Made by a program: the position numbers and the translations under genes. Below are positions 1 through 64,000 of a DNA stretch of 64,000 bases, one piece after another. How positions within the stretch are numbered: position 1 is the stretch's first letter; every line of letters begins with the position of its first letter. Below the pieces are notes generated by a model. That model ran no database searches and was not told the DNA's origin. It worked only from the letters and a program-made list of their open reading frames with translations. This DNA is from Allobosea sp. TND4EK4 (lineage in GTDB: Bacteria > Pseudomonadota > Alphaproteobacteria > Rhizobiales > Beijerinckiaceae). The stretch covers positions 248,001-312,000 of the forward strand of contig NZ_FTMO01000003.1 in NCBI RefSeq assembly GCF_900156025.1. Direction: 5' to 3'.

Positions 1-1
1 G

Positions 2-1450
2 ATCGATCCGCGGGCCCGTTTCTCGGACGGCAAGCCGGTGACGGCGCAGGACGTGCTGTTCACCTATGAAATGCTGAAGGCGAAGGGGAAGCCCTATCAC
101 CGCTCCAGCCTCGGCGGGGTGAGCCGCGCGGCAGCCCCCTCCCCATCCCGTGTCGAATTCGCGCTCGGCAACGGGGCCAACCGCGAATTGCCGCTGGTCA
201 TCGCGACAATGCCGATCTTCGCCGCGCATGCGACCGACGCCGAGCGTTTCGGCGAGACGAGCTTCAAGCCCGCGCTCGGCTCCGGCCCCTATGCTGTTGC
301 CGAGGTGCGGCCGGGCGAATCGCTGACGTTGCGCCGGCGCGCCGATTTCTGGGGTGCCGACCTGCCGGTGATGCGCGGGCTCTTCAACGCCGACGAGATC
401 CGCTACGATTTCTACCGCGACGCCAACGCGCTGTTCGAGGCCTTCAAGGCGGGGCTCTACGATGTCCGGCTCGAAGGGGAGCCGACGCGGTGGATGACGG
501 GCTATGACATCCCGGCGGTGCGCGAGGGGCGCATCAAGCGGCAGACCCTGCATTTCGACACGCCCAAGGGCATGACCGGCCTCGTCTACAACACGCGCCG
601 GCCGCTCTTCTCGGACATTCGGGTCCGCGAGGCGCTGGGCCTGCTGTTCGATTTCGAATGGGTCAACCGCAACCTGTTCTACGGGGTCTATCGCCGCGCC
701 GGCAGCTTCTTCTCCGATTCGGACCTCTCCGCGCTCGGTGTCGCGGCCGACGAGCGCGAGACCGCGCTGCTGGCGCCCTTCCCCGGCGCGGTGCGGGAGG
801 ATGTCCTGACCGGCCGCTGGCGGCCCACCGAGACCGACGGCTCGGGGCGCGACCGCGAGCAGGCGCGCAAGGCGCTGGCCCTGCTGGAAGAGGCGGGCTT
901 CACGCTGCGGGACGGAGCCCTGCGCAACCGCCGCGACGAGCCCTTCGCCTTCGAGATCATGGTGACGAGCCGGCCGCAGGAGCGGCTGGCGCTGAATTTC
1001 GCGCAGTCGCTGGCGCGGCTCGGCGTCACCGCCAATGTCCGGCTGATCGACGACGTCCAGTACTGGCGACGCCTCTCGGCCTTCGATTTCGACATGATCC
1101 AGTGGACCTGGCCCGCCCCGGCCTCGCCCGGGAACGAGCAGATCGGCCGCTGGGGCTCGGCCAATGCCGAGCGCAAGGGCTCGCTGAACTATGCCGGCGT
1201 GAAATCGCCGGCGATCGACGCCGTGCTCAAGGCGATGCTGGGTGCGCGCCAGAAGGAGGATTTCGTCGCCACCGTCCGCGCGCTCGACCGGCTGCTCGTC
1301 TCCGGCTTCTATGTGGTGCCGCTCTACTATCTGCCCGATACCTGGCTCGCCCATTCGCGCGATGTCGTGATGACCGGCCGCCAGCCCGCCTATTTCCTGT
1401 CCAACGAAACGCTCGCGCGGCTTCCCCAGCCGCCGGCTCCGGCGAACTGA
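2..1450 (+). CDS. Oligopeptide/microcin C-type ABC transporter substrate-binding protein (YejA-like), 5'-truncated
   Basis: This is the periplasmic binding subunit of a peptide-type ABC importer (SBP_bac_5 family). The frame is open from the first bases of the window, and its first residues read FSDGKPVTAQDV, a conserved motif that lies well inside family members. The signal peptide and first lobe are therefore upstream of the window. The segments DEIRYDFYRDANALFEAFKAG, GLVYNTRRPLFSD and VREALGLLFDFEWVNRNLFYG are characteristic of the YejA branch, which binds peptides such as microcin C-like compounds. The next gene starts 8 bp after the stop, so the two are probably co-transcribed. No permease or ATPase gene follows; they may lie upstream. 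The family is certain, the ligand is not. Confidence 0.85.
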   Translation: MDPRARFSDGKPVTAQDVLFTYEMLKAKGKPYHRSSLGGVSRAAAPSPSRVEFALGNGANRELPLVIATMPIFAAHATDAERFGETSFKPALGSGPYAVAEVRPGESLTLRRRADFWGADLPVMRGLFNADEIRYDFYRDANALFEAFKAGLYDVRLEGEPTRWMTGYDIPAVREGRIKRQTLHFDTPKGMTGLVYNTRRPLFSDIRVREALGLLFDFEWVNRNLFYGVYRRAGSFFSDSDLSALGVAADERETALLAPFPGAVREDVLTGRWRPTETDGSGRDREQARKALALLEEAGFTLRDGALRNRRDEPFAFEIMVTSRPQERLALNFAQSLARLGVTANVRLIDDVQYWRRLSAFDFDMIQWTWPAPASPGNEQIGRWGSANAERKGSLNYAGVKSPAIDAVLKAMLGARQKEDFVATVRALDRLLVSGFYVVPLYYLPDTWLAHSRDVVMTGRQPAYFLSNETLARLPQPPAPAN

Positions 1451-1458
1451 AGGACGTC

Positions 1459-2475
1459 ATGCGGGCCGAACAGGACGAAGCTTCCGCCCTGCTCGACGGG
1501 CTCGACCTCGACCAGCTGCTCGGCGCCCTGACGAGGGGCCGCGGCTACGAGGCGGCGCTGCGCGACCCGCCGGGCCGGCGCGACTGGAGCGACGTCGGCG
1601 CGGCCTCGGTGAACTTCGTCCAGCTCGACCAGCGGATCGATCGGCTTGCCCGCCTGCTCGCGATCAACAAGGCGCGGCCGGGCGCGACCGTCGCGATCCT
1701 GGCGCCGCTGGGGCCGGAGGCGATCGTCTCGGTGATGGCCAGCCTGCGAGCCGGGCTCTCGCCCTTCATGCTGCCGCTGCACGGCAACGAACTCGAGCTG
1801 CTTAGGCTGATCGAAGCCTCGGAGGCGGTGATGGCGCTGGGCGTCAGCCGCGTCGGCACCCAGAGGCCGCTCCTCGTCCTGCGCAACCTGGCGATGCGCG
1901 CCTTCAGCACGCGCTTCGTCGGCGGTTTCGGACCCGATGTGCCGGACGGGGTGGCGCCTCTGGACACGCTGATGGCCAGCGCCGGCTCCCACCCGCTCCC
2001 GGATGGGGCCGGGCGCGCCGCGATACAGGTCGCGGACGCGGCGGCCATGACGGGACCTTTTCCGCTGTCCGAACGGGAGCTGCTCGGCAAGGCCCTGGAC
2101 TTGTCGCGGCTGCTCAAACCCGAGCCCTCGGCGCGCATCGTCACGACGCTGGTCGGGGGAGACCTTGCCGCTCTCGCCAGCGGGCCGGCCACGGCCCTGC
2201 TGACCGGCGTCGAGCTGCTGCCGCTCGGCCTGTTCAGCCTCGGCGATCTGCGGGCCTGCCTGGCCGGCGGCCGCGCCGTGCATCTCATCCTGCCAGGCGC
2301 GTTCGAGCCCGCGCTGGCACATTCGCGACTGGCCGCCCATGCCGGGCTGGCGAGCGTCGTCTTCGTGCAGCGGAGCGGCGACCAGCGGTCCTATCCGGCG
2401 CTCGACCGGCCGGACGTCACCATCGCCGATATCGTCGTGCATTCGGCCGCCCAGATCACGATCGCCCAGCGCTAG
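1459..2475 (+). CDS. Truncated adenylate-forming (ANL) enzyme-like protein without catalytic motifs
   Basis: This predicted protein has 338 aa; the start was chosen as the ATG 8 bp after the solute-binding protein stop, and the frame continues open further upstream only by overlap. Residues about 60-130 resemble the N-terminal subdomain of acyl-CoA synthetases (VAILAPLGPEAIVSVMASLRAG, followed by a predicted beta-alpha unit). The later part (about 195-300) has the spacing of the ANL core. The phosphate-binding loop (YTSGTTG type), the adenylate-binding motif and the whole C-terminal lid domain are absent; a full enzyme would be 500-600 aa. A pseudoenzyme or a degenerated synthetase are both possible. 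The neighbouring peptide-binding protein gives no clear functional hint. I cannot assign a substrate. Confidence 0.6.
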   Translation: MRAEQDEASALLDGLDLDQLLGALTRGRGYEAALRDPPGRRDWSDVGAASVNFVQLDQRIDRLARLLAINKARPGATVAILAPLGPEAIVSVMASLRAGLSPFMLPLHGNELELLRLIEASEAVMALGVSRVGTQRPLLVLRNLAMRAFSTRFVGGFGPDVPDGVAPLDTLMASAGSHPLPDGAGRAAIQVADAAAMTGPFPLSERELLGKALDLSRLLKPEPSARIVTTLVGGDLAALASGPATALLTGVELLPLGLFSLGDLRACLAGGRAVHLILPGAFEPALAHSRLAAHAGLASVVFVQRSGDQRSYPALDRPDVTIADIVVHSAAQITIAQR

Positions 2476-2601
2476 CCGCTGGGGAGCCGCCTGCCGATTG
2501 CCTGTGGAAGGCAGGGCTGCCTTGCGCCCGGCGCCGGGCGCGGCGTGCTAGAAGCGCCGGCCGCACTCCAGAAGCGGCCGGCAAGGCGATTCAAGACAAG
2601 C

Positions 2602-4113
2602 ATGAGCACGGCGATCGAGATGGGAACGACACGGACCGGCGAGCCCGGTCTGCTCGATCTCGCCGAATTGCTGGCAACGCGCCTGCTCGTGCAGGGCAAT
2701 TCGGGCTCGGGCAAGTCGCATCTGCTGCGCCGGCTGCTGGAGCAGAGCGCGCCGCTGGTGCAGCAGGCGGTGATCGATCCCGAGGGCGATTTCGTCTCGC
2801 TGGCCGACCAATTCGGCCATGTTGTCGTCGATGGCGAATGCGGCGAGGCGGAATTGCAGCGCGTGGCGCTGCGGGTGCGCCAGCACCGCGTCTCGGTGGT
2901 GCTGAATCTCGAAAACCTGGAAGCCGACGAGCAGTTGCGGGCGACGGCGGCGTTCCTCGGCGGGCTCTTCGACGTCGACCGCTCGCTCTGGTTCCCGATG
3001 CTCATCGTGGTCGACGAGGCGCAGCTCTTCGCGCCGGTGATGGCGGGCGAGGCGTCGGACGAGGCGCGGCGCCTCTCGCTCGGCGCGATGACCAACCTGA
3101 TGTGCCGCGGCCGCAAGCGCGGCCTTGCCGGCGTCATCGCGACGCAGCGCCTCGCCAAGCTCGCCAAGAACGTCGCGGCCGAGGCCTCCAACTTCCTGAT
3201 GGGCCGCACTTTCCTCGACATCGACATGGCGCGCGCGGCCGACCTGCTCGGCATGGACCGGCGCCAGGCGGAGATGTTCCGCGACCTGGAGCGCGGCCAG
3301 TTCGTGGCGCTCGGCCCGGCGCTCTCGAAGCGCCCGCTGCCGCTGCGGATCGGCACGGTCTCCTCGGTCGATCGCGGCGGCGCACCGGGGCTGATGCCCC
3401 TGCCCGAGCAGGCGCCCGAGGAGGCAGGCCGGCTGATCTTCACCCCCGGCGAGGACGAGCCCCCGCCGATGGAACGCCTCGCCCGCCCCGCGCCGCGCCC
3501 GCGCCCCGCCGCCGGCGAGGTGCTGCGCCAGATCGAGAACTATCGCCCGGCCCCGCAGGCGGAGCCGGAACCGGAGATCGAGCTGGAGCCGGCCGAGCGC
3601 GAGGCGATCATGACCGAGATCCTGCGCGAGCTGATGGGCGATCCGGAAGCCCGCTCGCGTCAGTCCGCGGTGCTCTACCAGGATTTCACCGTGCGCTGCC
3701 GGATGCGGCGCCTCGGCCGCACCCATCTCAGCCTCGAGGAATTCCGCCGCAAGCTGGTGGTGGCCCGCGCCGGGGTCAGCGACAGCATCGCGGAGAGCGA
3801 GGGCTGGCGCGCGGCGGTCGAGGCTTCGGCCTCCCTGCCCGAGGACCTCCAGGGCCTGTTCCTGTTCATCGCCCGCACCGCCATCGAAGGCGCCCCCTGC
3901 CCCGGCGACGCCGAGCTGGCGCGCGTCTATGGCAGCCACTCGCCCAGCCGGGCACGGCGGCTGCTCGGCTATATCGAGGAGCGCGGGCTGATCGTCTGCC
4001 ATGTCGATTTCCGCGGCCAGAGGACGCTGGCGCTGCCGACCCTCGGTGTCGAGACGGCGCCGGGGCTCGCGCAGCCGCGTGTCGCGGGGATGGCGCGCGG
4101 CGCACGGGGCTGA
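2602..4113 (+). CDS. HerA-like (DUF87) ATP-binding protein
   Basis: This 503-aa P-loop ATPase of the HerA/FtsK-related group has Walker A GNSGSGKS at residues 32-39, Walker B LIVVDEAQLF near residue 135, and an arginine-rich GRKRGLAGVIATQR segment typical of DUF87 proteins. After the ATPase core there is a proline-rich linker (about 285-325). An uncharacterised C-terminal region follows, ending in what looks like a winged-helix-type fold (ARVYGSHSPSRARRLLGYIEERGLI). The start at MSTAIEM is preferred; an upstream in-frame start would add 19 unlikely residues. HerA proteins usually pair with the nuclease NurA or with SIR2/effector genes, but here the gene stands alone beside trpG. Roles in DNA processing or defence are possible but unproven. 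Confidence 0.7.
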   Translation: MSTAIEMGTTRTGEPGLLDLAELLATRLLVQGNSGSGKSHLLRRLLEQSAPLVQQAVIDPEGDFVSLADQFGHVVVDGECGEAELQRVALRVRQHRVSVVLNLENLEADEQLRATAAFLGGLFDVDRSLWFPMLIVVDEAQLFAPVMAGEASDEARRLSLGAMTNLMCRGRKRGLAGVIATQRLAKLAKNVAAEASNFLMGRTFLDIDMARAADLLGMDRRQAEMFRDLERGQFVALGPALSKRPLPLRIGTVSSVDRGGAPGLMPLPEQAPEEAGRLIFTPGEDEPPPMERLARPAPRPRPAAGEVLRQIENYRPAPQAEPEPEIELEPAEREAIMTEILRELMGDPEARSRQSAVLYQDFTVRCRMRRLGRTHLSLEEFRRKLVVARAGVSDSIAESEGWRAAVEASASLPEDLQGLFLFIARTAIEGAPCPGDAELARVYGSHSPSRARRLLGYIEERGLIVCHVDFRGQRTLALPTLGVETAPGLAQPRVAGMARGARG

Positions 4114-4169
4114 TGCGGCGAGGCCTTCCCGGACGGCGCCAAAACTTGACCGCCCCGCCCCGGACCGTG

Positions 4170-4204
4170 CATGACCTCAACCCTCATTCACGGGTCAGGT
4201 CATG
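4170..4204 (+). promoter_or_regulatory. Hairpin enclosing the trpG ribosome-binding site and start codon
   Basis: An 8-bp perfect inverted repeat (CATGACCT at 4170-4177, AGGTCATG at 4197-4204) surrounds an inner ACCC/GGGT pairing and an 8-nt loop. The right arm contains both the purine-rich AGGT and the ATG of trpG, so a folded leader would hide the start site. It could tune translation of the trp genes. No Trp-rich leader peptide or T-tract is visible, so classical attenuation is not supported. Confidence 0.4.
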
Positions 4205-4819
4205 CGCGTCCTGCTGATCGACAATTACGATAGCTTCACCTGGAACCTCGTCCACCTGATCGGCGGGCTGGGCGCGCAGGTCGATGTCCGCCGCAACGAC
4301 GCGCTGTCGGTGGACGACGCGCTCGAAGGCGGGCATGACGCGATCGTGCTGTCCCCGGGCCCCTGCACCCCGAACGAGGCCGGCATCTGCCTCGATCTGG
4401 TGAAGCAGGGCGCGCCCGTGAAGCCGATCTTCGGCGTCTGCCTCGGCCTCCAGACCATGGGGCAGGCCTTCGGCGGCGACGTGGTGCGGGCGCCTTCGCC
4501 GATGCATGGCAAGGTCTCGCCGATCCGCCACAAGGCGCGGGGTCTCTTCCGCGGCATCAACGGCCCGCTGCAGGCGACGCGCTATCATTCGCTGGTCGTC
4601 GCGCGCGAGACCTGCCCGGATGTCTTCGACATCGAGGCTGAGACCGATGACGGATTGATCATGGCGCTGTCGCATCGCGAGCTGCCGGTCTGCGGCGTCC
4701 AGTTCCATCCCGAGAGCATCGCCTCGGAGCATGGCGGGACGATCCTGCGGAATTTCCTCGACCTGGCCCAGCGATGGCGCAGCGAGCATGACGCGCCCGC
4801 GCTGAGCCCATCCGCCTGA
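4202..4819 (+). CDS. trpG: Anthranilate synthase glutamine amidotransferase component
   Basis: TrpG (205 aa) supplies ammonia from glutamine to the TrpE subunit to make anthranilate, and the same subunit may also serve aminodeoxychorismate synthase (PabA role). The class I glutamine amidotransferase triad is visible: Cys80 in FGVCLGLQ, then His169 and Glu171 in VQFHPES. The N-terminus DNYDSFTWNLV and SPGPCTPNEAG are typical. It heads the trpGDC-moaCA cluster, with trpD 30 bp downstream. No trpE lies upstream, where a HerA-like gene sits instead, so the synthase partner must be encoded elsewhere. The start codon lies in a predicted hairpin. Confidence 0.95.
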   Translation: MRVLLIDNYDSFTWNLVHLIGGLGAQVDVRRNDALSVDDALEGGHDAIVLSPGPCTPNEAGICLDLVKQGAPVKPIFGVCLGLQTMGQAFGGDVVRAPSPMHGKVSPIRHKARGLFRGINGPLQATRYHSLVVARETCPDVFDIEAETDDGLIMALSHRELPVCGVQFHPESIASEHGGTILRNFLDLAQRWRSEHDAPALSPSA

Positions 4820-4849
4820 TTTCCCAGACTTCGCATTCTCAGAGTTCCC

Positions 4850-5863
<1,014 letters not shown>

Positions 5864-5873
5864 GGAGACGGCC

Positions 5874-6682
5874 GTGACCGACATCCTCGCCCGGATCGAA
5901 GCCTATAAGAGGCAGGAGATCGCCGCCGCCAAGGCGGCGGTGCCGCCCGCCGAGATGGAGAGACGCGCCCGCGCGGCCGGGCCGGTGCGTGGCTTCGCCG
6001 ATGCGCTCGACGCCAGGATCGCCGCCGGCAATCCGGCGCTCATCGCCGAGATCAAGAAGGCGAGCCCGTCCAAGGGGCTGATCCGGCCCGATTTCGACCC
6101 GCCCGCCCTGGCCCGTGCCTATGCGGAGGGGGGTGCGGCTTGCCTCTCGGTGCTGACCGACGCGCCCTCCTTCCAGGGCCGGCCGGAATTCCTGAGCCAG
6201 GCGCGCGAGGCCTCAGGCCTGCCGGTGCTGCGCAAGGATTTCCTCTACGATCCCTATCAGGTGTTCGAGGCACGGGCCTGGGGCGCCGATTGCATCCTGA
6301 TCATCATGGCCGGTGTCGACGACGCCACCGCGAAGGCGCTGAACGAAACCGCGCGCGCGCTTTCCATGGATGTGCTCGTCGAGGTGCATGACGAGGCCGA
6401 GCTCGACCGGGCGCTCGCCATCGAGAGCCGCCTGCTCGGCATCAACAACCGCGACCTGCGCAGCTTCCATGTCGATCTGGCCGTGACCGAGCGGCTGGCG
6501 CCACGCGTGCCGGCAGACCGTATCGTGATCGGCGAAAGCGGCATCTTCACCCATGCCGACGTGCAGCGGCTGAATGCCGTCGGCGTCAACGCCTTCCTCG
6601 TCGGCGAGAGCCTGATGCGTCAGGACGACGTCGCCGCGGCGACGTCCGCCTTGCTGACCGGCCGCTCCGGCGAGAGCACGGC

Positions 6683-6686
<4 letters not shown>
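5874..6686 (+). CDS. trpC: Indole-3-glycerol phosphate synthase
   Basis: TrpC (270 aa) closes the indole ring, converting CdRP to indole-3-glycerol phosphate. It is a TIM barrel with [14 protein letters not shown] near residue 50, the LRKDF motif (catalytic lysine) near residue 120, GINNRDL near residue 190 and the phosphate-binding GESGI near residue 222. The start is a GTG with a GAGGAG Shine-Dalgarno just after the trpD stop. It is monofunctional: no TrpF domain is fused. The stop overlaps the moaC start by four bases (GTGA), suggesting translational coupling. Confidence 0.97.
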
Positions 6687-7165
<479 letters not shown>

Positions 7166-7166
7166 G

Positions 7167-8378
7167 ATGGCGCTGACCCCGGTCCACGTCGCGCTCAAGG
7201 CCCTGCTCGGCAGTGTTCCGGCCGCCACGGAAGCCGAGCGCCTGCCCCTGGCGCGCTGCGCCTGGCGGGTGCTGGCCGAAGACGTCGCGGCGCTGCGGAC
7301 GCAACCGCCCTTCGCCAATTCGGCAATGGACGGCTACGCCGTGCTCGCGGCCGATATGGAAGCCGGCAAAGTTCTTCGTGTCATCGGCGAATCGGCGGCC
7401 GGGCGGGGCTTCGTCGGAACGGTCGGCGCCGGCGAGGCCGTCCGCATCTTCACCGGCGCCCCGATGCCGCAGGGGGCCGACACCATCCTGATGCAGGAAG
7501 ATGCAGACGGCGTCGGCTCGGCCGCTGTCACGGTGCGTGTGCCGGCTGCAAAGGGCAAGTTCCTGCGGCCGGCCGGGCTCGATTTTCGGGAGGGCGATGC
7601 GCTGCTCAAGGCCGGACGTGTCCTCGACAGCGCCGCGCTCGGGCTCGCCGCCGCGATGGGCCATCCGAGCTTGCCTGTGCGGCGCAGGCCGCGTGTCGCG
7701 ATCCTCGCCACGGGCGACGAGCTGGTCACTCCCGGGGCCCCGGCCGGGCCGGACCAGATCGTCGCATCCAACTCCTTCGCGCTCATGGCGCTCGTCGAGA
7801 AGGCCGGCGGCGAAGCGCTCGATCTCGGCATTGCGCGCGACGACCATGACGATCTTAGGGCGAAGATCGCGGCCGCTCGCGAAGCCGATGCGGATGTGCT
7901 GATCACGCTCGGCGGTGCCTCGGTGGGCGAGCACGACCTCGTGCAGGAGGCGCTGACCCGCGCCGGGATGACGCTCGGCTTCTGGAAGATCGCGATGCGG
8001 CCGGGCAAGCCGATGATGACGGGCCGGCTCGGCCGCATGGTGGTGGTCGGCCTGCCCGGCAATCCGGTCTCCTCCATCGTCTGCGGCCATCTCTTCGTGC
8101 TGCCGCTGATCGAGGCGATGCTGGGCATGGAGGATTGCGCGCGGGACCGGAGTATTCCTGCCATCCTCGGCAGAGATATGCCGGCTAATGATGAGCGCGA
8201 GGACTATGTCCGGTCCGATCTTGAGATGACGGCCGCCGGCTGGCGGTCCACCCCGTTCGACCGGCAGGATTCCTCGATGCTCGGCACTTTGGCACGCGCC
8301 CGCTGCCTGACGATCCGCCCGGCTTTCGCGAAGCCGGCGAAGGAAGGCGATGCCTGCCGGGTCCTCGTGCTGAGATAG
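7167..8378 (+). CDS. moeA: Molybdopterin molybdenumtransferase
   Basis: MoeA (403 aa) inserts molybdate into adenylylated molybdopterin to give active Mo cofactor. The N-terminal NSAMDGYAV motif, the MoCF-binding fold with ILATGDELV near residue 185 and GGASVGEHD near residue 250, and the C-terminal beta-barrel domain are all present. It directly follows moaC and belongs to the same transcription unit. A 142-bp gap then leads to lexA, which has its own promoter. Confidence 0.96.
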
Positions 8379-8447
8379 CGCTGCCGGACGGCACGGCTCG
8401 ACGCTGCCGATCAGGCGGGCGTTCCTCTTGAGACGCGGGCGCGCCGC

Positions 8448-8476
8448 TTGCGGAACACAAGGCGAACGGCTATGGT
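8448..8476 (+). promoter_or_regulatory. lexA promoter with LexA (SOS) box
   Basis: A sigma70-like promoter is visible: -35 TTGCGG at 8448-8453, a 17-nt spacer, and -10 TATGGT at 8471-8476. Within the spacer, 8453-8467 reads GAACACAAGGCGAAC, which on the other strand is GTTC-N7-GTTC, the established alphaproteobacterial LexA box. LexA bound here would block RNA polymerase, giving the usual autoregulation of lexA, whose ATG lies 44 bases downstream of the -10. Confidence 0.85.
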
Positions 8477-8520
8477 GTTCGTGCTTTGTTTCGAATCTGC
8501 GACTTCGTCTGGCGGGGACC

Positions 8521-9234
8521 ATGCTGACACGCAAGCAACACGAACTCCTGCGCTTCATCCAGGAACGCTTGCGCGAGAGCGGCGTGCCGCCCTCCTTCGA
8601 CGAGATGAAGGATGCCCTCGATCTGAAGTCGAAATCCGGCATCCATCGGCTGATCATGGCCCTGGAGGAGCGCGGTTTCATCCGCCGCCTGCCGAACCGG
8701 GCGCGGGCGCTCGAGGTCATCAAGATGCCGGACGGGGCTGCGGGGCCCCAGCCCCGGCGCTTCAACCCGGCCGTGGTGCAGGGCGGCCTGGCGAACCAGC
8801 CGAACGTCGCCAAGACGCGCCCGCCGGCCGCGCCGGATGAGGATGCGCGCGGGACCATCGCGATCCCGGTGATGGGCCGCATTGCGGCCGGCACGCCGAT
8901 CTCGGCGATCCAGAGTCGCAGCCATACCGTCTCGCTGCCGCCGGACATGCTCGGCTCCGGCGAGCATTACGCGCTCGAGGTCCGCGGCGATTCGATGGTC
9001 GAGGCCGGCATTCTCGACGGCGACACCGTCGTCATCCGCCGCCAGGACACCGCCAATACCGGCGACATCATCGTGGCGCTGATCGACGACGAGGAGGCGA
9101 CGCTGAAGCGTCTGCGCCGCCGCGGCTCCTCGATCGCGCTGGAGGCCGCCAACCCGGCCTATGAGACGCGGGTTCTCGGTCCGGACCGGGTCAAGATCCA
9201 GGGCCGTCTGGTCAATCTTCTGCGGCGCTACTGA
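8521..9234 (+). CDS. lexA: SOS response transcriptional repressor LexA
   Basis: LexA (237 aa) represses DNA-damage genes and self-cleaves when RecA filaments form. The N-terminal winged helix ([14 protein letters not shown] onward) recognises DNA. The C-terminal S24 peptidase domain shows the cleavage bond Ala123-Gly124 (GRIAAGTPI), the catalytic Ser158 (RGDSMVEAG) and Lys196 (EEATLKRL). The start MLTRKQ matches the family; upstream in-frame starts would extend into the promoter. The linker is long (about 70-110), as usual in alphaproteobacteria. A LexA box sits in its own promoter. Its last seven bases overlap the end of comEC on the other strand. Confidence 0.98.
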
Positions 9235-11483
9235 AAGGCGTCTGGTTCATCGGATGGGGCAGCGTCCGCGCGCCCCGGAGGAGCGACGGCAGGTGCCGGA
9301 TGCTGAGGCTGCGGCGCTTCTGCGCGGCGCCGGGTCCAGGGGCGGTCGGCGCCCTGGGGCTCGGAAGGCCGGAAGCTCCAGCCCTCGGAGCGGCGATAGA
9401 GCGAGGTCGCGCCGTCGCGGGCAAGATCCATGCGGTGCACCAGCGTCGCCTCGCAGGGCGCGCTCCAGGGAATGGCTGTGACGACCAGGTCGGCTCGGCG
9501 GCAATCCTCGATGATCCCGACGCGGTCGCGCGCATAGGACACGGTCCTGCCCTCGGCGGTGCGGGCGACGCAGCCGAGGCTGTCGCAAGCGATGCCGTCG
9601 CGCAGCGTCGCATCGTCGGGCGAACGGTTGTCGCCATCGGCGGTGAGCCATTGCTGCAGGACGAAGCGGCTGGGCTTGCCGGCGATGGCGAAGCGGCCGT
9701 TCGCGCCGCGCACGGCGATGCCAGAACCGTCGCGCTCGATCAGGATTTCCGGCCGCTCCGGCTTGGCGGCGAAGGCGACGCCGAGCGCCAGCGGCAGAAT
9801 GCCCAGCCAGCGCAGCCTGGTGGTCCAAAGCGTCGTCCAGAGCAGCGCCGCGACGAAGCTGAGCAGCACGGCGGTGCCGAAGGCGGGGATCGTCACGGTC
9901 GAATGGTCGATGGTCGCGACCCAGTGCGCCACCTGCAAGACCAACTCGGAGCCAAGCCCCATCAGCGCCCAGGCCGGCCAGTCGAGCCCGAAGGGGTAGG
10001 CCAGCACGCCGAACACGGCGGCCGGCATCACGCAAAGCGAGACGAAGGGCAGCGCCAAGGCGTTGCCGAGCAGGCCGAAGGGGTTGAAGGTCTGGAAGTG
10101 GAAGGCGCCGAAGGGCGCCGTCGCGGCGGTGGCGAGGATCGTCGTGACGAGGATACCGAGCGCAGCGGTCCACAGCGCGCCCAGCGGCCAGGGCAGCACG
10201 CGCGGCGGCTGCGAGCGTTCGCGCCGCTCCCAGCGCTCGGCGAAGGCGATCAGCGCGGCCACCGCACCGAAGGACATCTGGAAGCTCGGTCCCAGCAGCG
10301 CGTCCGGCTCGCGCAGCAGCACGATCAGGGCGGCGAGCGCGAGATTGCGCATGCTCAGCGCCGAGCGGTCGACGAGGATGGCGCCGAGCATCACCAGCGT
10401 CATGATCAGCGAACGCTCCGTCGCCACGTCGCCGCCCGAGAACACGCAATAGGCGGTCGCGCCGATCATCGCCGCCACGGCCGCGATCTTCTTGACCGGC
10501 CAGGACAGGGCGACCGTCTGCGACAATGCGAGCAGCGCCCGGACCAGCCAGAAGATCGTGCCCGCCGCCAGCACCATGTGCAGGCCGGAGATCGAGACGA
10601 TGTGGTAGATGCCGGCCGCACGCAGGTCGTTGTTGGTCGCTTCGGTGATCAGCCCGCGCTTGCCGGTGACGAGCGCGGCCCCCACCGCCCCGCCCTGCCC
10701 GCCGCCGACGCTGGCGATCCGCTGCGTCAGCGCGTTGCGGGCCCTGTCGAGGGCGGCGTCGAGGGCCAGCCGCATCGGCATCGCCGACGGCGGCGGCGCC
10801 AGCGCGATCTTGCCGGCGATGCTGCCGACGGCACCGATCCCCTTGAAGAAGGCGTCCCGCCCGAAATCGTAGCCGCCGGCACGGGCGGGGCCGGGTGGCG
10901 GCAGCAACCGCGCCGTGGCGACGATATGGTCGCCCGGAGCGACCGCGCCGCTGCGGATATTGACGCGCACCCGCCTCGGCCGGCTTTCGGGCGCGAGCCC
11001 GGCGATGTCGGTGATCAGCAGCACGAGGCGGGCGCCGACGTCTCGCGCCTCGACGCTTTCGACGAAGCCCGTGATCTTCGCGACGCGCGGGCGGTCCAGC
11101 ATCGGCGCGGCGATGTCGGCCGTGCGCCAGACCCCCGCGCCGAAGCCTGCGAAGATGGCGGCGACGGCGACGCAGGCTCCGGCCGCGACCGGCCGTGTCC
11201 GGAGCAGGCCGGCCAGGGTCGCAGCCACGGCGAAGCCGATGGCGGGCGCCCAGAGCGAGGGCTCGCTGTCGGCGGCGAAATAGAGCAGGACGCCGAGGCC
11301 CATCGCCACCGGCAGCCAGAGAAACAACCGCCGTCGTTCGGTCTCCAGCGCCAGCGCCTCCGTCAGCGCGCCGCCCAGCTCCGCCAGCAGGGAGCCGCCA
11401 TTCAGAGCGAAGGGCGGCAGCAGCCGCGCCGGCATGGCGGCGGCGATCAGCCTCGCGCGACGACCGGGCGTTGCGGACTGCAT
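9228..11483 (-). CDS. comEC: ComEC/Rec2 family DNA-uptake channel protein
   Basis: This 751-aa polytopic inner-membrane protein is the likely channel for single-stranded DNA in natural transformation. An N-terminal DUF4131-type soluble domain with flanking membrane segments (about 50-230) is followed by the competence domain with the conserved motif [12 protein letters not shown] (about 315-326) and many hydrophobic helices to about residue 560. The C-terminal part (about 575-750) occupies the place of the metallo-beta-lactamase-like domain, but I see no HxHxDH motif, and the tail is low-complexity. It is convergent with lexA, overlapping by seven bases. No other competence gene is nearby. 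Confidence 0.9.
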
Positions 11484-11631
11484 CGCCTCCCCTCCCCGCC
11501 GGGCGCGATTGAGCGCTTAACCCCCCGGCGAAGCCATGTTACAGGGCGCCCGCCGGTTGTCATGCGCTGCCTGGCCCTTTCCCGTTTTCTCGTCCCGGGC
11601 CCCTGATCCCGCCCGGTCGGAGCCTGCCTTC

Positions 11632-13050
11632 ATGAGCAACGCCGTCATCACGCGCTTTGCGCCCTCGCCCACCGGTTTCCTGCATATCGGCGGGGCGCGC
11701 ACGGCGCTGTTCAACTGGCTCTATGCCCGCCGGCAGGGCGGCAAGATGCTGCTGCGCATCGAGGACACGGACCGCGAACGCTCGACCGACGCCGCCATCA
11801 CCGCCATCATCGACGGGCTGTCCTGGCTGGGCCTCGATTGGGATGGCGACACGGTCTACCAGTTCGCCCGCGCCGAGCGTCATCGCGAGGTGGCCGAGCA
11901 GATGCTCGCCGCCGGCACCGCCTATCACTGTTATGCCAGCCAGGCCGAGCTCGAGGAGATGCGCGAGAAGGCGCGGGCCGAGGGCAAGCCGCTGCGCTAT
12001 GACGGGCGCTGGCGCGACCGGGACCCGTCCGAGGCACCGGCCGGCGTGAAGCCGGTCATCCGCCTGAAGGCACCGCAGACCGGCGAGACGGTGGTCGAGG
12101 ACGAGGTGCAGGGCCGCGTCGTCTGGCAGAACGAGAATCTCGACGACCTCGTGCTGCTGCGCTCGGACGGCACCCCGACCTATATGCTCGCCGTCGTGGT
12201 CGACGACCACGACATGGGCGTGACCCATGTCATCCGCGGCGACGACCACCTGACCAATGCCGCCCGCCAGACGCAGATCTACAACGCGCTCGGCTGGACC
12301 GTGCCGAGCATGTCGCACATCCCGCTGATCCATGGGCCGGACGGGGCCAAGCTCTCGAAGCGCCACGGGGCGCTCGGCGTCGATGCCTATCGCTCGATGG
12401 GCTATCTGCCGGCGGCGCTGCGGAACTACCTGGTCCGGCTCGGCTGGAGCCATGGCGATCAGGAGGTGTTCTCGACGCAGGAGATGATCGACGCGTTCAA
12501 CCTCTCCTCGATCGGCCGTTCGCCGGCCCGCTTCGACTACGCCAAGCTTGAGAACCTGAACGGGCTCTATATGCGCCAGTCGGACGACCGCGAGCTGCTC
12601 GACGCGCTGAAGGTCATCCTGCCGGAAATCGGGCCGGCGCGCGGTCTCGGTCCCGAGCTCTCGCCGGAGCTGGAGGCCAGGTTCCTCGCGGCGATGCCGG
12701 GGCTGAAGGAGCGGGCGAAGACTCTGGTCGAGCTGCTCGACAGCGCCTTCTATCTCTATGCCCAGCGCCCGCTGCAGCTCGACGACAAGGCGAAGGGGCT
12801 CCTGGACGCCAATGCACGGGCCCGGCTTCCCGGCCTCGGCGAGGCGCTGGCGACCGTCAACGACTGGTCGCCGGCGCCGCTGGAGGCCGCGGTCAGGGCC
12901 TATGCCGAGGCGAACGGGCTCAAGCTCGGCCAGGCGGCGCAGCCGCTGCGGGCGGCCCTGACGGGGCGCGCCATGTCGCCGGGACTGTTCGATGTCATGG
13001 CCGTGCTGGGCCGCGACGAGAGCCTGGCGCGGCTCGCAGACCAGGCCTGA
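11632..13050 (+). CDS. gltX: Glutamyl-tRNA synthetase
   Basis: GltX (472 aa) charges tRNA-Glu (and possibly tRNA-Gln, followed by GatCAB correction). It is a class I synthetase: the HIGH-type motif is HIGG at residues 18-21 and the KMSKS loop is KLSKR at 240-244. The start [15 protein letters not shown] is chosen because the family begins just before RFAPSPTG; an upstream start would add 32 unrelated residues. It is divergent from comEC, with promoters expected in the 148-bp gap, and is followed by a short hairpin before gltA. Confidence 0.97.
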
Positions 13051-13062
13051 CGACAAACCACG

Positions 13063-13086
13063 CCGGCGGCGAACGCCGCCGGTTTC
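13063..13086 (+). terminator. Possible terminator after gltX
   Basis: An 8-bp GC-rich stem (CCGGCGGC at 13063-13070 with GCCGCCGG at 13075-13082, loop GAAC) lies 12 bases after the gltX stop and is followed by only a short TTTC. The stem is strong but the T-tract is weak. Confidence 0.5.
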
Positions 13087-13286
13087 GGGCCATGATGCCG
13101 ACGCGCGACAAACCGCCTTTAGGCTTGGTTGAATGCATGGGGCAAATGGGCTAGTGACGCGCAAGTGCGTTGCGCCGCAACACGGCGCCGCGACACGAAT
13201 ATTGCTTGTAAATCAGTTGCATGGATCGCATCCGCCTCGCACCGCCGACATGCGCCTGTCACGTCGGACCGCTGGGATGAGGACAA

Positions 13287-13306
13287 GTTCGCGCCAAGTC
13301 GCGAAC
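13287..13306 (+). promoter_or_regulatory. Perfect inverted repeat in the gltA leader
   Basis: The 309-bp gap between gltX and gltA holds the gltX hairpin, AT-richer DNA around 13185-13220 that could carry the gltA promoter, and this element: GTTCGCG (13287-13293), six bases, CGCGAAC (13300-13306), ending 53 bases before the gltA ATG. It could be a protein-binding operator or an mRNA hairpin. It is not a LexA box (wrong spacing and orientation). The gltA Shine-Dalgarno GAAAGGA lies near 13344-13350. Confidence 0.4.
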
Positions 13307-13359
13307 GGGCTGCACCGGCTACTGCCGAACGGCGGCGAGCCTTGAAAGGATCGGTATCG

Positions 13360-14649
<1,290 letters not shown>

Positions 14650-14674
14650 GACCAGCGGCCAGGCTTTCGAGACA

Positions 14675-14708
14675 GGGCGCGGCGGTTTTCCGCCGCGCCC
14701 TTCTTGTT
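14675..14708 (+). terminator. Intrinsic terminator of gltA
   Basis: An 11-bp perfect stem (GGGCGCGGCGG at 14675-14685, CCGCCGCGCCC at 14690-14700) with a TTTT loop is followed by TTCTTGTT. It separates gltA from the convergent lpxB. The remaining bases up to 14868 show no recognisable feature. Confidence 0.85.
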
Positions 14709-14868
14709 GCAGGCATCAATGCCGGTCGGTCGACGGGACGCCGGCCGCTCTCGACGTCCCTGCTGAAGCAGCGGTGGAGCTGAAAGGCCCGCGCAGCCGA
14801 TGACGGTGATGCCGACCATCTCGGCGGCGACTGTCCGTCAGGCGCACCGAGGTCCTGAAGCCCAAGCC

Positions 14869-16056
14869 CTAAGCGGACACGACCGGGCGGCCGCTGCGCC
14901 GCTCGACCACCGCCAGCGCCGCCTCCACCGCATTCGCAGCCGGGCTCTCGCCGGCCGAGCGCATGATCGTCTCGACCTCCGCGAATCCAGCGAGTTGCCG
15001 GGCCCGGTCTGGTCCCTCGCCGAGGGCGGCGAGCAGATGGCGGCTCAGCGCCTCCGGCGTCGCCTCCTCCTGGATGAATTCGGGCACGATGTTTCGACCG
15101 AGGATCAGATTGGGCAGGATCACGCTCGGCAGCTTGACGAGGCGACGCGCGAGCACCGCCTCCCATCCCGCGCCCCGATAGGCGGCGACGGTCGGCACCT
15201 GCGACAGGGCGAGCTCCAGCGTGACGGTGCCAGATGCGGCGAGCGCAGCCCGCGCGTTGCGAAAAGCCGCGAGCTTGGCGGCCTCGCCCGTCACGATCTC
15301 CGGCTTGGCCGCCCAATGCGCCACCGCCTCGGCGATCGTCGGCTGCAGCCGGCCCACCGCCGGCAGGACGAACCGGGCGCCGGGTACCGAAGCCGAGACC
15401 TTGGCGACGGCCTCTCCGAAGACCGGCATCAGGTGATGGATCTCGGAGCGGCGGCTGCCGGGCAGCACCAGCACGAGCGGCCGTGCGGCATCATCCCGCT
15501 GCTGCTGCTCCACCGCTTGCGGCCGGAATTCCTCCAGGCGTTCCATCAGCGGGTGGCCGACATAGACCGTCTCCGGCCCGTGCAGCCGCGCCAATGCCGC
15601 GGGCTCGAAGGGCAACAGTGCCAGGATGCGGTCGACATGCGGCGCCATTCTCCGCGCCCGCCCCGAGCGCCAGGCCCAGACGCTGGGGCAGACCCAATGG
15701 ACGATCGGGGTGGCGGGCGCGCGCGCCCTCACCTTCCTGGCCACGCGCAGGCAGAAATCGGGGCTGTCGATCGTCAGCAGCAGATCAGGCTGGAAGGCGA
15801 CGATCCCGCGGGCCGCGTCCTCCATCCGCCGCAGCAGCAAGGGCAGCCGGGCAATGACCGGGCCAAACCCCATGACCGCGATGTCGGATTGCGGGAAGAA
15901 GGAGGTCAGTCCCGCCTCGGGCAGGCCATGATCGCCGACACCGCGGATCTCGATCTCGCGGTCGCCCAGCCGCTTGCGCAGGCTCGCGAGAAAGCGCAGC
16001 GCCAGCGCATCTCCGGAGGCCTCACCGGCGATGATCGCCAGCCTGAACGGGCGCAT
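14869..16056 (-). CDS. lpxB: Lipid-A-disaccharide synthase
   Basis: LpxB (395 aa) joins UDP-2,3-diacylglucosamine and lipid X to form the lipid A disaccharide at the inner face of the cytoplasmic membrane. The N-terminus IIAGEASGDALA and the segments VHWVCPSVWAWR, VYVGHPLMERL and LPGSRRSEI are family signatures of this GT19 glycosyltransferase. Its ATG shares one base with the lpxI stop (TGATG), so the two are translationally coupled. It is the last gene of the bamA-lpxD-fabZ-lpxA-lpxI-lpxB cluster. Confidence 0.97.
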   Translation of the reverse strand: MRPFRLAIIAGEASGDALALRFLASLRKRLGDREIEIRGVGDHGLPEAGLTSFFPQSDIAVMGFGPVIARLPLLLRRMEDAARGIVAFQPDLLLTIDSPDFCLRVARKVRARAPATPIVHWVCPSVWAWRSGRARRMAPHVDRILALLPFEPAALARLHGPETVYVGHPLMERLEEFRPQAVEQQQRDDAARPLVLVLPGSRRSEIHHLMPVFGEAVAKVSASVPGARFVLPAVGRLQPTIAEAVAHWAAKPEIVTGEAAKLAAFRNARAALAASGTVTLELALSQVPTVAAYRGAGWEAVLARRLVKLPSVILPNLILGRNIVPEFIQEEATPEALSRHLLAALGEGPDRARQLAGFAEVETIMRSAGESPAANAVEAALAVVERRSGRPVVSA

Positions 16057-16919
16057 CAGGCTATTCCCTCGACAAAGAGGCCGAGTTCATCGGCCAGCCG
16101 GCCCAGCGCCGCGCGATCCCCCACGAGGACCTGCCCGGCCCGGACGCCGATGCCGGCAAGCCCGGCCGCCTTGACGTTCCGCAGGGTCTGCTCGCCGATG
16201 GCGGGCATGTCCACCCTGAGATCCTGCCCGGCCTTCGGCGCCTTGACCAGCACCCCGTCGCCCTCCGTGAGCTTCAGGCGGCGGCGGGCGACGAGATCCC
16301 CGACGCGCGCGATCATCGCGTCGGTTCCCTCGGCCGCCTCGACGGCGACGACACGATGGTCGGCGAGAATCGCGGCCTGGCCGACATCGAAGGGCGACAG
16401 CGCCTCGATCAACGAAAAGCCGCGCTGGAGCAGGTTCTTTTGATGCTCCGTGGCGCTCTGCCGGCCGAGCGGGCCGGGCGGCATGGCAAGTTCGGGCGCG
16501 ATCTCGGCCGGGCCGTGCACGCGAAAACCCTGATCCTCGAAGAAGCGCACCACCCTGCTGAGAAGATGGTCGTCGCCGCCCTGAAAGGCCTTGGCGAAGT
16601 AAGGCAGGTAGCGCAGCGTCGCGAGCTCCGGCCTGAGCGAACCGAAGCTCGGGCGGGGCAGGCCGCCGAGCATGACGAGATCGGCGATGCCGCGCCGACG
16701 CAGTTCCTCGATCAGGCTGCCGAGCTGGCCGAGCCGGTAGACTTTGACAGGGGCGTCGCCATAGGCGGACGGATCGCCGACCCCCTCGATAGCGGCGATG
16801 AAGATGTCCCCGCCCCGCCCTGTAACGATGCGGGCCAGGGCCGGCGGGTAGTCGCCACCGCCCGCGATCATCGCAAGCGGCCCTCGCAAGGCGGCCGGGG
16901 GATCGGCCGCGTGCGTCAC
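16056..16919 (-). CDS. lpxI: UDP-2,3-diacylglucosamine pyrophosphatase LpxI
   Basis: LpxI (287 aa) hydrolyses UDP-2,3-diacylglucosamine to lipid X and UMP. It is the alphaproteobacterial functional replacement for LpxH, first known from Caulobacter. The MIAGGGDYP motif near the N-terminus, ADLVMLGGLPRPS and the C-terminal DMPAIGEQTLRNVKAAGLAGIGV segment match the family. I chose the GTG at 16919 because it overlaps the lpxA stop as GTGA; an upstream ATG would overlap lpxA by 37 bases. Its presence between lpxA and lpxB explains how the pathway is completed here. Confidence 0.95.
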   Translation of the reverse strand: MTHAADPPAALRGPLAMIAGGGDYPPALARIVTGRGGDIFIAAIEGVGDPSAYGDAPVKVYRLGQLGSLIEELRRRGIADLVMLGGLPRPSFGSLRPELATLRYLPYFAKAFQGGDDHLLSRVVRFFEDQGFRVHGPAEIAPELAMPPGPLGRQSATEHQKNLLQRGFSLIEALSPFDVGQAAILADHRVVAVEAAEGTDAMIARVGDLVARRRLKLTEGDGVLVKAPKAGQDLRVDMPAIGEQTLRNVKAAGLAGIGVRAGQVLVGDRAALGRLADELGLFVEGIA

Positions 16920-17725
16920 CGGTCGACGAGCGCGACGTCGCGCGGGACGCAAAGCCCCTTGTCGCCGCCCGCGCGGATGAAATCGAGGATCTCGTGGACC
17001 AGCGGGTGCCCAGCAAACTCCGCCGCGACGTCCTCGACGCGCTCCGAGAGCGTGCCTTCATCGGCGAAGAGCAGCCGATAGGCCCGGCGCAGCTCATGAA
17101 TCTGCTCGCGGGTGAAGTTGCGACGCTTCAGCCCGATCAGGTTGAGCCCGGCGAGATGGGCCGGGTTGTCGCGCACGGCGCCGAAGGGAATCACATCACC
17201 CAGCACGCCGGCACCGCCACCGATGAAGGCGTGATCGCCGATGCGGACGAATTGCTGGATACCGCAACCGCCACTCAGGATGGCGAAGTTGCCGATCGTC
17301 ACATGGCCGGCACACATCACATTGTTGGAGAAGATGATGTTGTTGCCGAGGCGGCAGTCATGGCCGACATGCGAGTTGGCCAGGAAGAAACAGCGGTCGC
17401 CGACCACCGTCTCCATGCCACCGCCCTCGGTGCCTGGGTTCATGGTGACGCCTTCGCGGATCTGGCAATCGGCGCCGATCGAGAGGGTCGAGGGCTCACC
17501 CCGGTATTTCACATCCTGAGGGGGATGCCCGATGGAGGCGAAGGGGAAAATGCGGGTGCGCGCGCCGATGCTGGTGCGGCCGGCGACGACGACATGGCTG
17601 ACCAGTTCGACGCCTTCGCCGAGCACGACGTCCGGCCCGACGGTGCAGAACGGGCCGATGCTGACCCCTGCGCCGAGCTGCGCCTTGGGATCGACGATCG
17701 ACATGGGATGGATGGAGACGCTCAT
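16916..17725 (-). CDS. lpxA: UDP-N-acetylglucosamine O-acyltransferase
   Basis: LpxA (269 aa) adds a 3-hydroxyacyl chain from ACP to UDP-GlcNAc, the first step of lipid A synthesis. It is a left-handed beta-helix made of hexapeptide repeats (VDPKAQLGAGVSIGPF onward), with the catalytic histidine in NSHVGHDCRLG and the C-terminal helical domain typical of the family (GLNLIGLKRRNF, then RRAYRLLF). It lies between fabZ and lpxI, overlapping the latter by four bases. FabZ and LpxA compete for the same hydroxyacyl-ACP, so the pairing is functionally sensible. Confidence 0.97.
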   Translation of the reverse strand: MSVSIHPMSIVDPKAQLGAGVSIGPFCTVGPDVVLGEGVELVSHVVVAGRTSIGARTRIFPFASIGHPPQDVKYRGEPSTLSIGADCQIREGVTMNPGTEGGGMETVVGDRCFFLANSHVGHDCRLGNNIIFSNNVMCAGHVTIGNFAILSGGCGIQQFVRIGDHAFIGGGAGVLGDVIPFGAVRDNPAHLAGLNLIGLKRRNFTREQIHELRRAYRLLFADEGTLSERVEDVAAEFAGHPLVHEILDFIRAGGDKGLCVPRDVALVDR

Positions 17726-17818
17726 GGCGCGTTCGCTTGTCCTTGCCGGCTGTCCGTCCGGAGCCTCGGCGCCTGCCGTCTGCGCTGCGAGGCCGTCATT
17801 CCAGAAAGGCCGAAGGCC

Positions 17819-18274
17819 TCAGGAGACCATCGCCGAGATTTCGGCTTCCGCCACTAGGGTGCCGTCGACGCGGGCCTCGCCGCGGTAGAACCAGATGTTG
17901 CGGCGGCGCGCCATCTTGGTGAGATGGAACCGGATCTGGTCGCCCGGCGTCACCGGCTTGCGGAACTTCGCCTTGTCGATCGTCGTGAAGAGCACTGTGT
18001 TGACCTGCTCTCCGGCCCCGCGCGCATTGACCACAAGCACGCCAGCCGTCTGGGCCATGCCCTCGATCATCAGCACGCCCGGAAACACGGGGCGGCCGGG
18101 AAAGTGACCGGTGAATTGCGGCTCGTTCGCGGTGACGTTCTTGATGCCGACGCCCGATTCCTCACCATTGATCTCGACGACCCGGTCCACCAGCAGGAAG
18201 GGGTAGCGGTGGGGAATGGATGTCATGATCCTCTGGATGTCGATGACATCCAGCGTCGTCGTCGGCTCGCTCAT
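17819..18274 (-). CDS. fabZ: 3-hydroxyacyl-ACP dehydratase FabZ
   Basis: FabZ (151 aa) dehydrates 3-hydroxyacyl-ACP in fatty acid elongation. The hot-dog fold shows HRYPFLLVDRV with the catalytic histidine region and GHFPGRPVFPGVLMIEGMAQ with the catalytic glutamate. I chose the ATG at 18274 (MSEPTTTLDVIDI); a longer reading would add 30 residues without family similarity. It sits between lpxD and lpxA as in most proteobacteria. The 93-bp gap to lpxA contains a fragment beginning GCCGTCATTCC that resembles one arm of the palindromic repeats seen at 43823 and 45173. Confidence 0.96.
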   Translation of the reverse strand: MSEPTTTLDVIDIQRIMTSIPHRYPFLLVDRVVEINGEESGVGIKNVTANEPQFTGHFPGRPVFPGVLMIEGMAQTAGVLVVNARGAGEQVNTVLFTTIDKAKFRKPVTPGDQIRFHLTKMARRRNIWFYRGEARVDGTLVAEAEISAMVS

Positions 18275-18443
18275 CGCCTGCAATCTCCAACGGCTCCGGC
18301 GTTCTCGTGACGCCTGCGTCCATCGTGGGCCATCAGCATAACGTGCCGGCAGCCCAGCCTTCATTCCTGACCGTTTGCCGGAAACAAAGCCGTCCGGGCA
18401 ACAGAAATCTCATCGACCGGCGCTCGCGAGCGGGGCGCAGCAA

Positions 18444-19508
18444 TCAGCCCTTGGGGGTGTCGTCCTTGGCGCGCCCGCGCCGGCTGACCGCCGCCTTGAG
18501 CCAGGCGCTCTCGCGCGCCCAGCTGAGCGCCGGCTGTGCCGGATAGCCGCCATAGCGTGCACCCCGCGGAACATCACCCGCCACGCCGCTCTGCGCCGCG
18601 ATCTGCGCGCCCGCGCCGATCGTCAGATGGCCGGCGAGGCCGACCTGGCCACCGAGCACCGCGAAATCCTCGAGAGTCGAGGAGCCGGCGAGACCGGTCT
18701 GCGCGCAGATCACGCAATGCCGCCCGATCACGCAGTTATGGCCGATCTGGACGAGGTTATCGATCTTGGTGCCTTCGCCGATCACCGTGTCGCGGCTGGC
18801 GCCGCGGTCGATGCAGCTGTTGGCGCCGATCTCGACATCGTCCTGGATGATGACGCGGCCAATCTGCGGCACCTTCATGTGCCCCTTCGGGCTCATGGCG
18901 AAACCGAAACCGTCCTGCCCGATGCGGGCGCCTGGATGCACGATCACGCGGTTGCCGATCAGCGAGGCCTGGATCGAGGCGCCGGCGCCGATGGAGCAGT
19001 TGCGCCCGATCCGGACCTGGGGTCCGATCACTGCATTGGCGGCGACGATGGTGCCCGCGCCGATCTCGGCGCCGGGTCCGATGACGGCACCGGGATCGAC
19101 CGTGACGCCTTGCTCGAGAACCGCCGACGGATGGACCACGGCACCAGGCGCGATGCCCTGCGAAGCAAAGGCCGCTTCCGGCCTAAGAGCCTCGGGGAAG
19201 AAGCGCGCAAGGACGCGCGCAAAGGCGTGGTAGGGCGTCGCGCTGACGAGGACCACCGCAGATGCGGGGGCGCGGTCGGCGAAGCGCGACGATACCAGGA
19301 CGCAGCCCGCCTTTGTCGAGACAAGCGCCTCGACATATTTCGGGTTGTCCATATAGGCAATATCGCCCGGCCCGGCCGTTTCGAGCGCGGCGGCACCGGA
19401 CAGGATCCGACCGGCCTCGACGCCGTCAGGAACGGCCGTGCCACAAAGAGCTGCGACCTCGCCGATCGTCAGCGAGGTCGCAAGCGGGAAGAAAACAGGT
19501 TCTGTCAT
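18444..19508 (-). CDS. lpxD: UDP-3-O-(3-hydroxyacyl)glucosamine N-acyltransferase
   Basis: LpxD (354 aa) adds the second hydroxyacyl chain in lipid A synthesis. It has an N-terminal uridine-binding domain (about 1-100) followed by a long hexapeptide-repeat beta-helix ([16 protein letters not shown] and following), the catalytic histidine in [10 protein letters not shown], and a C-terminal helix. The ATG at 19508 (MTEPVFFP) gives the family length. It follows bamA by 35 bases and precedes fabZ by 169 bases, consistent with co-transcription. Confidence 0.96.
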
Positions 19509-19543
19509 GGGTGAGACCGAAGCGGGGCCGAAGCCCCGCATCG

Positions 19544-22072
19544 TCAGAAGCGTGTGCCGCCGGAGAAGCGGAAGGCCTGCATGCGGTCGCCGCCGTAACG
19601 TGCGGTGATGCCCGTCTGCGGGTCGGTGCCGATCTGCCCCTTGTCGCGAGTCAGGGCGAAGGCATAGTCGAAGCGGATCGGGCCAAGCGGCGACTGCCAG
19701 AGCAGGCTCACGCCGACCGAGGAGCGCAGGACGTTCTTGTCGCGCACGCAGGCCACGTTCGACTGGCCGTAGACGCCACCGCCCGTCACGACGTTGAACT
19801 GCCGTGCTGCCGAGCCGGCCGGGCAACCCAGGAAGCCGGGGCTGATCGCGCTCGAACCGCCATCGTAGTTGAACAGCGTGCCGGCATCCGCGAAGACCGC
19901 GCCGCGCAGACCGAGGTCACGCGGCAGGCCGAAGATCGGGAACTGCAGTTCGGCGGTGCCGCCGAAATAGGTGGTGCCGCCGAGCGCGTTCGCCGTCGGG
20001 TCGCTGCGCACGTCACGCGGGCCGATGCCGGACGAGGCGAAGCCGCGAACCAGTGACGGGCCGAGGAAGTAGTGGTCCGCCATGCGCAGATTGCCGCTGG
20101 TGGCCTGGACGTGACCGCCCTGGACCCGCAGGAAGCCGACGACGTCGTCGAAGAGCTCGCGATAATAGCGGGCATCGGCCGCGATGCGCAGGAACTTCGA
20201 ATCGCCGCCAAGACCCGCGAATTCCGGCTTCAGCTCCGCGACGAAGCCGTTGCGCGGCTGCTGGACGTTGTCGAGCGAGTTGTAGTTGAAGTTCAGGCCG
20301 ACCAGGGAGGTCAGGGTCGAGCCCTGCGCCTCCTTCACCGCAACCGAGGCTTCGCCGTTGGTCACGCAGTTGTAGGTGCTGTTCGAGCCAATGGCGCCAG
20401 CGGTACCGGGCGTGATGCCCGCGATCGGATAGGTACAATCGTTATAGGGATTGCTGACCGTGTTCGGGATCTTGATCTCGGTCGTGTAGATCGAATACCG
20501 CGGCGTGATCGAGAACTCTTCCGTGATCGGGAAGGTGAAGCGCAGCTGACCGCCCGTCACGCGGCTCGAATAGCGGCCGGTGTTGTAGTTGTCCTGGTAC
20601 TTGGAGAACAGGTCGATGCCTGCCGCCACGCGGTAACCGAGGAAATAGGGCTCGGTGAAGGAGAAATCCACACCCTGCGTACGCTGGCCGAGCGTGCCGG
20701 CAATGCGCACGAACTGGCCGCGACCGAGGAAGTTCGACTCCGACAGCGAGACTTCGCCGATGACGCCGTCCGATGTCGAGTAGCCGCCAGCGACGGAGAA
20801 CGAACCGGTCGCCTTGTCCTCGACATCGATGTTGACCACCACGCGATCCGGCGCAGTGCCAGGTTCGTTGGTGATGCGCACCTTCTGGAAGAAGCCGAGA
20901 TTGTTGAGGCGACGCTCGGCGCGATCGACCATCACCTTGTTGTAGGCGTCGCCCTCACCCATATCGAGTTCGCGGCGGATGACGTAATCGCGGGTCCGGG
21001 TGTTGCCGCGCACATTGATGCGCTCGACATAGACCCGCGGGCCTTCGTCGATGACATAGGTGATGCCGATGAGGTTGCCGGCGGAATCGCGGTCGCCGCG
21101 CGGGCGAACCTGGGCGAAGGGATGGCCCTCACGGGCGACTTCCGTCGTCAGCGCGACGAGAGACTTCTCGACCGCCTCGGCATTGTAGGTGTCGCCGCGG
21201 GAGGTGGCGACATAGCGCTGCAGACGTCCGGCATCGACATCCCGCAGCGAGGAATCGACCGCGACATTGCCGACCTTGTACTGCGGGCCTTCCGACACCG
21301 CGATGTCGATGACCCAGCCGCCAACCGCATCGTCGAAGCGCGCGGTCTCGTTGACGATCTGGAAATCGGCATAGCCGTTCTTCAGGTAGAAGCGGCGGAT
21401 CAGGTCGAGGTCCGAGCTGATGCGCTCGGGGTCATAGACGTCCGAGGTCTTGATCCAGCTCAGGAAGTTCGATTCGGTCGACTGCATCAGGCCGCGCAGG
21501 CGCCCGGCGGAATAGATGTTGTTGCCGGTGAAGTTGATCTGCTTGATGCCGGTCTTGCCGCTCTCGCTGATCGTGAAGACGACGTCCTCGCGACCGTTCG
21601 GGAGGGTCACGACCCGGCCGGTGACCGATGACAGGCCGTAGCCGACGCGGCGGTAGGCTTCCTTGATGCGCTCGGCATCGGAATTGATCAGCGTCTGGTT
21701 GAGCGGGCCGCCGGCCTTGGACTGCACGATCGGCGAGAGCTGATCGCTCTTCAGCCGCTTGTTGCCCTCGAAGGCGACGCGGTTGACCGTGCCGCCCTGC
21801 TCGCGCACCGCGATCACATAGCCGCCGCCGCTGCGGGAAACCTGAACGCTGCTGAAAAGACCGGTCGCCAGAAGGCTCTCGCGGATCTCCTGCGGATTGT
21901 CGCGGCCCTGAACGTAGGAACGGATCGTCTCCGCATCGACGCGCTGGTTGCCGCGGACCGTCACGGCCTGCGCAAACGCCACACCACCACTCACGGCCAG
22001 AATCAAAGCCGAAAGTCCGATCGATCGCGAGAGAGCCGCCTTGGTCGTCCGGCTCTTTTGGGTCGACGTCAT
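19544..22072 (-). CDS. bamA: Outer membrane protein assembly factor BamA
   Basis: BamA (842 aa) is the core of the machine that folds beta-barrel proteins into the outer membrane. A signal peptide (about 1-35, ending near VAFAQA) is followed by five POTRA domains (about 36-440), which bind periplasmic chaperones and lipoproteins. A 16-strand barrel follows, ending FRFSGGTRF with a C-terminal aromatic residue. The VRGF-type motif of the family appears as [14 protein letters not shown]. The ATG at 22072 (MTSTQKSR) begins directly before the signal peptide. It lies downstream of rseP with a 199-bp gap that may carry its own promoter. Confidence 0.97.
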
Positions 22073-22271
22073 CGGGTCGCCTATTCCATTTCTCTGGTCA
22101 CCACCCCGAACGGGGACCGCCATAGGGAGATGGCAGTACGGGACATTTGCAGTGCGATTGCTTCTACAAAGTTTCATGACGGGTGCAAACCGCCATCAGC
22201 GTTAACAAAGTATTTTTAGGGTCCTCGTTGCCTGGAGGCCACGGCGTCGCCGCGGCCCCGGTCGGAACGCG

Positions 22272-23420
22272 TCAGAGCAGTCCCTTGACATGGACGAGGT
22301 CGTTCCAGGTCACGAACAGCATCAGCATCAGCACGAGGGCAAGGCCGACCCGGAAACCGATCTCCTGAGCGCGCGGGCTCAGGGGCCGTCCGCGCACCGC
22401 CTCGTAGAGATAGAACATCAGATGCCCGCCATCGAGCATCGGCACGGGAAAGAGGTTCATCAGGCCGATCGAGACCGACAGGACGGCGGCCAGGTTGATC
22501 AGGCCGAGCAGCCCGGCATTCGAGGCGACCGCCCCCGAGACCTGCGCGATGCGGATCGGCCCCGACAGCTGGTCGGTGGACGCCCGCCCCTGCACCAGCC
22601 TCGAGATGTAGTCATAGGTCTGCGTGACGATCGACCAGCTCTGGACACCGCCTTCCCTGATCGATTCGAGCAGGCCGAAATGCTGGGTCGTCCAGTCGTC
22701 CGGCCTGGAAGATGCCCTGACGCCGATGACGCCGATGCGCTGCTTGCCGATCGGCGAACTGACCTCGGCCAGGGCCGGCGTCACCGAGAGCGTGACATCG
22801 CTGCCCGCCCGCGTGACCGTGAGCTCGATCCGCTCGCCGGGGCGCATGGAGACGACGCGCTGCATGTCCGCGAAACTGTGGATCTCGTGACCATCGATCG
22901 CGACGACGAGGTCTCCGGGCTTCAGCCCCGCCTGCTCGGCGGCGCCGCCCGCGACGAGCGAATCGACTCGCGGAGACAGAACAGGCTTGCCGAAGATGAA
23001 GGCGGAGGCGGCGAAGATCGCGATCGCGAGGATGAAGTTGGCGATGGGTCCGGCCGCCACGATGGCCGCACGCTCGCCGATCGACTGCGCCGGGAAGGAG
23101 CGTTCGCGCTCCTGCGCCGTCATGCGGCCGACCGCCTCCTGATCCGGCGCGCTGGACACGTCGGCGTCGCCAGAGAACTTCACATAGCCGCCCAGCGGGA
23201 TCAGGGCGAAGCGCCAGCGCGTGCCGTGGCGATCATTGAAGCCGAAGAGCTCCCGGCCGAAGCCGATGGAGAAGGTCTTGACGTCGACGCCGCACCAGCG
23301 GCCGACAATGAAATGGCCGAATTCGTGGACGAAGACGACGAGCGTCAACACGAACAGGAACGGCACCACATAACCGAGAACGGCGAGACCCGTGCCGCCG
23401 AACGATGCCAAAATGTCCAT
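22272..23420 (-). CDS. rseP: RIP metalloprotease RseP (site-2 protease family)
   Basis: RseP (382 aa) is an inner-membrane zinc protease that cleaves within the membrane, releasing envelope-stress sigma factors from anti-sigma proteins and clearing signal peptide remnants. The zinc site HEFGH is at residues 32-36 and the third ligand motif LDGG at about 329-332. A single PDZ domain (about 125-210) lies between the membrane segments, against two in E. coli. It is flanked by dxr and bamA, the standard order. Confidence 0.97.
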   Translation of the reverse strand: MDILASFGGTGLAVLGYVVPFLFVLTLVVFVHEFGHFIVGRWCGVDVKTFSIGFGRELFGFNDRHGTRWRFALIPLGGYVKFSGDADVSSAPDQEAVGRMTAQERERSFPAQSIGERAAIVAAGPIANFILAIAIFAASAFIFGKPVLSPRVDSLVAGGAAEQAGLKPGDLVVAIDGHEIHSFADMQRVVSMRPGERIELTVTRAGSDVTLSVTPALAEVSSPIGKQRIGVIGVRASSRPDDWTTQHFGLLESIREGGVQSWSIVTQTYDYISRLVQGRASTDQLSGPIRIAQVSGAVASNAGLLGLINLAAVLSVSIGLMNLFPVPMLDGGHLMFYLYEAVRGRPLSPRAQEIGFRVGLALVLMLMLFVTWNDLVHVKGLL

Positions 23421-23443
23421 GAAGGGCTCCTGATGCTGGCCCC

Positions 23444-24622
23444 TTAGGTGACAGCGAAAGGCGCCTGCGACAAGAGCGAGGCGGCCCTTCGCCGCGCATC
23501 ATGGTCAATGGCGAGCGCTTCGGCGATGTCGCGGGGCGCCTGCGCCGGCGCATCCTGCGCGCAGACACGCTCGACCAGGGCAGCGATGCCGGGGAACGGG
23601 ATGCGGCCGGCGAGGAAGGCCGCGACCGCCACCTCGTTGGCCGCGTTGAGGATCGCCGGCTTCGGCCCACCCTCCGCCAGCGCCGCGATCGCCAGCGCCA
23701 GAGCCGGAAAGCGCTGGAGGTCGGGGCGCTCGAAGGCGAGCGGCTCCTGCAGGGCCAGATCGAAGAAGCGGGCCGGCGGCGCGTCGAGCCGCCCGTCGAT
23801 GCCGAGGCAATGGGCCGCCGCGACGCGCATGTCGGGCACCGCCATGCCGGCGCTGACCGAGCCGTCCCGGAAGGTGACGAGCCCGTGCACGATCTGCTGG
23901 GGATGGACCAGCACGTCGAGCTGTTCCGGCCGCAGGCCGAACAGGAAGCGCGCCTCGATCAGCTCCAGCCCCTTGTTCATCATGCTGGCCGAATCGATCG
24001 TGATCTTGGCGCCCATCGCGTAATTCGGATGCTTCAGCGCCTGCTCGGGCCGTGCCTGCGCGATCTCCTCCGCGCTCCAGGTGCGGAACGGGCCGCCCGA
24101 CGCGGTCAGGGTCATGCCGCGCACGGACTCGATCGGCTCGCTCCCCAGCACCTGGAAGAGCGCGTTATGCTCGGAATCGAGCGGCAGCAGCCTGGCCCCG
24201 ACCGCCCGGGCGCGGGACATGACCGCCTCGCCGGCGCAGACGAGGCTCTCCTTGTTGGCCAGAGCCAGCACACGGCCGGGCATCAACGCCGCAAAGGTGG
24301 CCTCGAGGCCGGCGGCTCCCGAAATCGCACTGACGACGATCTCCGATGGCCGGGCGACCGCCTCCAGCACGGCAGAACGCCCTGCCCCGCTGGCGATGCC
24401 CGTGCCGGCCAAGGCCCGGCTGAGCGCGTCCGCTGCCGTTTCGTCTGCCAGCGCGGCAAAGCGCGCCTTCGTCTCGATCGCGAGGCGGGCCAGGCTCAGC
24501 GCATCGCGACCGCCGACGACCGTCTCGATCGACAGCCGCCCGGGGTTTTCCGCCACGACGTCACAGACCGAGCGGCCGACGGAGCCGGTGGCTCCCAACA
24601 AGGTGACGGAACGCGGCTGCAT
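23444..24622 (-). CDS. dxr: 1-deoxy-D-xylulose 5-phosphate reductoisomerase
   Basis: Dxr (392 aa) makes 2-C-methyl-D-erythritol 4-phosphate with NADPH, the committed step of the non-mevalonate isoprenoid pathway. The NADPH-binding GATGSVGRSVCDV at the N-terminus, LDSEHNALFQ with the metal-binding acidic residues, TASGGPFR, and KHPNYAMGAKITIDSASMMN match the family closely. The gene sits five bases after cdsA and upstream of rseP; uppS in the same cluster uses the isoprenoid products. Confidence 0.97.
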   Translation of the reverse strand: MQPRSVTLLGATGSVGRSVCDVVAENPGRLSIETVVGGRDALSLARLAIETKARFAALADETAADALSRALAGTGIASGAGRSAVLEAVARPSEIVVSAISGAAGLEATFAALMPGRVLALANKESLVCAGEAVMSRARAVGARLLPLDSEHNALFQVLGSEPIESVRGMTLTASGGPFRTWSAEEIAQARPEQALKHPNYAMGAKITIDSASMMNKGLELIEARFLFGLRPEQLDVLVHPQQIVHGLVTFRDGSVSAGMAVPDMRVAAAHCLGIDGRLDAPPARFFDLALQEPLAFERPDLQRFPALALAIAALAEGGPKPAILNAANEVAVAAFLAGRIPFPGIAALVERVCAQDAPAQAPRDIAEALAIDHDARRRAASLLSQAPFAVT

Positions 24623-24627
24623 CGGCT

Positions 24628-25455
24628 TCAGGAAACGAGAGAAAATGCGAGGAAGGCGAGCCCGGCCAGCACCATCACCGCCCAGTAACCGTCGAGCCGG
24701 TCGAGGAAGCCGCCATGGCCGGGGATCAGGCCGCTGGAATCCTTCGTGCCGAAGCGGCGCTTCAACGCGGATTCGTAGAGATCGCCGGCCTGGCTGGCGA
24801 CCGAGGCGAGGAGTGACGCGGCTGCCACGAGGCCGAGCGAGGGATTTTCATGCTCGGGCGCGAGCCAGATCCAGACGAGGCACCCGGCCAGCACGCCCGC
24901 CAGTGTCCCGCCGATCGCGCCCGACCAGGTCTTCTTCGGGCTGACGCTCGGCATCAGCTTCGGACCGCCGAGTGCGCGCCCGGTGAAGTAAGCCGCGATA
25001 TCCGTCAGCCAGACCACCGCGAAACTCCACAGAATCAGCGCGAGGCCGATCGCCGGCCGGTCGCGCAAGGCCGGGGTGACCAGCGCGAAAGCGAGCGCAT
25101 AGGCGACGCCGCAGAGCTCCAGCGCCAGGCGCGCCGACATGATCGGCGCGGCGATGGCGCCGAGCAGGGCCGCAAGCGCGGCTACGCCAGCCAGAGCGGG
25201 GGGAGCGATCGGCAGCAGGGCCAGAACGAGCCCGGCAACGACGACTGCGGCTGCGCCCGCCACCGCGTTGGCGCAGCGGATGATCGAAAGCCATTCATAG
25301 GCGACGACGCCGGCGACGAGGACCCAGACCAGCCGGAAGGGCCAGCCGCCCCACAGGGTCACGGCCAGGATGCCAGCCGCAAGAACCAGCGCCGAGACGA
25401 TCCTCAGCCTCAGTTCGCCGCCGGGTTTCGGTGCTGCTGGCGCGGGTTCGTTCAC
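24628..25455 (-). CDS. cdsA: Phosphatidate cytidylyltransferase
   Basis: CdsA (275 aa) activates phosphatidic acid with CTP to CDP-diacylglycerol, the precursor of all phospholipids, in the inner membrane. Multiple hydrophobic segments cover residues about 15-180. The C-terminal family signature runs from [12 protein letters not shown] to the acidic [19 protein letters not shown] and [10 protein letters not shown]. It starts with GTG, overlapping the uppS stop by four bases (GTGA), so translation is probably coupled to uppS. Confidence 0.96.
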
Positions 25456-26210
25456 GCCACGTCCACGCTGCGCAGGGCGGCTGCGCCGAGCCCGCCGAAA
25501 CGGCGCTCCCGCCCGCGGTACTGGGCGAGCGCATCCTCGAAGGCGGCACGGTCGAAATCCGGCCAGAGCACCGGCGTGAACACGAATTCGGCATAGGCCG
25601 ACTGCCAGAGCAGGAAGTTGGAGATGCGCGTCTCGCCGGAGGTGCGGATCACCAGCTCCGGGTCCGGCAGGTCCCAGGTGTCGAGGCTCGCCGACAGCGC
25701 CGCTTCGTCGATCGCGTCAGGTGCCAGCCGGCCGGCGGCGACCCCGGCCGCGAGCTTGCGGGCGGCGCGCAGGATCTCGTCGCGGGCGCCGTAATTGAAG
25801 GCGATCACCAGGATGAGCCCGGTCTTGTCCGCCGTGCGCGCCTCGGCATGCTCGACGAGGCGGCGCAGATCGGCCGGCAGGTCCTCGCGATTGCCGATGA
25901 TGCGTACCCGGACATTGGCGTCGGCCAGCTCAGACAGGTCCTTCTCGACGAAATGCTTGAGCAGCCCCATCAGGAAGCTGACCTCGGCATGGGGCCGGCG
26001 CCAGTTCTCGGTGGAAAAGCTGTAGAGAGTCAGGACCGAGAGGCCGAGATCGCTCGCGTTGCGCACGGTGCGGCGCAGCGCTTCCAGCCCCCGCCGATGC
26101 CCTTCCTGGCGCGGCAGGCCGCGCATCTTCGCCCAGCGGCCATTGCCATCCATGATGATGGCGACATGGGCCGGGTTCGCAGTGCCCGTGTCGTGCGGGG
26201 CGGATGACAT
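25452..26210 (-). CDS. uppS: Undecaprenyl diphosphate synthase (isoprenyl transferase)
   Basis: UppS (252 aa) elongates farnesyl diphosphate with isopentenyl diphosphate to C55-PP, the lipid carrier for peptidoglycan and other envelope polymers. The cis-prenyltransferase motifs are present: [10 protein letters not shown] (catalytic aspartate), [10 protein letters not shown], and [15 protein letters not shown]. It precedes cdsA with a four-base overlap and follows frr with a 62-bp gap, as in many proteobacteria. Confidence 0.97.
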
Positions 26211-26272
26211 GCGGATGAGCCTCGCTGGGCTGCCGGGAGGGAGGCTGAGCCGCCTTGCGGGCGGCCGCAGGC

Positions 26273-26836
26273 TCAGACGTGCAGGATTTCCTTTTCCTTC
26301 GCCGCCAGCGCCTGGTCGATCTCGGCGATGTGCTGGTCGGTCGCCTTCTGGACGAGGTCGGAGTTCTTGGCGGCGTCGTCCTTGGTCATGTCGCCGTCCT
26401 TCTCCAGCTTCTTGACCACGTCGATGCCGTCGCGGCGGACATGGCGCACGGCGACCTTCGCCTCTTCGGCGTATTTATGCGCGACCTTGACCATCTCCTT
26501 GCGGCGCTGCTCGTTCAGTTCCGGGATGCGGATGCGCAGCACCTGGCCCTCGGTCTGCGGGTTCAGACCGAGATCGGATTCGCGGATGGCCTTCTCGACA
26601 GCGTTGGTCATCGAGCGGTCCCAGACCTGCACGCTGAGCAGGCGCGGCTCCGGCACGCTCACGGTGGCAAGCTGGCTCAGCGGCGTGCGGGCGCCATAGG
26701 CCTCGACCGTGATCGGGTCGAGGATGTTGGCGGAGGCGCGGCCGGTGCGCAGCGAGGCGAGATCGCTCTTGAAGGACTGGACGGCGCCGCCCATGCGGCG
26801 CTTGATGTCGGCGAGGTCGAACGTCGTCTGGGCCAT
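26273..26836 (-). CDS. frr: Ribosome recycling factor
   Basis: RRF (187 aa) splits post-termination ribosomes together with EF-G. The sequence covers the whole family, with [21 protein letters not shown] near residues 32-52, the loop [14 protein letters not shown], and the helical bundle ending [15 protein letters not shown] chose MAQTTFDL at 26836 because it gives normal length; the alternative start eight residues upstream is possible. The gene sits between pyrH and uppS. Confidence 0.97.
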
Positions 26837-26978
26837 TTCAATCAGAACCTTGCGGGTCATTCAAAATCGGCGCGACCATGGCCGCGAGGGCGCCCATGGT
26901 CAAGAATTACATGCCGTTGCACCGCGAGAGTGAGCCAAGCGCGCCGGCGCGGCAAGCTCGGCGGCGGCGACCGACGCC

Positions 26979-27686
26979 TCAGGGAGTGACGTAGGTCGCC
27001 CTGCCCTCGCCCCGCAGCACGGCGGCAAGCGCGCCCTTCTCGGCGATGGAGAAGACGACGATGGTCAGGCCGGCATCCCGCGCGAGCGCGAAGGCGGCCG
27101 TGTCCATCACCTTGAGGTCGCGCTTGATCGCATCCTCATGGGTCAGCGTGTCGTATCGGGTCGCGCTCGGATCCTTTTTCGGATCGGCGCTGTAGACTCC
27201 GTCGACCTGCGTCGCCTTGAGCAGATGGGAACAGCCGAGCTCGGCCGCGCGCAGGGCGGCGCCGGTATCGGTCGTGAAATAGGGATTGCCGGTGCCGCCG
27301 CCGAGAATCACCACCTTGCCGTTGGTCAGATGGTCGAGCGCGCGCTTGCGGGCGTAGCTCTCGCAGAGCGAGGGCATCGGCACAGCCGACATGGCGCGCG
27401 CCGGCGCGCCGGCCGCCTCGATGGCGTGCTCGAGGGCGAGCGCGTTCATGACCGTGCCGAGCATGCCGATCGAGTCGGCGGTCGTGCGGTCGAGGCCCTT
27501 GTTCAGGCCCTGCACGCCGCGGAAGAAATTGCCGCCGCCGACGACGATGCCGATCTCGACGCCTTCATGCGCCGCATGGGCGATGTCGGCGGCCAGAGCC
27601 GTCAGCGTCACGCCGTCGAGGCCGGAGCCCTGCGGCCCGGCCAGGGCTTCGCCGGAGAGCTTCACGAGAACGCGTTGGGGTCTCAT
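26979..27686 (-). CDS. pyrH: Uridylate kinase
   Basis: PyrH (235 aa) phosphorylates UMP to UDP in pyrimidine nucleotide synthesis. It belongs to the amino-acid kinase fold, with KLSGEALAG at the N-terminus, GGGNFFRG near residue 50, and the ATP/UMP-binding GGGTGNPYFTTDT near residue 128. It is separated from tsf by a strong terminator, so it probably has its own promoter within the region upstream of 27686, while keeping the standard order with frr. Confidence 0.97.
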   Translation of the reverse strand: MRPQRVLVKLSGEALAGPQGSGLDGVTLTALAADIAHAAHEGVEIGIVVGGGNFFRGVQGLNKGLDRTTADSIGMLGTVMNALALEHAIEAAGAPARAMSAVPMPSLCESYARKRALDHLTNGKVVILGGGTGNPYFTTDTGAALRAAELGCSHLLKATQVDGVYSADPKKDPSATRYDTLTHEDAIKRDLKVMDTAAFALARDAGLTIVVFSIAEKGALAAVLRGEGRATYVTP

Positions 27687-27738
27687 CGATGGGCTCTCCG
27701 TGATGCTGTGCAGGCTGTTCCGGCCGCGGGCCTGCCCT

Positions 27739-27772
27739 CAAAAAGAAAGGCCGCGCGATGCGCGGCCTTTCT
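27739..27772 (-). terminator. Intrinsic terminator between tsf and pyrH
   Basis: A 13-bp perfect stem (27744-27756 with 27760-27772) closes a three-base loop. Read on the minus strand it is followed by TTTTTGAG. It lies 51 bases after the tsf stop and is one of the two clearest terminators in the window. Confidence 0.85.
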
Positions 27773-27822
27773 GTCATTTCGCACCGGGCTTGTCAGCCCG
27801 GCAATTCATCCGGAACGGCCGG

Positions 27823-28746
27823 TCAGCCGGTGGTGCCGCCAGCGGCGGCGACTTCGGCGGCGAAGTCCTGCTCTTCCTTCTCGATGCCTTCGCCGAGCGC
27901 GTAGCGGGCGAAGCCGGTGAGCTTCACCGGAGCGCCGACCTTGCCCTCGATTTCCTTGAGGACCTGCGAGACCGACTTCGAGCCGTCATGGATATAGGCC
28001 TGCTCGAGCAGGCAGTTTTCCTTGGCGTAGCTCTTCAGGCCGCTGTCCGTGATCTTCTCGAGCACGTTGGCGGGCTTGCCGGCGTTCTTCTCGGCCAGGA
28101 TCGCCTTTTCGCGCTCCAGAACCTCGGGGGCGACGGAGGCCAGATCGAGCGCGACCGGGTTGGTCGCCGCGACATGCATGGCGAGCTGGCGGCCCAGCGT
28201 GGCGAGCTCGTCCGACTTGGCGGTCGATTCCAGCGCGACGATGACGCCGATCTTGCCCAGGCCGTCGGCGATCGCGCCGTGCACATAGGAGCCGATCACG
28301 CCCGACGACACCTTGAGCGAGGCGACGCGGCGGAGCGTCATGTTCTCGCCGATGGTGGCGATGGCATTGGCGATCGCCACCTGCACGGTGTCACCGCCCG
28401 GATAGTGATGGCCGAGCAGCGCCTCGACATCGCCGCCGCGCTCGAGCGCGACATCGGCGATGGTCTTGGCGAGCGCCTGGAACTCGGGGTTGCGCGCCAC
28501 GAAGTCCGTCTCGGAGTTGACCTCGACGACGACGCCCTCGGTGCCCTGCACCGCGACGGCGACGAGGCCCTCGGCGGCGACGCGGCCAGCTTTCTTGGCG
28601 GCCTTGGCGAGGCCCTTGGCACGCAGCCAGTCGACGGCGGCTTCCAGATTGCCGTCATTGGCGGAGAGAGCGGCCTTGCAGTCCATCATGCCCGCGCCTG
28701 TCTTGTCGCGGAGTTCCTTCACGAGTGCGGCGGTGATCGCTGCCAT
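27823..28746 (-). CDS. tsf: Translation elongation factor Ts
   Basis: EF-Ts (307 aa) is the nucleotide exchange factor that regenerates EF-Tu-GTP. The N-terminal UBA-like domain contains [17 protein letters not shown], and the core contains [14 protein letters not shown], the EF-Tu contact region. The C-terminus carries the family subdomains and ends in a short Ala/Gly-rich tail. It follows rpsB as in nearly all bacteria; a terminator-like stem in the 174-bp gap may limit read-through from rpsB. Confidence 0.98.
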
Positions 28747-28820
28747 CTGTCTTGTCCTTGCTGTGGTTGCGGCCGGCGCCTCACGGCGGACCGCGCCTCG
28801 GTCATCTCGATGCCGGATGG

Positions 28821-28854
28821 GAAAACGCCGACGCTCCGTTTCCGGCCGTCGGCG
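28821..28854 (-). terminator. Terminator-like attenuator between rpsB and tsf
   Basis: On the minus strand an 8-bp perfect stem (CGCCGACG pairing with CGTCGGCG, 28847-28854 with 28826-28833) and a 13-nt loop are followed directly by TTTTC. It lies in the 174-bp gap between rpsB and tsf. The position suggests partial termination that would set the S2 to EF-Ts ratio. Confidence 0.5.
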
Positions 28855-28920
28855 CTGATCGGCATCAAATCGAAGGTGATTGCGACGCGCCGATGACGCG
28901 CCGCGATCAGGAAGCCTGGA

Positions 28921-29925
28921 TCAGGCGTCGGCGAGGTCGCGCGCCTGGGCGACCCAGCCTTCGCGCTCGATCTTGCCGCCGAGCTTCAGGTCGTGATCGA
29001 CCTTGGTCACGTCGGCCGGGGTCATCGCCGCGACCTGCCAGAAGTGGTAGATGCCGCCGTCGTTGAGCTTCTGCACGGCATCGGGGCCCATGCCCGAGAG
29101 CTTGGTCAGGTCGTCCGGGGCGCCGCGCGGAGCGGTCAGCATCTCGAAGCCCTGGCTCTCGCCCGCGGCCGGCTCGATCGCCTCCTCGACCATCGGGGCC
29201 TCCGAGGCACCGAGATCGACGCCCTGGTCGCCCGAGGCGCGGCCGAGGCCGTCGATGGCCGAGCGTGCGACGAGGTCGCAATAGAGCGCGATGGCGCGGC
29301 CGGCGTCGTCATTGGCCGGGACCGGGAAGGTGATGCCGTCCGGATCCGAGTTGGAGTCGATGATCGCGGCGACCGGGATGCCGAGGCGCTGGGCCTCCTT
29401 GATCGCGAGGGCTTCCTTGTTGGTGTCGATCACGAAGATCATGTCGGGCGTGCCGCCCATGTCCTTGATGCCACCGAGCGCCTTTTCCAGCTTGTCGCGC
29501 TCACGCGACAGCATCAGACGCTCCTTCTTGGTCAGGCCAGAGCCGCCGCCAGCGTTGAGCAGCTCGTCGACCTTGCGCAGGCGCTGGATCGAAGCCGAGA
29601 TGGTCTTCCAGTTGGTCAGCATGCCGCCGAGCCAGCGGGAGTTGACGTAATACTGCGCCGAGCGCTTGGCGGCGTCGGCGATCGCGTCCTGAGCCTGGCG
29701 CTTGGTGCCGACGAAGAGCACGCGGCCGCCCTTGGCGACGGTGTCCGACACGGCCTGCAGGGCGCGGTGCAGCATCGGCACCGACTGCGACAGATCGAGG
29801 ATGTGGATGTTGTTGCGGGTGCCGAAGATGTAGGGGGACATCTTCGGGTTCCAGCGGTGCGACTGGTGGCCGAAATGCGCGCCGGCTTCGAGGAGCTGGC
29901 GAATCGAGAGATCGGGCAGTGCCAT
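28921..29925 (-). CDS. rpsB: 30S ribosomal protein S2 with C-terminal extension
   Basis: S2 (334 aa) is an assembly component of the small subunit. The first 230 residues are canonical ([51 protein letters not shown]). The family is usually about 240 aa. Here an acidic linker (about 235-265) leads to an extra domain (about 270-330) with [21 protein letters not shown], a helix-hairpin-helix-like motif also known as an extension in ribosomal proteins of some alphaproteobacteria. It heads the large minus-strand cluster; divergent promoters with the GGDEF gene lie in 29926-30149. Confidence 0.97.
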
Positions 29926-30093
29926 GGTATTCTTCGTCCTTCCGGTTGTGCCTCTGGGGTGCGAATGAAACGGCCATAGGCTGACCGATCACCGGAACGC
30001 CTCGGTGTCGAGGTGATGCTCCCCATGTGGAATGAGGCGCGCCATACACGCCATCTCCGGCGTTTGCAAGTGCCGCTACGGCATGGTGACGCT

Positions 30094-30153
30094 GGGTTCT
30101 CCTCCCGCTAGGAGAAAACCCGCGTGCTGGCGGCGGGCCTTTCGATCTCGTGA
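30094..30153 (+). promoter_or_regulatory. Leader hairpin and possible 9-codon coupled ORF before the GGDEF gene
   Basis: TTCTCCT (30097-30103) and AGGAGAA (30110-30116) form a 7-bp inverted repeat that extends through a bulge to GGG/CCC. Its right arm is the only strong Shine-Dalgarno (AGGAG) nearby. Nine bases after that, GTG at 30124 opens a nine-codon frame whose TGA (30151-30153) overlaps the GTG of the GGDEF gene as GTGA. This suggests translation of the cyclase by coupling, with the ribosome site hidden in a hairpin. Confidence 0.35.
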
Positions 30154-31319
30154 TCCTCGATCTGCGGACCATCTTCATCAGCGGCGCCGTGACATGCTAT
30201 GTCATCGGCGCGACGCTGCTGCTGGCTTTCGCCACCGGGCGTTTCACGCGCTGGCCGGCCTGGTGGGGCATCAGCAGCCTCTGCATCGGCACCGGCCTGC
30301 TCTGCAGCGCCCTGCGGGGGCGCATCCCCGACATCGTCTCGGTCGAGTTCGGAAACACCATCAACGTCGCCGGAGCGCTGCTGCTGCTGTTCGGCGTGCG
30401 CAGCTTCGCCGGCAAGTCGTCGAGCTGGGGGCTGTTCGCCGCCACCCTCGCCGCGGTCTGGATCGCGCTGGCGGCGATGCCGGGCGAGGACGGCTTCGCC
30501 GGCCGGGTTGTGGTCATGGCGATCATCCTGGCAATCTGCGATGGCGCGATCGTTCGGGAGGGGGTCCAGCTGGCTCGGCGCGAGCGCCTGCGCTCCGGCT
30601 GGATTCTGGCAGGCTTCTTTGCGCCGACTGTGCTGCTCTACGCGGTCAGGGCGATTTCGGTGGTGGCCGACGGCAGCCAGACGACGCTCTTTCCGCCCGA
30701 GGCGCCGGTCCAGAGCTGGGCTGCCGCATCCGGCATCGGATTTGCGGTGCTGCGCGGGAATGCCCTGTTCCTGCTCGTCGCGGAACGCAGCAACGACACG
30801 CTGACGACACTCGCCCGGCGCGATCCGCTGACCGGACTGCTCAACCGCTGGGGGCTCTACGAGGAGCTGGCCGCGCTGGCGCGGCGCGGCGGCCCCAGCA
30901 CTCGCCGCGCCTCGCTGCTCGTGGCCGATGTCGATCATTTCAAGACCGTCAACGACGGCGCCGGCCATGCGGCGGGCGACGAGGTGCTGCTGCTTTTCGC
31001 GGATGTCGCCCGCAAGATGCTGCGCGCCCACGACATCATCGCGCGACAGGGCGGCGACGAGTTCGTGGTCGTGCTGCCGGGTCTCGGCACCCAAGAGGCG
31101 ATGGCCGTTGCGGAACGGCTCCGCGAAGCTTTCCGCGACGCGATGGCGCCGCGCAAACAGTGGCCCATCCGGCCGACGCTGAGCATCGGCGTGACGGAAG
31201 CGGAGATCGGCAGCCGTGCCGTCACCGAATTGCTCGAAGAGGCGGATGCGGCGCTGTACCGGGCGAAAAAGCTCGGGCGCGACCGGGTTCAGGCCCAGTT
31301 GACGCCCGCTCGCGCCTGA
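30150..31319 (+). CDS. Membrane-anchored diguanylate cyclase (GGDEF)
   Basis: This 389-aa protein makes the second messenger c-di-GMP from two GTP. Residues 1-210 contain about six hydrophobic segments (for example 8-28, 73-83, 95-110, 118-132), an unnamed membrane sensor region. The GGDEF domain spans about 219-385 with DPLTGLLNR, DVDHFKTVND and the intact signature GGDEF at 301-305. RAHD at 292-295 is a product-inhibition I-site (RxxD five residues before the motif). There is no EAL domain. Start is GTG at 30150. It is divergent from rpsB and convergent with a VOC gene. The signal sensed is unknown. Confidence 0.93.
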   Translation: MILDLRTIFISGAVTCYVIGATLLLAFATGRFTRWPAWWGISSLCIGTGLLCSALRGRIPDIVSVEFGNTINVAGALLLLFGVRSFAGKSSSWGLFAATLAAVWIALAAMPGEDGFAGRVVVMAIILAICDGAIVREGVQLARRERLRSGWILAGFFAPTVLLYAVRAISVVADGSQTTLFPPEAPVQSWAAASGIGFAVLRGNALFLLVAERSNDTLTTLARRDPLTGLLNRWGLYEELAALARRGGPSTRRASLLVADVDHFKTVNDGAGHAAGDEVLLLFADVARKMLRAHDIIARQGGDEFVVVLPGLGTQEAMAVAERLREAFRDAMAPRKQWPIRPTLSIGVTEAEIGSRAVTELLEEADAALYRAKKLGRDRVQAQLTPARA

Positions 31320-31331
31320 ACGTCCCCTCCC

Positions 31332-31703
31332 TCATCGCTCCAAAGGGCAGAAGACGCGCAGGCGATGGCCGTCCGGATCCGCCGCCGTGAAGGTCCGGCC
31401 GAAATCGAGATCGGCCGGCTCCTGGAGGATCGCGATGCCGCGGCTGCGCCAGTCCGCATGGGCCGCGTCCACCGCCCCGGCGGAGGGCACCACCATCGCG
31501 ATCTCGGCGGCCCCGCCCTTTGCCGTGGCAGCCGGCTCGACGGTATCGCGCGACCACAGGCCGAGACGCGTGCCCGATGGCAGCGCGAACATCGCGAAGG
31601 TCGGCGACTGCTCCAGAGGCGGCATGCCCAGCAGGTCCTCGTAGAAGCGCGCGCTGTCGGCGGGGCTTTCGACATGCAGCAGGATGAAATGGGCGTCGAA
31701 CAT
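31332..31703 (-). CDS. VOC/glyoxalase-fold protein
   Basis: This 123-aa single vicinal-oxygen-chelate unit belongs to a family including glyoxalases, dioxygenases and antibiotic-binding proteins. Features are the N-terminal FILLHVESPADSARFYEDLLGM and the C-terminal TFTAADPDGHRLRVFCPLE, the usual paired beta-alpha-beta-beta-beta modules. Whether all metal ligands are present cannot be judged by eye. It lies 81 bp downstream of a YafY-type regulator on the same strand, a pairing often seen, and a 12-bp palindrome sits in the gap. Substrate unknown. Confidence 0.85.
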   Translation of the reverse strand: MFDAHFILLHVESPADSARFYEDLLGMPPLEQSPTFAMFALPSGTRLGLWSRDTVEPAATAKGGAAEIAMVVPSAGAVDAAHADWRSRGIAILQEPADLDFGRTFTAADPDGHRLRVFCPLER

Positions 31704-31723
31704 GGGGCTCTCCGGGTCGGGTC

Positions 31724-31735
31724 CGAGACGTCTCG
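31724..31735 (-). promoter_or_regulatory. Perfect palindrome, candidate operator upstream of the VOC gene
   Basis: CGAGACGTCTCG is a perfect 12-bp palindrome located 20 bases upstream of the VOC gene start, between it and the YafY-type regulator gene. It is a plausible binding site for that dimeric regulator, but this is inference from position and symmetry only. Confidence 0.4.
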
Positions 31736-31784
31736 AACGGTCCGGAGGCTAGATGCAGATGCTGCCAATTTCCGGCAGCGTCTG

Positions 31785-32480
31785 TCACCGCGGCGAAGGA
31801 ACGCCTTCCTGCTCGCGCCAGTTCTTGAGCAGCGCCGCGCGACGCTGTGGGTAGCGCGTCTCGCTGGGCTCGAAGCGGCCGATCCGATCGGCACGGAAAT
31901 GGCGGAAATCCTGCCGCAGCTCGCACCAGGCGATCAGGATCCGGACATGGTCGAAGAAGGACAGGGCCAAAGGCCAGACGAGCCTCTCGCTCATGCGCCC
32001 TTCCCCGTCGCCATAGGCGATCAACGCCTTCCGTTCGGCCCGGATCGTGCGCCGAACGAGGGCGAGATCAATCTGCATCATGTCGGCGAGCGGACGGCCG
32101 GGGCCGACCATCAGGACCGCCTCCTCGACCCGCCGGGTGAGATCGGGCGGCAGCACCGCGACGATCTTGGCCATCGCATCGCGTGCCGCCAGCGCCAGCG
32201 GACCATCAGCGCGGTCCGCGACCCAGCCCGAGCCGAGCAGCAGCGCCTCGATCTCATCCTCGCCGAACATCAGGGGTGGCAGCATGAAGCCGGGCTTCAG
32301 CACATAGCCCAGACCCGGCTCCCCCTCGATCGGCGCGCCCTGCCCCTGGAGCGTGACGATGTCGCGGTAGAGCGTGCGGATGCTGACGCCGAGCTCGTCG
32401 GCCAGGCGCCTGCCGGAGACCGGGCGGCGGTGACGGCGCAGCAGCTGCACCAGATCGAGGAGGCGTTCCGCGCGAGACAC
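31785..32480 (-). CDS. YafY/WYL-type transcriptional regulator
   Basis: This 231-aa regulator has an N-terminal HTH (HTH_11 type) covering RLLDLVQLLRRHRRPVSGRRLADELGVSIRTLYRDI. A WYL-type ligand-binding domain (about 130-215) follows, with RAERKALIAYGDGEG and WPLALSFFDHVRILIAWCELR replacing the typical hydrophobic-aromatic core. Start is GTG at 32480. Such regulators often control an adjacent enzyme or VOC gene; here the VOC gene is immediately downstream and the nicotinamidase gene ends nine bases upstream. Confidence 0.88.
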   Translation of the reverse strand: MSRAERLLDLVQLLRRHRRPVSGRRLADELGVSIRTLYRDIVTLQGQGAPIEGEPGLGYVLKPGFMLPPLMFGEDEIEALLLGSGWVADRADGPLALAARDAMAKIVAVLPPDLTRRVEEAVLMVGPGRPLADMMQIDLALVRRTIRAERKALIAYGDGEGRMSERLVWPLALSFFDHVRILIAWCELRQDFRHFRADRIGRFEPSETRYPQRRAALLKNWREQEGVPSPR

Positions 32481-32489
32481 GGGATCGGC

Positions 32490-33215
32490 TCAGCCTGCGA
32501 GGTCTGCGGCCCTGATCCGCATGACATCGACCTCCGCCATCGCGGCCCAGGCCTTGTCGAGCGAGCCGTCGAGGTCGATAGCGCGGCAGGCGTCCTCCAC
32601 CACATAGGTCTCGAAGCCGGCGGCGGCCGAATCCTGCGCGGTCCAGCTGACGCAGAAATCGGTGGCGAGCCCGGCGATGACGGCGCGCAGGAAGCCGCGC
32701 TCCCGGAGATAGCCGGTGAGGCCGGTCGGCGTCCTGCGGTCCGCCTCGACGAAGCCGGAATAGCTGTCGATCTCGCCGCGATTGCCCTTGCGGATCACCG
32801 CCTGCGCGTGAGGCAGCGCCAGACCGGGATGGAACTCGGCCCCCCTTGAGCCCTGGACGCAATGGTCCGGCCAGAGCACCTGCCGGCCATAGGGCATCTC
32901 GACCGTCTCGAACGGCGTCTTGCCGGCATGGCTGGAGGCGAAGGAGGAATGGCCGGCGGGATGCCAATCCTGCGTCATGACCACATGGGCGAAGCGCTTG
33001 CCCAGCGCATTGATGACCGGAACAACCTCGTCCCCGCCCGTCACGGCGAGGCTGCCGCCCGGGCAGAAGTCGTTCTGGACGTCGACGACGATGAGCACCG
33101 TCCGTTCGCCAATCATCGGTTTCTCCTGAGCCTTTGCCCCGCCGGCGGCCGCCGCTGCGGTCACCGTCGCACCGGTGAGCAGCTTGCGCCTGTTGACCTC
33201 CAACGGCTCGGCCAC
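32490..33215 (-). CDS. pncA: Nicotinamidase with predicted Tat signal peptide
   Basis: PncA hydrolyses nicotinamide to nicotinate for NAD salvage. The catalytic triad Asp45 (VVDVQNDF), Lys143 (IRKGN) and Cys188 (ATDFCVS) is present, with the metal ligands Asp83, His85 and His89 (DWHPAGH). The long form (241 aa, GTG at 33215, GGGAG eight bases upstream) begins with NRRKLLTGATV, an Ala-rich stretch and AKA, a twin-arginine export signal. A second start, ATG at 33116, has AGGAG six bases upstream and would give a cytoplasmic enzyme of 208 aa. Both forms may be made. Most bacterial PncA proteins are cytoplasmic. Confidence 0.9.
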   Translation of the reverse strand: MAEPLEVNRRKLLTGATVTAAAAAGGAKAQEKPMIGERTVLIVVDVQNDFCPGGSLAVTGGDEVVPVINALGKRFAHVVMTQDWHPAGHSSFASSHAGKTPFETVEMPYGRQVLWPDHCVQGSRGAEFHPGLALPHAQAVIRKGNRGEIDSYSGFVEADRRTPTGLTGYLRERGFLRAVIAGLATDFCVSWTAQDSAAAGFETYVVEDACRAIDLDGSLDKAWAAMAEVDVMRIRAADLAG

Positions 33216-33273
33216 GTTATGGTCTCCCAGCCGCGCGTCAAAGTGCTCCGCTCCCGAAGTCGACAGATGTCAC

Positions 33274-36200
33274 CTAGCGCAGCTCGACGCTCACCACCCC
33301 GGGAGCGGCCCGCACCGCGTTCGCGATCTGCTGGCTGACCGGAAACTTCCCCGGCAGCTCGATCTCGACCTCCTGGGCGCCGTCGTCGAGGATCATCACG
33401 ATCGAGACCTTGCCGTCCGAGCGCACCGCATCGCCGCGTGGCCGGATGCGCTCGGCGATGGAGGGCACGGCCTTCTCGTCGCGCAGATAGATCAGCAGGT
33501 CCTGCTTCTGGCGCGCGGCGAGGCCGTCGAGTTCCTCGGCGTCCTCGATGCGCGGGCGCACCTCCTCGCCATCGAGCACGGCCGAGAGCCGGAGCACCAG
33601 CGCCCTGCCCGGCTCCAGCAGGTCGCGCAGCTTCATCAGACCTTCGGAGAACAGCACCGCCTCGAACTGGCCGCTGGGATCCGACAGGTTGACGATGCCC
33701 ATCTTGGAGCCGGACTTCGTGCGCCGCTCCGACTTGTCGATGACCGAGACCGCGACCTTGCCGACGCCGGTGCCGTTGGCACGCACCGTCTGGGCGAAAT
33801 CGGCATAGCGCTGCACGCGCAGCCGCTTCAGGACATGCTCGTAATCGTCGAGTGGATGACCTGAGAGGAAGAAGCCGACCGCCTCGTGCTCGCGCTTCAG
33901 CTTCTCGGCAGGCGCCCAGGGCTCGACCTGCGGAATGCGAAAGGGCTCCTGCACCACGCCGTTTCCGAGCAGGTCGAACTGCCCGGCCGCCGTCTCGTCC
34001 CGGATGCGGTTGGAGAGCGCCAGCATGCCGTCGAGCGCCGCAACGGCCCGCGCCCGGTCCTCCATCAGCTCGTCGAGGGCGCCGGCGGCGATCAGCGCTT
34101 CCAGCGTGCGGCGGTTGACGAGCCTGGTGTCGATCCGGCGCGCGAGATCGGCGAGGTCACGGAACGGGCCACCGGCCTGCCGCGCGGCCACCAGCGATTC
34201 CACGGCCGCGGTGCCGACGCCCTTGATGGCGCCCAGCGCATAGAAGATCTTGCCGTCGGCGACGTCGAATTCGACGCCGGAGCGGTTGATCGCGGGTCGC
34301 TCGACCTTGATGCCGAGCCGCTCGGCATCGCGGCGGAATTCCGAGAGCTTGTCGGTGTTGCCCATGTCGAGCGTCATCGACGCGGCGAGGAACTCGACCG
34401 GATAGTTCGCCTTGAGATAGGCGGTCTGGAAGGCGACGACGGCATAGGCCGCCGCATGGCTCTTGTTGAAGCCGTAATCGGCGAACTTCGCCAGCAGGTC
34501 GAAAATCTCCGAGGCGATGTCGTTCTTGATGCCGTTCTCGATCGCGCCCTTCACGAAGCGGTCGCGCTGGGCGTCCATCTCCGCCTTGATCTTCTTGCCC
34601 ATGGCGCGGCGCAGAAGGTCCGCTTCGCCGAGCGAATAGCCCGACAGCGCCTGCGCGACCTGCATCACCTGCTCCTGGTAGACGATGATGCCGTGGGTCT
34701 CGCGCAGATAGGGCTCCATGCCGGGATGGAGATAGGTGGGGTCTTCCAGACCGAGCTTGCGGCGGCAATAGGTCGGGATGTTGTCCATCGGGCCCGGCCG
34801 GTAGAGCGCGACCAGCGCGATCAGGTCCTCGATCCGGTCGGCCTTCATCTCGACCAGCGCCTTGCGCATGCCGACCGATTCCACCTGGAACACGCCGACC
34901 GTCTCGCCACGGGCCAGCATCGCGTAGGTTGGCGGATCGTCGAAGGGCAGATCGGCGAGGTCGATGTCGATATCGCGCTGCTTGATCAGCCTCACCGCGG
35001 TGGTCAGCGTCGTCAGGGTCTTGAGGCCGAGGAAGTCGAACTTCACCAGCCCGGCCTGCTCGACCCATTTCATGTTGAACTGGGTGACCCGCATGCCGGT
35101 ACGCGGATCGACCGAGAGCGCGACGAGCTGTTCCAGCGGCCGGTCGCCGATCACCACGCCGGCAGCGTGGGTCGAGGCGTGGCGGTGCAGGCCTTCCAGC
35201 TTCTGGCCGATCTCCAGCAGCCGCGCGACGATCGGCTCCTCGGCCGCCGCCTGCTGCAGCTTGGGCTCGCCCTCGATGGCGTCCTTGAGCGAGATCGGCT
35301 TGGCCGGATTCTGCGGGACGAGCTTGGTCAGCTTGTCGACCTGGCCATAGGGCATTTCGAGGACGCGGCCGACATCGCGCAGCACGCCGCGGGCGAGCAG
35401 CGTGCCGAAGGTGATGATCTGGGCGACGCGCTCGGCCCCGTAGTGGTGCTTGACGTAGTCGATCACCTCTTCGCGCCGATTCTGGCAGAAGTCGATGTCG
35501 AAGTCCGGCATCGAGACGCGATCGGGATTGAGAAAGCGCTCGAACAGCAGGCCGAAGCGCAACGGGTCGACGTCGGTGATCGTCAGGGCATAGGCGACGA
35601 GCGAGCCCGCGCCCGAGCCGCGCCCCGGCCCGACCGGGATGTCGTGGGCCTTGGCCCATTTGATGAAGTCCGAGACGATCAGGAAGTAGCCCGGGAATTT
35701 CATCCTGGTGATGATCGAGAGCTCGAAATCGAGCCGCTTCTCATAATCCTCGACGCTGTAACCCTGGGCGGGGCCATGCTTGGCGAGCCGCGCCGCGAGG
35801 CCCGCACGGGCCTGCTCCTGCAGCTCCTCCGCCTCGTCGCGCCCCTCCTCGCCGAAACGCGGCAGGATCGGCTTGCGGGTGGTGACGCGCCAATGGCAGC
35901 GCATCGCGATCTCGACCGTGTTGGCCAGCGCTTCCGGCAGATCGGCGAAGCGCCTCTTCATCTCGGCGCGGGAGGCGAAATAGTGCTCCGGCGAAACGCG
36001 GCGGCGCGTGCCATCGGAGACGAGGCGCCCTTCCGCAACAGCCAGCAGCGCGTCATGCGCGTCGAAATCCGCCGGCTTGGCGAAAAAGGGCTCGTTCGTC
36101 GCGACGATCGGCAGGTCGGAATCATAGGCCAGGCGCAGGAGATGAGCTTCCAGCGCCGCCTCGTTGTCGCGGCCATGCCGCTGGATCTCGACATAGAGCC

Positions 36201-36747
36201 GGTCGCCATAGATCCGGGCCAACGTACCCAGCCGCGCCGCCGCCTGCGCCGGTTGGCCGTTGCGCAGCGCGAGATCGACGGGGCCGTCGCTGCCGCCTGT
36301 CAGCGCGATCAGCCCGCTTTGGAAAGCCGCGAGGCGCTCGACCGTGGTCACCGGCTGGCCGGCGCCGCCGGTCGCGAGCGCGGCCTCGCTGACGAGCTTC
36401 ATCAGGTTGCCGTAGCCGGCCTCATCCATGGCGAGCAGGACGATATGCGGCAGCCGCTGCATCTGGAGCGGACGCCTGCCCTCGCCCTCATCGGCGAAAT
36501 CGACGGATAGCTGCACGCCCACGATGGGCTGGAGCCCGCTGCCGGACAGCTTCTCGGAAAACTCCAGCGCGCCGAAGAGGTTGTCGGTATCCGTCAGCGC
36601 CAGCGCCGGCTGGCCATCGGCCGCCGCCATCTTGGCGAGCGTCGTGACGGTCATCGCCCCTTCGAGCAGCGAATAGCTCGAATGGACATGGAGATGGACG
36701 AAGCCGATCTCGGAGAGGATACGCCCCTCGCCCGCTTCCCGGCTCAT
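33274..36747 (-). CDS. dnaE: DNA polymerase III alpha subunit
   Basis: DnaE (1157 aa) is the replicative polymerase. The N-terminal PHP domain begins GFVHLHVHSSYSLLEG (about 16-30). The family-C polymerase core contains VGPGRGSGAGSLVAYAL near 372-388 and the catalytic aspartates in MPDFDIDF (413-420). The tandem helix-hairpin-helix, OB-fold (about 975-1050) and C-terminal tail are also present. Length and sequence indicate the replicative DnaE1 rather than the mutagenic DnaE2/ImuC. Immediately upstream on the same strand is a 36-aa SOS-type peptide gene, so dnaE may also be read from that promoter. No proofreading domain is fused. Confidence 0.97.
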   Translation of the reverse strand: MSREAGEGRILSEIGFVHLHVHSSYSLLEGAMTVTTLAKMAAADGQPALALTDTDNLFGALEFSEKLSGSGLQPIVGVQLSVDFADEGEGRRPLQMQRLPHIVLLAMDEAGYGNLMKLVSEAALATGGAGQPVTTVERLAAFQSGLIALTGGSDGPVDLALRNGQPAQAAARLGTLARIYGDRLYVEIQRHGRDNEAALEAHLLRLAYDSDLPIVATNEPFFAKPADFDAHDALLAVAEGRLVSDGTRRRVSPEHYFASRAEMKRRFADLPEALANTVEIAMRCHWRVTTRKPILPRFGEEGRDEAEELQEQARAGLAARLAKHGPAQGYSVEDYEKRLDFELSIITRMKFPGYFLIVSDFIKWAKAHDIPVGPGRGSGAGSLVAYALTITDVDPLRFGLLFERFLNPDRVSMPDFDIDFCQNRREEVIDYVKHHYGAERVAQIITFGTLLARGVLRDVGRVLEMPYGQVDKLTKLVPQNPAKPISLKDAIEGEPKLQQAAAEEPIVARLLEIGQKLEGLHRHASTHAAGVVIGDRPLEQLVALSVDPRTGMRVTQFNMKWVEQAGLVKFDFLGLKTLTTLTTAVRLIKQRDIDIDLADLPFDDPPTYAMLARGETVGVFQVESVGMRKALVEMKADRIEDLIALVALYRPGPMDNIPTYCRRKLGLEDPTYLHPGMEPYLRETHGIIVYQEQVMQVAQALSGYSLGEADLLRRAMGKKIKAEMDAQRDRFVKGAIENGIKNDIASEIFDLLAKFADYGFNKSHAAAYAVVAFQTAYLKANYPVEFLAASMTLDMGNTDKLSEFRRDAERLGIKVERPAINRSGVEFDVADGKIFYALGAIKGVGTAAVESLVAARQAGGPFRDLADLARRIDTRLVNRRTLEALIAAGALDELMEDRARAVAALDGMLALSNRIRDETAAGQFDLLGNGVVQEPFRIPQVEPWAPAEKLKREHEAVGFFLSGHPLDDYEHVLKRLRVQRYADFAQTVRANGTGVGKVAVSVIDKSERRTKSGSKMGIVNLSDPSGQFEAVLFSEGLMKLRDLLEPGRALVLRLSAVLDGEEVRPRIEDAEELDGLAARQKQDLLIYLRDEKAVPSIAERIRPRGDAVRSDGKVSIVMILDDGAQEVEIELPGKFPVSQQIANAVRAAPGVVSVELR

Positions 36748-36865
36748 GCCCTGCTCCCGCGCTTTCGACTCGACCTGCCCGCTCCCGTTATGGCGCCGGG
36801 CGGGCCTTCGCGTCGAGCCGCGATCACAGGCGCAAGCCGGCGGCTGTGGATGGCTGCTGACGCGC

Positions 36866-36976
36866 TCAGACGTGGGGCGCGGAGAGAATGGCGGCCCAGA
36901 GCCAGATCATGCCGAGGAAGACCCCCAGCGATGCGATCTCGGCGACGCCGGCGGCGAGCTTGCGGGCAGCAGTCAT
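36866..36976 (-). CDS. 36-aa single-pass membrane peptide under LexA control (SidA/TisB-like in size and topology)
   Basis: This short gene has an ATG at 36976, a GGAGG Shine-Dalgarno five bases upstream, and a TGA at 36866-36868. The product begins [13 protein letters not shown] and continues as one hydrophobic helix (about residues 14-33) with Trp25 and Trp27, ending PHV. Arg5 and Lys6 place the N-terminus in the cytoplasm. A consensus-like promoter with two LexA boxes lies directly upstream. Known SOS-induced membrane peptides of this size are Caulobacter SidA, a division inhibitor, and E. coli TisB, a depolarising toxin. I see no clear sequence match to either, so the role is inferred only. 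dnaE follows 118 bp downstream on the same strand. Confidence 0.75.
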   Translation of the reverse strand: MTAARKLAAGVAEIASLGVFLGMIWLWAAILSAPHV

Positions 36977-36989
36977 GTGAACCTCCGTC

Positions 36990-37032
36990 GTTCTCGATAG
37001 GTTCAATTTAGTTCCTGTTTTGTTCTCGTCAA
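36990..37032 (-). promoter_or_regulatory. SOS promoter with two tandem LexA boxes
   Basis: On the minus strand, -35 TTGACG (37032-37027), a 16-nt spacer and -10 TAAATT (37010-37005) form a good sigma70 promoter. One LexA box, GTTCCTGTTTTGTTC on the plus strand at 37011-37025, fills the spacer. A second, GTTCTCGATAGGTTC at 36990-37004, lies just past the -10 over the expected start site. The four GTTC units repeat every 10-11 bases, so they face the same side of the helix. Cooperative, tight repression is expected. Confidence 0.85.
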
Positions 37033-37075
37033 TTGCCGCGACGGAAGCGAACCTGGAAGCCGCCGGAGAGAGTCA

Positions 37076-37095
37076 ACGGGCCGTTAACGGACCGT
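37076..37095. repeat. 20-bp near-perfect palindrome between the SOS promoter and lolD
   Basis: ACGGGCCGTTAACGGACCGT has one mismatched pair and is centred on GTTAAC. It lies about 44 bp upstream of the SOS promoter -35 and 170 bp after the lolD stop. No T-tract follows on either strand, so it is not an obvious terminator. The rest of 37033-37264 shows nothing recognisable. Confidence 0.4.
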
Positions 37096-37264
37096 CGTCC
37101 TGCGGGCCGCGTCCCGGCAAGCCGGCAGATGGTGCCGACAAGGCCGATGGAGAATTCGGAACCTTTGCTTCCACCCGACGCGAGGGCGGCCGCCACCGGA
37201 GCGGTCCCCGGCATGGACCTTCCGCGCCGCCACCAAGCGGCCGCATTCGCTGCCGAGATGGCGC

Positions 37265-37957
37265 CTAGCGCAGCGGCACCACCAGCCCGTCGCGGATCGT
37301 GACCTGTCGGTCCATCCGGTGGGCGAGGTCGAGATTATGCGTGGCGATCAGCGCCGCCAGCCCCGAGGCGCGGGCGAGCGCGATCAGCGTGCCGAAGACA
37401 TGCTGCGCGGTCCCGGGGTCGAGATTGCCCGTTGGCTCGTCCGCAAGCAGGAGGCGCGGCCCGTTGGCGACCGCGCGGCCGATGGCGACGCGCTGCTGCT
37501 CGCCGCCGGACAATTCGCCCGGCAGATGGTCGAGCCGCTCGCCGAGGCCAAGGAAGGTCAGCAATTCGCTGGCACGCTCCTCCGCCACCGCCTTGCCCAG
37601 GCCGCGGATGCGCTGTGGCAGCACCACGTTCTCCAACGCCGTGAACTCCGGCAGTAGATGATGGAACTGGTAGACGAAGCCGATCTCGGTGCGGCGCAGG
37701 CGGGTGCGGCCCTTGTCGTCGAGCCTGGTGGTGGCGAGCCCGCCGACGAAGACCTCGCCGGCATCGGGCTTCTCCAGCAGGCCGGCGACATGGAGCAGCG
37801 TCGACTTGCCGGTGCCGCTTGGGGCCACCAGCGCCACCACCTCGCCCGGCCACAGCGCGAAATCGGCCTTGCGCAGCACCTCGAGCGGCGCGTCGGCCTG
37901 GGGATAGAAGCGCTCGACCTGCGAGAGGAAGAGCGCGGGCGTCTCCTGCGCGGCCAT
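37265..37957 (-). CDS. lolD: Lipoprotein-releasing ABC transporter ATPase LolD
   Basis: LolD (230 aa) powers release of outer-membrane lipoproteins from the inner membrane to LolA. Walker A is APSGTGKST (about 45-53), the Q-loop region is [18 protein letters not shown], which is typical for LolD, the signature is [14 protein letters not shown] and Walker B is [12 protein letters not shown]. Its ATG shares a base with the lolC stop (TGATG), so the two subunits are coupled. It is the last gene of the coaD-proS-lolC-lolD run. Confidence 0.96.
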
Positions 37958-39246
37958 CAGCCCATCCTCAAGGCTTTGACCGGGTCGAGCCGCGCCGCCT
38001 TCCAGGCGGGGTACAGCGTCGCCAGCAGCGAGAGCACCAGTGCCATCGCCACGACGCTCACCACGTCGCGCCAGTCGATGACCGAGGGAATGTCGCTGAG
38101 GAAGCGCACCGTCGGATCCCAGAGATTGGCCCCCGTGATCCAGTTGAGCGCCGCCATGATCGACTTGATGTAGTGCGAGAAGGCGAGCCCCAGCGCGAAG
38201 CCGGCCAGCGTCCCGAAAACGCCGATCGCCGCCCCCGTGATCAGGAAGACGCGCAGGACGGAGCCGCTGGTCGCGCCCATGGTGCGCATGATGGCGATGT
38301 CCTCGGTCTTGTCCTTCACCAGCATGATCAGGCCCGAGACGATGTTCAGCGCCGCAACCAGCACGATCAGGGTCAGGATGATGAACATGACGTTGCGTTC
38401 GACTTCCAGCGCGTTGAAGAAACTGCGGTTGCGCTGGCGCCAGTCGGACAGCACGAGCGGCCGCGGGGCGTTGGCCTCGATCGCGTCGCGGACCGCCTGG
38501 GTCCTGTCGGGATTGTCGACGAAGATCTCGATGACGTTCACGTCGCCGTCGCGGTTGAAATAGGCCTGGGCCTCGTTCAGCGGCATGTAGACGAAGGTGC
38601 CGTCGAACTCCGTCATGCCGATCTGGAAGATCGCCTTCACCGGATAGGCCTTGATGCGGGGCGCGGTGCCGAAAGGCGTGGAGGCCCCCTGCGGCGTCAC
38701 CAGCGTGATGCTGTCGCCGACCTGGACGCCGAGCGCATTCGCGAGGCGGATGCCGATCGCGACGCCGGGCGTCGTATCAAAGCCCTCCAGCGTGCCGGAA
38801 ACGATGTTGCCGCCGATGAAGGGGATCGACTTGATATCCGCCTCGCGCACGCCGCGCACCAGCACGCCGCTGTTGCCGGTCTGCGAGGAGGCCAGCGCCT
38901 GCCCTTCGACCAGCGGAATGGCGAGCTTGATGCCCGGTATGGCGCGCAGCCTGGCGGCGACGGGATCGTAATCGTCGAGCGGCCGGTCGATCGGGGTCGC
39001 GAAGATATGGCCGTTGACGCCGACGATCTTGCTGAGCAGCTCGATGCGGAAGCCGTTCATCACCGACATGACGATGATCAGCGTCGCGACGCCCAGCATG
39101 ATGCCGAGAAAGGAAAAGCCCGCGATGACCGAGACGAAGCCCTCTCGCCGGCGCGTCCGGAGATAGCGCCCGGCAAGCTGCCATTCGAAGCCGGCGAAAG
39201 CCTTCGTGCCGGTCGGGATGTCGGCGCTGTCCGCGACGTCGCTCAC
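37957..39246 (-). CDS. lolC: Lipoprotein-releasing system transmembrane protein (LolC/LolE family)
   Basis: This 429-aa inner-membrane subunit extracts mature lipoproteins. It has one N-terminal membrane segment (about 35-65, [25 protein letters not shown]), a large periplasmic domain (about 70-280) and three C-terminal segments (about 285-310, 330-365, 390-415), the MacB/FtsX layout. Only one such permease gene is present beside lolD, so it probably works as a homodimer, as described for LolF of other bacteria. It starts with GTG, overlapping the proS stop by four bases. Confidence 0.94.
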
Positions 39247-40574
39247 GCGGCCCGACCCTGGAAGCGGGTCAGCGCCTCGTCCAGCGTGACGGTCTCGCGC
39301 TCACCGCCGGCGCGGCGCTTGATCTCGACCTTGCCCTCAGCCAGGCCTTTGGGGCCGACGATGATCTGCCAGGGCACGCCGATCAGGTCGGCGGTGGCGA
39401 ACTTGCCGCCGGGCCGCTCCTGCGTGTCGTCGTAGAGCGCGTCATAGCCCCTGGACAGCAGGTGCTTGTAGATGCGCTCGCTCGCCTCGTCGGTCGCGGC
39501 GTCGCCGACCTTGAGGTTGATGACCTCGACGTCGAAGGGCGCGATCTCGTCGGGCCAGACGATGCCGGCGTCGTCATGCCCGGCCTCGATCAACGCGGCG
39601 ACGAGCCGGCTCGGCCCGATGCCGTAGGAGCCGCCATGCAACATGACCTGCTGGCCATCCGGCCCGGTGACGCTCGCCCCCATGGGCTCGGAATACTTGG
39701 TGCCGAAATAGAAGATGTGGCCGACCTCGATGCCGCGCGCCGAGACCTGCTTGTCCTCAGGGATCGCGTCGAAGGCAGGCTTGTCGTGCATCTCCTCGGT
39801 GGCGGCATAGAGGCTCGTCCACTTGTCGACGATGCCCTGCAGGCCCGGCACGCTGTCGAAATCGGTGTCGGCCGCCGGCGTGTCGAAGGTGAGGTAGTCG
39901 CTGTGGCAGAAGACCGCGCTCTCGCCGGTCGAGGCGAGGACGATGAATTCGTGGGAGAGGTCGCCGCCGATCGGGCCCGTATCGGCCTTCATCGGGATCG
40001 CCTTCAGACCGAGCCGCGCGAAGGTCCGCAGATAGGCGGTGAACATCCGGTTATAGGCGTGGCGCGCCGCGTCCTTGTCGAGGTCGAAGGAGTAGGCATC
40101 CTTCATCAGGAACTCGCGGCCGCGCATCACGCCGAAGCGCGGACGCACCTCGTCACGGAACTTCCACTGGATGTGGTAGAGGTTGAGCGGCAGGTCCTTG
40201 TATGACTTGACGTAGGAGCGGACGATGCCGGTGACCATCTCCTCATTGGTCGGGCCGTAGAGCATGTCCCGGTCGTGCCGGTCCTTGATGCGCAGCATCT
40301 CCTTGCCATAGGCCTCGTAGCGGCCGCTCTCGCGCCAGAGATCGGCCGACTGGATGGTCGGCATCAGGATCTCGACGGCACCGGAGCGGTTCTGCTCCTC
40401 GCGCACGACCTTGCAGATCTTGTCGAGCACGCGCAGGCCGAGCGGCAGCCAGGCATAGATGCCCGCCGATTCCTGGCGGATCATGCCGGCGCGCAGCATC
40501 AGGCGGTGCGAGACGATCTCCGCCTCCTTGGGCGTGTCGCGCAGAATGGGCAGGAAATAACGGGAAAGACGCAT
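39243..40574 (-). CDS. proS: Prolyl-tRNA synthetase, short alphaproteobacterial type
   Basis: ProRS (443 aa) charges tRNA-Pro. It is a class II synthetase with motif 2 around [29 protein letters not shown] sequence and motif 3 around [17 protein letters not shown], followed by the anticodon-binding domain. Bacterial ProRS of about 570 aa carries an editing insertion between motifs 2 and 3. It is absent here, as known for alphaproteobacteria, which use separate trans-editing proteins. The stop overlaps lolC by four bases. Confidence 0.96.
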
Positions 40575-40654
40575 CGGGGAACCTGTCGGAGAGCGAACGC
40601 ATCGGGACCGGACCCCGAGTCACTTCACGCCAGAGACACCATCGCTAAGGCGAA

Positions 40655-40679
40655 AATGCAAATGCAAATGCAGATGCAT
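40655..40679. repeat. Short hexanucleotide repeat (ATGCAA)n
   Basis: About four copies of ATGCAA/ATGCAG/ATGCAT lie directly after the coaD stop, in the 104-bp gap before proS. It is a minor simple repeat with no evident function; slippage could vary its copy number between strains. Confidence 0.6.
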
Positions 40680-41179
40680 CAGCCCTTGGCGAACTTCCCG
40701 CGAAGGGCCTTCGCCACCACAGGGGGCACGAAGGGGGCGACGTCGCCGCCCATGCTCGCGATCTGGCGGACCAGGGTCGCGGTGATGTGGCGCACCCCGA
40801 TGGAGGCCGGCAGGAAGACCGTCTGGATGGAGCCTTCCATGGTGCGGTTCATGCCGCAAAGCTGCATCTCGTAGTCGAGGTCGGACCCGTCGCGCAGGCC
40901 ACGAATGAACAGCGTCGCGCCCGCGTCGCGCGCAGCCCAAACAGCGAGATTGTCGAAGGTGATCACCTCGACGGTCGCGTTCTCGGACGTCGCGAGCGGC
41001 GTCGCAACCTCGCGCAGCAGGCGGGCGCGCTCCTCGGCCGGGAAGATCGGCGTCTTGCCGGGATGGATTCCGATGGCGAGAACGAGATGGTCGCAAAGCC
41101 GGCAGGCACCGGCGATCACGTCAAGATGCCCGTTGGTGACGGGGTCGAACGATCCGGCATAGAAGGCGATGCGGCTCAT
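40679..41179 (-). CDS. coaD: Phosphopantetheine adenylyltransferase
   Basis: CoaD (166 aa) makes dephospho-CoA from 4'-phosphopantetheine and ATP, the penultimate step of coenzyme A synthesis. The nucleotidyltransferase motif [12 protein letters not shown] (about 8-19) and the second conserved region [13 protein letters not shown] followed by [11 protein letters not shown] are visible. The ATG at 41179 gives the normal length. It lies downstream of a 40-aa membrane peptide gene and upstream of proS on the same strand. Confidence 0.97.
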
Positions 41180-41240
41180 GCCATCAGCGTTAGCGGCAGC
41201 CGCCGTCTCGTACAAGCTCCTGATGGATGAGCAGCCTGCC

Positions 41241-41363
41241 TCAGCTCAGCGGCACAATCGCGGCGATCGCAGCGGCACTGCCGACCACGATCGACAGGCA
41301 GATGATCACGGATGCCGCAAGGGAGACGCGGCGGGAGGAGATGTAAGGCTGACGCGTGTCCAT
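41241..41363 (-). CDS. Small single-pass membrane protein, unknown function (40 aa)
   Basis: The product begins [12 protein letters not shown] and then has one hydrophobic stretch (about 14-37, Ile/Val/Ala-rich) ending VPLS. Arginines at 4, 11 and 12 favour a cytoplasmic N-terminus. A GAGG Shine-Dalgarno lies seven bases before the ATG. The gene is 61 bp upstream of coaD on the same strand and may be the first gene of the coaD-proS-lolCD unit. I recognise no family. No LexA box is present, unlike the 36-aa peptide at 36866. Confidence 0.5.
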
Positions 41364-41515
41364 GTAACGCCTCGGCGAATCGGTCTTTGCTTCGGTTCCC
41401 TTGGGTGACCCTGACGCTGGGCCAACGCACGGCGAGATCGTGACCAAAACGTGACAACCGCTTGCGGGTTCCGGTTTGGATTGCCTTTTGCCGCGGATCG
41501 CTCCACATCCGCGCC

Positions 41516-43390
41516 ATGCTGACCCTGAACGACATTACCTATCGCCTCGGCGAGCGCCTGTTGCTGGACCATACCGGCGCCGCGATTCCCGATGGATCGC
41601 GCGTCGGCTTCGTCGGCCGCAACGGCACCGGCAAGACCACCCTGTTCAAGATCATCACCGGCGATCTCGGTACCGAGAGCGGCACTATCAGCCTGCCCCG
41701 GGGCCGGCGTATCGGCGGCGTGGCGCAAGAGGCGCCGGGCGGGCCTGAAACGCTGATCGAGGTCGTGCTGGCGGCCGATACCGAGCGCATGGCGCTGATG
41801 CAGGAAGCCGAGACCGCGACCGATCCGCACCGCATCGCCGAGATCGGCACGCGGCTGGCCGATATCGGGGCGCATTCGGCCCCGGCTCGTGCGGCAATGG
41901 TCCTGCACGGGCTGGGATTCGACGAGGCGGCGCAGCAGCGCCCCTGCTCCGATTTCTCCGGCGGTTGGCGCATGCGCGTCGCGCTTGCGGCCGTGCTGTT
42001 CTCCGAGCCGGACCTGCTGCTGCTCGACGAGCCGACCAACTATCTCGACCTCGAAGGCACGCTCTGGCTCTACGATTACCTGGAGCGCTATCCGCATACC
42101 GTGATCGTCATCAGCCACGATCGCGAGCTGCTCGACACCTCGGTCGACCACATCATGCATCTCGACCAGGGCAAGCTCACGCTTTATCGCGGCGGCTATT
42201 CCTCCTTCGAGAAGCAGCGCGCCGAAAAGCAGATGCAGCTCGCCCGCGCCAAGGAGAAGCAGGACGCCGAGCGCAAGCATCTCCAGTCCTTCGTCGACCG
42301 CTTCAAGGCCAAGGCCACCAAGGCACGGCAGGCCCAGTCGCGCGTGAAGCGGCTGGAGAAGATGCAGACCATCGCCGCGATCGTCGACCGCGACGTCCAG
42401 CCCTTCAGCTTTCCCGGTCCGGAGAAGCCGCTCTCCCCGCCGATGATCGTGCTGGAGGACGCTGCTGCCGGCTATGGCGAGCGCAAGGTGCTGTCGCGGC
42501 TCAATTTCAGCATCGCGCCGGACGACCGGATCGCCCTGCTCGGCTCCAACGGCAACGGCAAATCGACCTTCTGCAAGCTGATCGGCGGGCGCCTGCCACC
42601 CATGTCCGGCGAGATGAAGAAGTCGAGCAAGCTGGAGACCGCCTATTTCGCCCAGCACCAGCTCGACGAACTGCGGATCGAGGACACGCCGGTCGGGCAT
42701 CTGCGCGATCTGATGCCGGACGCGCCCGAAGCGAAGGTGCGCTCCAAGGCGGCGCAGATCGGCTTTCCCGCGAACAAGGCGGATACACCGGTGAAGCTGC
42801 TCTCGGGCGGCGAGAAGGCGCGCCTGATGCTGGGGCTTGCGACCTTCCACGGGCCGCATCTGCTGATCCTCGACGAGCCGACCAACCATCTCGACATCGA
42901 CAGCCGCACGGCTCTGGTCAATGCGATCAACGACTATCCCGGCGCGGTGATGCTGGTCAGCCACGACCGCTTCCTGATCGAGGCCTGCGCGGACCGGCTC
43001 TGGTTGGTCGGCGGCGGGACCGTCAAGACGTTCGATGGCGACATGGACGACTACCGGACCTATGTGCTGGGCGCCGCCAAGGCGGAGCGGCGCGGCAAGC
43101 CGGCGCCGGAGCCCGGCGCCGCCAAGCCGAAGGCCGAGGAGCGCAAGGATGCGGCCGGCAAGCGTGTCGCGCTGGGCCCGCTCAAGCAGAAGCTCAACCT
43201 GGCCGAGGCGCGGATGGCCAAGCTCCACGGGCTGATCGAGAAGATCGACGCCGCGCTGGCCAACGGCGCCTTCGCCCGCGAGCCCGACAAGGCGCTCCAG
43301 CTCTCGCGCCAGCGCGCCGAGGTGGAGGCGGCCCTTGCGTCGGCGGAGGAAGAGTGGCTGCTGCTGAGCGAGGAACTGGAAGGGGCCTGA
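41516..43390 (+). CDS. ABC-F family ATPase (Uup-like)
   Basis: This 624-aa soluble protein has two ABC domains and no membrane segments. ABC-F proteins act on ribosomes or on DNA/ribosome quality control rather than transport. Walker A motifs are GRNGTGKT (34-41) and, in the second domain, GSNGNGKST; signatures are FSGGWRMRVALA and LSGGEKARLMLG. The linker between domains is charged and helical. A C-terminal coiled coil (about 560-624) resembles that of Uup. The start MLTLNDITYRLG fits the family; an upstream TTG would add 18 residues. It is divergent from the 40-aa peptide gene. Confidence 0.93.
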   Translation: MLTLNDITYRLGERLLLDHTGAAIPDGSRVGFVGRNGTGKTTLFKIITGDLGTESGTISLPRGRRIGGVAQEAPGGPETLIEVVLAADTERMALMQEAETATDPHRIAEIGTRLADIGAHSAPARAAMVLHGLGFDEAAQQRPCSDFSGGWRMRVALAAVLFSEPDLLLLDEPTNYLDLEGTLWLYDYLERYPHTVIVISHDRELLDTSVDHIMHLDQGKLTLYRGGYSSFEKQRAEKQMQLARAKEKQDAERKHLQSFVDRFKAKATKARQAQSRVKRLEKMQTIAAIVDRDVQPFSFPGPEKPLSPPMIVLEDAAAGYGERKVLSRLNFSIAPDDRIALLGSNGNGKSTFCKLIGGRLPPMSGEMKKSSKLETAYFAQHQLDELRIEDTPVGHLRDLMPDAPEAKVRSKAAQIGFPANKADTPVKLLSGGEKARLMLGLATFHGPHLLILDEPTNHLDIDSRTALVNAINDYPGAVMLVSHDRFLIEACADRLWLVGGGTVKTFDGDMDDYRTYVLGAAKAERRGKPAPEPGAAKPKAEERKDAAGKRVALGPLKQKLNLAEARMAKLHGLIEKIDAALANGAFAREPDKALQLSRQRAEVEAALASAEEEWLLLSEELEGA

Positions 43391-43465
43391 GACCAGCCAC
43401 CCGGCTCAGGTGACTTGGGTACGGATTTCGCTACAGTCCCGGCTTTCCAACGAGGACTGAATGCC

Positions 43466-43756
43466 ATGGCCAAGGCCTATTGGGTCGGCGCGTACCGATC
43501 CGTCAGCAACCCCGATGCGCTTGCCGCCTATGCCAAGCTGGCCGGGCCGGCGATCACGGCCGGCGGCGGCCGGTTCCTCGCGCGTGGCGTTCCGTCCCAG
43601 ATCTATGAGGCGGGGCTCGATCAGCGCACGGTTCTGATCGAGTTCGACTCGGTGGAGCACGCCAGGACCGTGCATGACAGCCCGGCCTATCAGGAAGCGC
43701 TGGCCGCGCTCGCCGGCGGAGCGGAGCGGGATATCCGCATCATCGAAGGCGTCTGA
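43466..43756 (+). CDS. DUF1330 domain protein
   Basis: This 96-aa protein belongs to the DUF1330 family (dimeric alpha-beta barrel fold). It begins MAKAYWVGAYRSVSNPDALAAYAKLA and contains the family core ARGVPSQIYEAGLDQRTVLIEF and HDSPAYQEALAAL. The function of the family is not established. The ATG at 43466 follows GAGG by about ten bases. It lies 75 bp after the ABC-F gene and may share its transcript. A small hairpin follows the stop. Confidence 0.88.
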   Translation: MAKAYWVGAYRSVSNPDALAAYAKLAGPAITAGGGRFLARGVPSQIYEAGLDQRTVLIEFDSVEHARTVHDSPAYQEALAALAGGAERDIRIIEGV

Positions 43757-43776
43757 GCCGCCTCGGCTCTCTCTTC
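43755..43776 (+). terminator. Weak terminator-like hairpin after the DUF1330 gene
   Basis: GAGCCG (43755-43760) and CGGCTC (43764-43769) form a 6-bp stem with loop CCT overlapping the stop codon, followed by TCTCTTCC. It is short, so termination is uncertain. Confidence 0.35.
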
Positions 43777-43822
43777 CGCCATCTTCGGAGCTGGAGCGGG
43801 AGGGTTTTCCCGAGAACCACGC

Positions 43823-43867
43823 CGTCATTCCGGACAGGCTGACACGCAGCCCTGATCCGGGATGACG
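43823..43867. repeat. Intergenic palindromic repeat, short copy
   Basis: The element begins CGTCATTCCGG and ends CCGGGATGACG, an imperfect inverted repeat around a non-palindromic centre. Its end sequences resemble those of the longer element at 45173-45269. Such dispersed intergenic palindromes are common in Hyphomicrobiales genomes and probably spread as REP-like elements. Confidence 0.55.
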
Positions 43868-43897
43868 TGTTTCCGCTTCGGGCGGCCCTGGTCCGGC

Positions 43898-44155
43898 TCA
43901 CTGCCTCGGCACACAGACGCCGAGCCGCAGCATGCTGCCGGCGGGACAGGTCTGCTCGCCGTTCGAGGGCGCCATCGCCCGGATGGATTCGCAGCAGGCG
44001 CCCCTCAGGACGTAGCCGCTGGGGCAGATTCCCGGATTCTCGATCCTGTCCTTGCCGTCACGCGTCGGCCGACAGGAGCCGGCCGCAGACGCGGCGGTCG
44101 CGGTGACGAAAGCCGAAGCGGCCAGCATCGCCACCAAAGCGGCAGCTCTCACCAT
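43898..44155 (-). CDS. Small secreted cysteine-rich protein, unknown function
   Basis: This 85-aa product has a clear Sec signal peptide (MVRAAALVAMLAASAFVTA, cleavage near AASAA-GS). The mature part of about 60 residues contains six cysteines, arranged GSC, GIC, ACC, QTC and GVC. Two of them begin similar CPSG/CPAG units. It is probably a disulfide-bonded periplasmic or secreted peptide. A lipoprotein gene ends 20 bp upstream on the same strand, so they may be co-transcribed. I recognise no family. Confidence 0.65.
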   Translation of the reverse strand: MVRAAALVAMLAASAFVTATAASAAGSCRPTRDGKDRIENPGICPSGYVLRGACCESIRAMAPSNGEQTCPAGSMLRLGVCVPRQ

Positions 44156-44174
44156 GGGTGAACATCTCCGGCCA

Positions 44175-44663
44175 TCATGAGGGTGTCGAAGGGGTTTGCG
44201 CCAAGGGAGGCGGGACCGAGGGGGGCGCCGTCGAGGGACCTTGCCCCGAAACATCCGTACCGCCCGGCTTCACGATCCGGCCCAGCCGGTTATCGGTGAA
44301 CAGATAGAGCTCACGGCCACCCGGCTCTGAATAGAGCACCTGCACCTCGCGCTGGCCCTTGCCGCTCTCGCCGACCAGCACGTCGGTCGGCGGCTTGCCC
44401 TTGATCTTGACGAGCTCGCATTCGGTGATGCCCGGCGCGATCTCCCTGGGCAGCGGCCGGGTCGAGGGGTCGAGCGAGGCCCCGACGCTGCAAGCGCCTT
44501 CCGGTGTCAGCACCGGCTCGCGGGTCGAGACGCCTGCGCTGACGCTGCGGGTCGTGGTGGTCGTCACCGCGCCCTTCTTCTCGGACTGGAAGGCGAAGCC
44601 GCCCATATCGACCGAGCAGCCGCCGAGCGCGACCGTGCAAACCAGCAGGACAGGCAATCTCAC
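44175..44663 (-). CDS. Predicted lipoprotein, unknown function
   Basis: This 162-aa protein starts with VRLPVLLVCTVALGGCSVD: a signal peptide with lipobox LGGC, so Cys16 is lipidated. The start GTG at 44663 overlaps the holC stop as GTGA, which supports it over a longer upstream reading. The mature part has a Thr/Ser-rich segment and then GITECELVKIKGKPPTDVLVGESGKGQ-type sequence with a beta-rich region. It resembles small outer-membrane lipoproteins of the SmpA/BamE-like shape, but I would not name it so. The Pro-rich tail ends PSTPS. Confidence 0.7.
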   Translation of the reverse strand: MRLPVLLVCTVALGGCSVDMGGFAFQSEKKGAVTTTTTRSVSAGVSTREPVLTPEGACSVGASLDPSTRPLPREIAPGITECELVKIKGKPPTDVLVGESGKGQREVQVLYSEPGGRELYLFTDNRLGRIVKPGGTDVSGQGPSTAPPSVPPPLAQTPSTPS

Positions 44664-45112
44664 GCTTTTTTCTCCCAGCGGCCAGCCTCGTCCTGCTGCC
44701 AATAGCTGGCGGCATGGCCGGAGGCTCTCGCCTTCTTCCAATCCTCCCGCGCGGCGGACAGCGCCTCGGGGTCATCTCCGTCGAAGATCAGGACGACGCG
44801 CTCGTAGTCCTGCATTGCGTCGGGAATGCGAATGCCATCGGCGCAGACGCGGACCTCAGCGCCATTGGGATTATGCGGCTGCGTCGTCAGCACGATCGGG
44901 TTCTGCGCGGCGTCGGCCTCCCTGTCGGTCACATGCGGCAGGAAGCTCTCGTCCGAATAGCTCCAGAGATGATCGTCGAGCACGCTCAGCCGCTCCTGGC
45001 TGGCCACCTCGACCACGACCTTCTGCCCGCGCGACAGCGCCCGGTCGAGAATGGTCGGCAACACCTGCTCGAGCGGCCGCGACTGCAGATGGAAGAACAG
45101 GATCTCAGCCAT
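44660..45112 (-). CDS. holC: DNA polymerase III chi subunit
   Basis: HolC (150 aa) links the clamp loader to SSB during replication. The sequence begins MAEILFFHLQSRPLEQVLPTI, continues with GQKVVVEVASQERLSVLDDHLWSY and ends with the RxDWKKARASGH-type region seen in the family. The ATG at 45112 gives normal length; an in-frame upstream start falls in a tandem repeat. Downstream of pepA is the conserved position in proteobacteria. Here 188 bp of repeats separate the two genes. Confidence 0.92.
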   Translation of the reverse strand: MAEILFFHLQSRPLEQVLPTILDRALSRGQKVVVEVASQERLSVLDDHLWSYSDESFLPHVTDREADAAQNPIVLTTQPHNPNGAEVRVCADGIRIPDAMQDYERVVLIFDGDDPEALSAAREDWKKARASGHAASYWQQDEAGRWEKKA

Positions 45113-45118
45113 CAGCGG

Positions 45119-45150
45119 CAGTCGGCAGACGGCAGACGGCAGACGGCAAG
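45119..45150. repeat. Tandem 7-bp repeat
   Basis: About four copies of a heptamer (GGCAGAC or CGGCAGA, depending on phase) lie just upstream of holC. It could vary in copy number by slippage and so change the holC leader length. It is not a CRISPR array: units are adjacent and have no spacers. Confidence 0.65.
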
Positions 45151-45172
45151 GGCCGCTGTGCCGAGACATGCG

Positions 45173-45269
45173 CGCCGTCATCCCTGACGAAACAAAGCGT
45201 AGATCCGGGATCCATCGAAGGGCCCCGGCGCTCTACGATGGATCCTGGGCCAACCCCGGCATGACGGCG
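45173..45269. repeat. Intergenic palindromic repeat, long copy (about 97 bp)
   Basis: The terminal inverted repeats are CGCCGTCAT (45173-45181) and ATGACGGCG (45261-45269). Inner arms GGATCCATCG and CGATGGATCC pair around a GC-rich centre. The whole can fold into one long hairpin. It fills most of the pepA-holC gap and shares its end sequences with the element at 43823. Confidence 0.65.
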
Positions 45270-45300
45270 ACGTTTCGCCAGGAGAACGGCAACGCTCACA

Positions 45301-46794
45301 TCACCCCTCGTAATGATCGCGCACCAGCCGGTCGAGGAGACGCACGCCCCAGCCAGGCCCCCAGGAGCGGTTGATCTCGCTGTCCTTGGCGCCCATGCCG
45401 GTGCCCGCGATATCGAGATGGGCCCAGGGCACATCGTTGACATGGCGCTGCAGGAACTGCGCGGCCGTGATCGAGCCGGCGTGCCGGCCGGCGGAGTTCT
45501 TCATGTCGGCGAACTTCGAATCGATCATCTTGTCGTAGGCCTTGCCCAGCGGCATGCGCCAGACGGTCTCGCCCGTCGCCGTTCCCGCCGCCGACAGGCG
45601 CTCGGCCAGTTCGTCACTGTTGGTGAAGAGGCCAGCATGCTCCTGGGCCAGCGCCACCAGGATGGCGCCGGTCAGCGTCGCCAGGTCGATCATGAAGCGC
45701 GGCTTGAAGCGCTCCTGCGTGTACCAGAGCACATCCGCCAGAACGAGACGGCCCTCGGCGTCGGTATTGATGATCTCGATGGTCTGGCCCGAAAGCGAGG
45801 CGACGATGTCGCCCGGCCGCTGGGCATTGCCGTCCGGCATGTTCTCGACCAGGCCGATGACGCCGATCGCGTTGACCTTCGCCTTGCGGCCGGCGAGCGC
45901 CTGCATGAGGCCGGTGACGCAGGCGGCGCCCGCCATGTCGCCCTTCATGTCCTCCATGCCGGCGCCCGGTTTCAGCGAGATGCCGCCGGTGTCGAACGTC
46001 ACGCCCTTGCCGACGAAGGCCACCGGCTGGTCGTGCTTGCCGGCCCCGTTCCAGCGCATCACCGCAACGCGGCTTTCCCGGCGCGAGCCCTGCCCGACGC
46101 CGAGCAGCGCCCGCATGCCGATCTTCTTCAGGTCCTTCTCGTCGAGGATCTCCACCTCGACGCCGAGCTTCTCCAGCTTCCTGGCGCGATCGGCGAACTC
46201 CTCGGGGTAGAGGACGTTCGGCGGCTCGTTCACCAGTTCGCGCGCGAGCAGCACGCCACCGGCAAGCGCATCGGCCTGCTTCACCGCCTTCTTGACGGCG
46301 CCCGGATTCTCGACCCGGAGCGTCGCCTTCAGCGGCTCGGCCGTCTCTTTGTCCTTCGTCTTGGTCTTGTAGCGATCGAAGCGGTAGCTGCGCAGCGCCA
46401 GCCCGAGCGCGAGGTCGGCGGCCTGCGCCGGCTCGACCGGGCCCTCCGGCAGGGCGAGCACGATATCGGCGTGCCGCCCGCCCGTCAGCCGGCCCGCGAC
46501 CGCGCCGCCGAGCTTCACGAAATCGAGCATCGCACGCTCGCCGGCCGGCCCGATACCGACGACGATCAGCCGCTCATAGCCCGCGCCCTCCGGCGAAGGC
46601 ATCGCCAGCGCCGAGAACGCCTTGGCCTTGAACGACTCGGCTGCGGCGGCGCGCGCAACCAGGGCCACGGCGCCATCGCCCGCCAGGCTCTCCGCCACGC
46701 GCGCCAGCGACAGGCCTTCGGCGGCGAAGATCACGAGATCGCGCCCCTCCACGGCATCGACGGCTTCGACCTCGAGCTTCAGGCGCTGCGACAT
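45301..46794 (-). CDS. pepA: Leucyl aminopeptidase (M17)
   Basis: PepA (497 aa) is a hexameric metallopeptidase that removes N-terminal residues from peptides; in some bacteria it also binds DNA. The metal and catalytic segments are intact: [28 protein letters not shown] and the signature [14 protein letters not shown]. The ATG at 46794 ([13 protein letters not shown]) is the natural start. The reading frame stays open for another 365 codons upstream, across lptF on the other strand, but that part has no protein-like similarity. It is divergent from lptF. Confidence 0.96.
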
Positions 46795-46947
46795 GATGGG
46801 CTCACATTCTCGCGAAATGGCTGCGGATACGACCGCCGGGGCATGCCGCGAACGATTCCCGTTTGCGCCATGATCCTGCCTATACCATAGGGTGAGTTCG
46901 ACGAACCACCTCGGGAGCCTCGGTTCCTGCCCTTCCGGAAGCGACGC

Positions 46948-48141
46948 GTGCTGCTGAACCGCCTCGATCGATATATCCTCAAGATCGCGGCGGGTGCGGC
47001 GGTCGTGCTGCTGCTCGGGCTGACCGGCGTGATCTGGGTGACGCAGGCCTTGCGCGAGGTCGACCTCATTACCGGCAAGGGGCAGACCGTCCTGATCTTC
47101 CTGACGGTGACGCTGCTCTCGCTGCCGGCCCTGCTGGCGGGCATCGCGCCGGTCGCCCTGTTCATGTCGACGCTCTACACGCTGAACAAGCTCAACGGCG
47201 ATTCCGAGCTGATCGTCATGAATGCGGCCGGCGTCCCGCCGCACCGGGTCACGCGGCCCTTCCTGACACTGTCGATAATCACGTCGCTGCTGGTCGCGTG
47301 GATGACGATCTCGGTCATGCCGGCGAGCTTTCGCACGCTGCGCGACCTGATCACGCTCATCCGCGCCGACTTCGTCGCCAATGTCGTCAAGGAAGGCCAG
47401 TTCGTCTCGCTCGATTCCGGGGTGACGTTCCATTATCGCGAGAAGGCCGGCGACGCGCTGGTCGGCATCTTCATGCAGGACCGACGCGACCCGACGCAGC
47501 CCTCGATCTATCTGGCCGAGCGTGGCCGCACGGTCGAGGCGGAAGGCCAGAGCTTCCTGATGCTGGAGAAGGGCACGATCCAGCGCGAGGCCAAGAACAC
47601 CAACACGACCTCGATCATCTCCTTCGAGCGCTATGCGCTCAACCTGTCCGCCCTGACCGGCGACGCGAGCGGAGGCCCCGGCGAGGGCGACGGCGATAAG
47701 GTGATCTACAAGCCCCGCGAGCGCACGACCTTCGAACTGATCCGGCAAAACACGAACGAGCCCTACTACAAGATCCAGGAGGGGCGCTTCCGGGCAGAAT
47801 TGCACAACCGGCTCTCGGCGCCGCTCTATCCCTTCGCTTTCATGCTCATCGCCTTCGCTGCGATCGGCGAGGCCCGCACGACCCGGCAAGGGCGCGCACT
47901 CGCGATCCAGTCCGCGATCCTGATCGTCGGCGCCGTGCGCATCGGCGCCTACGCCGCCTGGACGGCGAGCGTGCGCTCCCCCTTCGCGGCCGCCCTGCTC
48001 TACATCCTTCCGGTCGCCTCGATCCTGCTGTCGGTCGCCTTCATCTATCAGGGCGAGAAGCTGCGGCCGGTCCTCGCAAGCGCCATGGCGCCGCTCACCG
48101 ATCCCGTATTTGCCCTCCTGGCTCGATTCCGGCGCGCCTGA
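46948..48141 (+). CDS. lptF: LPS export ABC transporter permease LptF
   Basis: LptF (397 aa) is one of the two membrane subunits that extract lipopolysaccharide from the inner membrane, together with LptG and the ATPase LptB. The YjgP/YjgQ family layout is clear: three N-terminal membrane segments (about 15-35, 50-75, 98-120), a periplasmic beta-jellyroll (about 130-270) and three C-terminal segments (about 290-380). It starts with GTG at 46948. The stop shares one base with the lptG start (TGATG). The promoter should lie in the 153-bp gap to pepA. Confidence 0.95.
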
Positions 48142-49235
48142 TGCTGCTCTTCACCACGCTCGGCCGCTATCTGACGCTGCGCTTCGCCCGCGCCATCATC
48201 AGCGTCTTCGGCACCTTCTTCTTCCTGATCGGCACGCTCGACTTCGTCGAGCTGATGCGGCGGGCCGGCGATTCACCCATCGCTACCACCCCGCGCATCA
48301 TCACGCTGGCGCTCTACCGGGTGCCGAGCGTGGCCGAGCAGATCTTCCCCTTCGCCGCCCTGTTCGGCGGCATGTTCGCGCTGCTGACGCTCAGCCGGAA
48401 GCTGGAACTGGTGGTCGCCCGCTCGGTCGGCGTCTCGGCCTGGCAGTTCCTGCAGCCCGCGGCGGTGGTCGCGGCGGCGATCGGGCTGATCTCTGTCACC
48501 GTCTACAACCCCGTCGCGGCGGAGTTGAAGCGCAAGGCGACGGCCCTCGAGACCCGGCTCTTCGTCCGTGCCGGCAGCTCGACCGCGACGGCGATCCCCG
48601 AGATCTGGCTGCGCCAGCGCAGCGATGACGGCCAGGCGATCATCCGTGCGGCAGGCGCCCTACCGGATGAAGACGGCCTGTCGCAGGTGGCGATCTTCAA
48701 CTTCAACCCGGACGGATCCTTCCGCGACCGAATCGATTCCAGGCAGGCCTTCCTCAAGCCGGGCCACTGGGAGCTGATCGATGCCCGGGTGATCTCCACG
48801 TCGCAGGAGCCTCGCAGCTTTCCGACCTTCAATCTGGCGACGAACCTGGAGCCCGAGCAGATGCGCCAGAGCTTCACGCCGCCGGAGGCCGTGGGCTTCT
48901 GGTCGATGCCGGCCGTGATCGAGCGGACACAGCGGGCAGGCCTCGACACCACGCGATATGAGCTGCGATATCAATCGCTTATGGCAAGACCCTTACTGCT
49001 GGTCGCCATGGTGCTGGTGGCCGCATCCGTTTCCTTAAGATTTTTCAGGTTTGGTGGCGTGACCAAACTGGTGATAGGTGGTGTCGCAGCAGGCTTCCTG
49101 CTGTATGTTGCGACACAGCTGTCGGAGGAACTCGGATCGTCGGGAATCGTCAATCCGGTCGTCGCGGCGTGGCTGCCTGCAGCATTGGGGACAATGCTCG
49201 GGGCGCTCGCTCTCCTTCATCAGGAAGACGGGTAA
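48141..49235 (+). CDS. lptG: LPS export ABC transporter permease LptG
   Basis: LptG (364 aa) is the partner of LptF in the LptB2FG complex. It has the same six-segment layout with a periplasmic jellyroll (about 130-260). The N-terminal [20 protein letters not shown] and the coupling-helix region near [22 protein letters not shown] are typical. It overlaps lptF by one base and is followed after 37 bp by lptD, so the inner- and outer-membrane ends of the LPS bridge are encoded together. Confidence 0.95.
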
Positions 49236-49272
49236 AACGTACTGTGCCTATGGTTAATTTTGGGTTGAGCAG

Positions 49273-51837
49273 ATGGATCCAGGCGTGAAGGGAGTTGCGC
49301 GATTTGCTGCGGCGACCGCCCTCGCCTCGAGCCTGGCCTTGCTGCTGGCCGGCGCCGCTCTGGCGCAGGGCAAGCCGAGTCTCGGCGCGCCCGCGGCTGC
49401 GACGCCTGCCAATGCCAAGCCGCAGGACCGGATGGTCGTCGACGCCCAAGAACTCGTCTACGACAACGACAAGAAGACCGTCGCCGCCGTCGGCAATGTC
49501 CAGATTCTCTATCAGGGCCGCACGATCGAGGCCGACCGTGTCGTCTACGACCAGGCGAGCAAGCGGGTCATCGCCACCGGCAACGCCCGCATCACCGAAT
49601 CCAACGGCACGGTCATCACCGGCGACCGATTCAACCTCACCGATGATTTCCGCGACGGTTTCATCGACTCGCTGCGGGTCGTGAACCCGGACAAGACGCG
49701 ATTCACCGCGCCGCGCGCCGAGCGCACGGACGGCGAGACCTTCATCTTCGAGAAGGGCATCTATACGGCCTGCGAGCCCTGCAAGGACAATCCGGAGCGC
49801 CCGCCGCTCTGGCAGGTGCGCGCCGCGCGCATCATCCACAAGAAGTCCGAGCAGACGATCTATTACGAAGATGCGCGGCTCGAATTCGCCGGCATCCCGA
49901 TGGCGTACATCCCTTATATGTCGGGGCCGGATTCGACGGTGAAGCGCAAGACGGGCTTCCTGGCGCCGCGTTTCGTCAACACCGGGCCGCTGGGGTATGG
50001 CATCGGCCTGCCCTACTTCATCAATCTGGCGCCGAACTACGACCTCACGCTGACGCCGACCTATCTCACCCGCCAGGGCCTGCTGGGCCAGGCGGAGTGG
50101 CGCCATCGCCTGCTGAACGGGTCCTACACGATCCGCGCTTCCGGCATCTTTCAGCAGGACAAGAGCGCGTTCCTGGTCAGCCCGCTCGGGGCCGGCGACA
50201 AGGACTTCCGCGGCTCGATCGAGACGAACGGCAAGTTCTACATCAATCCGAGCTGGAATTTCGGCTGGAACGCGTCGATGTCAACCGACCGGTGGTTCTA
50301 CAAGAACTACCGCGTGCGCAACGAGACGATCAGTTCCACCACCTATCTGCAGGAAGCGATCTCGACGGCCTATCTCAACGGCCAGAGCTCGACTGCCTGG
50401 TTCGACATGCGCGGCTATTATTTCCAGCCGCTCAACGCACAGGACTGGCAGAAGCAGCAGCCCTTGGTGCTGCCGGTGATCGACTACGACAAGCGCGTCC
50501 ACAAACCCTCATTCATGGGGCTGGGCGGCGAGTTCGAGTTCAACGTCAATGTAACGAATCTGTCGCGCGATACGGCCGCCTTCAGTGAGTTGCCGCAGCA
50601 GCGGACCATGCTGGTCAACGGGGTGACGAGTGCCGGAACCGGCTACGCGCTCTATGACGGCTGCGCGGTCTACCAGAAGAATACCTGCCTTGTCCGCGGG
50701 CTGGCCGGCAACATGTCGCGCGCCTCGGTGCAGGCCTCCTGGCGCCGCAACATCATCGACCCGCTCGGCCAGATCTGGACGCCTTACGCGTCGCTGAGGG
50801 CTGACGTCTTCTCGATCAATCCCGACGTCAACGGCGTGATCAATTCGCGCGTGGTGACGATCGCCGATCCGTCGAACGAGGTGTTCGGCCGGGCGATGCC
50901 TTCGATCGGCCTGATGTACCGCTATCCCTTCGTCGCCAAGACGGACTGGGGCACCCATATCATCGAGCCGGTGGCCCAGATCGTTGCGCGGCCGAACGAG
51001 ACCAACAGCCTACGCGTCGCCAACGAGGATTCGCAGAGCCTCGTCTTCGATGCCAACAACCTGTTCGAATGGAACGGCAAGTTCTCCGGCTACGACCGGC
51101 TGGAAGGCGGCACGCGGGCCAATGTCGGCGCGCTCTATACCGGCCGCTTCGGCAAGGAGGCCTATGCCAATGTGCTGCTCGGCCAATCTTTCCAACTCGC
51201 GGGGCGCAACTCCTACGCCTCCGGCGACCTGCTGAATGTCGGCCTCAATTCCGGCCTCGACTCGCGCAGCTCCGACTATGTCGCACGGGCGCAGATCTCG
51301 CCGATGAAGGGCTTCTTCCTGTCCGGCGCGACCCGGCTCAACCAGAGCAATTTCGAGATGCAGCGGATCGATGCAGCCGCCGCCTATTCGAATGGCATCG
51401 TGTCGGGCTCGGTGGGCTATGCCCGCTATGAACCGCAGCCCGACCTCGGCATTCCGCGCCGCCGCGAGGGCCTGTCGCTCAACGGCTCGCTGACGGTTGC
51501 TCAGAACTGGCGCATCAGGGCCGGCGTCCTGTTCGATCTCGACAAGTATAAGTACGATCGCGAGCTCTGGCGGACGGCGTATGCCTCCGGCGTGATCGGA
51601 GCCTATCCGACATCCGGACCGTTCCAGACCGCCTCGACCTCGCTCGGGCTTAACTACACGGACGAATGCACGATCTTCGACGTCAGCTATTCACAGAGCT
51701 ATGCGGACCGTTATTCGGGCTCCACGAAGGATACGCGCACAGTGATGTTCAAGCTGGAATTGCGCACGCTCGGCGAGCTCAGCTATTCGCAGAACCTCGG
51801 CGGCGCATCGTCGTCCAGCGACGGTGTCAGCAACTGA
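49273..51837 (+). CDS. lptD: LPS-assembly protein LptD
   Basis: LptD (854 aa) is the outer-membrane barrel that inserts LPS into the surface leaflet. A signal peptide (about 1-31, ending ALAQG) is followed by an LptA-like jellyroll (about 48-160, with [20 protein letters not shown]) and the 26-strand barrel. A conserved Cys pair lies in [11 protein letters not shown]. In related genomes surA and pdxA usually follow; here they do not, and rsmA comes 181 bp later. LptD folding normally needs SurA and LptE, which must be encoded elsewhere. Confidence 0.95.
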
Positions 51838-51884
51838 GGCTCCGGATCGTTCGATCCTGAAGCGGAAGATCGCGGAGGGCGCCG

Positions 51885-52022
51885 GTGTCCGCCATACCCC
51901 TTGCATCGATCACGGGCGGCCTTGCCGGGATCGGTTCCGGACTTGCGTTTCAAGCCTCGATCGAGCCGAGAGAGCATCAGCTCACCGCCCACATGGCAGA
52001 GATCCCGGTCAACGCACGATGA
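51885..52022 (+). pseudogene. 45-codon frame resembling the PdxA N-terminus, likely remnant of pdxA
   Basis: A GTG at 51885 with GGAGG about six bases upstream opens a frame beginning [21 protein letters not shown]. The start of PdxA typically reads PLAxTxGDPAGIGPELA; without gaps about 10 of 17 positions agree, including AGIG. The frame ends in a TGA that overlaps the rsmA ATG as ATGA, as a coupled upstream gene would. pdxA normally occupies exactly this place. I infer a deletion that removed surA and nearly all of pdxA. A chance similarity or a short coupled leader ORF remain possible. Confidence 0.5.
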
Positions 52023-52873
52023 GCCAGATCGACACCCTGCCGCCTCTGCGCGAGGTGGTCGAGCGCCATGGGCTGATGGCGCAGAAATCGCTCGGCCAGA
52101 ACTTCCTGTTCGACCTCAACCTGACGAGCCGCATCGCCCGTTCCTCGGGGCTGCGGGAGGGCGAGACGGTTGTCGAGATCGGCCCGGGCCCCGGCGGCCT
52201 GACGCGAGCGCTGCTCGCGGCCGGCGCCGGGAAGGTGATCGCGATCGAGCGCGACCGGCGCTGCATGCCGGCGCTGGCCGAGATCGCCGCGCATTATCCG
52301 GGTCGGCTGGAGGTCATAGACGGGGATGCGCTCGCGGTCGACCTGGCCCCCCGGCTCGACGGCGGCAAGGCCCGCATTATCGCCAACCTGCCTTATAACA
52401 TCGGCACGCCGCTGCTGGTCGGCTGGCTGAGCCTGGAGCCCTGGCCGTCCTGGTGGCGCTCGCTGACGCTGATGTTCCAGCGCGAGGTCGCCGAGCGCAT
52501 CGTCGCGACGCCCGAGGAGCGGGCCGACTACGGCCGGCTCGCCGTGCTCGCCAACTGGCGCTGCGAAACGCGGATTCTGTTCGACGTGCCGCGCAACGCC
52601 TTCGTGCCTCCGCCGAAGATCACCTCCTCGGTGGTGCAACTCGTGCCGCGCGAGAATCCCGAGCCCTGCGATCGGCGCCTGCTGGAGCGGGTGACGCTCG
52701 CCGCCTTCGGCCAGCGCCGCAAGATGCTCAGGCAGAGCCTGAAGGCGGTGACGCCGGAGCCCGGCGGGATCATCGCGGCGGCCGGTCTCGACGAGACCGC
52801 GCGGGCCGAGGAGGTGCCGGTCTCCGGCTTCGTCAGGCTTGCGAACGCGCTGGTGGCGGCGCCGCGCCCCTGA
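52019..52873 (+). CDS. rsmA: 16S rRNA dimethyladenosine transferase (KsgA)
   Basis: RsmA (284 aa) dimethylates two adjacent adenines near the 3' end of 16S rRNA during small-subunit maturation. Family motifs are present: [10 protein letters not shown] at the N-terminus, the SAM-binding [16 protein letters not shown], and the target-base motif [11 protein letters not shown]. The ATG at 52019 ([14 protein letters not shown]) fits the family and overlaps the stop of the short upstream frame by four bases. It is convergent with gmk; only three bases separate the two stops. Confidence 0.97.
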
Positions 52874-52876
52874 CCC

Positions 52877-53536
52877 TCAGAGCTCCTCGCTCAGCAGCTG
52901 CTCGACGAAGGCTGCCATGCCGACCGCTCGGGTGCGCTTGTGCCGCTCGGCGGCCAGGATCGCCCGGACGGCCTCATAAGCCTTTTCGAGGTCGTCATTG
53001 ACAATGACGTAGTCGTAGACGCTCCAGCGTGCGATCTCGTCGCGCGCATTGGCAAGGCGCTTCGCGATGACCTCCGGCGCATCCTCGGCCCTCCGGACGA
53101 GGCGGGAGCGCAACTCCGCCATCGAAGGCGGGAGGATGAAGATCGACACCACGTCCTCGCGGGCCTTCTCCAGGATCTGCTGGGTGCCCTGCCAGTCGAT
53201 ATCGAAGAGGACGTCGCGTCCGGCCTTCAGCGAAGCCTCGACCGGCCGGCGCGGCGTGCCATAGCCATTGCCGTGCACCTCCGCCCATTCGAGCAATTCG
53301 TCCCGCTGGCGCATCGCATCGAAGGTTTCCCGATCGATGAAATGGTAATGGACGCCATCGATCTCGGACGGCCGCTTCGGCCGGGTCGTCACCGAAATGG
53401 ACAGGTCGAGATTGGTCTCCGTCGGCGATTTCGATAAGGTGCGCGTCAGCGTCGACTTGCCGGCGCCGGACGGCGACGACATGATCATGATCAGGCCACG
53501 GCGGGCCGGGCGGGCGGTCTCGGCCATGCGCGTCAC
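52877..53536 (-). CDS. gmk: Guanylate kinase
   Basis: Gmk (219 aa) phosphorylates GMP to GDP. Walker A is SSPSGAGKST (about 20-29). The GMP-binding segments SVTTRPKRPSEIDGVHYHFI and EWAEVHGNGYGTPRRPVE are intact. The GTG start overlaps the yicC stop by four bases (GTGA), so it is coupled to yicC; this pairing is common in proteobacteria. Confidence 0.97.
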   Translation of the reverse strand: MTRMAETARPARRGLIMIMSSPSGAGKSTLTRTLSKSPTETNLDLSISVTTRPKRPSEIDGVHYHFIDRETFDAMRQRDELLEWAEVHGNGYGTPRRPVEASLKAGRDVLFDIDWQGTQQILEKAREDVVSIFILPPSMAELRSRLVRRAEDAPEVIAKRLANARDEIARWSVYDYVIVNDDLEKAYEAVRAILAAERHKRTRAVGMAAFVEQLLSEEL

Positions 53537-54414
53537 TCCACGTTCTGCACTTGCTCGCGCATCTGGTCCACGACCGTGCGCAGCTCCAGCCCGATCCGCG
53601 ACAGGCCAGGGTCGTTGGCCTTGGCGCAGAGCGTCGAGGCTTCGCGGCCGAACTCCTGCGACAGGAAATCGAGCTTGCGGCCGATCGGGCCGCCGGTGTC
53701 GAGCAATTCCCGCAGCGCCGTGACATGGGCGTGCAGCCGGTCGATCTCCTCGCGGATATCGGCGCGCACGGCGATCAATGCCGCCTCCTGGTGCAGGCGC
53801 TGCGGATCGAGCCCGCCCGACGCGCCGAGCAGCGCTTCGACCTGCGCGGCGATGCGGGCGCGGATCGCGTCGTTGCTGCGGGCGGGATGGGCCTCGGCCT
53901 CACCGGTCAGGCGGGCGATGGTGGCGAGATGGCCGCGGATGATTGTCTCCAGAGCGCGTCCCTCGCCGGCGCGCGCATCCTTCAGCGCGTCCGCGGCCGC
54001 TTCCAGCCCGGCCAGCGCCGGCTTCTCCAGCGCAGCCAGCGCATCCTGAGCCTCCTCGGCATAGTCGACCACGCCACGGATCCCCAGCAGCCCGTCATAG
54101 GTCGGGGGTGCGATGCCCGCCGCGCCCGGCAGCTTGCGGACCGCCTCGAGGAGCGCAACGAGGACCGCCTCGTTGATGCGCGGGCGCGGCGGGCCGGCAT
54201 CGCTGGTGACAGCCAGGTTCACATGCAGGGTGCCGCGCGAGAAGGCGCCGGAGAGCCGCTTGCGCGCGGCCTCCGCCAGCAGCTCAAGGCCAGGCGGGAC
54301 GCGGACGCGCAGATCGAGACCACGGCCGTTGACGCTGCGGATCTCCCAGGCCCAGCCATGGATGCCTGCGGTTCCCGCCGCGCGGGCAAAGCCCGTCATG
54401 CTCTCGATGGCCAT
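53533..54414 (-). CDS. YicC family endoribonuclease
   Basis: This 293-aa protein is of the YicC/YloC family, recently recognised as RNA endonucleases. The N-terminal part starts IESMTGFARA with VNGRGLDLRVRVP, and the C-terminal DUF1732 part contains GGPIGRKLDFLSQEFGREASTLCAKA, both family hallmarks. It lies upstream of gmk with a four-base overlap and 112 bp downstream of mltG. The symbol yicC would be appropriate by homology. Confidence 0.93.
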   Translation of the reverse strand: MAIESMTGFARAAGTAGIHGWAWEIRSVNGRGLDLRVRVPPGLELLAEAARKRLSGAFSRGTLHVNLAVTSDAGPPRPRINEAVLVALLEAVRKLPGAAGIAPPTYDGLLGIRGVVDYAEEAQDALAALEKPALAGLEAAADALKDARAGEGRALETIIRGHLATIARLTGEAEAHPARSNDAIRARIAAQVEALLGASGGLDPQRLHQEAALIAVRADIREEIDRLHAHVTALRELLDTGGPIGRKLDFLSQEFGREASTLCAKANDPGLSRIGLELRTVVDQMREQVQNVE

Positions 54415-54526
54415 GCGCCGTCACGCTCCCTTGCCGAATGCGGCGGGACCGTAGTGGTGCGTCCGGCGCGCTGCAAGCGCGCTGCGCCGGAAGATGGGGA
54501 CGATGCTGCGTTCGCAGCCGCTCGCG

Positions 54527-55948
54527 TCAGGGCTTGAGCTGCGGAACCTGCTTGGGCGAGTTCAGGTCAAAGGTCTTGTTGAGCAGCGGGTCGCGCGCTG
54601 TCCCCTCCGAGGCGTCGAAGGCGCGGGCGCGGGTGCCCGCGACGCCGCCGGCAGGCTGCGCCACCGGCAGGCCCCACGCACCACCATCGGATGCAGGCTG
54701 GGTCGTCGCCGGCGCCTCGGTGCGGCTGTCCGGCGTCGCCGGCGGCTCGACCTTGTCGATGGCATCGGCAGGAGGCTTGCCGCCCTGCTGAGTGCGCGTG
54801 GCCTCGATCTGCCGCCAGCGGCCGACATTCCGGTTATGCTGGTCAAGCGTTTCGGCGAAGATGTGGCCACCGCTGCCGTCAGCGACGAAGTAGAGTTCCT
54901 TCGTGCGCGAGTGGTTCACCACCGCCTCCATCGCGGCACGGCCCGGATTGGCGATCGGCCCCGGCGGCAGGCCGGTGATGACATAGGTGTTGTAGGGCGT
55001 CGGCGCCGTGATCTCGCTGCGCTGGATCGGCCGGCCGAGCGTGCCCTTGCCGCCGACGATGCCGTAGACGATCGTCGGATCGGATTGCAGCTTCATCTTC
55101 TGGTTCAGCCGGTTGATGAAGACACCGGCCACGCGCGGACGCTCGTCGGCGCGGCCTGTCTCCTTCTCGACGATCGAGGCCAGAACCACCAGTTCCTGCG
55201 GCGTCTTGATCGGCAGGTCGGCGGGCCGGCGCTCCCAGATCCGGGCCAGGACCGTGCGCTGGTCGCGGGCCATGCGGTCGATGATCGCCTGGCGGGTGAA
55301 GCCGCGCGGAAAGCGATAGGTGTCGGGCAGGATCGAGCCTTCCTTCGGCACCTGGGCGATGTCGCCGCTCAGCAGCTCGTTGCTGCGCAGGCGCTCGACG
55401 ATCTGCTCGCTGGTCAGCCCTTCGGGAACCGTCACCGAGTGCTCGACCACCTTGCCGCTCGAAATGATGCCGAGAATCTCCTGCGGGCTGACGCGCGCCT
55501 TGAACAGGTATTCGCCCGCCTGCAGCTTGTGCCAATCCCCGCCCATCACCGCCGCGACGCGGAAGCTCAGCGGGTGCTCGATGAGGCCCTCCCGCTGCAG
55601 CAGTTCGGCGATCTCGGTCAGCCCGCTTTCCCTCGGAATGATGAGGACACGGTCGCTGGCGAGCGGCCCCGGAGATTTGCTCTGATTCGAAACCAGCGCG
55701 ATGCCGGCGCCGACCACGCCCGCGCCGACAAGCGCGACGGTGAACAAGCCGCTCAGCATCGACAGGAACGGGCTGCGCCGGCGGCGGCGCGCCTTGGGCG
55801 GCGGCGCAGGGGGCGCCACGGGCTTGAGAGCCTCGCTCGGACTTTTGGGGGCGACGCGGGGCGTATCGTTCACAATCGTGGCGCTCGCAGAACTCTGATC
55901 GGCATCATGGATCGCCCCTGCGCGCTCGCCGCGGGACGGGACAGGCAA
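54527..55948 (-). CDS. mltG: Endolytic murein transglycosylase MltG
   Basis: MltG (up to 473 aa) cleaves nascent glycan strands and sets their length. A cytoplasmic Pro/Arg-rich N-terminus is followed by one membrane segment (about 62-85), a LysM-like subdomain (about 100-180) and the YceG catalytic domain with the glutamate in LASIVEKETGRADERPRVAGVFINRL-type sequence (about 265-285). The C-terminal 100 residues are a low-complexity tail. The first start codon is TTG; a GTG at 55873 is an alternative that shortens it by 25 aa. It lies between fabF and yicC. Confidence 0.93.
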   Translation of the reverse strand: MPVPSRGERAGAIHDADQSSASATIVNDTPRVAPKSPSEALKPVAPPAPPPKARRRRRSPFLSMLSGLFTVALVGAGVVGAGIALVSNQSKSPGPLASDRVLIIPRESGLTEIAELLQREGLIEHPLSFRVAAVMGGDWHKLQAGEYLFKARVSPQEILGIISSGKVVEHSVTVPEGLTSEQIVERLRSNELLSGDIAQVPKEGSILPDTYRFPRGFTRQAIIDRMARDQRTVLARIWERRPADLPIKTPQELVVLASIVEKETGRADERPRVAGVFINRLNQKMKLQSDPTIVYGIVGGKGTLGRPIQRSEITAPTPYNTYVITGLPPGPIANPGRAAMEAVVNHSRTKELYFVADGSGGHIFAETLDQHNRNVGRWRQIEATRTQQGGKPPADAIDKVEPPATPDSRTEAPATTQPASDGGAWGLPVAQPAGGVAGTRARAFDASEGTARDPLLNKTFDLNSPKQVPQLKP

Positions 55949-56076
55949 CGCCCATTAGAGCCGGTTTGCAGCCGGCTGTGAACGCAAAATCGCGAGCGGA
56001 CCAAGCCAGCCGCCGATTCTAACCAGGATTATGGCAAAACGGCGCTGGCATGCGGCCCTGCGGCCGCCGCCTTCGG

Positions 56077-57369
56077 TCAGCCCTCGGCGTGGTAGCGACG
56101 CAAGACCAGCGACGCATTGGTGCCGCCGAAGCCGAACGAGTTCGACAGGGCATAGTCGATCTCGCGCTTGCGCGGCTTGTGCGGCACGAGGTCGATATCG
56201 GTCTCGACGGAAGGGTTGTCGAGGTTGATCGTCGGCGGCGCCACCTGGTCGCGAATGGCGAGCACGGTGAAGATCGCCTCGATCGCGCCCGCGGCCCCCA
56301 GCAGATGCCCCGTCGCCGACTTGGTCGAGGACATGGAGGGGCGCTTCGGCGCATTGGCGAGCAGACGCTCGACCGCACGCAGCTCGATCTCATCACCGAG
56401 CGGCGTCGAGGTGCCATGGGCATTGATGTAGTCGAGATCGCCCGCCGTCACGCCGGCGCGATCCAGCGCGGCCTGCATGCAGCGATAGGCGCCGTCGCCA
56501 TCCTCGGAAGGCGAGGTGATGTGATAGGCGTCGCCCGACATGCCGTAGCCGACGACCTCCGCATAAATGCGCGCGCCGCGGGCGAGAGCGTGCTCAAGCT
56601 CTTCCAGCACGACGACGCCGGCGCCCTCACCCATGACGAAGCCGTCGCGGTCCTTGTCATAGGGGCGCGAGGCCTTTTCGGGGGCGTCGTTGAAGCCGGT
56701 CGAGAGCGCGCGGCAGGCGCAGAAGCCTGCGATACCGATGCGGTTGATCGCCGATTCGGTGCCGCCCGCGACCATGACCTCGGCATCGCCGAGCGCGATC
56801 ATGCGCGAGGCGTCGCCGATGGCGTGCGCGCCGGTCGAGCAGGCGGTGACGACCGCATGGTTGGGGCCCTTCAGCCCATGCTCGATCGAGACATAGCCCG
56901 CCGCCAGATTGCTCAGGCGGCCGGGGATGAAGAAGGGAGAGAGGCGGCGCGGGCCGCGCTCCTTGAGCAGGAGCGAGGCCTCGTAGATTCCGCCGAGACC
57001 GCCGATGCCGGAGCCGATGGCGACGCCGGTGCGGATCTGGTCTTCATGGCTTTCGGGCTTCCAGTCGGCATCCCTCAGCGCCTGCGTGGCCGCGGCCATC
57101 GCGAAGACGATGAAGTCGTCGACCTTGCGCTGCTCCTTAGGCTCCATCCACTGGTCGGGATCGAACGTCCCGTCGCTGCCGTCACCCCGCGGGATGTTGC
57201 AGGCGATCTGCGCCGGCAGGTCGCTGGCGTCGAAGCTCGTGATGGGGCCGGCGCCGCTGGCGCCGGCAAGGAGTCGGGACCAAGTCGGCTCGACGCCGCA
57301 ACCGAGCGGCGTCACCATGCCGAGCCCGGTCACGACGACACGCCGCATCTGGATACTGCGAGAAGCCAT
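56077..57369 (-). CDS. fabF: 3-oxoacyl-ACP synthase II
   Basis: FabF (430 aa) condenses malonyl-ACP with acyl-ACP in fatty acid elongation. The active-site cysteine lies in VVTACSTGAHAIG; the two histidines lie in NAHGTSTPLGD and KSATGHLLGAAG; the C-terminal SFGFGGTNASLV is typical. The ATG at 57369 lies 31 bases after the acpP stop; MRRVVVTG seven residues later is an alternative start. The fabD-fabG-acpP-fabF order is the classical fab cluster. Confidence 0.97.
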   Translation of the reverse strand: MASRSIQMRRVVVTGLGMVTPLGCGVEPTWSRLLAGASGAGPITSFDASDLPAQIACNIPRGDGSDGTFDPDQWMEPKEQRKVDDFIVFAMAAATQALRDADWKPESHEDQIRTGVAIGSGIGGLGGIYEASLLLKERGPRRLSPFFIPGRLSNLAAGYVSIEHGLKGPNHAVVTACSTGAHAIGDASRMIALGDAEVMVAGGTESAINRIGIAGFCACRALSTGFNDAPEKASRPYDKDRDGFVMGEGAGVVVLEELEHALARGARIYAEVVGYGMSGDAYHITSPSEDGDGAYRCMQAALDRAGVTAGDLDYINAHGTSTPLGDEIELRAVERLLANAPKRPSMSSTKSATGHLLGAAGAIEAIFTVLAIRDQVAPPTINLDNPSVETDIDLVPHKPRKREIDYALSNSFGFGGTNASLVLRRYHAEG

Positions 57370-57400
57370 GATGTCGTCTGCTGAAAGAGCCCGGGGGCCC

Positions 57401-57637
57401 TTAGGCGGTCTTCGACGAGAGGAACTTGACCGCGTCGCCAACCGTCACGATGGTTTCGGCCGCATCGTCCGGGATCTCGACACCGAACTCCTCCTCGAAC
57501 GCCATCACGAGCTCGACGGTGTCGAGGCTGTCGGCGCCCAGGTCTTCGATGAAGTTCGCGCTGTCGATGACCTTCTCGGGCTCGACGCCGAGGTGCTCGA
57601 CCACGATCTTCTTCACGCGCTCGGCGACATCGCTCAT
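57401..57637 (-). CDS. acpP: Acyl carrier protein
   Basis: AcpP (78 aa) carries growing acyl chains on a phosphopantetheine arm attached to Ser37 in the [12 protein letters not shown] motif. The protein is small and acidic, with the usual helices ([30 protein letters not shown]). The ATG at 57637 is the standard start. It lies between fabG and fabF; the 256-bp gap to fabG probably carries a separate strong promoter, though I cannot place one with confidence. Confidence 0.98.
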
Positions 57638-57893
57638 GAGTCTCTTCCTTAGAAACTGAAAACGCATCGCTTAGCGGCGACGCGCCTATTGGCTTTGGTT
57701 CCTGCCGATCGCGTCATCGGGCTGATGCGCGATCGCGGACCGTGAGAAGCCTGCACAAACGCAACAACCGGGTTCCCGTCAAGTCCCCGGTGGCCGGAAA
57801 GGCAGCGCGACGGCTCTCGTTAGCACACCCGATCCACAGAGGCGAGAGCACCCACAATCTCAGGCATCGCCTTAATACAAAGGCGCAACATCC

Positions 57894-58631
57894 TCAGATA
57901 CGAGCCATTCCGCCGTTGACGTGAAGGGTCTGTCCCGTGACGTAGCCAGCTTCCTCGCTGGCGAGGAAGGCGACGGCGGCCGCAATGTCCTTGCCCGCAC
58001 CGAGCCGGCCCATCGGGACGTCCGCCAGGATCGCCTCGCGCTGCTTTTCGTTCAGCACCTCTGTCATCGGAGACTCGATGAAGCCCGGCGCGACGACGTT
58101 GACCGTGATGTTGCGACTCGCGACCTCGGCCGCCAGGGCCTTCGACATGCCGATCAGGCCGGCCTTGGCGGCAGCATAATTGCCCTGCCCGGGGTTGCCC
58201 GTCGTCCCGACGACGGAACCGATGGAGACGATTCGCCCGTAGCGCTTGCGCATCATCGACTTCACCGCCGCGCGGGTCAGGCGGAAGGCCGCGGTGAGGT
58301 TGACGGCGAGGACGCTGTCCCAGTCCTCGTCCTTCAGCCGCATGAAGAGGTTGTCGCGGGTGATGCCGGCGTTGTTGACCAGAATGTCGAGGCCGCCGAG
58401 CTTCTCTTCGGCGGCCGGCACCAGCGCCTCGACCGACTCCTTGTCGGAGAGGTTGCAAGGCACGACGAACACGCGCTCGCCGAGCTCGCTCGCCAGCGCC
58501 TCCAGAGCCTCGGTGCGGGTGCCGGAGATCGCGACGCTGGCGCCCTGGGCGTGCAGGGTCCGGGCGATGGCGCCACCAAGGCCGCCGGTCGCGCCGGTGA
58601 CCAGGGCCTTGCGGCCGGTCAGATCAAACAT
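57894..58631 (-). CDS. fabG: 3-oxoacyl-ACP reductase
   Basis: FabG (245 aa) reduces 3-oxoacyl-ACP with NADPH. It is a short-chain dehydrogenase with the cofactor motif TGATGGLGGAIA (about 13-24), NNAGITRDN (about 85-93), the catalytic Ser in SIGSVVG, and YAAAKAGLIG containing the Tyr and Lys. The C-terminus HVNGGMARI is typical for FabG. It follows fabD with a 60-bp gap. Confidence 0.97.
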   Translation of the reverse strand: MFDLTGRKALVTGATGGLGGAIARTLHAQGASVAISGTRTEALEALASELGERVFVVPCNLSDKESVEALVPAAEEKLGGLDILVNNAGITRDNLFMRLKDEDWDSVLAVNLTAAFRLTRAAVKSMMRKRYGRIVSIGSVVGTTGNPGQGNYAAAKAGLIGMSKALAAEVASRNITVNVVAPGFIESPMTEVLNEKQREAILADVPMGRLGAGKDIAAAVAFLASEEAGYVTGQTLHVNGGMARI

Positions 58632-58691
58632 GTTCGCTCCCTTTGCTCGGCGTTCTGCCGTCTGTTTTCTCGCCCGTCCGGGCGGGCCGTC

Positions 58692-59633
58692 TCAGGCGCG
58701 GGCCTTCCAGGCGGCGATGTCGTCCGCCGTGCCGATCGAGGCTTGCGTCGTGCCCGCCGCGATGCGCTTGACGAGGCCGGCGAGCACCTTGCCGCTGCCG
58801 AGCTCGACGAAGTCGGTCACGCCAGCCGCCGCCATCGCCTGAACGCATTCGCGCCAGCGCACCGTACCGGTGACCTGCGCTACCAATGAGGCACGAATCG
58901 CATCGGGATCGGAGAGCGGGGCGGCGCCGACATTGGCCATCACCGGCACGACAGGCGCCCGCATCGTCACCTGCGACAGGGCATCCCGCATCGCCTCGGC
59001 TGCCGGCTGCATCAGCGCACAATGGAAGGGGGCGGAGACCGGCAGGAGCATGGCGCGCTTGACGCCGCGCTCGCCGGCCAGCGCAATCGCCCGGTCGATC
59101 GCGGCCTTGGCACCGGACAGCACGACCTGACCGCCGCCATTGTCGTTTGCGGCCTCGCAGACCTCGCCTTCGGCGGCCGCAGAGGCGATCTCGCGGGCGA
59201 GATCGAGTTCGGCGCCGAGCAGGGCGGCCATCGCGCCCTGCCCTGCGGGCACCGCCTTCTGCATGGCGTCGCCGCGGATTCGCAGCAGGCGGGCCGTGTC
59301 GCCGATCGAGAAGGTGCCGGCTGCGGCCAGCGCGGAATATTCGCCGAGCGAGTGGCCGGCGACGAAGGCCGCGTCGCGCTTCAGGTCCAGCCCCGCCTCG
59401 CTTTCGAGCACGCGGACGACCGCGAGGCTCACGGCCATCAGGGCCGGCTGGGCGTTCGCGGTCAGCGTCAGTTCCTCGGCCGGGCCTTCCCACATCAGCT
59501 GCGAGAGCTTCTGCGAGAGCGCCGCATCCACCTCGTCGAAGACCGAGCGCGCGACCGGGAAGGCTTCGGCGAGGCTCTTGCCCATGCCGACGGCCTGCGA
59601 TCCCTGGCCCGGAAAGAGAAAGGCTTTGCTCAT
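58692..59633 (-). CDS. fabD: Malonyl-CoA:ACP transacylase
   Basis: FabD (313 aa) loads malonyl groups onto ACP. The N-terminus AFLFPGQGSQAVGMG, the active-site serine (Ser95) in GHSLGEYSALAA, and the histidine in VSAPFHCALM are intact. The ATG at 59633 (MSKAFLFPGQG) is the family start; an upstream start would add 17 residues. It is the first gene of the fab cluster and divergent from rpsF. A TTGACT hexamer upstream (minus strand, near 59715) may be its -35, but I see no convincing -10. Confidence 0.96.
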   Translation of the reverse strand: MSKAFLFPGQGSQAVGMGKSLAEAFPVARSVFDEVDAALSQKLSQLMWEGPAEELTLTANAQPALMAVSLAVVRVLESEAGLDLKRDAAFVAGHSLGEYSALAAAGTFSIGDTARLLRIRGDAMQKAVPAGQGAMAALLGAELDLAREIASAAAEGEVCEAANDNGGGQVVLSGAKAAIDRAIALAGERGVKRAMLLPVSAPFHCALMQPAAEAMRDALSQVTMRAPVVPVMANVGAAPLSDPDAIRASLVAQVTGTVRWRECVQAMAAAGVTDFVELGSGKVLAGLVKRIAAGTTQASIGTADDIAAWKARA

Positions 59634-59756
59634 CGCGCTGGCGTCCCGCTGATCATGCGTGGTAAAATATGACGCGGCTGTCACAACGCTTTCGCCTTCA
59701 AGTCAAGCATAATGGCGCGATTTTCCGCCTGTGCGGCCGCCATGGACAGATTTCGA

Positions 59757-59785
59757 TTGCCATGCGGCGCATCGCCCTGTATCGA
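59757..59785 (+). promoter_or_regulatory. Candidate rpsF promoter and long structured leader
   Basis: The 335-bp gap 59634-59968 holds no gene. TTGCCA (59757-59762), a 17-nt spacer and TATCGA (59780-59785) make a plausible promoter, giving an rpsF leader of about 175 nt. Hairpins can form in it (GTTCGGC/GCTGAAC, GCGCGT/ACGCGC). An S6:S18-binding autoregulatory leader is known in many bacteria and would fit, but I cannot confirm its conserved elements by eye. Confidence 0.4.
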
Positions 59786-59968
59786 CCGCCTCCTGCTTGT
59801 TCGGCCGGAGGCTGAACGGATGGCGCGTGGTCGCAGGGCTACGCGCAGGCTCCTGATCGAGCCGGCATCCCGTGTCTCCGCCTTCGATGAAATCCTGTCG
59901 GGCCTGTTCCAGGGCTCGGAGGGCTCCGCGCCGGGCGAAGCAGGGTGAAACAGAAAGGCCAACTCTCT

Positions 59969-60400
59969 ATGGCATTGTACGAGCATGTGCTGCTCGCGCG
60001 GCAGGATGTCAGCGCGCAGCAGGTCGAAGCCCTCGTCGAGCAGTTCAAGGGCGTGATCGAAGCGAATGGCGGCGCCATCCGCAAAGTCGAGTATTGGGGC
60101 GTCAAGTCCCTCGGCTACCGCATCAAGAAGAACCGCAAGGCGCACTACACGCTGCTGAACATCGAGGCTCCCTCCGCCGCCGTGCTGGAGATGGAGCGCC
60201 AGATGCGCATCAACGAGGACATCCTGCGCTTCATGACCATCAAGGTCGACGAGCTCGAGGAAGGTCAGTCGGCCATGCTGCAGAAGCGTGACCGCGACGA
60301 CCGCCCGGAGCGTGGCGGCGACCGGTTCGATCGCGGCCCGCGCCGTGACCGCCCGCGTCGTGAAGACGAAGCGACCGAAACCGTCGAAGCGGAGGCCTGA
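59969..60400 (+). CDS. rpsF: 30S ribosomal protein S6
   Basis: S6 (143 aa) binds S18 and the central domain of 16S rRNA. The core (about 1-100) is canonical, beginning [15 protein letters not shown] with the segment [21 protein letters not shown]. The C-terminal 40 residues are an Arg/Asp-rich tail ([20 protein letters not shown]), a common extension in alphaproteobacteria. An alternative GTG eight codons upstream is possible. rpsR follows after two bases. Confidence 0.97.
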
Positions 60401-60402
60401 GA

Positions 60403-60648
60403 ATGTCGACTGCATCCGCTGGCGCCCGTCGCCCCTTCTTCCGCCGCCGCAAGTCCTGCCCCTTCTCGGGCGAAGGCGCCCCGAAGATCGACTACAAGGA
60501 CGTGCGTCTGCTCTCGCGCTACATCTCTGAGCGCGGCAAGATTGTCCCGTCCCGCATCACGGCGGTTTCTGCCAAGAAGCAGCGCGAGCTCGCCCAGGCG
60601 ATCAAGCGCGCCCGCTTCCTCGGCCTGCTGCCTTACGTCATCCGCTGA
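60403..60648 (+). CDS. rpsR: 30S ribosomal protein S18
   Basis: S18 (81 aa) forms a heterodimer with S6 on the small subunit. The sequence [24 protein letters not shown], then [18 protein letters not shown] and the C-terminal [12 protein letters not shown], match the family. It starts two bases after the rpsF stop, so it is translated from the same message. A stable hairpin follows 16 bases after the stop. Confidence 0.98.
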
Positions 60649-60663
60649 GCGGATGGATGTCTT

Positions 60664-60687
60664 CCGGAGGTGCCTCGGCACCTCCGG
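60664..60687 (+). terminator. Strong hairpin after rpsR
   Basis: A 10-bp perfect stem (CCGGAGGTGC at 60664-60673 with GCACCTCCGG at 60678-60687) with loop CTCG is followed by CTTTGGTCT. The T-tract is broken, so it may be a partial terminator or an mRNA-stabilising structure between the S6/S18 and L9 parts of the operon. Confidence 0.5.
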
Positions 60688-60773
60688 CTTTGGTCTAGAA
60701 CCCACCAGTCGCCCGGCGGTGAGACTCCACCGGGTTCGTTGAGGCGGATGCCTCTCACCCTGCCGCGCCGACG

Positions 60774-60818
60774 GCATCGGGCCGAAAAGTGGAAGCCACT
60801 TTTCGGAGAGCCTGATGC
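60774..60818. repeat. Palindromic repeat with CCGAAAAGTGG core
   Basis: Inner arms CCGAAAAGTGG (60782-60792) and CCACTTTTCGG (60796-60806) pair perfectly around AAG. Outer arms GCATCGGGC and GCCTGATGC pair with one G-T. I recall similar interspersed palindromes from Hyphomicrobiales intergenic regions. It lies upstream of the DUF2232 gene and could also affect transcript processing. Confidence 0.6.
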
Positions 60819-60860
60819 CCGAACAATGGCGTCGAGCAGCGGGACAGCAGGACGGATTTG

Positions 60861-61805
60861 ATGATTCCGGTCGTCGGCATCGGCGCGGGCCTCGTGGCGG
60901 CCCTGCTCTTCTCAGTGGTGATCACCGGATCGCCGCTGTCGGCGCTGCTGTACTCCGCCTCCCCCCTTCCGATCTTCATCGCAGCCCTCGGCTGGAACCA
61001 CCGCGCGGGCCTGTTCGCCACCGCGACCGGTGCGCTCGCCGTCGCCGTCGCCCTGACGCCGACCGGGGGGATCGCCTTCGCCCTCATCATCGGGCTGCCG
61101 GCGTGGTGGATCGCCTATCTCGCGCTGCTGGCCCGGGCAGATGGACAGGGCCCTCTGGAATGGTATCCGCTCGGCAAGCTGATGCTGTGGATCGCGGCCA
61201 CCGCTGCGCTCGCCACGGTCGGCAGCGCGCTGGTGATGACCACCGATTACGAGCTCTATCGTTCTGCCATCGCCCGGATGATCGAGGGCATCCTCAACGA
61301 GATGGTGCGCAGCCGCATGATCTCGCTGCCCGCGGACATGCCGGTCAAGGAGCTGGCGGACGGGCTTTCCCCGGTCGTGCCGCTCGGCATCGGCGCCTCC
61401 TTCGTGACGACGATCACGCTGAACCTCTGGCTCTCGGCCAAGGCGGTGACGATCTCCGGTCGCCTGCCGCGGCCCTGGCCGTTCATTCCATCGACGACGC
61501 TGCCGCGCCTTGCGCTGCTGCTCCTGCTCGGCGCCGCCGTGCTGGCCTCGCTCGGCAACTATCTCGGCGTCGCGGCGATGGCCTTCAGCGGCGCGCTGCT
61601 CGCCGCCTTCATGTTCAGCGGCCTTTGCCTGCTGCACGACCTCTCGCGCGGCCGCTCCTGGCGGCTGCCGATGCTGATCTCGGTCTATGTCGCGCTCGTC
61701 GTGATGCAGGCCGTGCTGACGCCCCTGCTCGCGCTCATCGGGCTGGCCGACACGCTGTTCGGCCTGCGCAAGCGCGCGCTGCCCCCTCCGCCTGCCCAAC
61801 CCTGA
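60861..61805 (+). CDS. DUF2232 multi-pass membrane protein
   Basis: This protein of about 314 aa has roughly eight hydrophobic segments (for example 5-25, 40-70, 75-92, 108-125, 168-190, 215-230, 240-262, 275-300) and belongs to the DUF2232 family. In alphaproteobacteria it is regularly found between rpsR and rplI, as here. The function is unknown; the family is distantly related to YybS-type membrane proteins. ATG at 60861 with AGGA eight bases upstream is preferred over the TTG one codon earlier. Confidence 0.88.
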
Positions 61806-61833
61806 ATTCATCCGACCATCAAGGAGAAGACAA

Positions 61834-62400
61834 ATGGAAGTGATCCTGCTCGAACGCGTCGCCAAGCTCGGCCAGATGGGCGACGTCGTCCGCGTGCGCG
61901 ACGGCTTCGGCCGCAACTACCTCCTCGCCCGCGGCAAGGCGCTGCGCGCCACCGACGACAACCGCAAGCGCTTCGAGAGCCAGAAGCTCGAGCTCGAGAC
62001 CCGCAACCTCGAGCTCAAGTCGGAAGCCGACGCGATTGCCGAGCGCGTCGACGGGCAGAGCGTCGTGATCCTGCGCCAGTCGGGCGAATCCGGCGTGCTC
62101 TACGGCTCGGTCTCGACCCGCGACATCGCCGAGGCCCTCGTCGCCGATGGCTTCAAGGTCGCCCGCAGCCAGGTGACGCTCAACACCCCGATCAAGACGC
62201 TCGGCCTGCACACGGTCCCGGTCGTGCTGCATCCGGAAGTCACCGTCACGGTCACGGTCAACGTCGCCCGCTCGGCCCAGGAGGCCGACCGCCAGGCCGC
62301 CGGTGAGAACGTCACCGCGCGTGAGGCGTTCGACCTCGACGATCTCGGGCTCGAGGTCGGCGCTGCGCTGGCCGAGGCCGGCGGCGACGACGACCGCTGA
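61834..62400 (+). CDS. rplI: 50S ribosomal protein L9
   Basis: L9 (188 aa) binds 23S rRNA and reaches across the ribosome surface. The N-terminal domain [21 protein letters not shown] and [14 protein letters not shown] is canonical. A long connecting helix and the C-terminal domain follow ([17 protein letters not shown], then the [15 protein letters not shown] region). An acidic tail of about 40 residues makes it longer than the 150-aa E. coli protein. It closes the ribosomal protein operon and is followed by a clear terminator. Confidence 0.97.
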
Positions 62401-62423
62401 GAGCCGCACAGGCTTTCGTGATC

Positions 62424-62454
62424 AGGCGCCGCGAGCGATCGCGGCGCCTTTTTT
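62424..62454 (+). terminator. Intrinsic terminator after rplI
   Basis: A 10-bp stem (AGGCGCCGCG at 62424-62433 with CGCGGCGCCT at 62440-62449, loop AGCGAT) is followed by a run of six T. It separates the ribosomal operon from dnaB, which has its own promoter. Confidence 0.88.
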
Positions 62455-62526
62455 CATGCGGGCGCTCCGGCATGAGATTGCGTTCCCGGAGTTTGTGGAC
62501 GCGGCGCTGTGAACAACGGGTACAGC

Positions 62527-62558
62527 TTGCAGCGTAAAGTTGCGTTCTCTATATGTTC
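62527..62558 (+). promoter_or_regulatory. dnaB promoter overlapped by a LexA (SOS) box
   Basis: The core promoter is -35 TTGCAG (62527-62532), a 17-nt spacer and -10 TATATG (62550-62555). A perfect LexA box, GTTCTCTATATGTTC, spans 62544-62558 and covers the -10. The dnaB ATG is at 62598. LexA binding would block the promoter, so dnaB should be partly induced by DNA damage unless another promoter serves it. Confidence 0.8.
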
Positions 62559-62597
62559 ACGTTCAAGAACCGCCCCTACTGACGTATCCAGATCGCC

Positions 62598-64000
62598 ATG
62601 GCTCCCGTCACAGCTCTCGTCGCCCGCCTCGACAATCGCGAGGCCGAATATCGCGTCCAGCCTCACAACATCGAGGCCGAGCAGGCACTGCTGGGCGCGG
62701 TGCTGGTCAACAACGACGCGTTCTACCGCGTCTCCGACTTCCTGCTGCCGGACCATTTCTTCGAGCCGATCCACCAGCGGGTGTTCGAGCTCGTCGGGAG
62801 CATGATCCGCGCCGGAAAGCTCGCCACGCCGATCACGCTCAAGACCTTCGTCGGCGATCTCGACCTCGGCGACATCACGCCCAGCCAGTATCTCGCGCGG
62901 CTCGCGGCGGAGGCGACGACCGTCATCAATGCCGGGGACTATGGCCGCACGATCTACGACCTCGCCATCCGCCGCCAGCTGATCGGCGTCGGAGAGGACC
63001 TCGTCAACGTCGCCTACGACGCGCCCGTCGAGATGGCGCCGCGCGAGCAGATCGAGGATGCCGAGCGCAAGCTCTACGAACTGGCGGAAAAGGGCCGCTA
63101 CGAGGGCGGCTTCCAGAAATTCGACGGGGCGCTCAGGCTCGCCATCGACATGGCGGCGAGCGCCTATCAGCGCGCCGGCGGGCTCTCCGGCATCTCCACC
63201 GGCCTGCGCGACGTCGACCAGCGCATGGGCGGTCTGCAGCGCTCCGACCTGCTCGTGCTCGCCGGCCGCCCCGCCATGGGCAAGACCTCGCTCGCGACCA
63301 ACATCGCCTTCAACATCGCCAAGGCCTGGCGCGGCGAGCGGCAGGAGGACGGCACCATCAAGAGCGTCGATGGCGGCATCGTCGGCTTCTTCTCGCTCGA
63401 AATGTCGGCCGACCAGCTTGCCACCCGTATCGTCGCCGAGCAGTCCGGCATCTCCTCCTACAAGATCCGGCAGGGCCGCATCACGGAAAGCGACTTCGCC
63501 AAGCTGACCGACGTCGCGGCGCAGATCGAGAAGCTGCCGCTCTATATCGACCAGACCGGCGGCATCTCGATAGCCCAGTTGATGGCGCGCGCCCGGCGCC
63601 TGAAGCGCCAGAAGGGCCTCGACGTCCTGTTCATCGACTATCTCCAGCTCTTGTCCGGTTCCGCCAAGAACGGCCAGAACCGCGTGCAGGAACTGACCGA
63701 GATCACGACAAGCCTGAAGGCGCTGGCGAAGGAGCTCAACGTTCCGATCGTCGCCCTCTCCCAGCTCTCGCGCCAGGTCGAGAACCGCGACGACAAGCGG
63801 CCCCAGCTCTCGGATCTGCGCGAATCCGGCTCGATCGAGCAGGACGCCGACGTGGTGATGTTCGTCTACCGCGAGGAATACTACCTCAAGGGCAAGGAAC
63901 CGCGCCCCGGCACCGAAGAACACAACAAGTGGCAGATCGAGATGGAGGCTATGCATGGCGTGGCCGAGCTGATCATCGGCAAGCAGCGTCACGGCCCCAC
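62598..64000 (+). CDS. dnaB: Replicative DNA helicase DnaB, 3'-truncated by the window end
   Basis: DnaB unwinds DNA ahead of the replisome as a hexamer. The 467 codons present cover the N-terminal domain (YRVQPHNIEAEQALLGAVL, about 19-37), the linker helix and most of the RecA-like motor. Walker A is GRPAMGKTS (about 222-230), Walker B LDVLFIDYLQLLS, and ESGSIEQDADVVMFVYREE is the family motif. Only a few tens of residues should be missing. No intein or insertion is visible. The start MAPVTALVAR follows an SOS-type promoter. Confidence 0.97.
   Translation, partial: MAPVTALVARLDNREAEYRVQPHNIEAEQALLGAVLVNNDAFYRVSDFLLPDHFFEPIHQRVFELVGSMIRAGKLATPITLKTFVGDLDLGDITPSQYLARLAAEATTVINAGDYGRTIYDLAIRRQLIGVGEDLVNVAYDAPVEMAPREQIEDAERKLYELAEKGRYEGGFQKFDGALRLAIDMAASAYQRAGGLSGISTGLRDVDQRMGGLQRSDLLVLAGRPAMGKTSLATNIAFNIAKAWRGERQEDGTIKSVDGGIVGFFSLEMSADQLATRIVAEQSGISSYKIRQGRITESDFAKLTDVAAQIEKLPLYIDQTGGISIAQLMARARRLKRQKGLDVLFIDYLQLLSGSAKNGQNRVQELTEITTSLKALAKELNVPIVALSQLSRQVENRDDKRPQLSDLRESGSIEQDADVVMFVYREEYYLKGKEPRPGTEEHNKWQIEMEAMHGVAELIIGKQRHGP

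Follow-up and report, generated by a model that had tools for sequence, protein, structure and literature searches.

A probable sidA ortholog with two SOS boxes 5′ of dnaE in Allobosea sp. TND4EK4

A short membrane peptide ORF and its promoter-like site

The window analyzed here is a stretch of 64,000 nucleotides from Allobosea sp. TND4EK4, in which a 36-codon ORF lies on the minus strand between lolD and dnaE (Table 1). The ORF begins with an ATG at 36976-36974 and its stop codon ends at 36866. The first-pass annotation, which left the strand unnamed, had described an ORF of this length and start with GGAGG five bases away, encoding a peptide with N-terminal Arg/Lys residues and a hydrophobic helix with two Trp, and all of these elements are present. 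The basic residues are R5 and K6, and the hydrophobic stretch (Kyte-Doolittle mean of 2.11 in a 17-residue window) contains W25 and W27. A TTGACG-16-TAAATT promoter carrying two boxes had also been claimed, and both the promoter-like site and the boxes were recovered. The −35 element spans 37032-37027 and the −10 element 37010-37005, and this was the single promoter-like site that a consensus scan detected in 36700-37300 (shuffles mean 0.0). Both SOS (LexA) boxes are exact, with one occupying the −35/−10 spacer and the other placed right after the −10, and thus a repressor bound to either would be predicted to block RNA polymerase.

Table 1. Window coordinates of the peptide locus, its neighbours and the lexA control site
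Feature	Coordinates	Strand	Basis
36-residue SidA-like single-helix peptide ORF	36866..36976	−	ORF call, genus profile match, pN/pS
Shine-Dalgarno GGAGG, 5 bases 5′ of ATG	36982..36986	−	sequence
Promoter-like site TTGACG-16-TAAATT	37005..37032	−	consensus scan
SOS (LexA) box 1, GAACAAAACAGGAAC, in −35/−10 spacer	37011..37025	−	exact match
SOS (LexA) box 2, GAACCTATCGAGAAC, right after −10, 21 bp from box 1	36990..37004	−	exact match
SOS box 5′ of lexA, positive control in same genome	8453..8467	−	exact match; lexA identity confirmed
dnaE, DNA polymerase III alpha subunit, 3′ neighbour	33274..36747	−	family match
lolD, 5′ neighbour	37265..37957	−	best family LolD, score under curated cut-off

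The box pattern GAAC-N7-GAAC occurs five times exactly in the window against 1.12 expected, and 0/100 shuffles reached five. Across the genome there were 94 exact matches compared with 47 for a reversed control pattern, so about half of the single exact matches may be due to chance. Pairs of boxes less than 50 bp apart are limited to two in the genome (by inspection), the peptide promoter being one and G000:C33:88241-88282 the other. The box just 5′ of lexA (ATG at 8521) is as expected for LexA autoregulation. The window match at 43631 sits within an ORF and was put down to chance. Another exact box, GTTCTCTATATGTTC, at 62544-62558 on the plus strand, lies about 40 bp 5′ of dnaB (ATG at 62598; NCBIfam match to replicative DNA helicase), and it is possible that this replicative helicase is under SOS control.

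On the 3′ side, 118 bp separate the peptide stop codon from dnaE, and a scan of this gap found no terminator-like site. On the 5′ side, lolD is accompanied on the same strand by a lolC/E-type permease gene that scores above its model's cut-off. Scans of the 36-residue peptide against Pfam and NCBIfam gave zero model matches, and eight relatives gave one chance-level match per library, far under the cut-off. In searches of phage and plasmid collections (E ≤ 1) the peptide was unmatched, as was the consensus in plasmids.

These features could describe several kinds of gene. TisB of Escherichia coli is an SOS-controlled short hydrophobic peptide, and TisB-type systems are controlled through a long structured leader and antisense RNA. 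A short single hydrophobic helix with Trp behind SOS boxes would suit a membrane-active peptide of the TisB/DinQ type, which would depolarise the inner membrane after SOS induction and leave the divisome unbound. Against this, the promoter-like site ends 28 bp from the ATG, leaving no space for a long structured leader, and the opposite strand is without a promoter-like site in 36700-37300 by the consensus scan.

Conservation and selection across the order and class

We asked how widely the peptide, its boxes and its position are conserved. At E ≤ 0.1, a single-sequence search matched 33 of the family's 199 genomes. Among 30 family loci examined, dnaE was downstream in the stretch in 22/30 and an exact box lay within 120 bp in 22/30. 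The eight loci lacking dnaE in the stretch belong to genus g15 (L023, L025, L026, L031) and genus g34 (L022, L024, L027) or are L034. In g15 and g34 the peptide gene seems to have moved, with exact boxes kept in g34 and near-matches only in g15.

A profile built from 28 family peptides, genus rows included (profile A1), matched 66/67 genomes of the genus, and the single miss is a 91%-complete draft of about 520 contigs. The reading frame, whose loss in close relatives would have spoken against a gene, is therefore kept. Weaker second matches in two genus genomes (G893:C19:37684-37764 and G163:C11:157482-157565) could be paralogs or chance. We then compared 35 genus loci, assembled from the best 30 of the 66 matches by removing four duplicates and including ten earlier loci, with the window's own locus counted once. 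dnaE was downstream at all 35 and lolD was found upstream at 31/35. GGAGG was present in 23/35 and an SD-like tetramer in 34/35. Exact boxes were found at 27/35, and 31/35 carried either an exact box or a pair of one-mismatch boxes; the count without an exact box is 8/35. Column conservation reached 0.91/0.84 in the −60 to −21 region and 0.82-0.94 in the ORF's first 100 bases, compared with lower values on either side (0.32-0.61 beyond −60 upstream and 0.30-0.73 between the ORF and dnaE).

The pN/pS ratio was 0.35 in the genus (9 sequences), three further groups of 10, 8 and 8 sequences gave 0.13, 0.20 and 0.38, and in each of the four groups 0/200 column shuffles gave a value as low. We conclude that the peptide is under purifying selection at the amino-acid level in four groups. 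Within the peptide, E13, which is near the N-terminal end of the helix, is invariant in 28/28 family rows, and an invariant acidic residue within the helix would be odd for a plain pore former of the TisB/DinQ type.

The order was surveyed through dnaE, with loci chosen without regard to peptide similarity. dnaE was located in 147/149 genomes and 146 upstream regions were scored, one being too short. We counted as positive an exact box within 700 bp together with an SD-like motif and a hydrophobic ORF of 24-60 residues starting ≤120 bp from the box. An exact box was found in 79/146 regions and the full arrangement in 67/146, while the reversed box gave 4/146 and 0/146, respectively, and shuffles gave 1/730. 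The full arrangement was thus absent from 79/146 regions. The number of positives is conservative, since the negatives include L333 and L337, which come from genomes with a peptide gene known 5′ of dnaE. Positives span 25 of the 44 sampled families, the window's family included. The 67 peptides have a median length of 32 residues (range 24-40); in 54/67 an acidic residue precedes a Phe by 9-11 positions, and 56/67 contain Trp. The shortest, at 24 residues, are L356, L383 and L399 of family f173, each with two boxes 18 bp apart; these members are without the C-terminal part of the others and represent a natural minimal form.

Across the wider class, 246/251 genomes yielded a dnaE. We sampled 90 upstream regions (30 loci and 60 more) as the best-scoring dnaE matches, and in this uneven sample the arrangement was present in 20/90, with 0 for the control box. 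Leaving out the window's family, the numbers were 17/86 regions and 10/49 families, and the members vary in length and core. The box-peptide-dnaE arrangement is therefore common and far from universal. A class-wide profile search matched 18/387 genomes, and 14 of these 18 matches (L043-L056) had neither box nor dnaE at the locus and look like chance.

These results bear on two simpler explanations. The ORF is very short and blank in Pfam and NCBIfam, as a chance ORF could be, and the conservation, the order survey and the selection results oppose that idea so strongly that we consider its probability negligible. It could also be a translated leader that tunes dnaE during SOS, with the peptide itself unimportant, given that it is on the same strand as dnaE with a gap that lacks a terminator-like site and that the corresponding gap in Caulobacter vibrioides is short. 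Selection acting at the amino-acid level argues against such a leader, as do the distance from the peptide stop codon to the dnaE match, which ranges from 38 to 496 bp across the 67 order loci, and the g15 and g34 peptide genes that stand without dnaE in the stretch. We therefore view a leader function as very unlikely. The same variable spacing is a counterpoint to a transcript common to the peptide and dnaE, which is possible given the missing terminator-like site and the short Caulobacter gap.

Relationship to the Caulobacter peptide

To place the peptide relative to Caulobacter we used the C. vibrioides DSM 9893 genome, reached through the ParB chain of PDB 6t1f at 100% identity. MipZ matches in the window's genome were set aside, being read as MinD- and ParA-like. 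C. vibrioides has a 29-residue ORF directly 5′ of dnaE, 35 bp from the assumed dnaE start; one of its boxes is exact and two have a single mismatch. The window peptide and this ORF therefore share the same place, 5′ of dnaE under SOS boxes. From 80 returned loci we picked 18 named genomes (16 Caulobacteraceae and 2 Rhodobacterales). An ORF scan found the peptide in 15 of the 18, and the order profile added Brevundimonas albigilva, so that the peptide is 5′ of dnaE in 16/16 Caulobacteraceae, though L278 scores just 4.6 bits. It was found in 0/2 of the named Rhodobacterales loci. Exact boxes occur in 11/16 Caulobacteraceae loci.

SidA is described as an inner-membrane inhibitor of 29 aa, controlled by LexA and interacting with FtsW and FtsN (PMC4211646), and sidA is listed as CCNA_02004 (PMC10769358). 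In the older numbering dnaE is CC1926 and recN is CC1983 (PMC1839093), and recN is CCNA_02062 in the newer one (PMC12700426). The recN offset of 79 would put dnaE at about CCNA_02005, beside sidA; the literature searched yielded no direct newer-numbering tag for dnaE. From the length, the boxes and this locus-tag arithmetic, we infer that the C. vibrioides 29-residue ORF is SidA.

We next compared the peptides as profiles. An order profile was built from 62 peptides of families other than the window's, selected on location, box and hydrophobicity and without regard to similarity. It matched the 13 Caulobacteraceae peptides with a probability of 94.8, an E of 5e-8 and a score of 30.9, and 0/100 permuted-column controls were as high (best 14.2). 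The window's family matched the order profile with a probability of 96.8 and an E of 3e-10 (0/100 controls as high, best 16.0). Set against Caulobacteraceae directly, the window's family gave a weak match (probability 28, E 6e-4, score 17.2, 1/100 controls as high). When 1451 translated frames of these 18 loci were searched with the order profile, the top 15 were the expected peptide at E 9e-7 to 0.008, and the first match elsewhere, to another frame, had an E of 0.9; the window-family profile alone was weak against the same frames, with a best E of 0.28. Judged by these profiles, the link between the window's family and Caulobacteraceae runs through the order's other families. The pattern that is shared consists of a short basic N-terminus, an acidic residue at the helix start (E13 here) and then a Phe.

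The first-pass annotation had proposed an SOS effector with a SidA- or TisB-like build, most likely one that inhibits division or acts on the membrane. That proposal is supported by the place shared with the Caulobacter ORF and by the order-profile link, with a direct match that is weak. The shared place and the sequence tie to the Caulobacter ORF lower the idea of a gene that is merely TisB-like, and taking these together with the promoter geometry and E13, we judge a TisB/DinQ-like function to be quite improbable. By place and transitive sequence similarity, the window gene is probably a sidA ortholog.

A related possibility is that the peptide belongs to the SidA family and has an SOS role with a shifted target, acting on another divisome or envelope protein instead of FtsW. 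The large divergence would fit such a shift, in that the window-family profile by itself matches Caulobacteraceae weakly and the members in the class survey vary in both length and core. The purifying selection seen in four groups and a core pattern common across the order argue against it, and we regard a change of target as unlikely.

Proposed role and comparison with known systems

Taken as a whole, the results are best explained if the window gene is a sidA ortholog, LexA-repressed and damage-induced, whose product holds the late divisome inactive, a reading to which we give a probability of roughly 0.8. In an undamaged cell, LexA bound at both boxes would cover the promoter and keep it silent. 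Upon DNA damage, RecA would prompt LexA cleavage and the promoter would be released, giving a transcript with a very short leader, probably about 20 nt. The 36-residue peptide would then be made and enter the inner membrane as a single helix, where it would be expected to bind the late divisome at FtsW, with FtsI/FtsN, and keep the complex inactive, such that septum closure is delayed until the damage is repaired. AlphaFold 3 models stated not to be of high confidence place SidA on FtsW helix 7 (PMC13396833). A SidA function outside Caulobacter is inferred. A broader proposal is that SidA is an ancestral SOS division checkpoint of Alphaproteobacteria, located 5′ of dnaE in many families, where transcription after damage would block septation and maybe read into dnaE, coupling division arrest to polymerase supply; to us this wider scenario is evenly balanced between true and false.

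The new part looks to be breadth, with a SidA-like family linked to dnaE in many families of Alphaproteobacteria. The literature searched, as titles and abstract starts among the matches listed and as the SidA passages of PMC4211646, PMC12700426, PMC13384398, PMC10769358, PMC9578287, PMC13396833, PMC5189948 and PMC10957082, named no SidA relatives beyond Caulobacter, and an earlier mention of wider conservation is possible. A Bradyrhizobium paper that appeared to mention SidA was discarded, the matched word being Holm-Sidak. For specialists, the breadth of the family across Alphaproteobacteria is the point of interest: it gives a candidate gene at a predictable address, 5′ of dnaE with SOS boxes, in over half of the order families sampled, and the natural variants form a comparative set for tracing the residues through which a 30-residue helix might lock the FtsW/I/N complex.

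Several known systems resemble the window gene in part. YneA, SosA and ChiZ are longer proteins. They are described as damage-induced membrane inhibitors of Gram-positive or mycobacterial species, reported or modelled to act on FtsW (PMC13396833). DinQ of E. coli is described as an SOS-controlled short hydrophobic peptide with antisense RNAs (PMC3567139). The window gene is like TisB and DinQ in encoding a short hydrophobic peptide under SOS boxes, and differs in having neither a long leader nor, by consensus scan, an opposite-strand promoter-like site, and in a place and an order-wide pattern that point to SidA. DidA of Caulobacter, 71 aa long, is described as a single-pass inhibitor that is induced by damage and targets the FtsW/I/N complex (PMC4211646). 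The window peptide is predicted to be an inhibitor of this sort, whereas DidA is SOS-independent, twice as long and the product of a different gene, and the window peptide has SOS boxes. The closest resemblance in kind is to SidA of Caulobacter crescentus, the shared features being a promoter with SOS boxes, a single short hydrophobic helix, a place 5′ of dnaE and the order-profile link. The two differ in length (36 residues here and 29 in SidA), in the WxW core of the window helix, in the gap to dnaE (118 bp here and 35 bp in Caulobacter) and in the boxes (two exact here, compared with one exact and two imperfect), and the window's family resembles the Caulobacteraceae peptides weakly in direct comparison.
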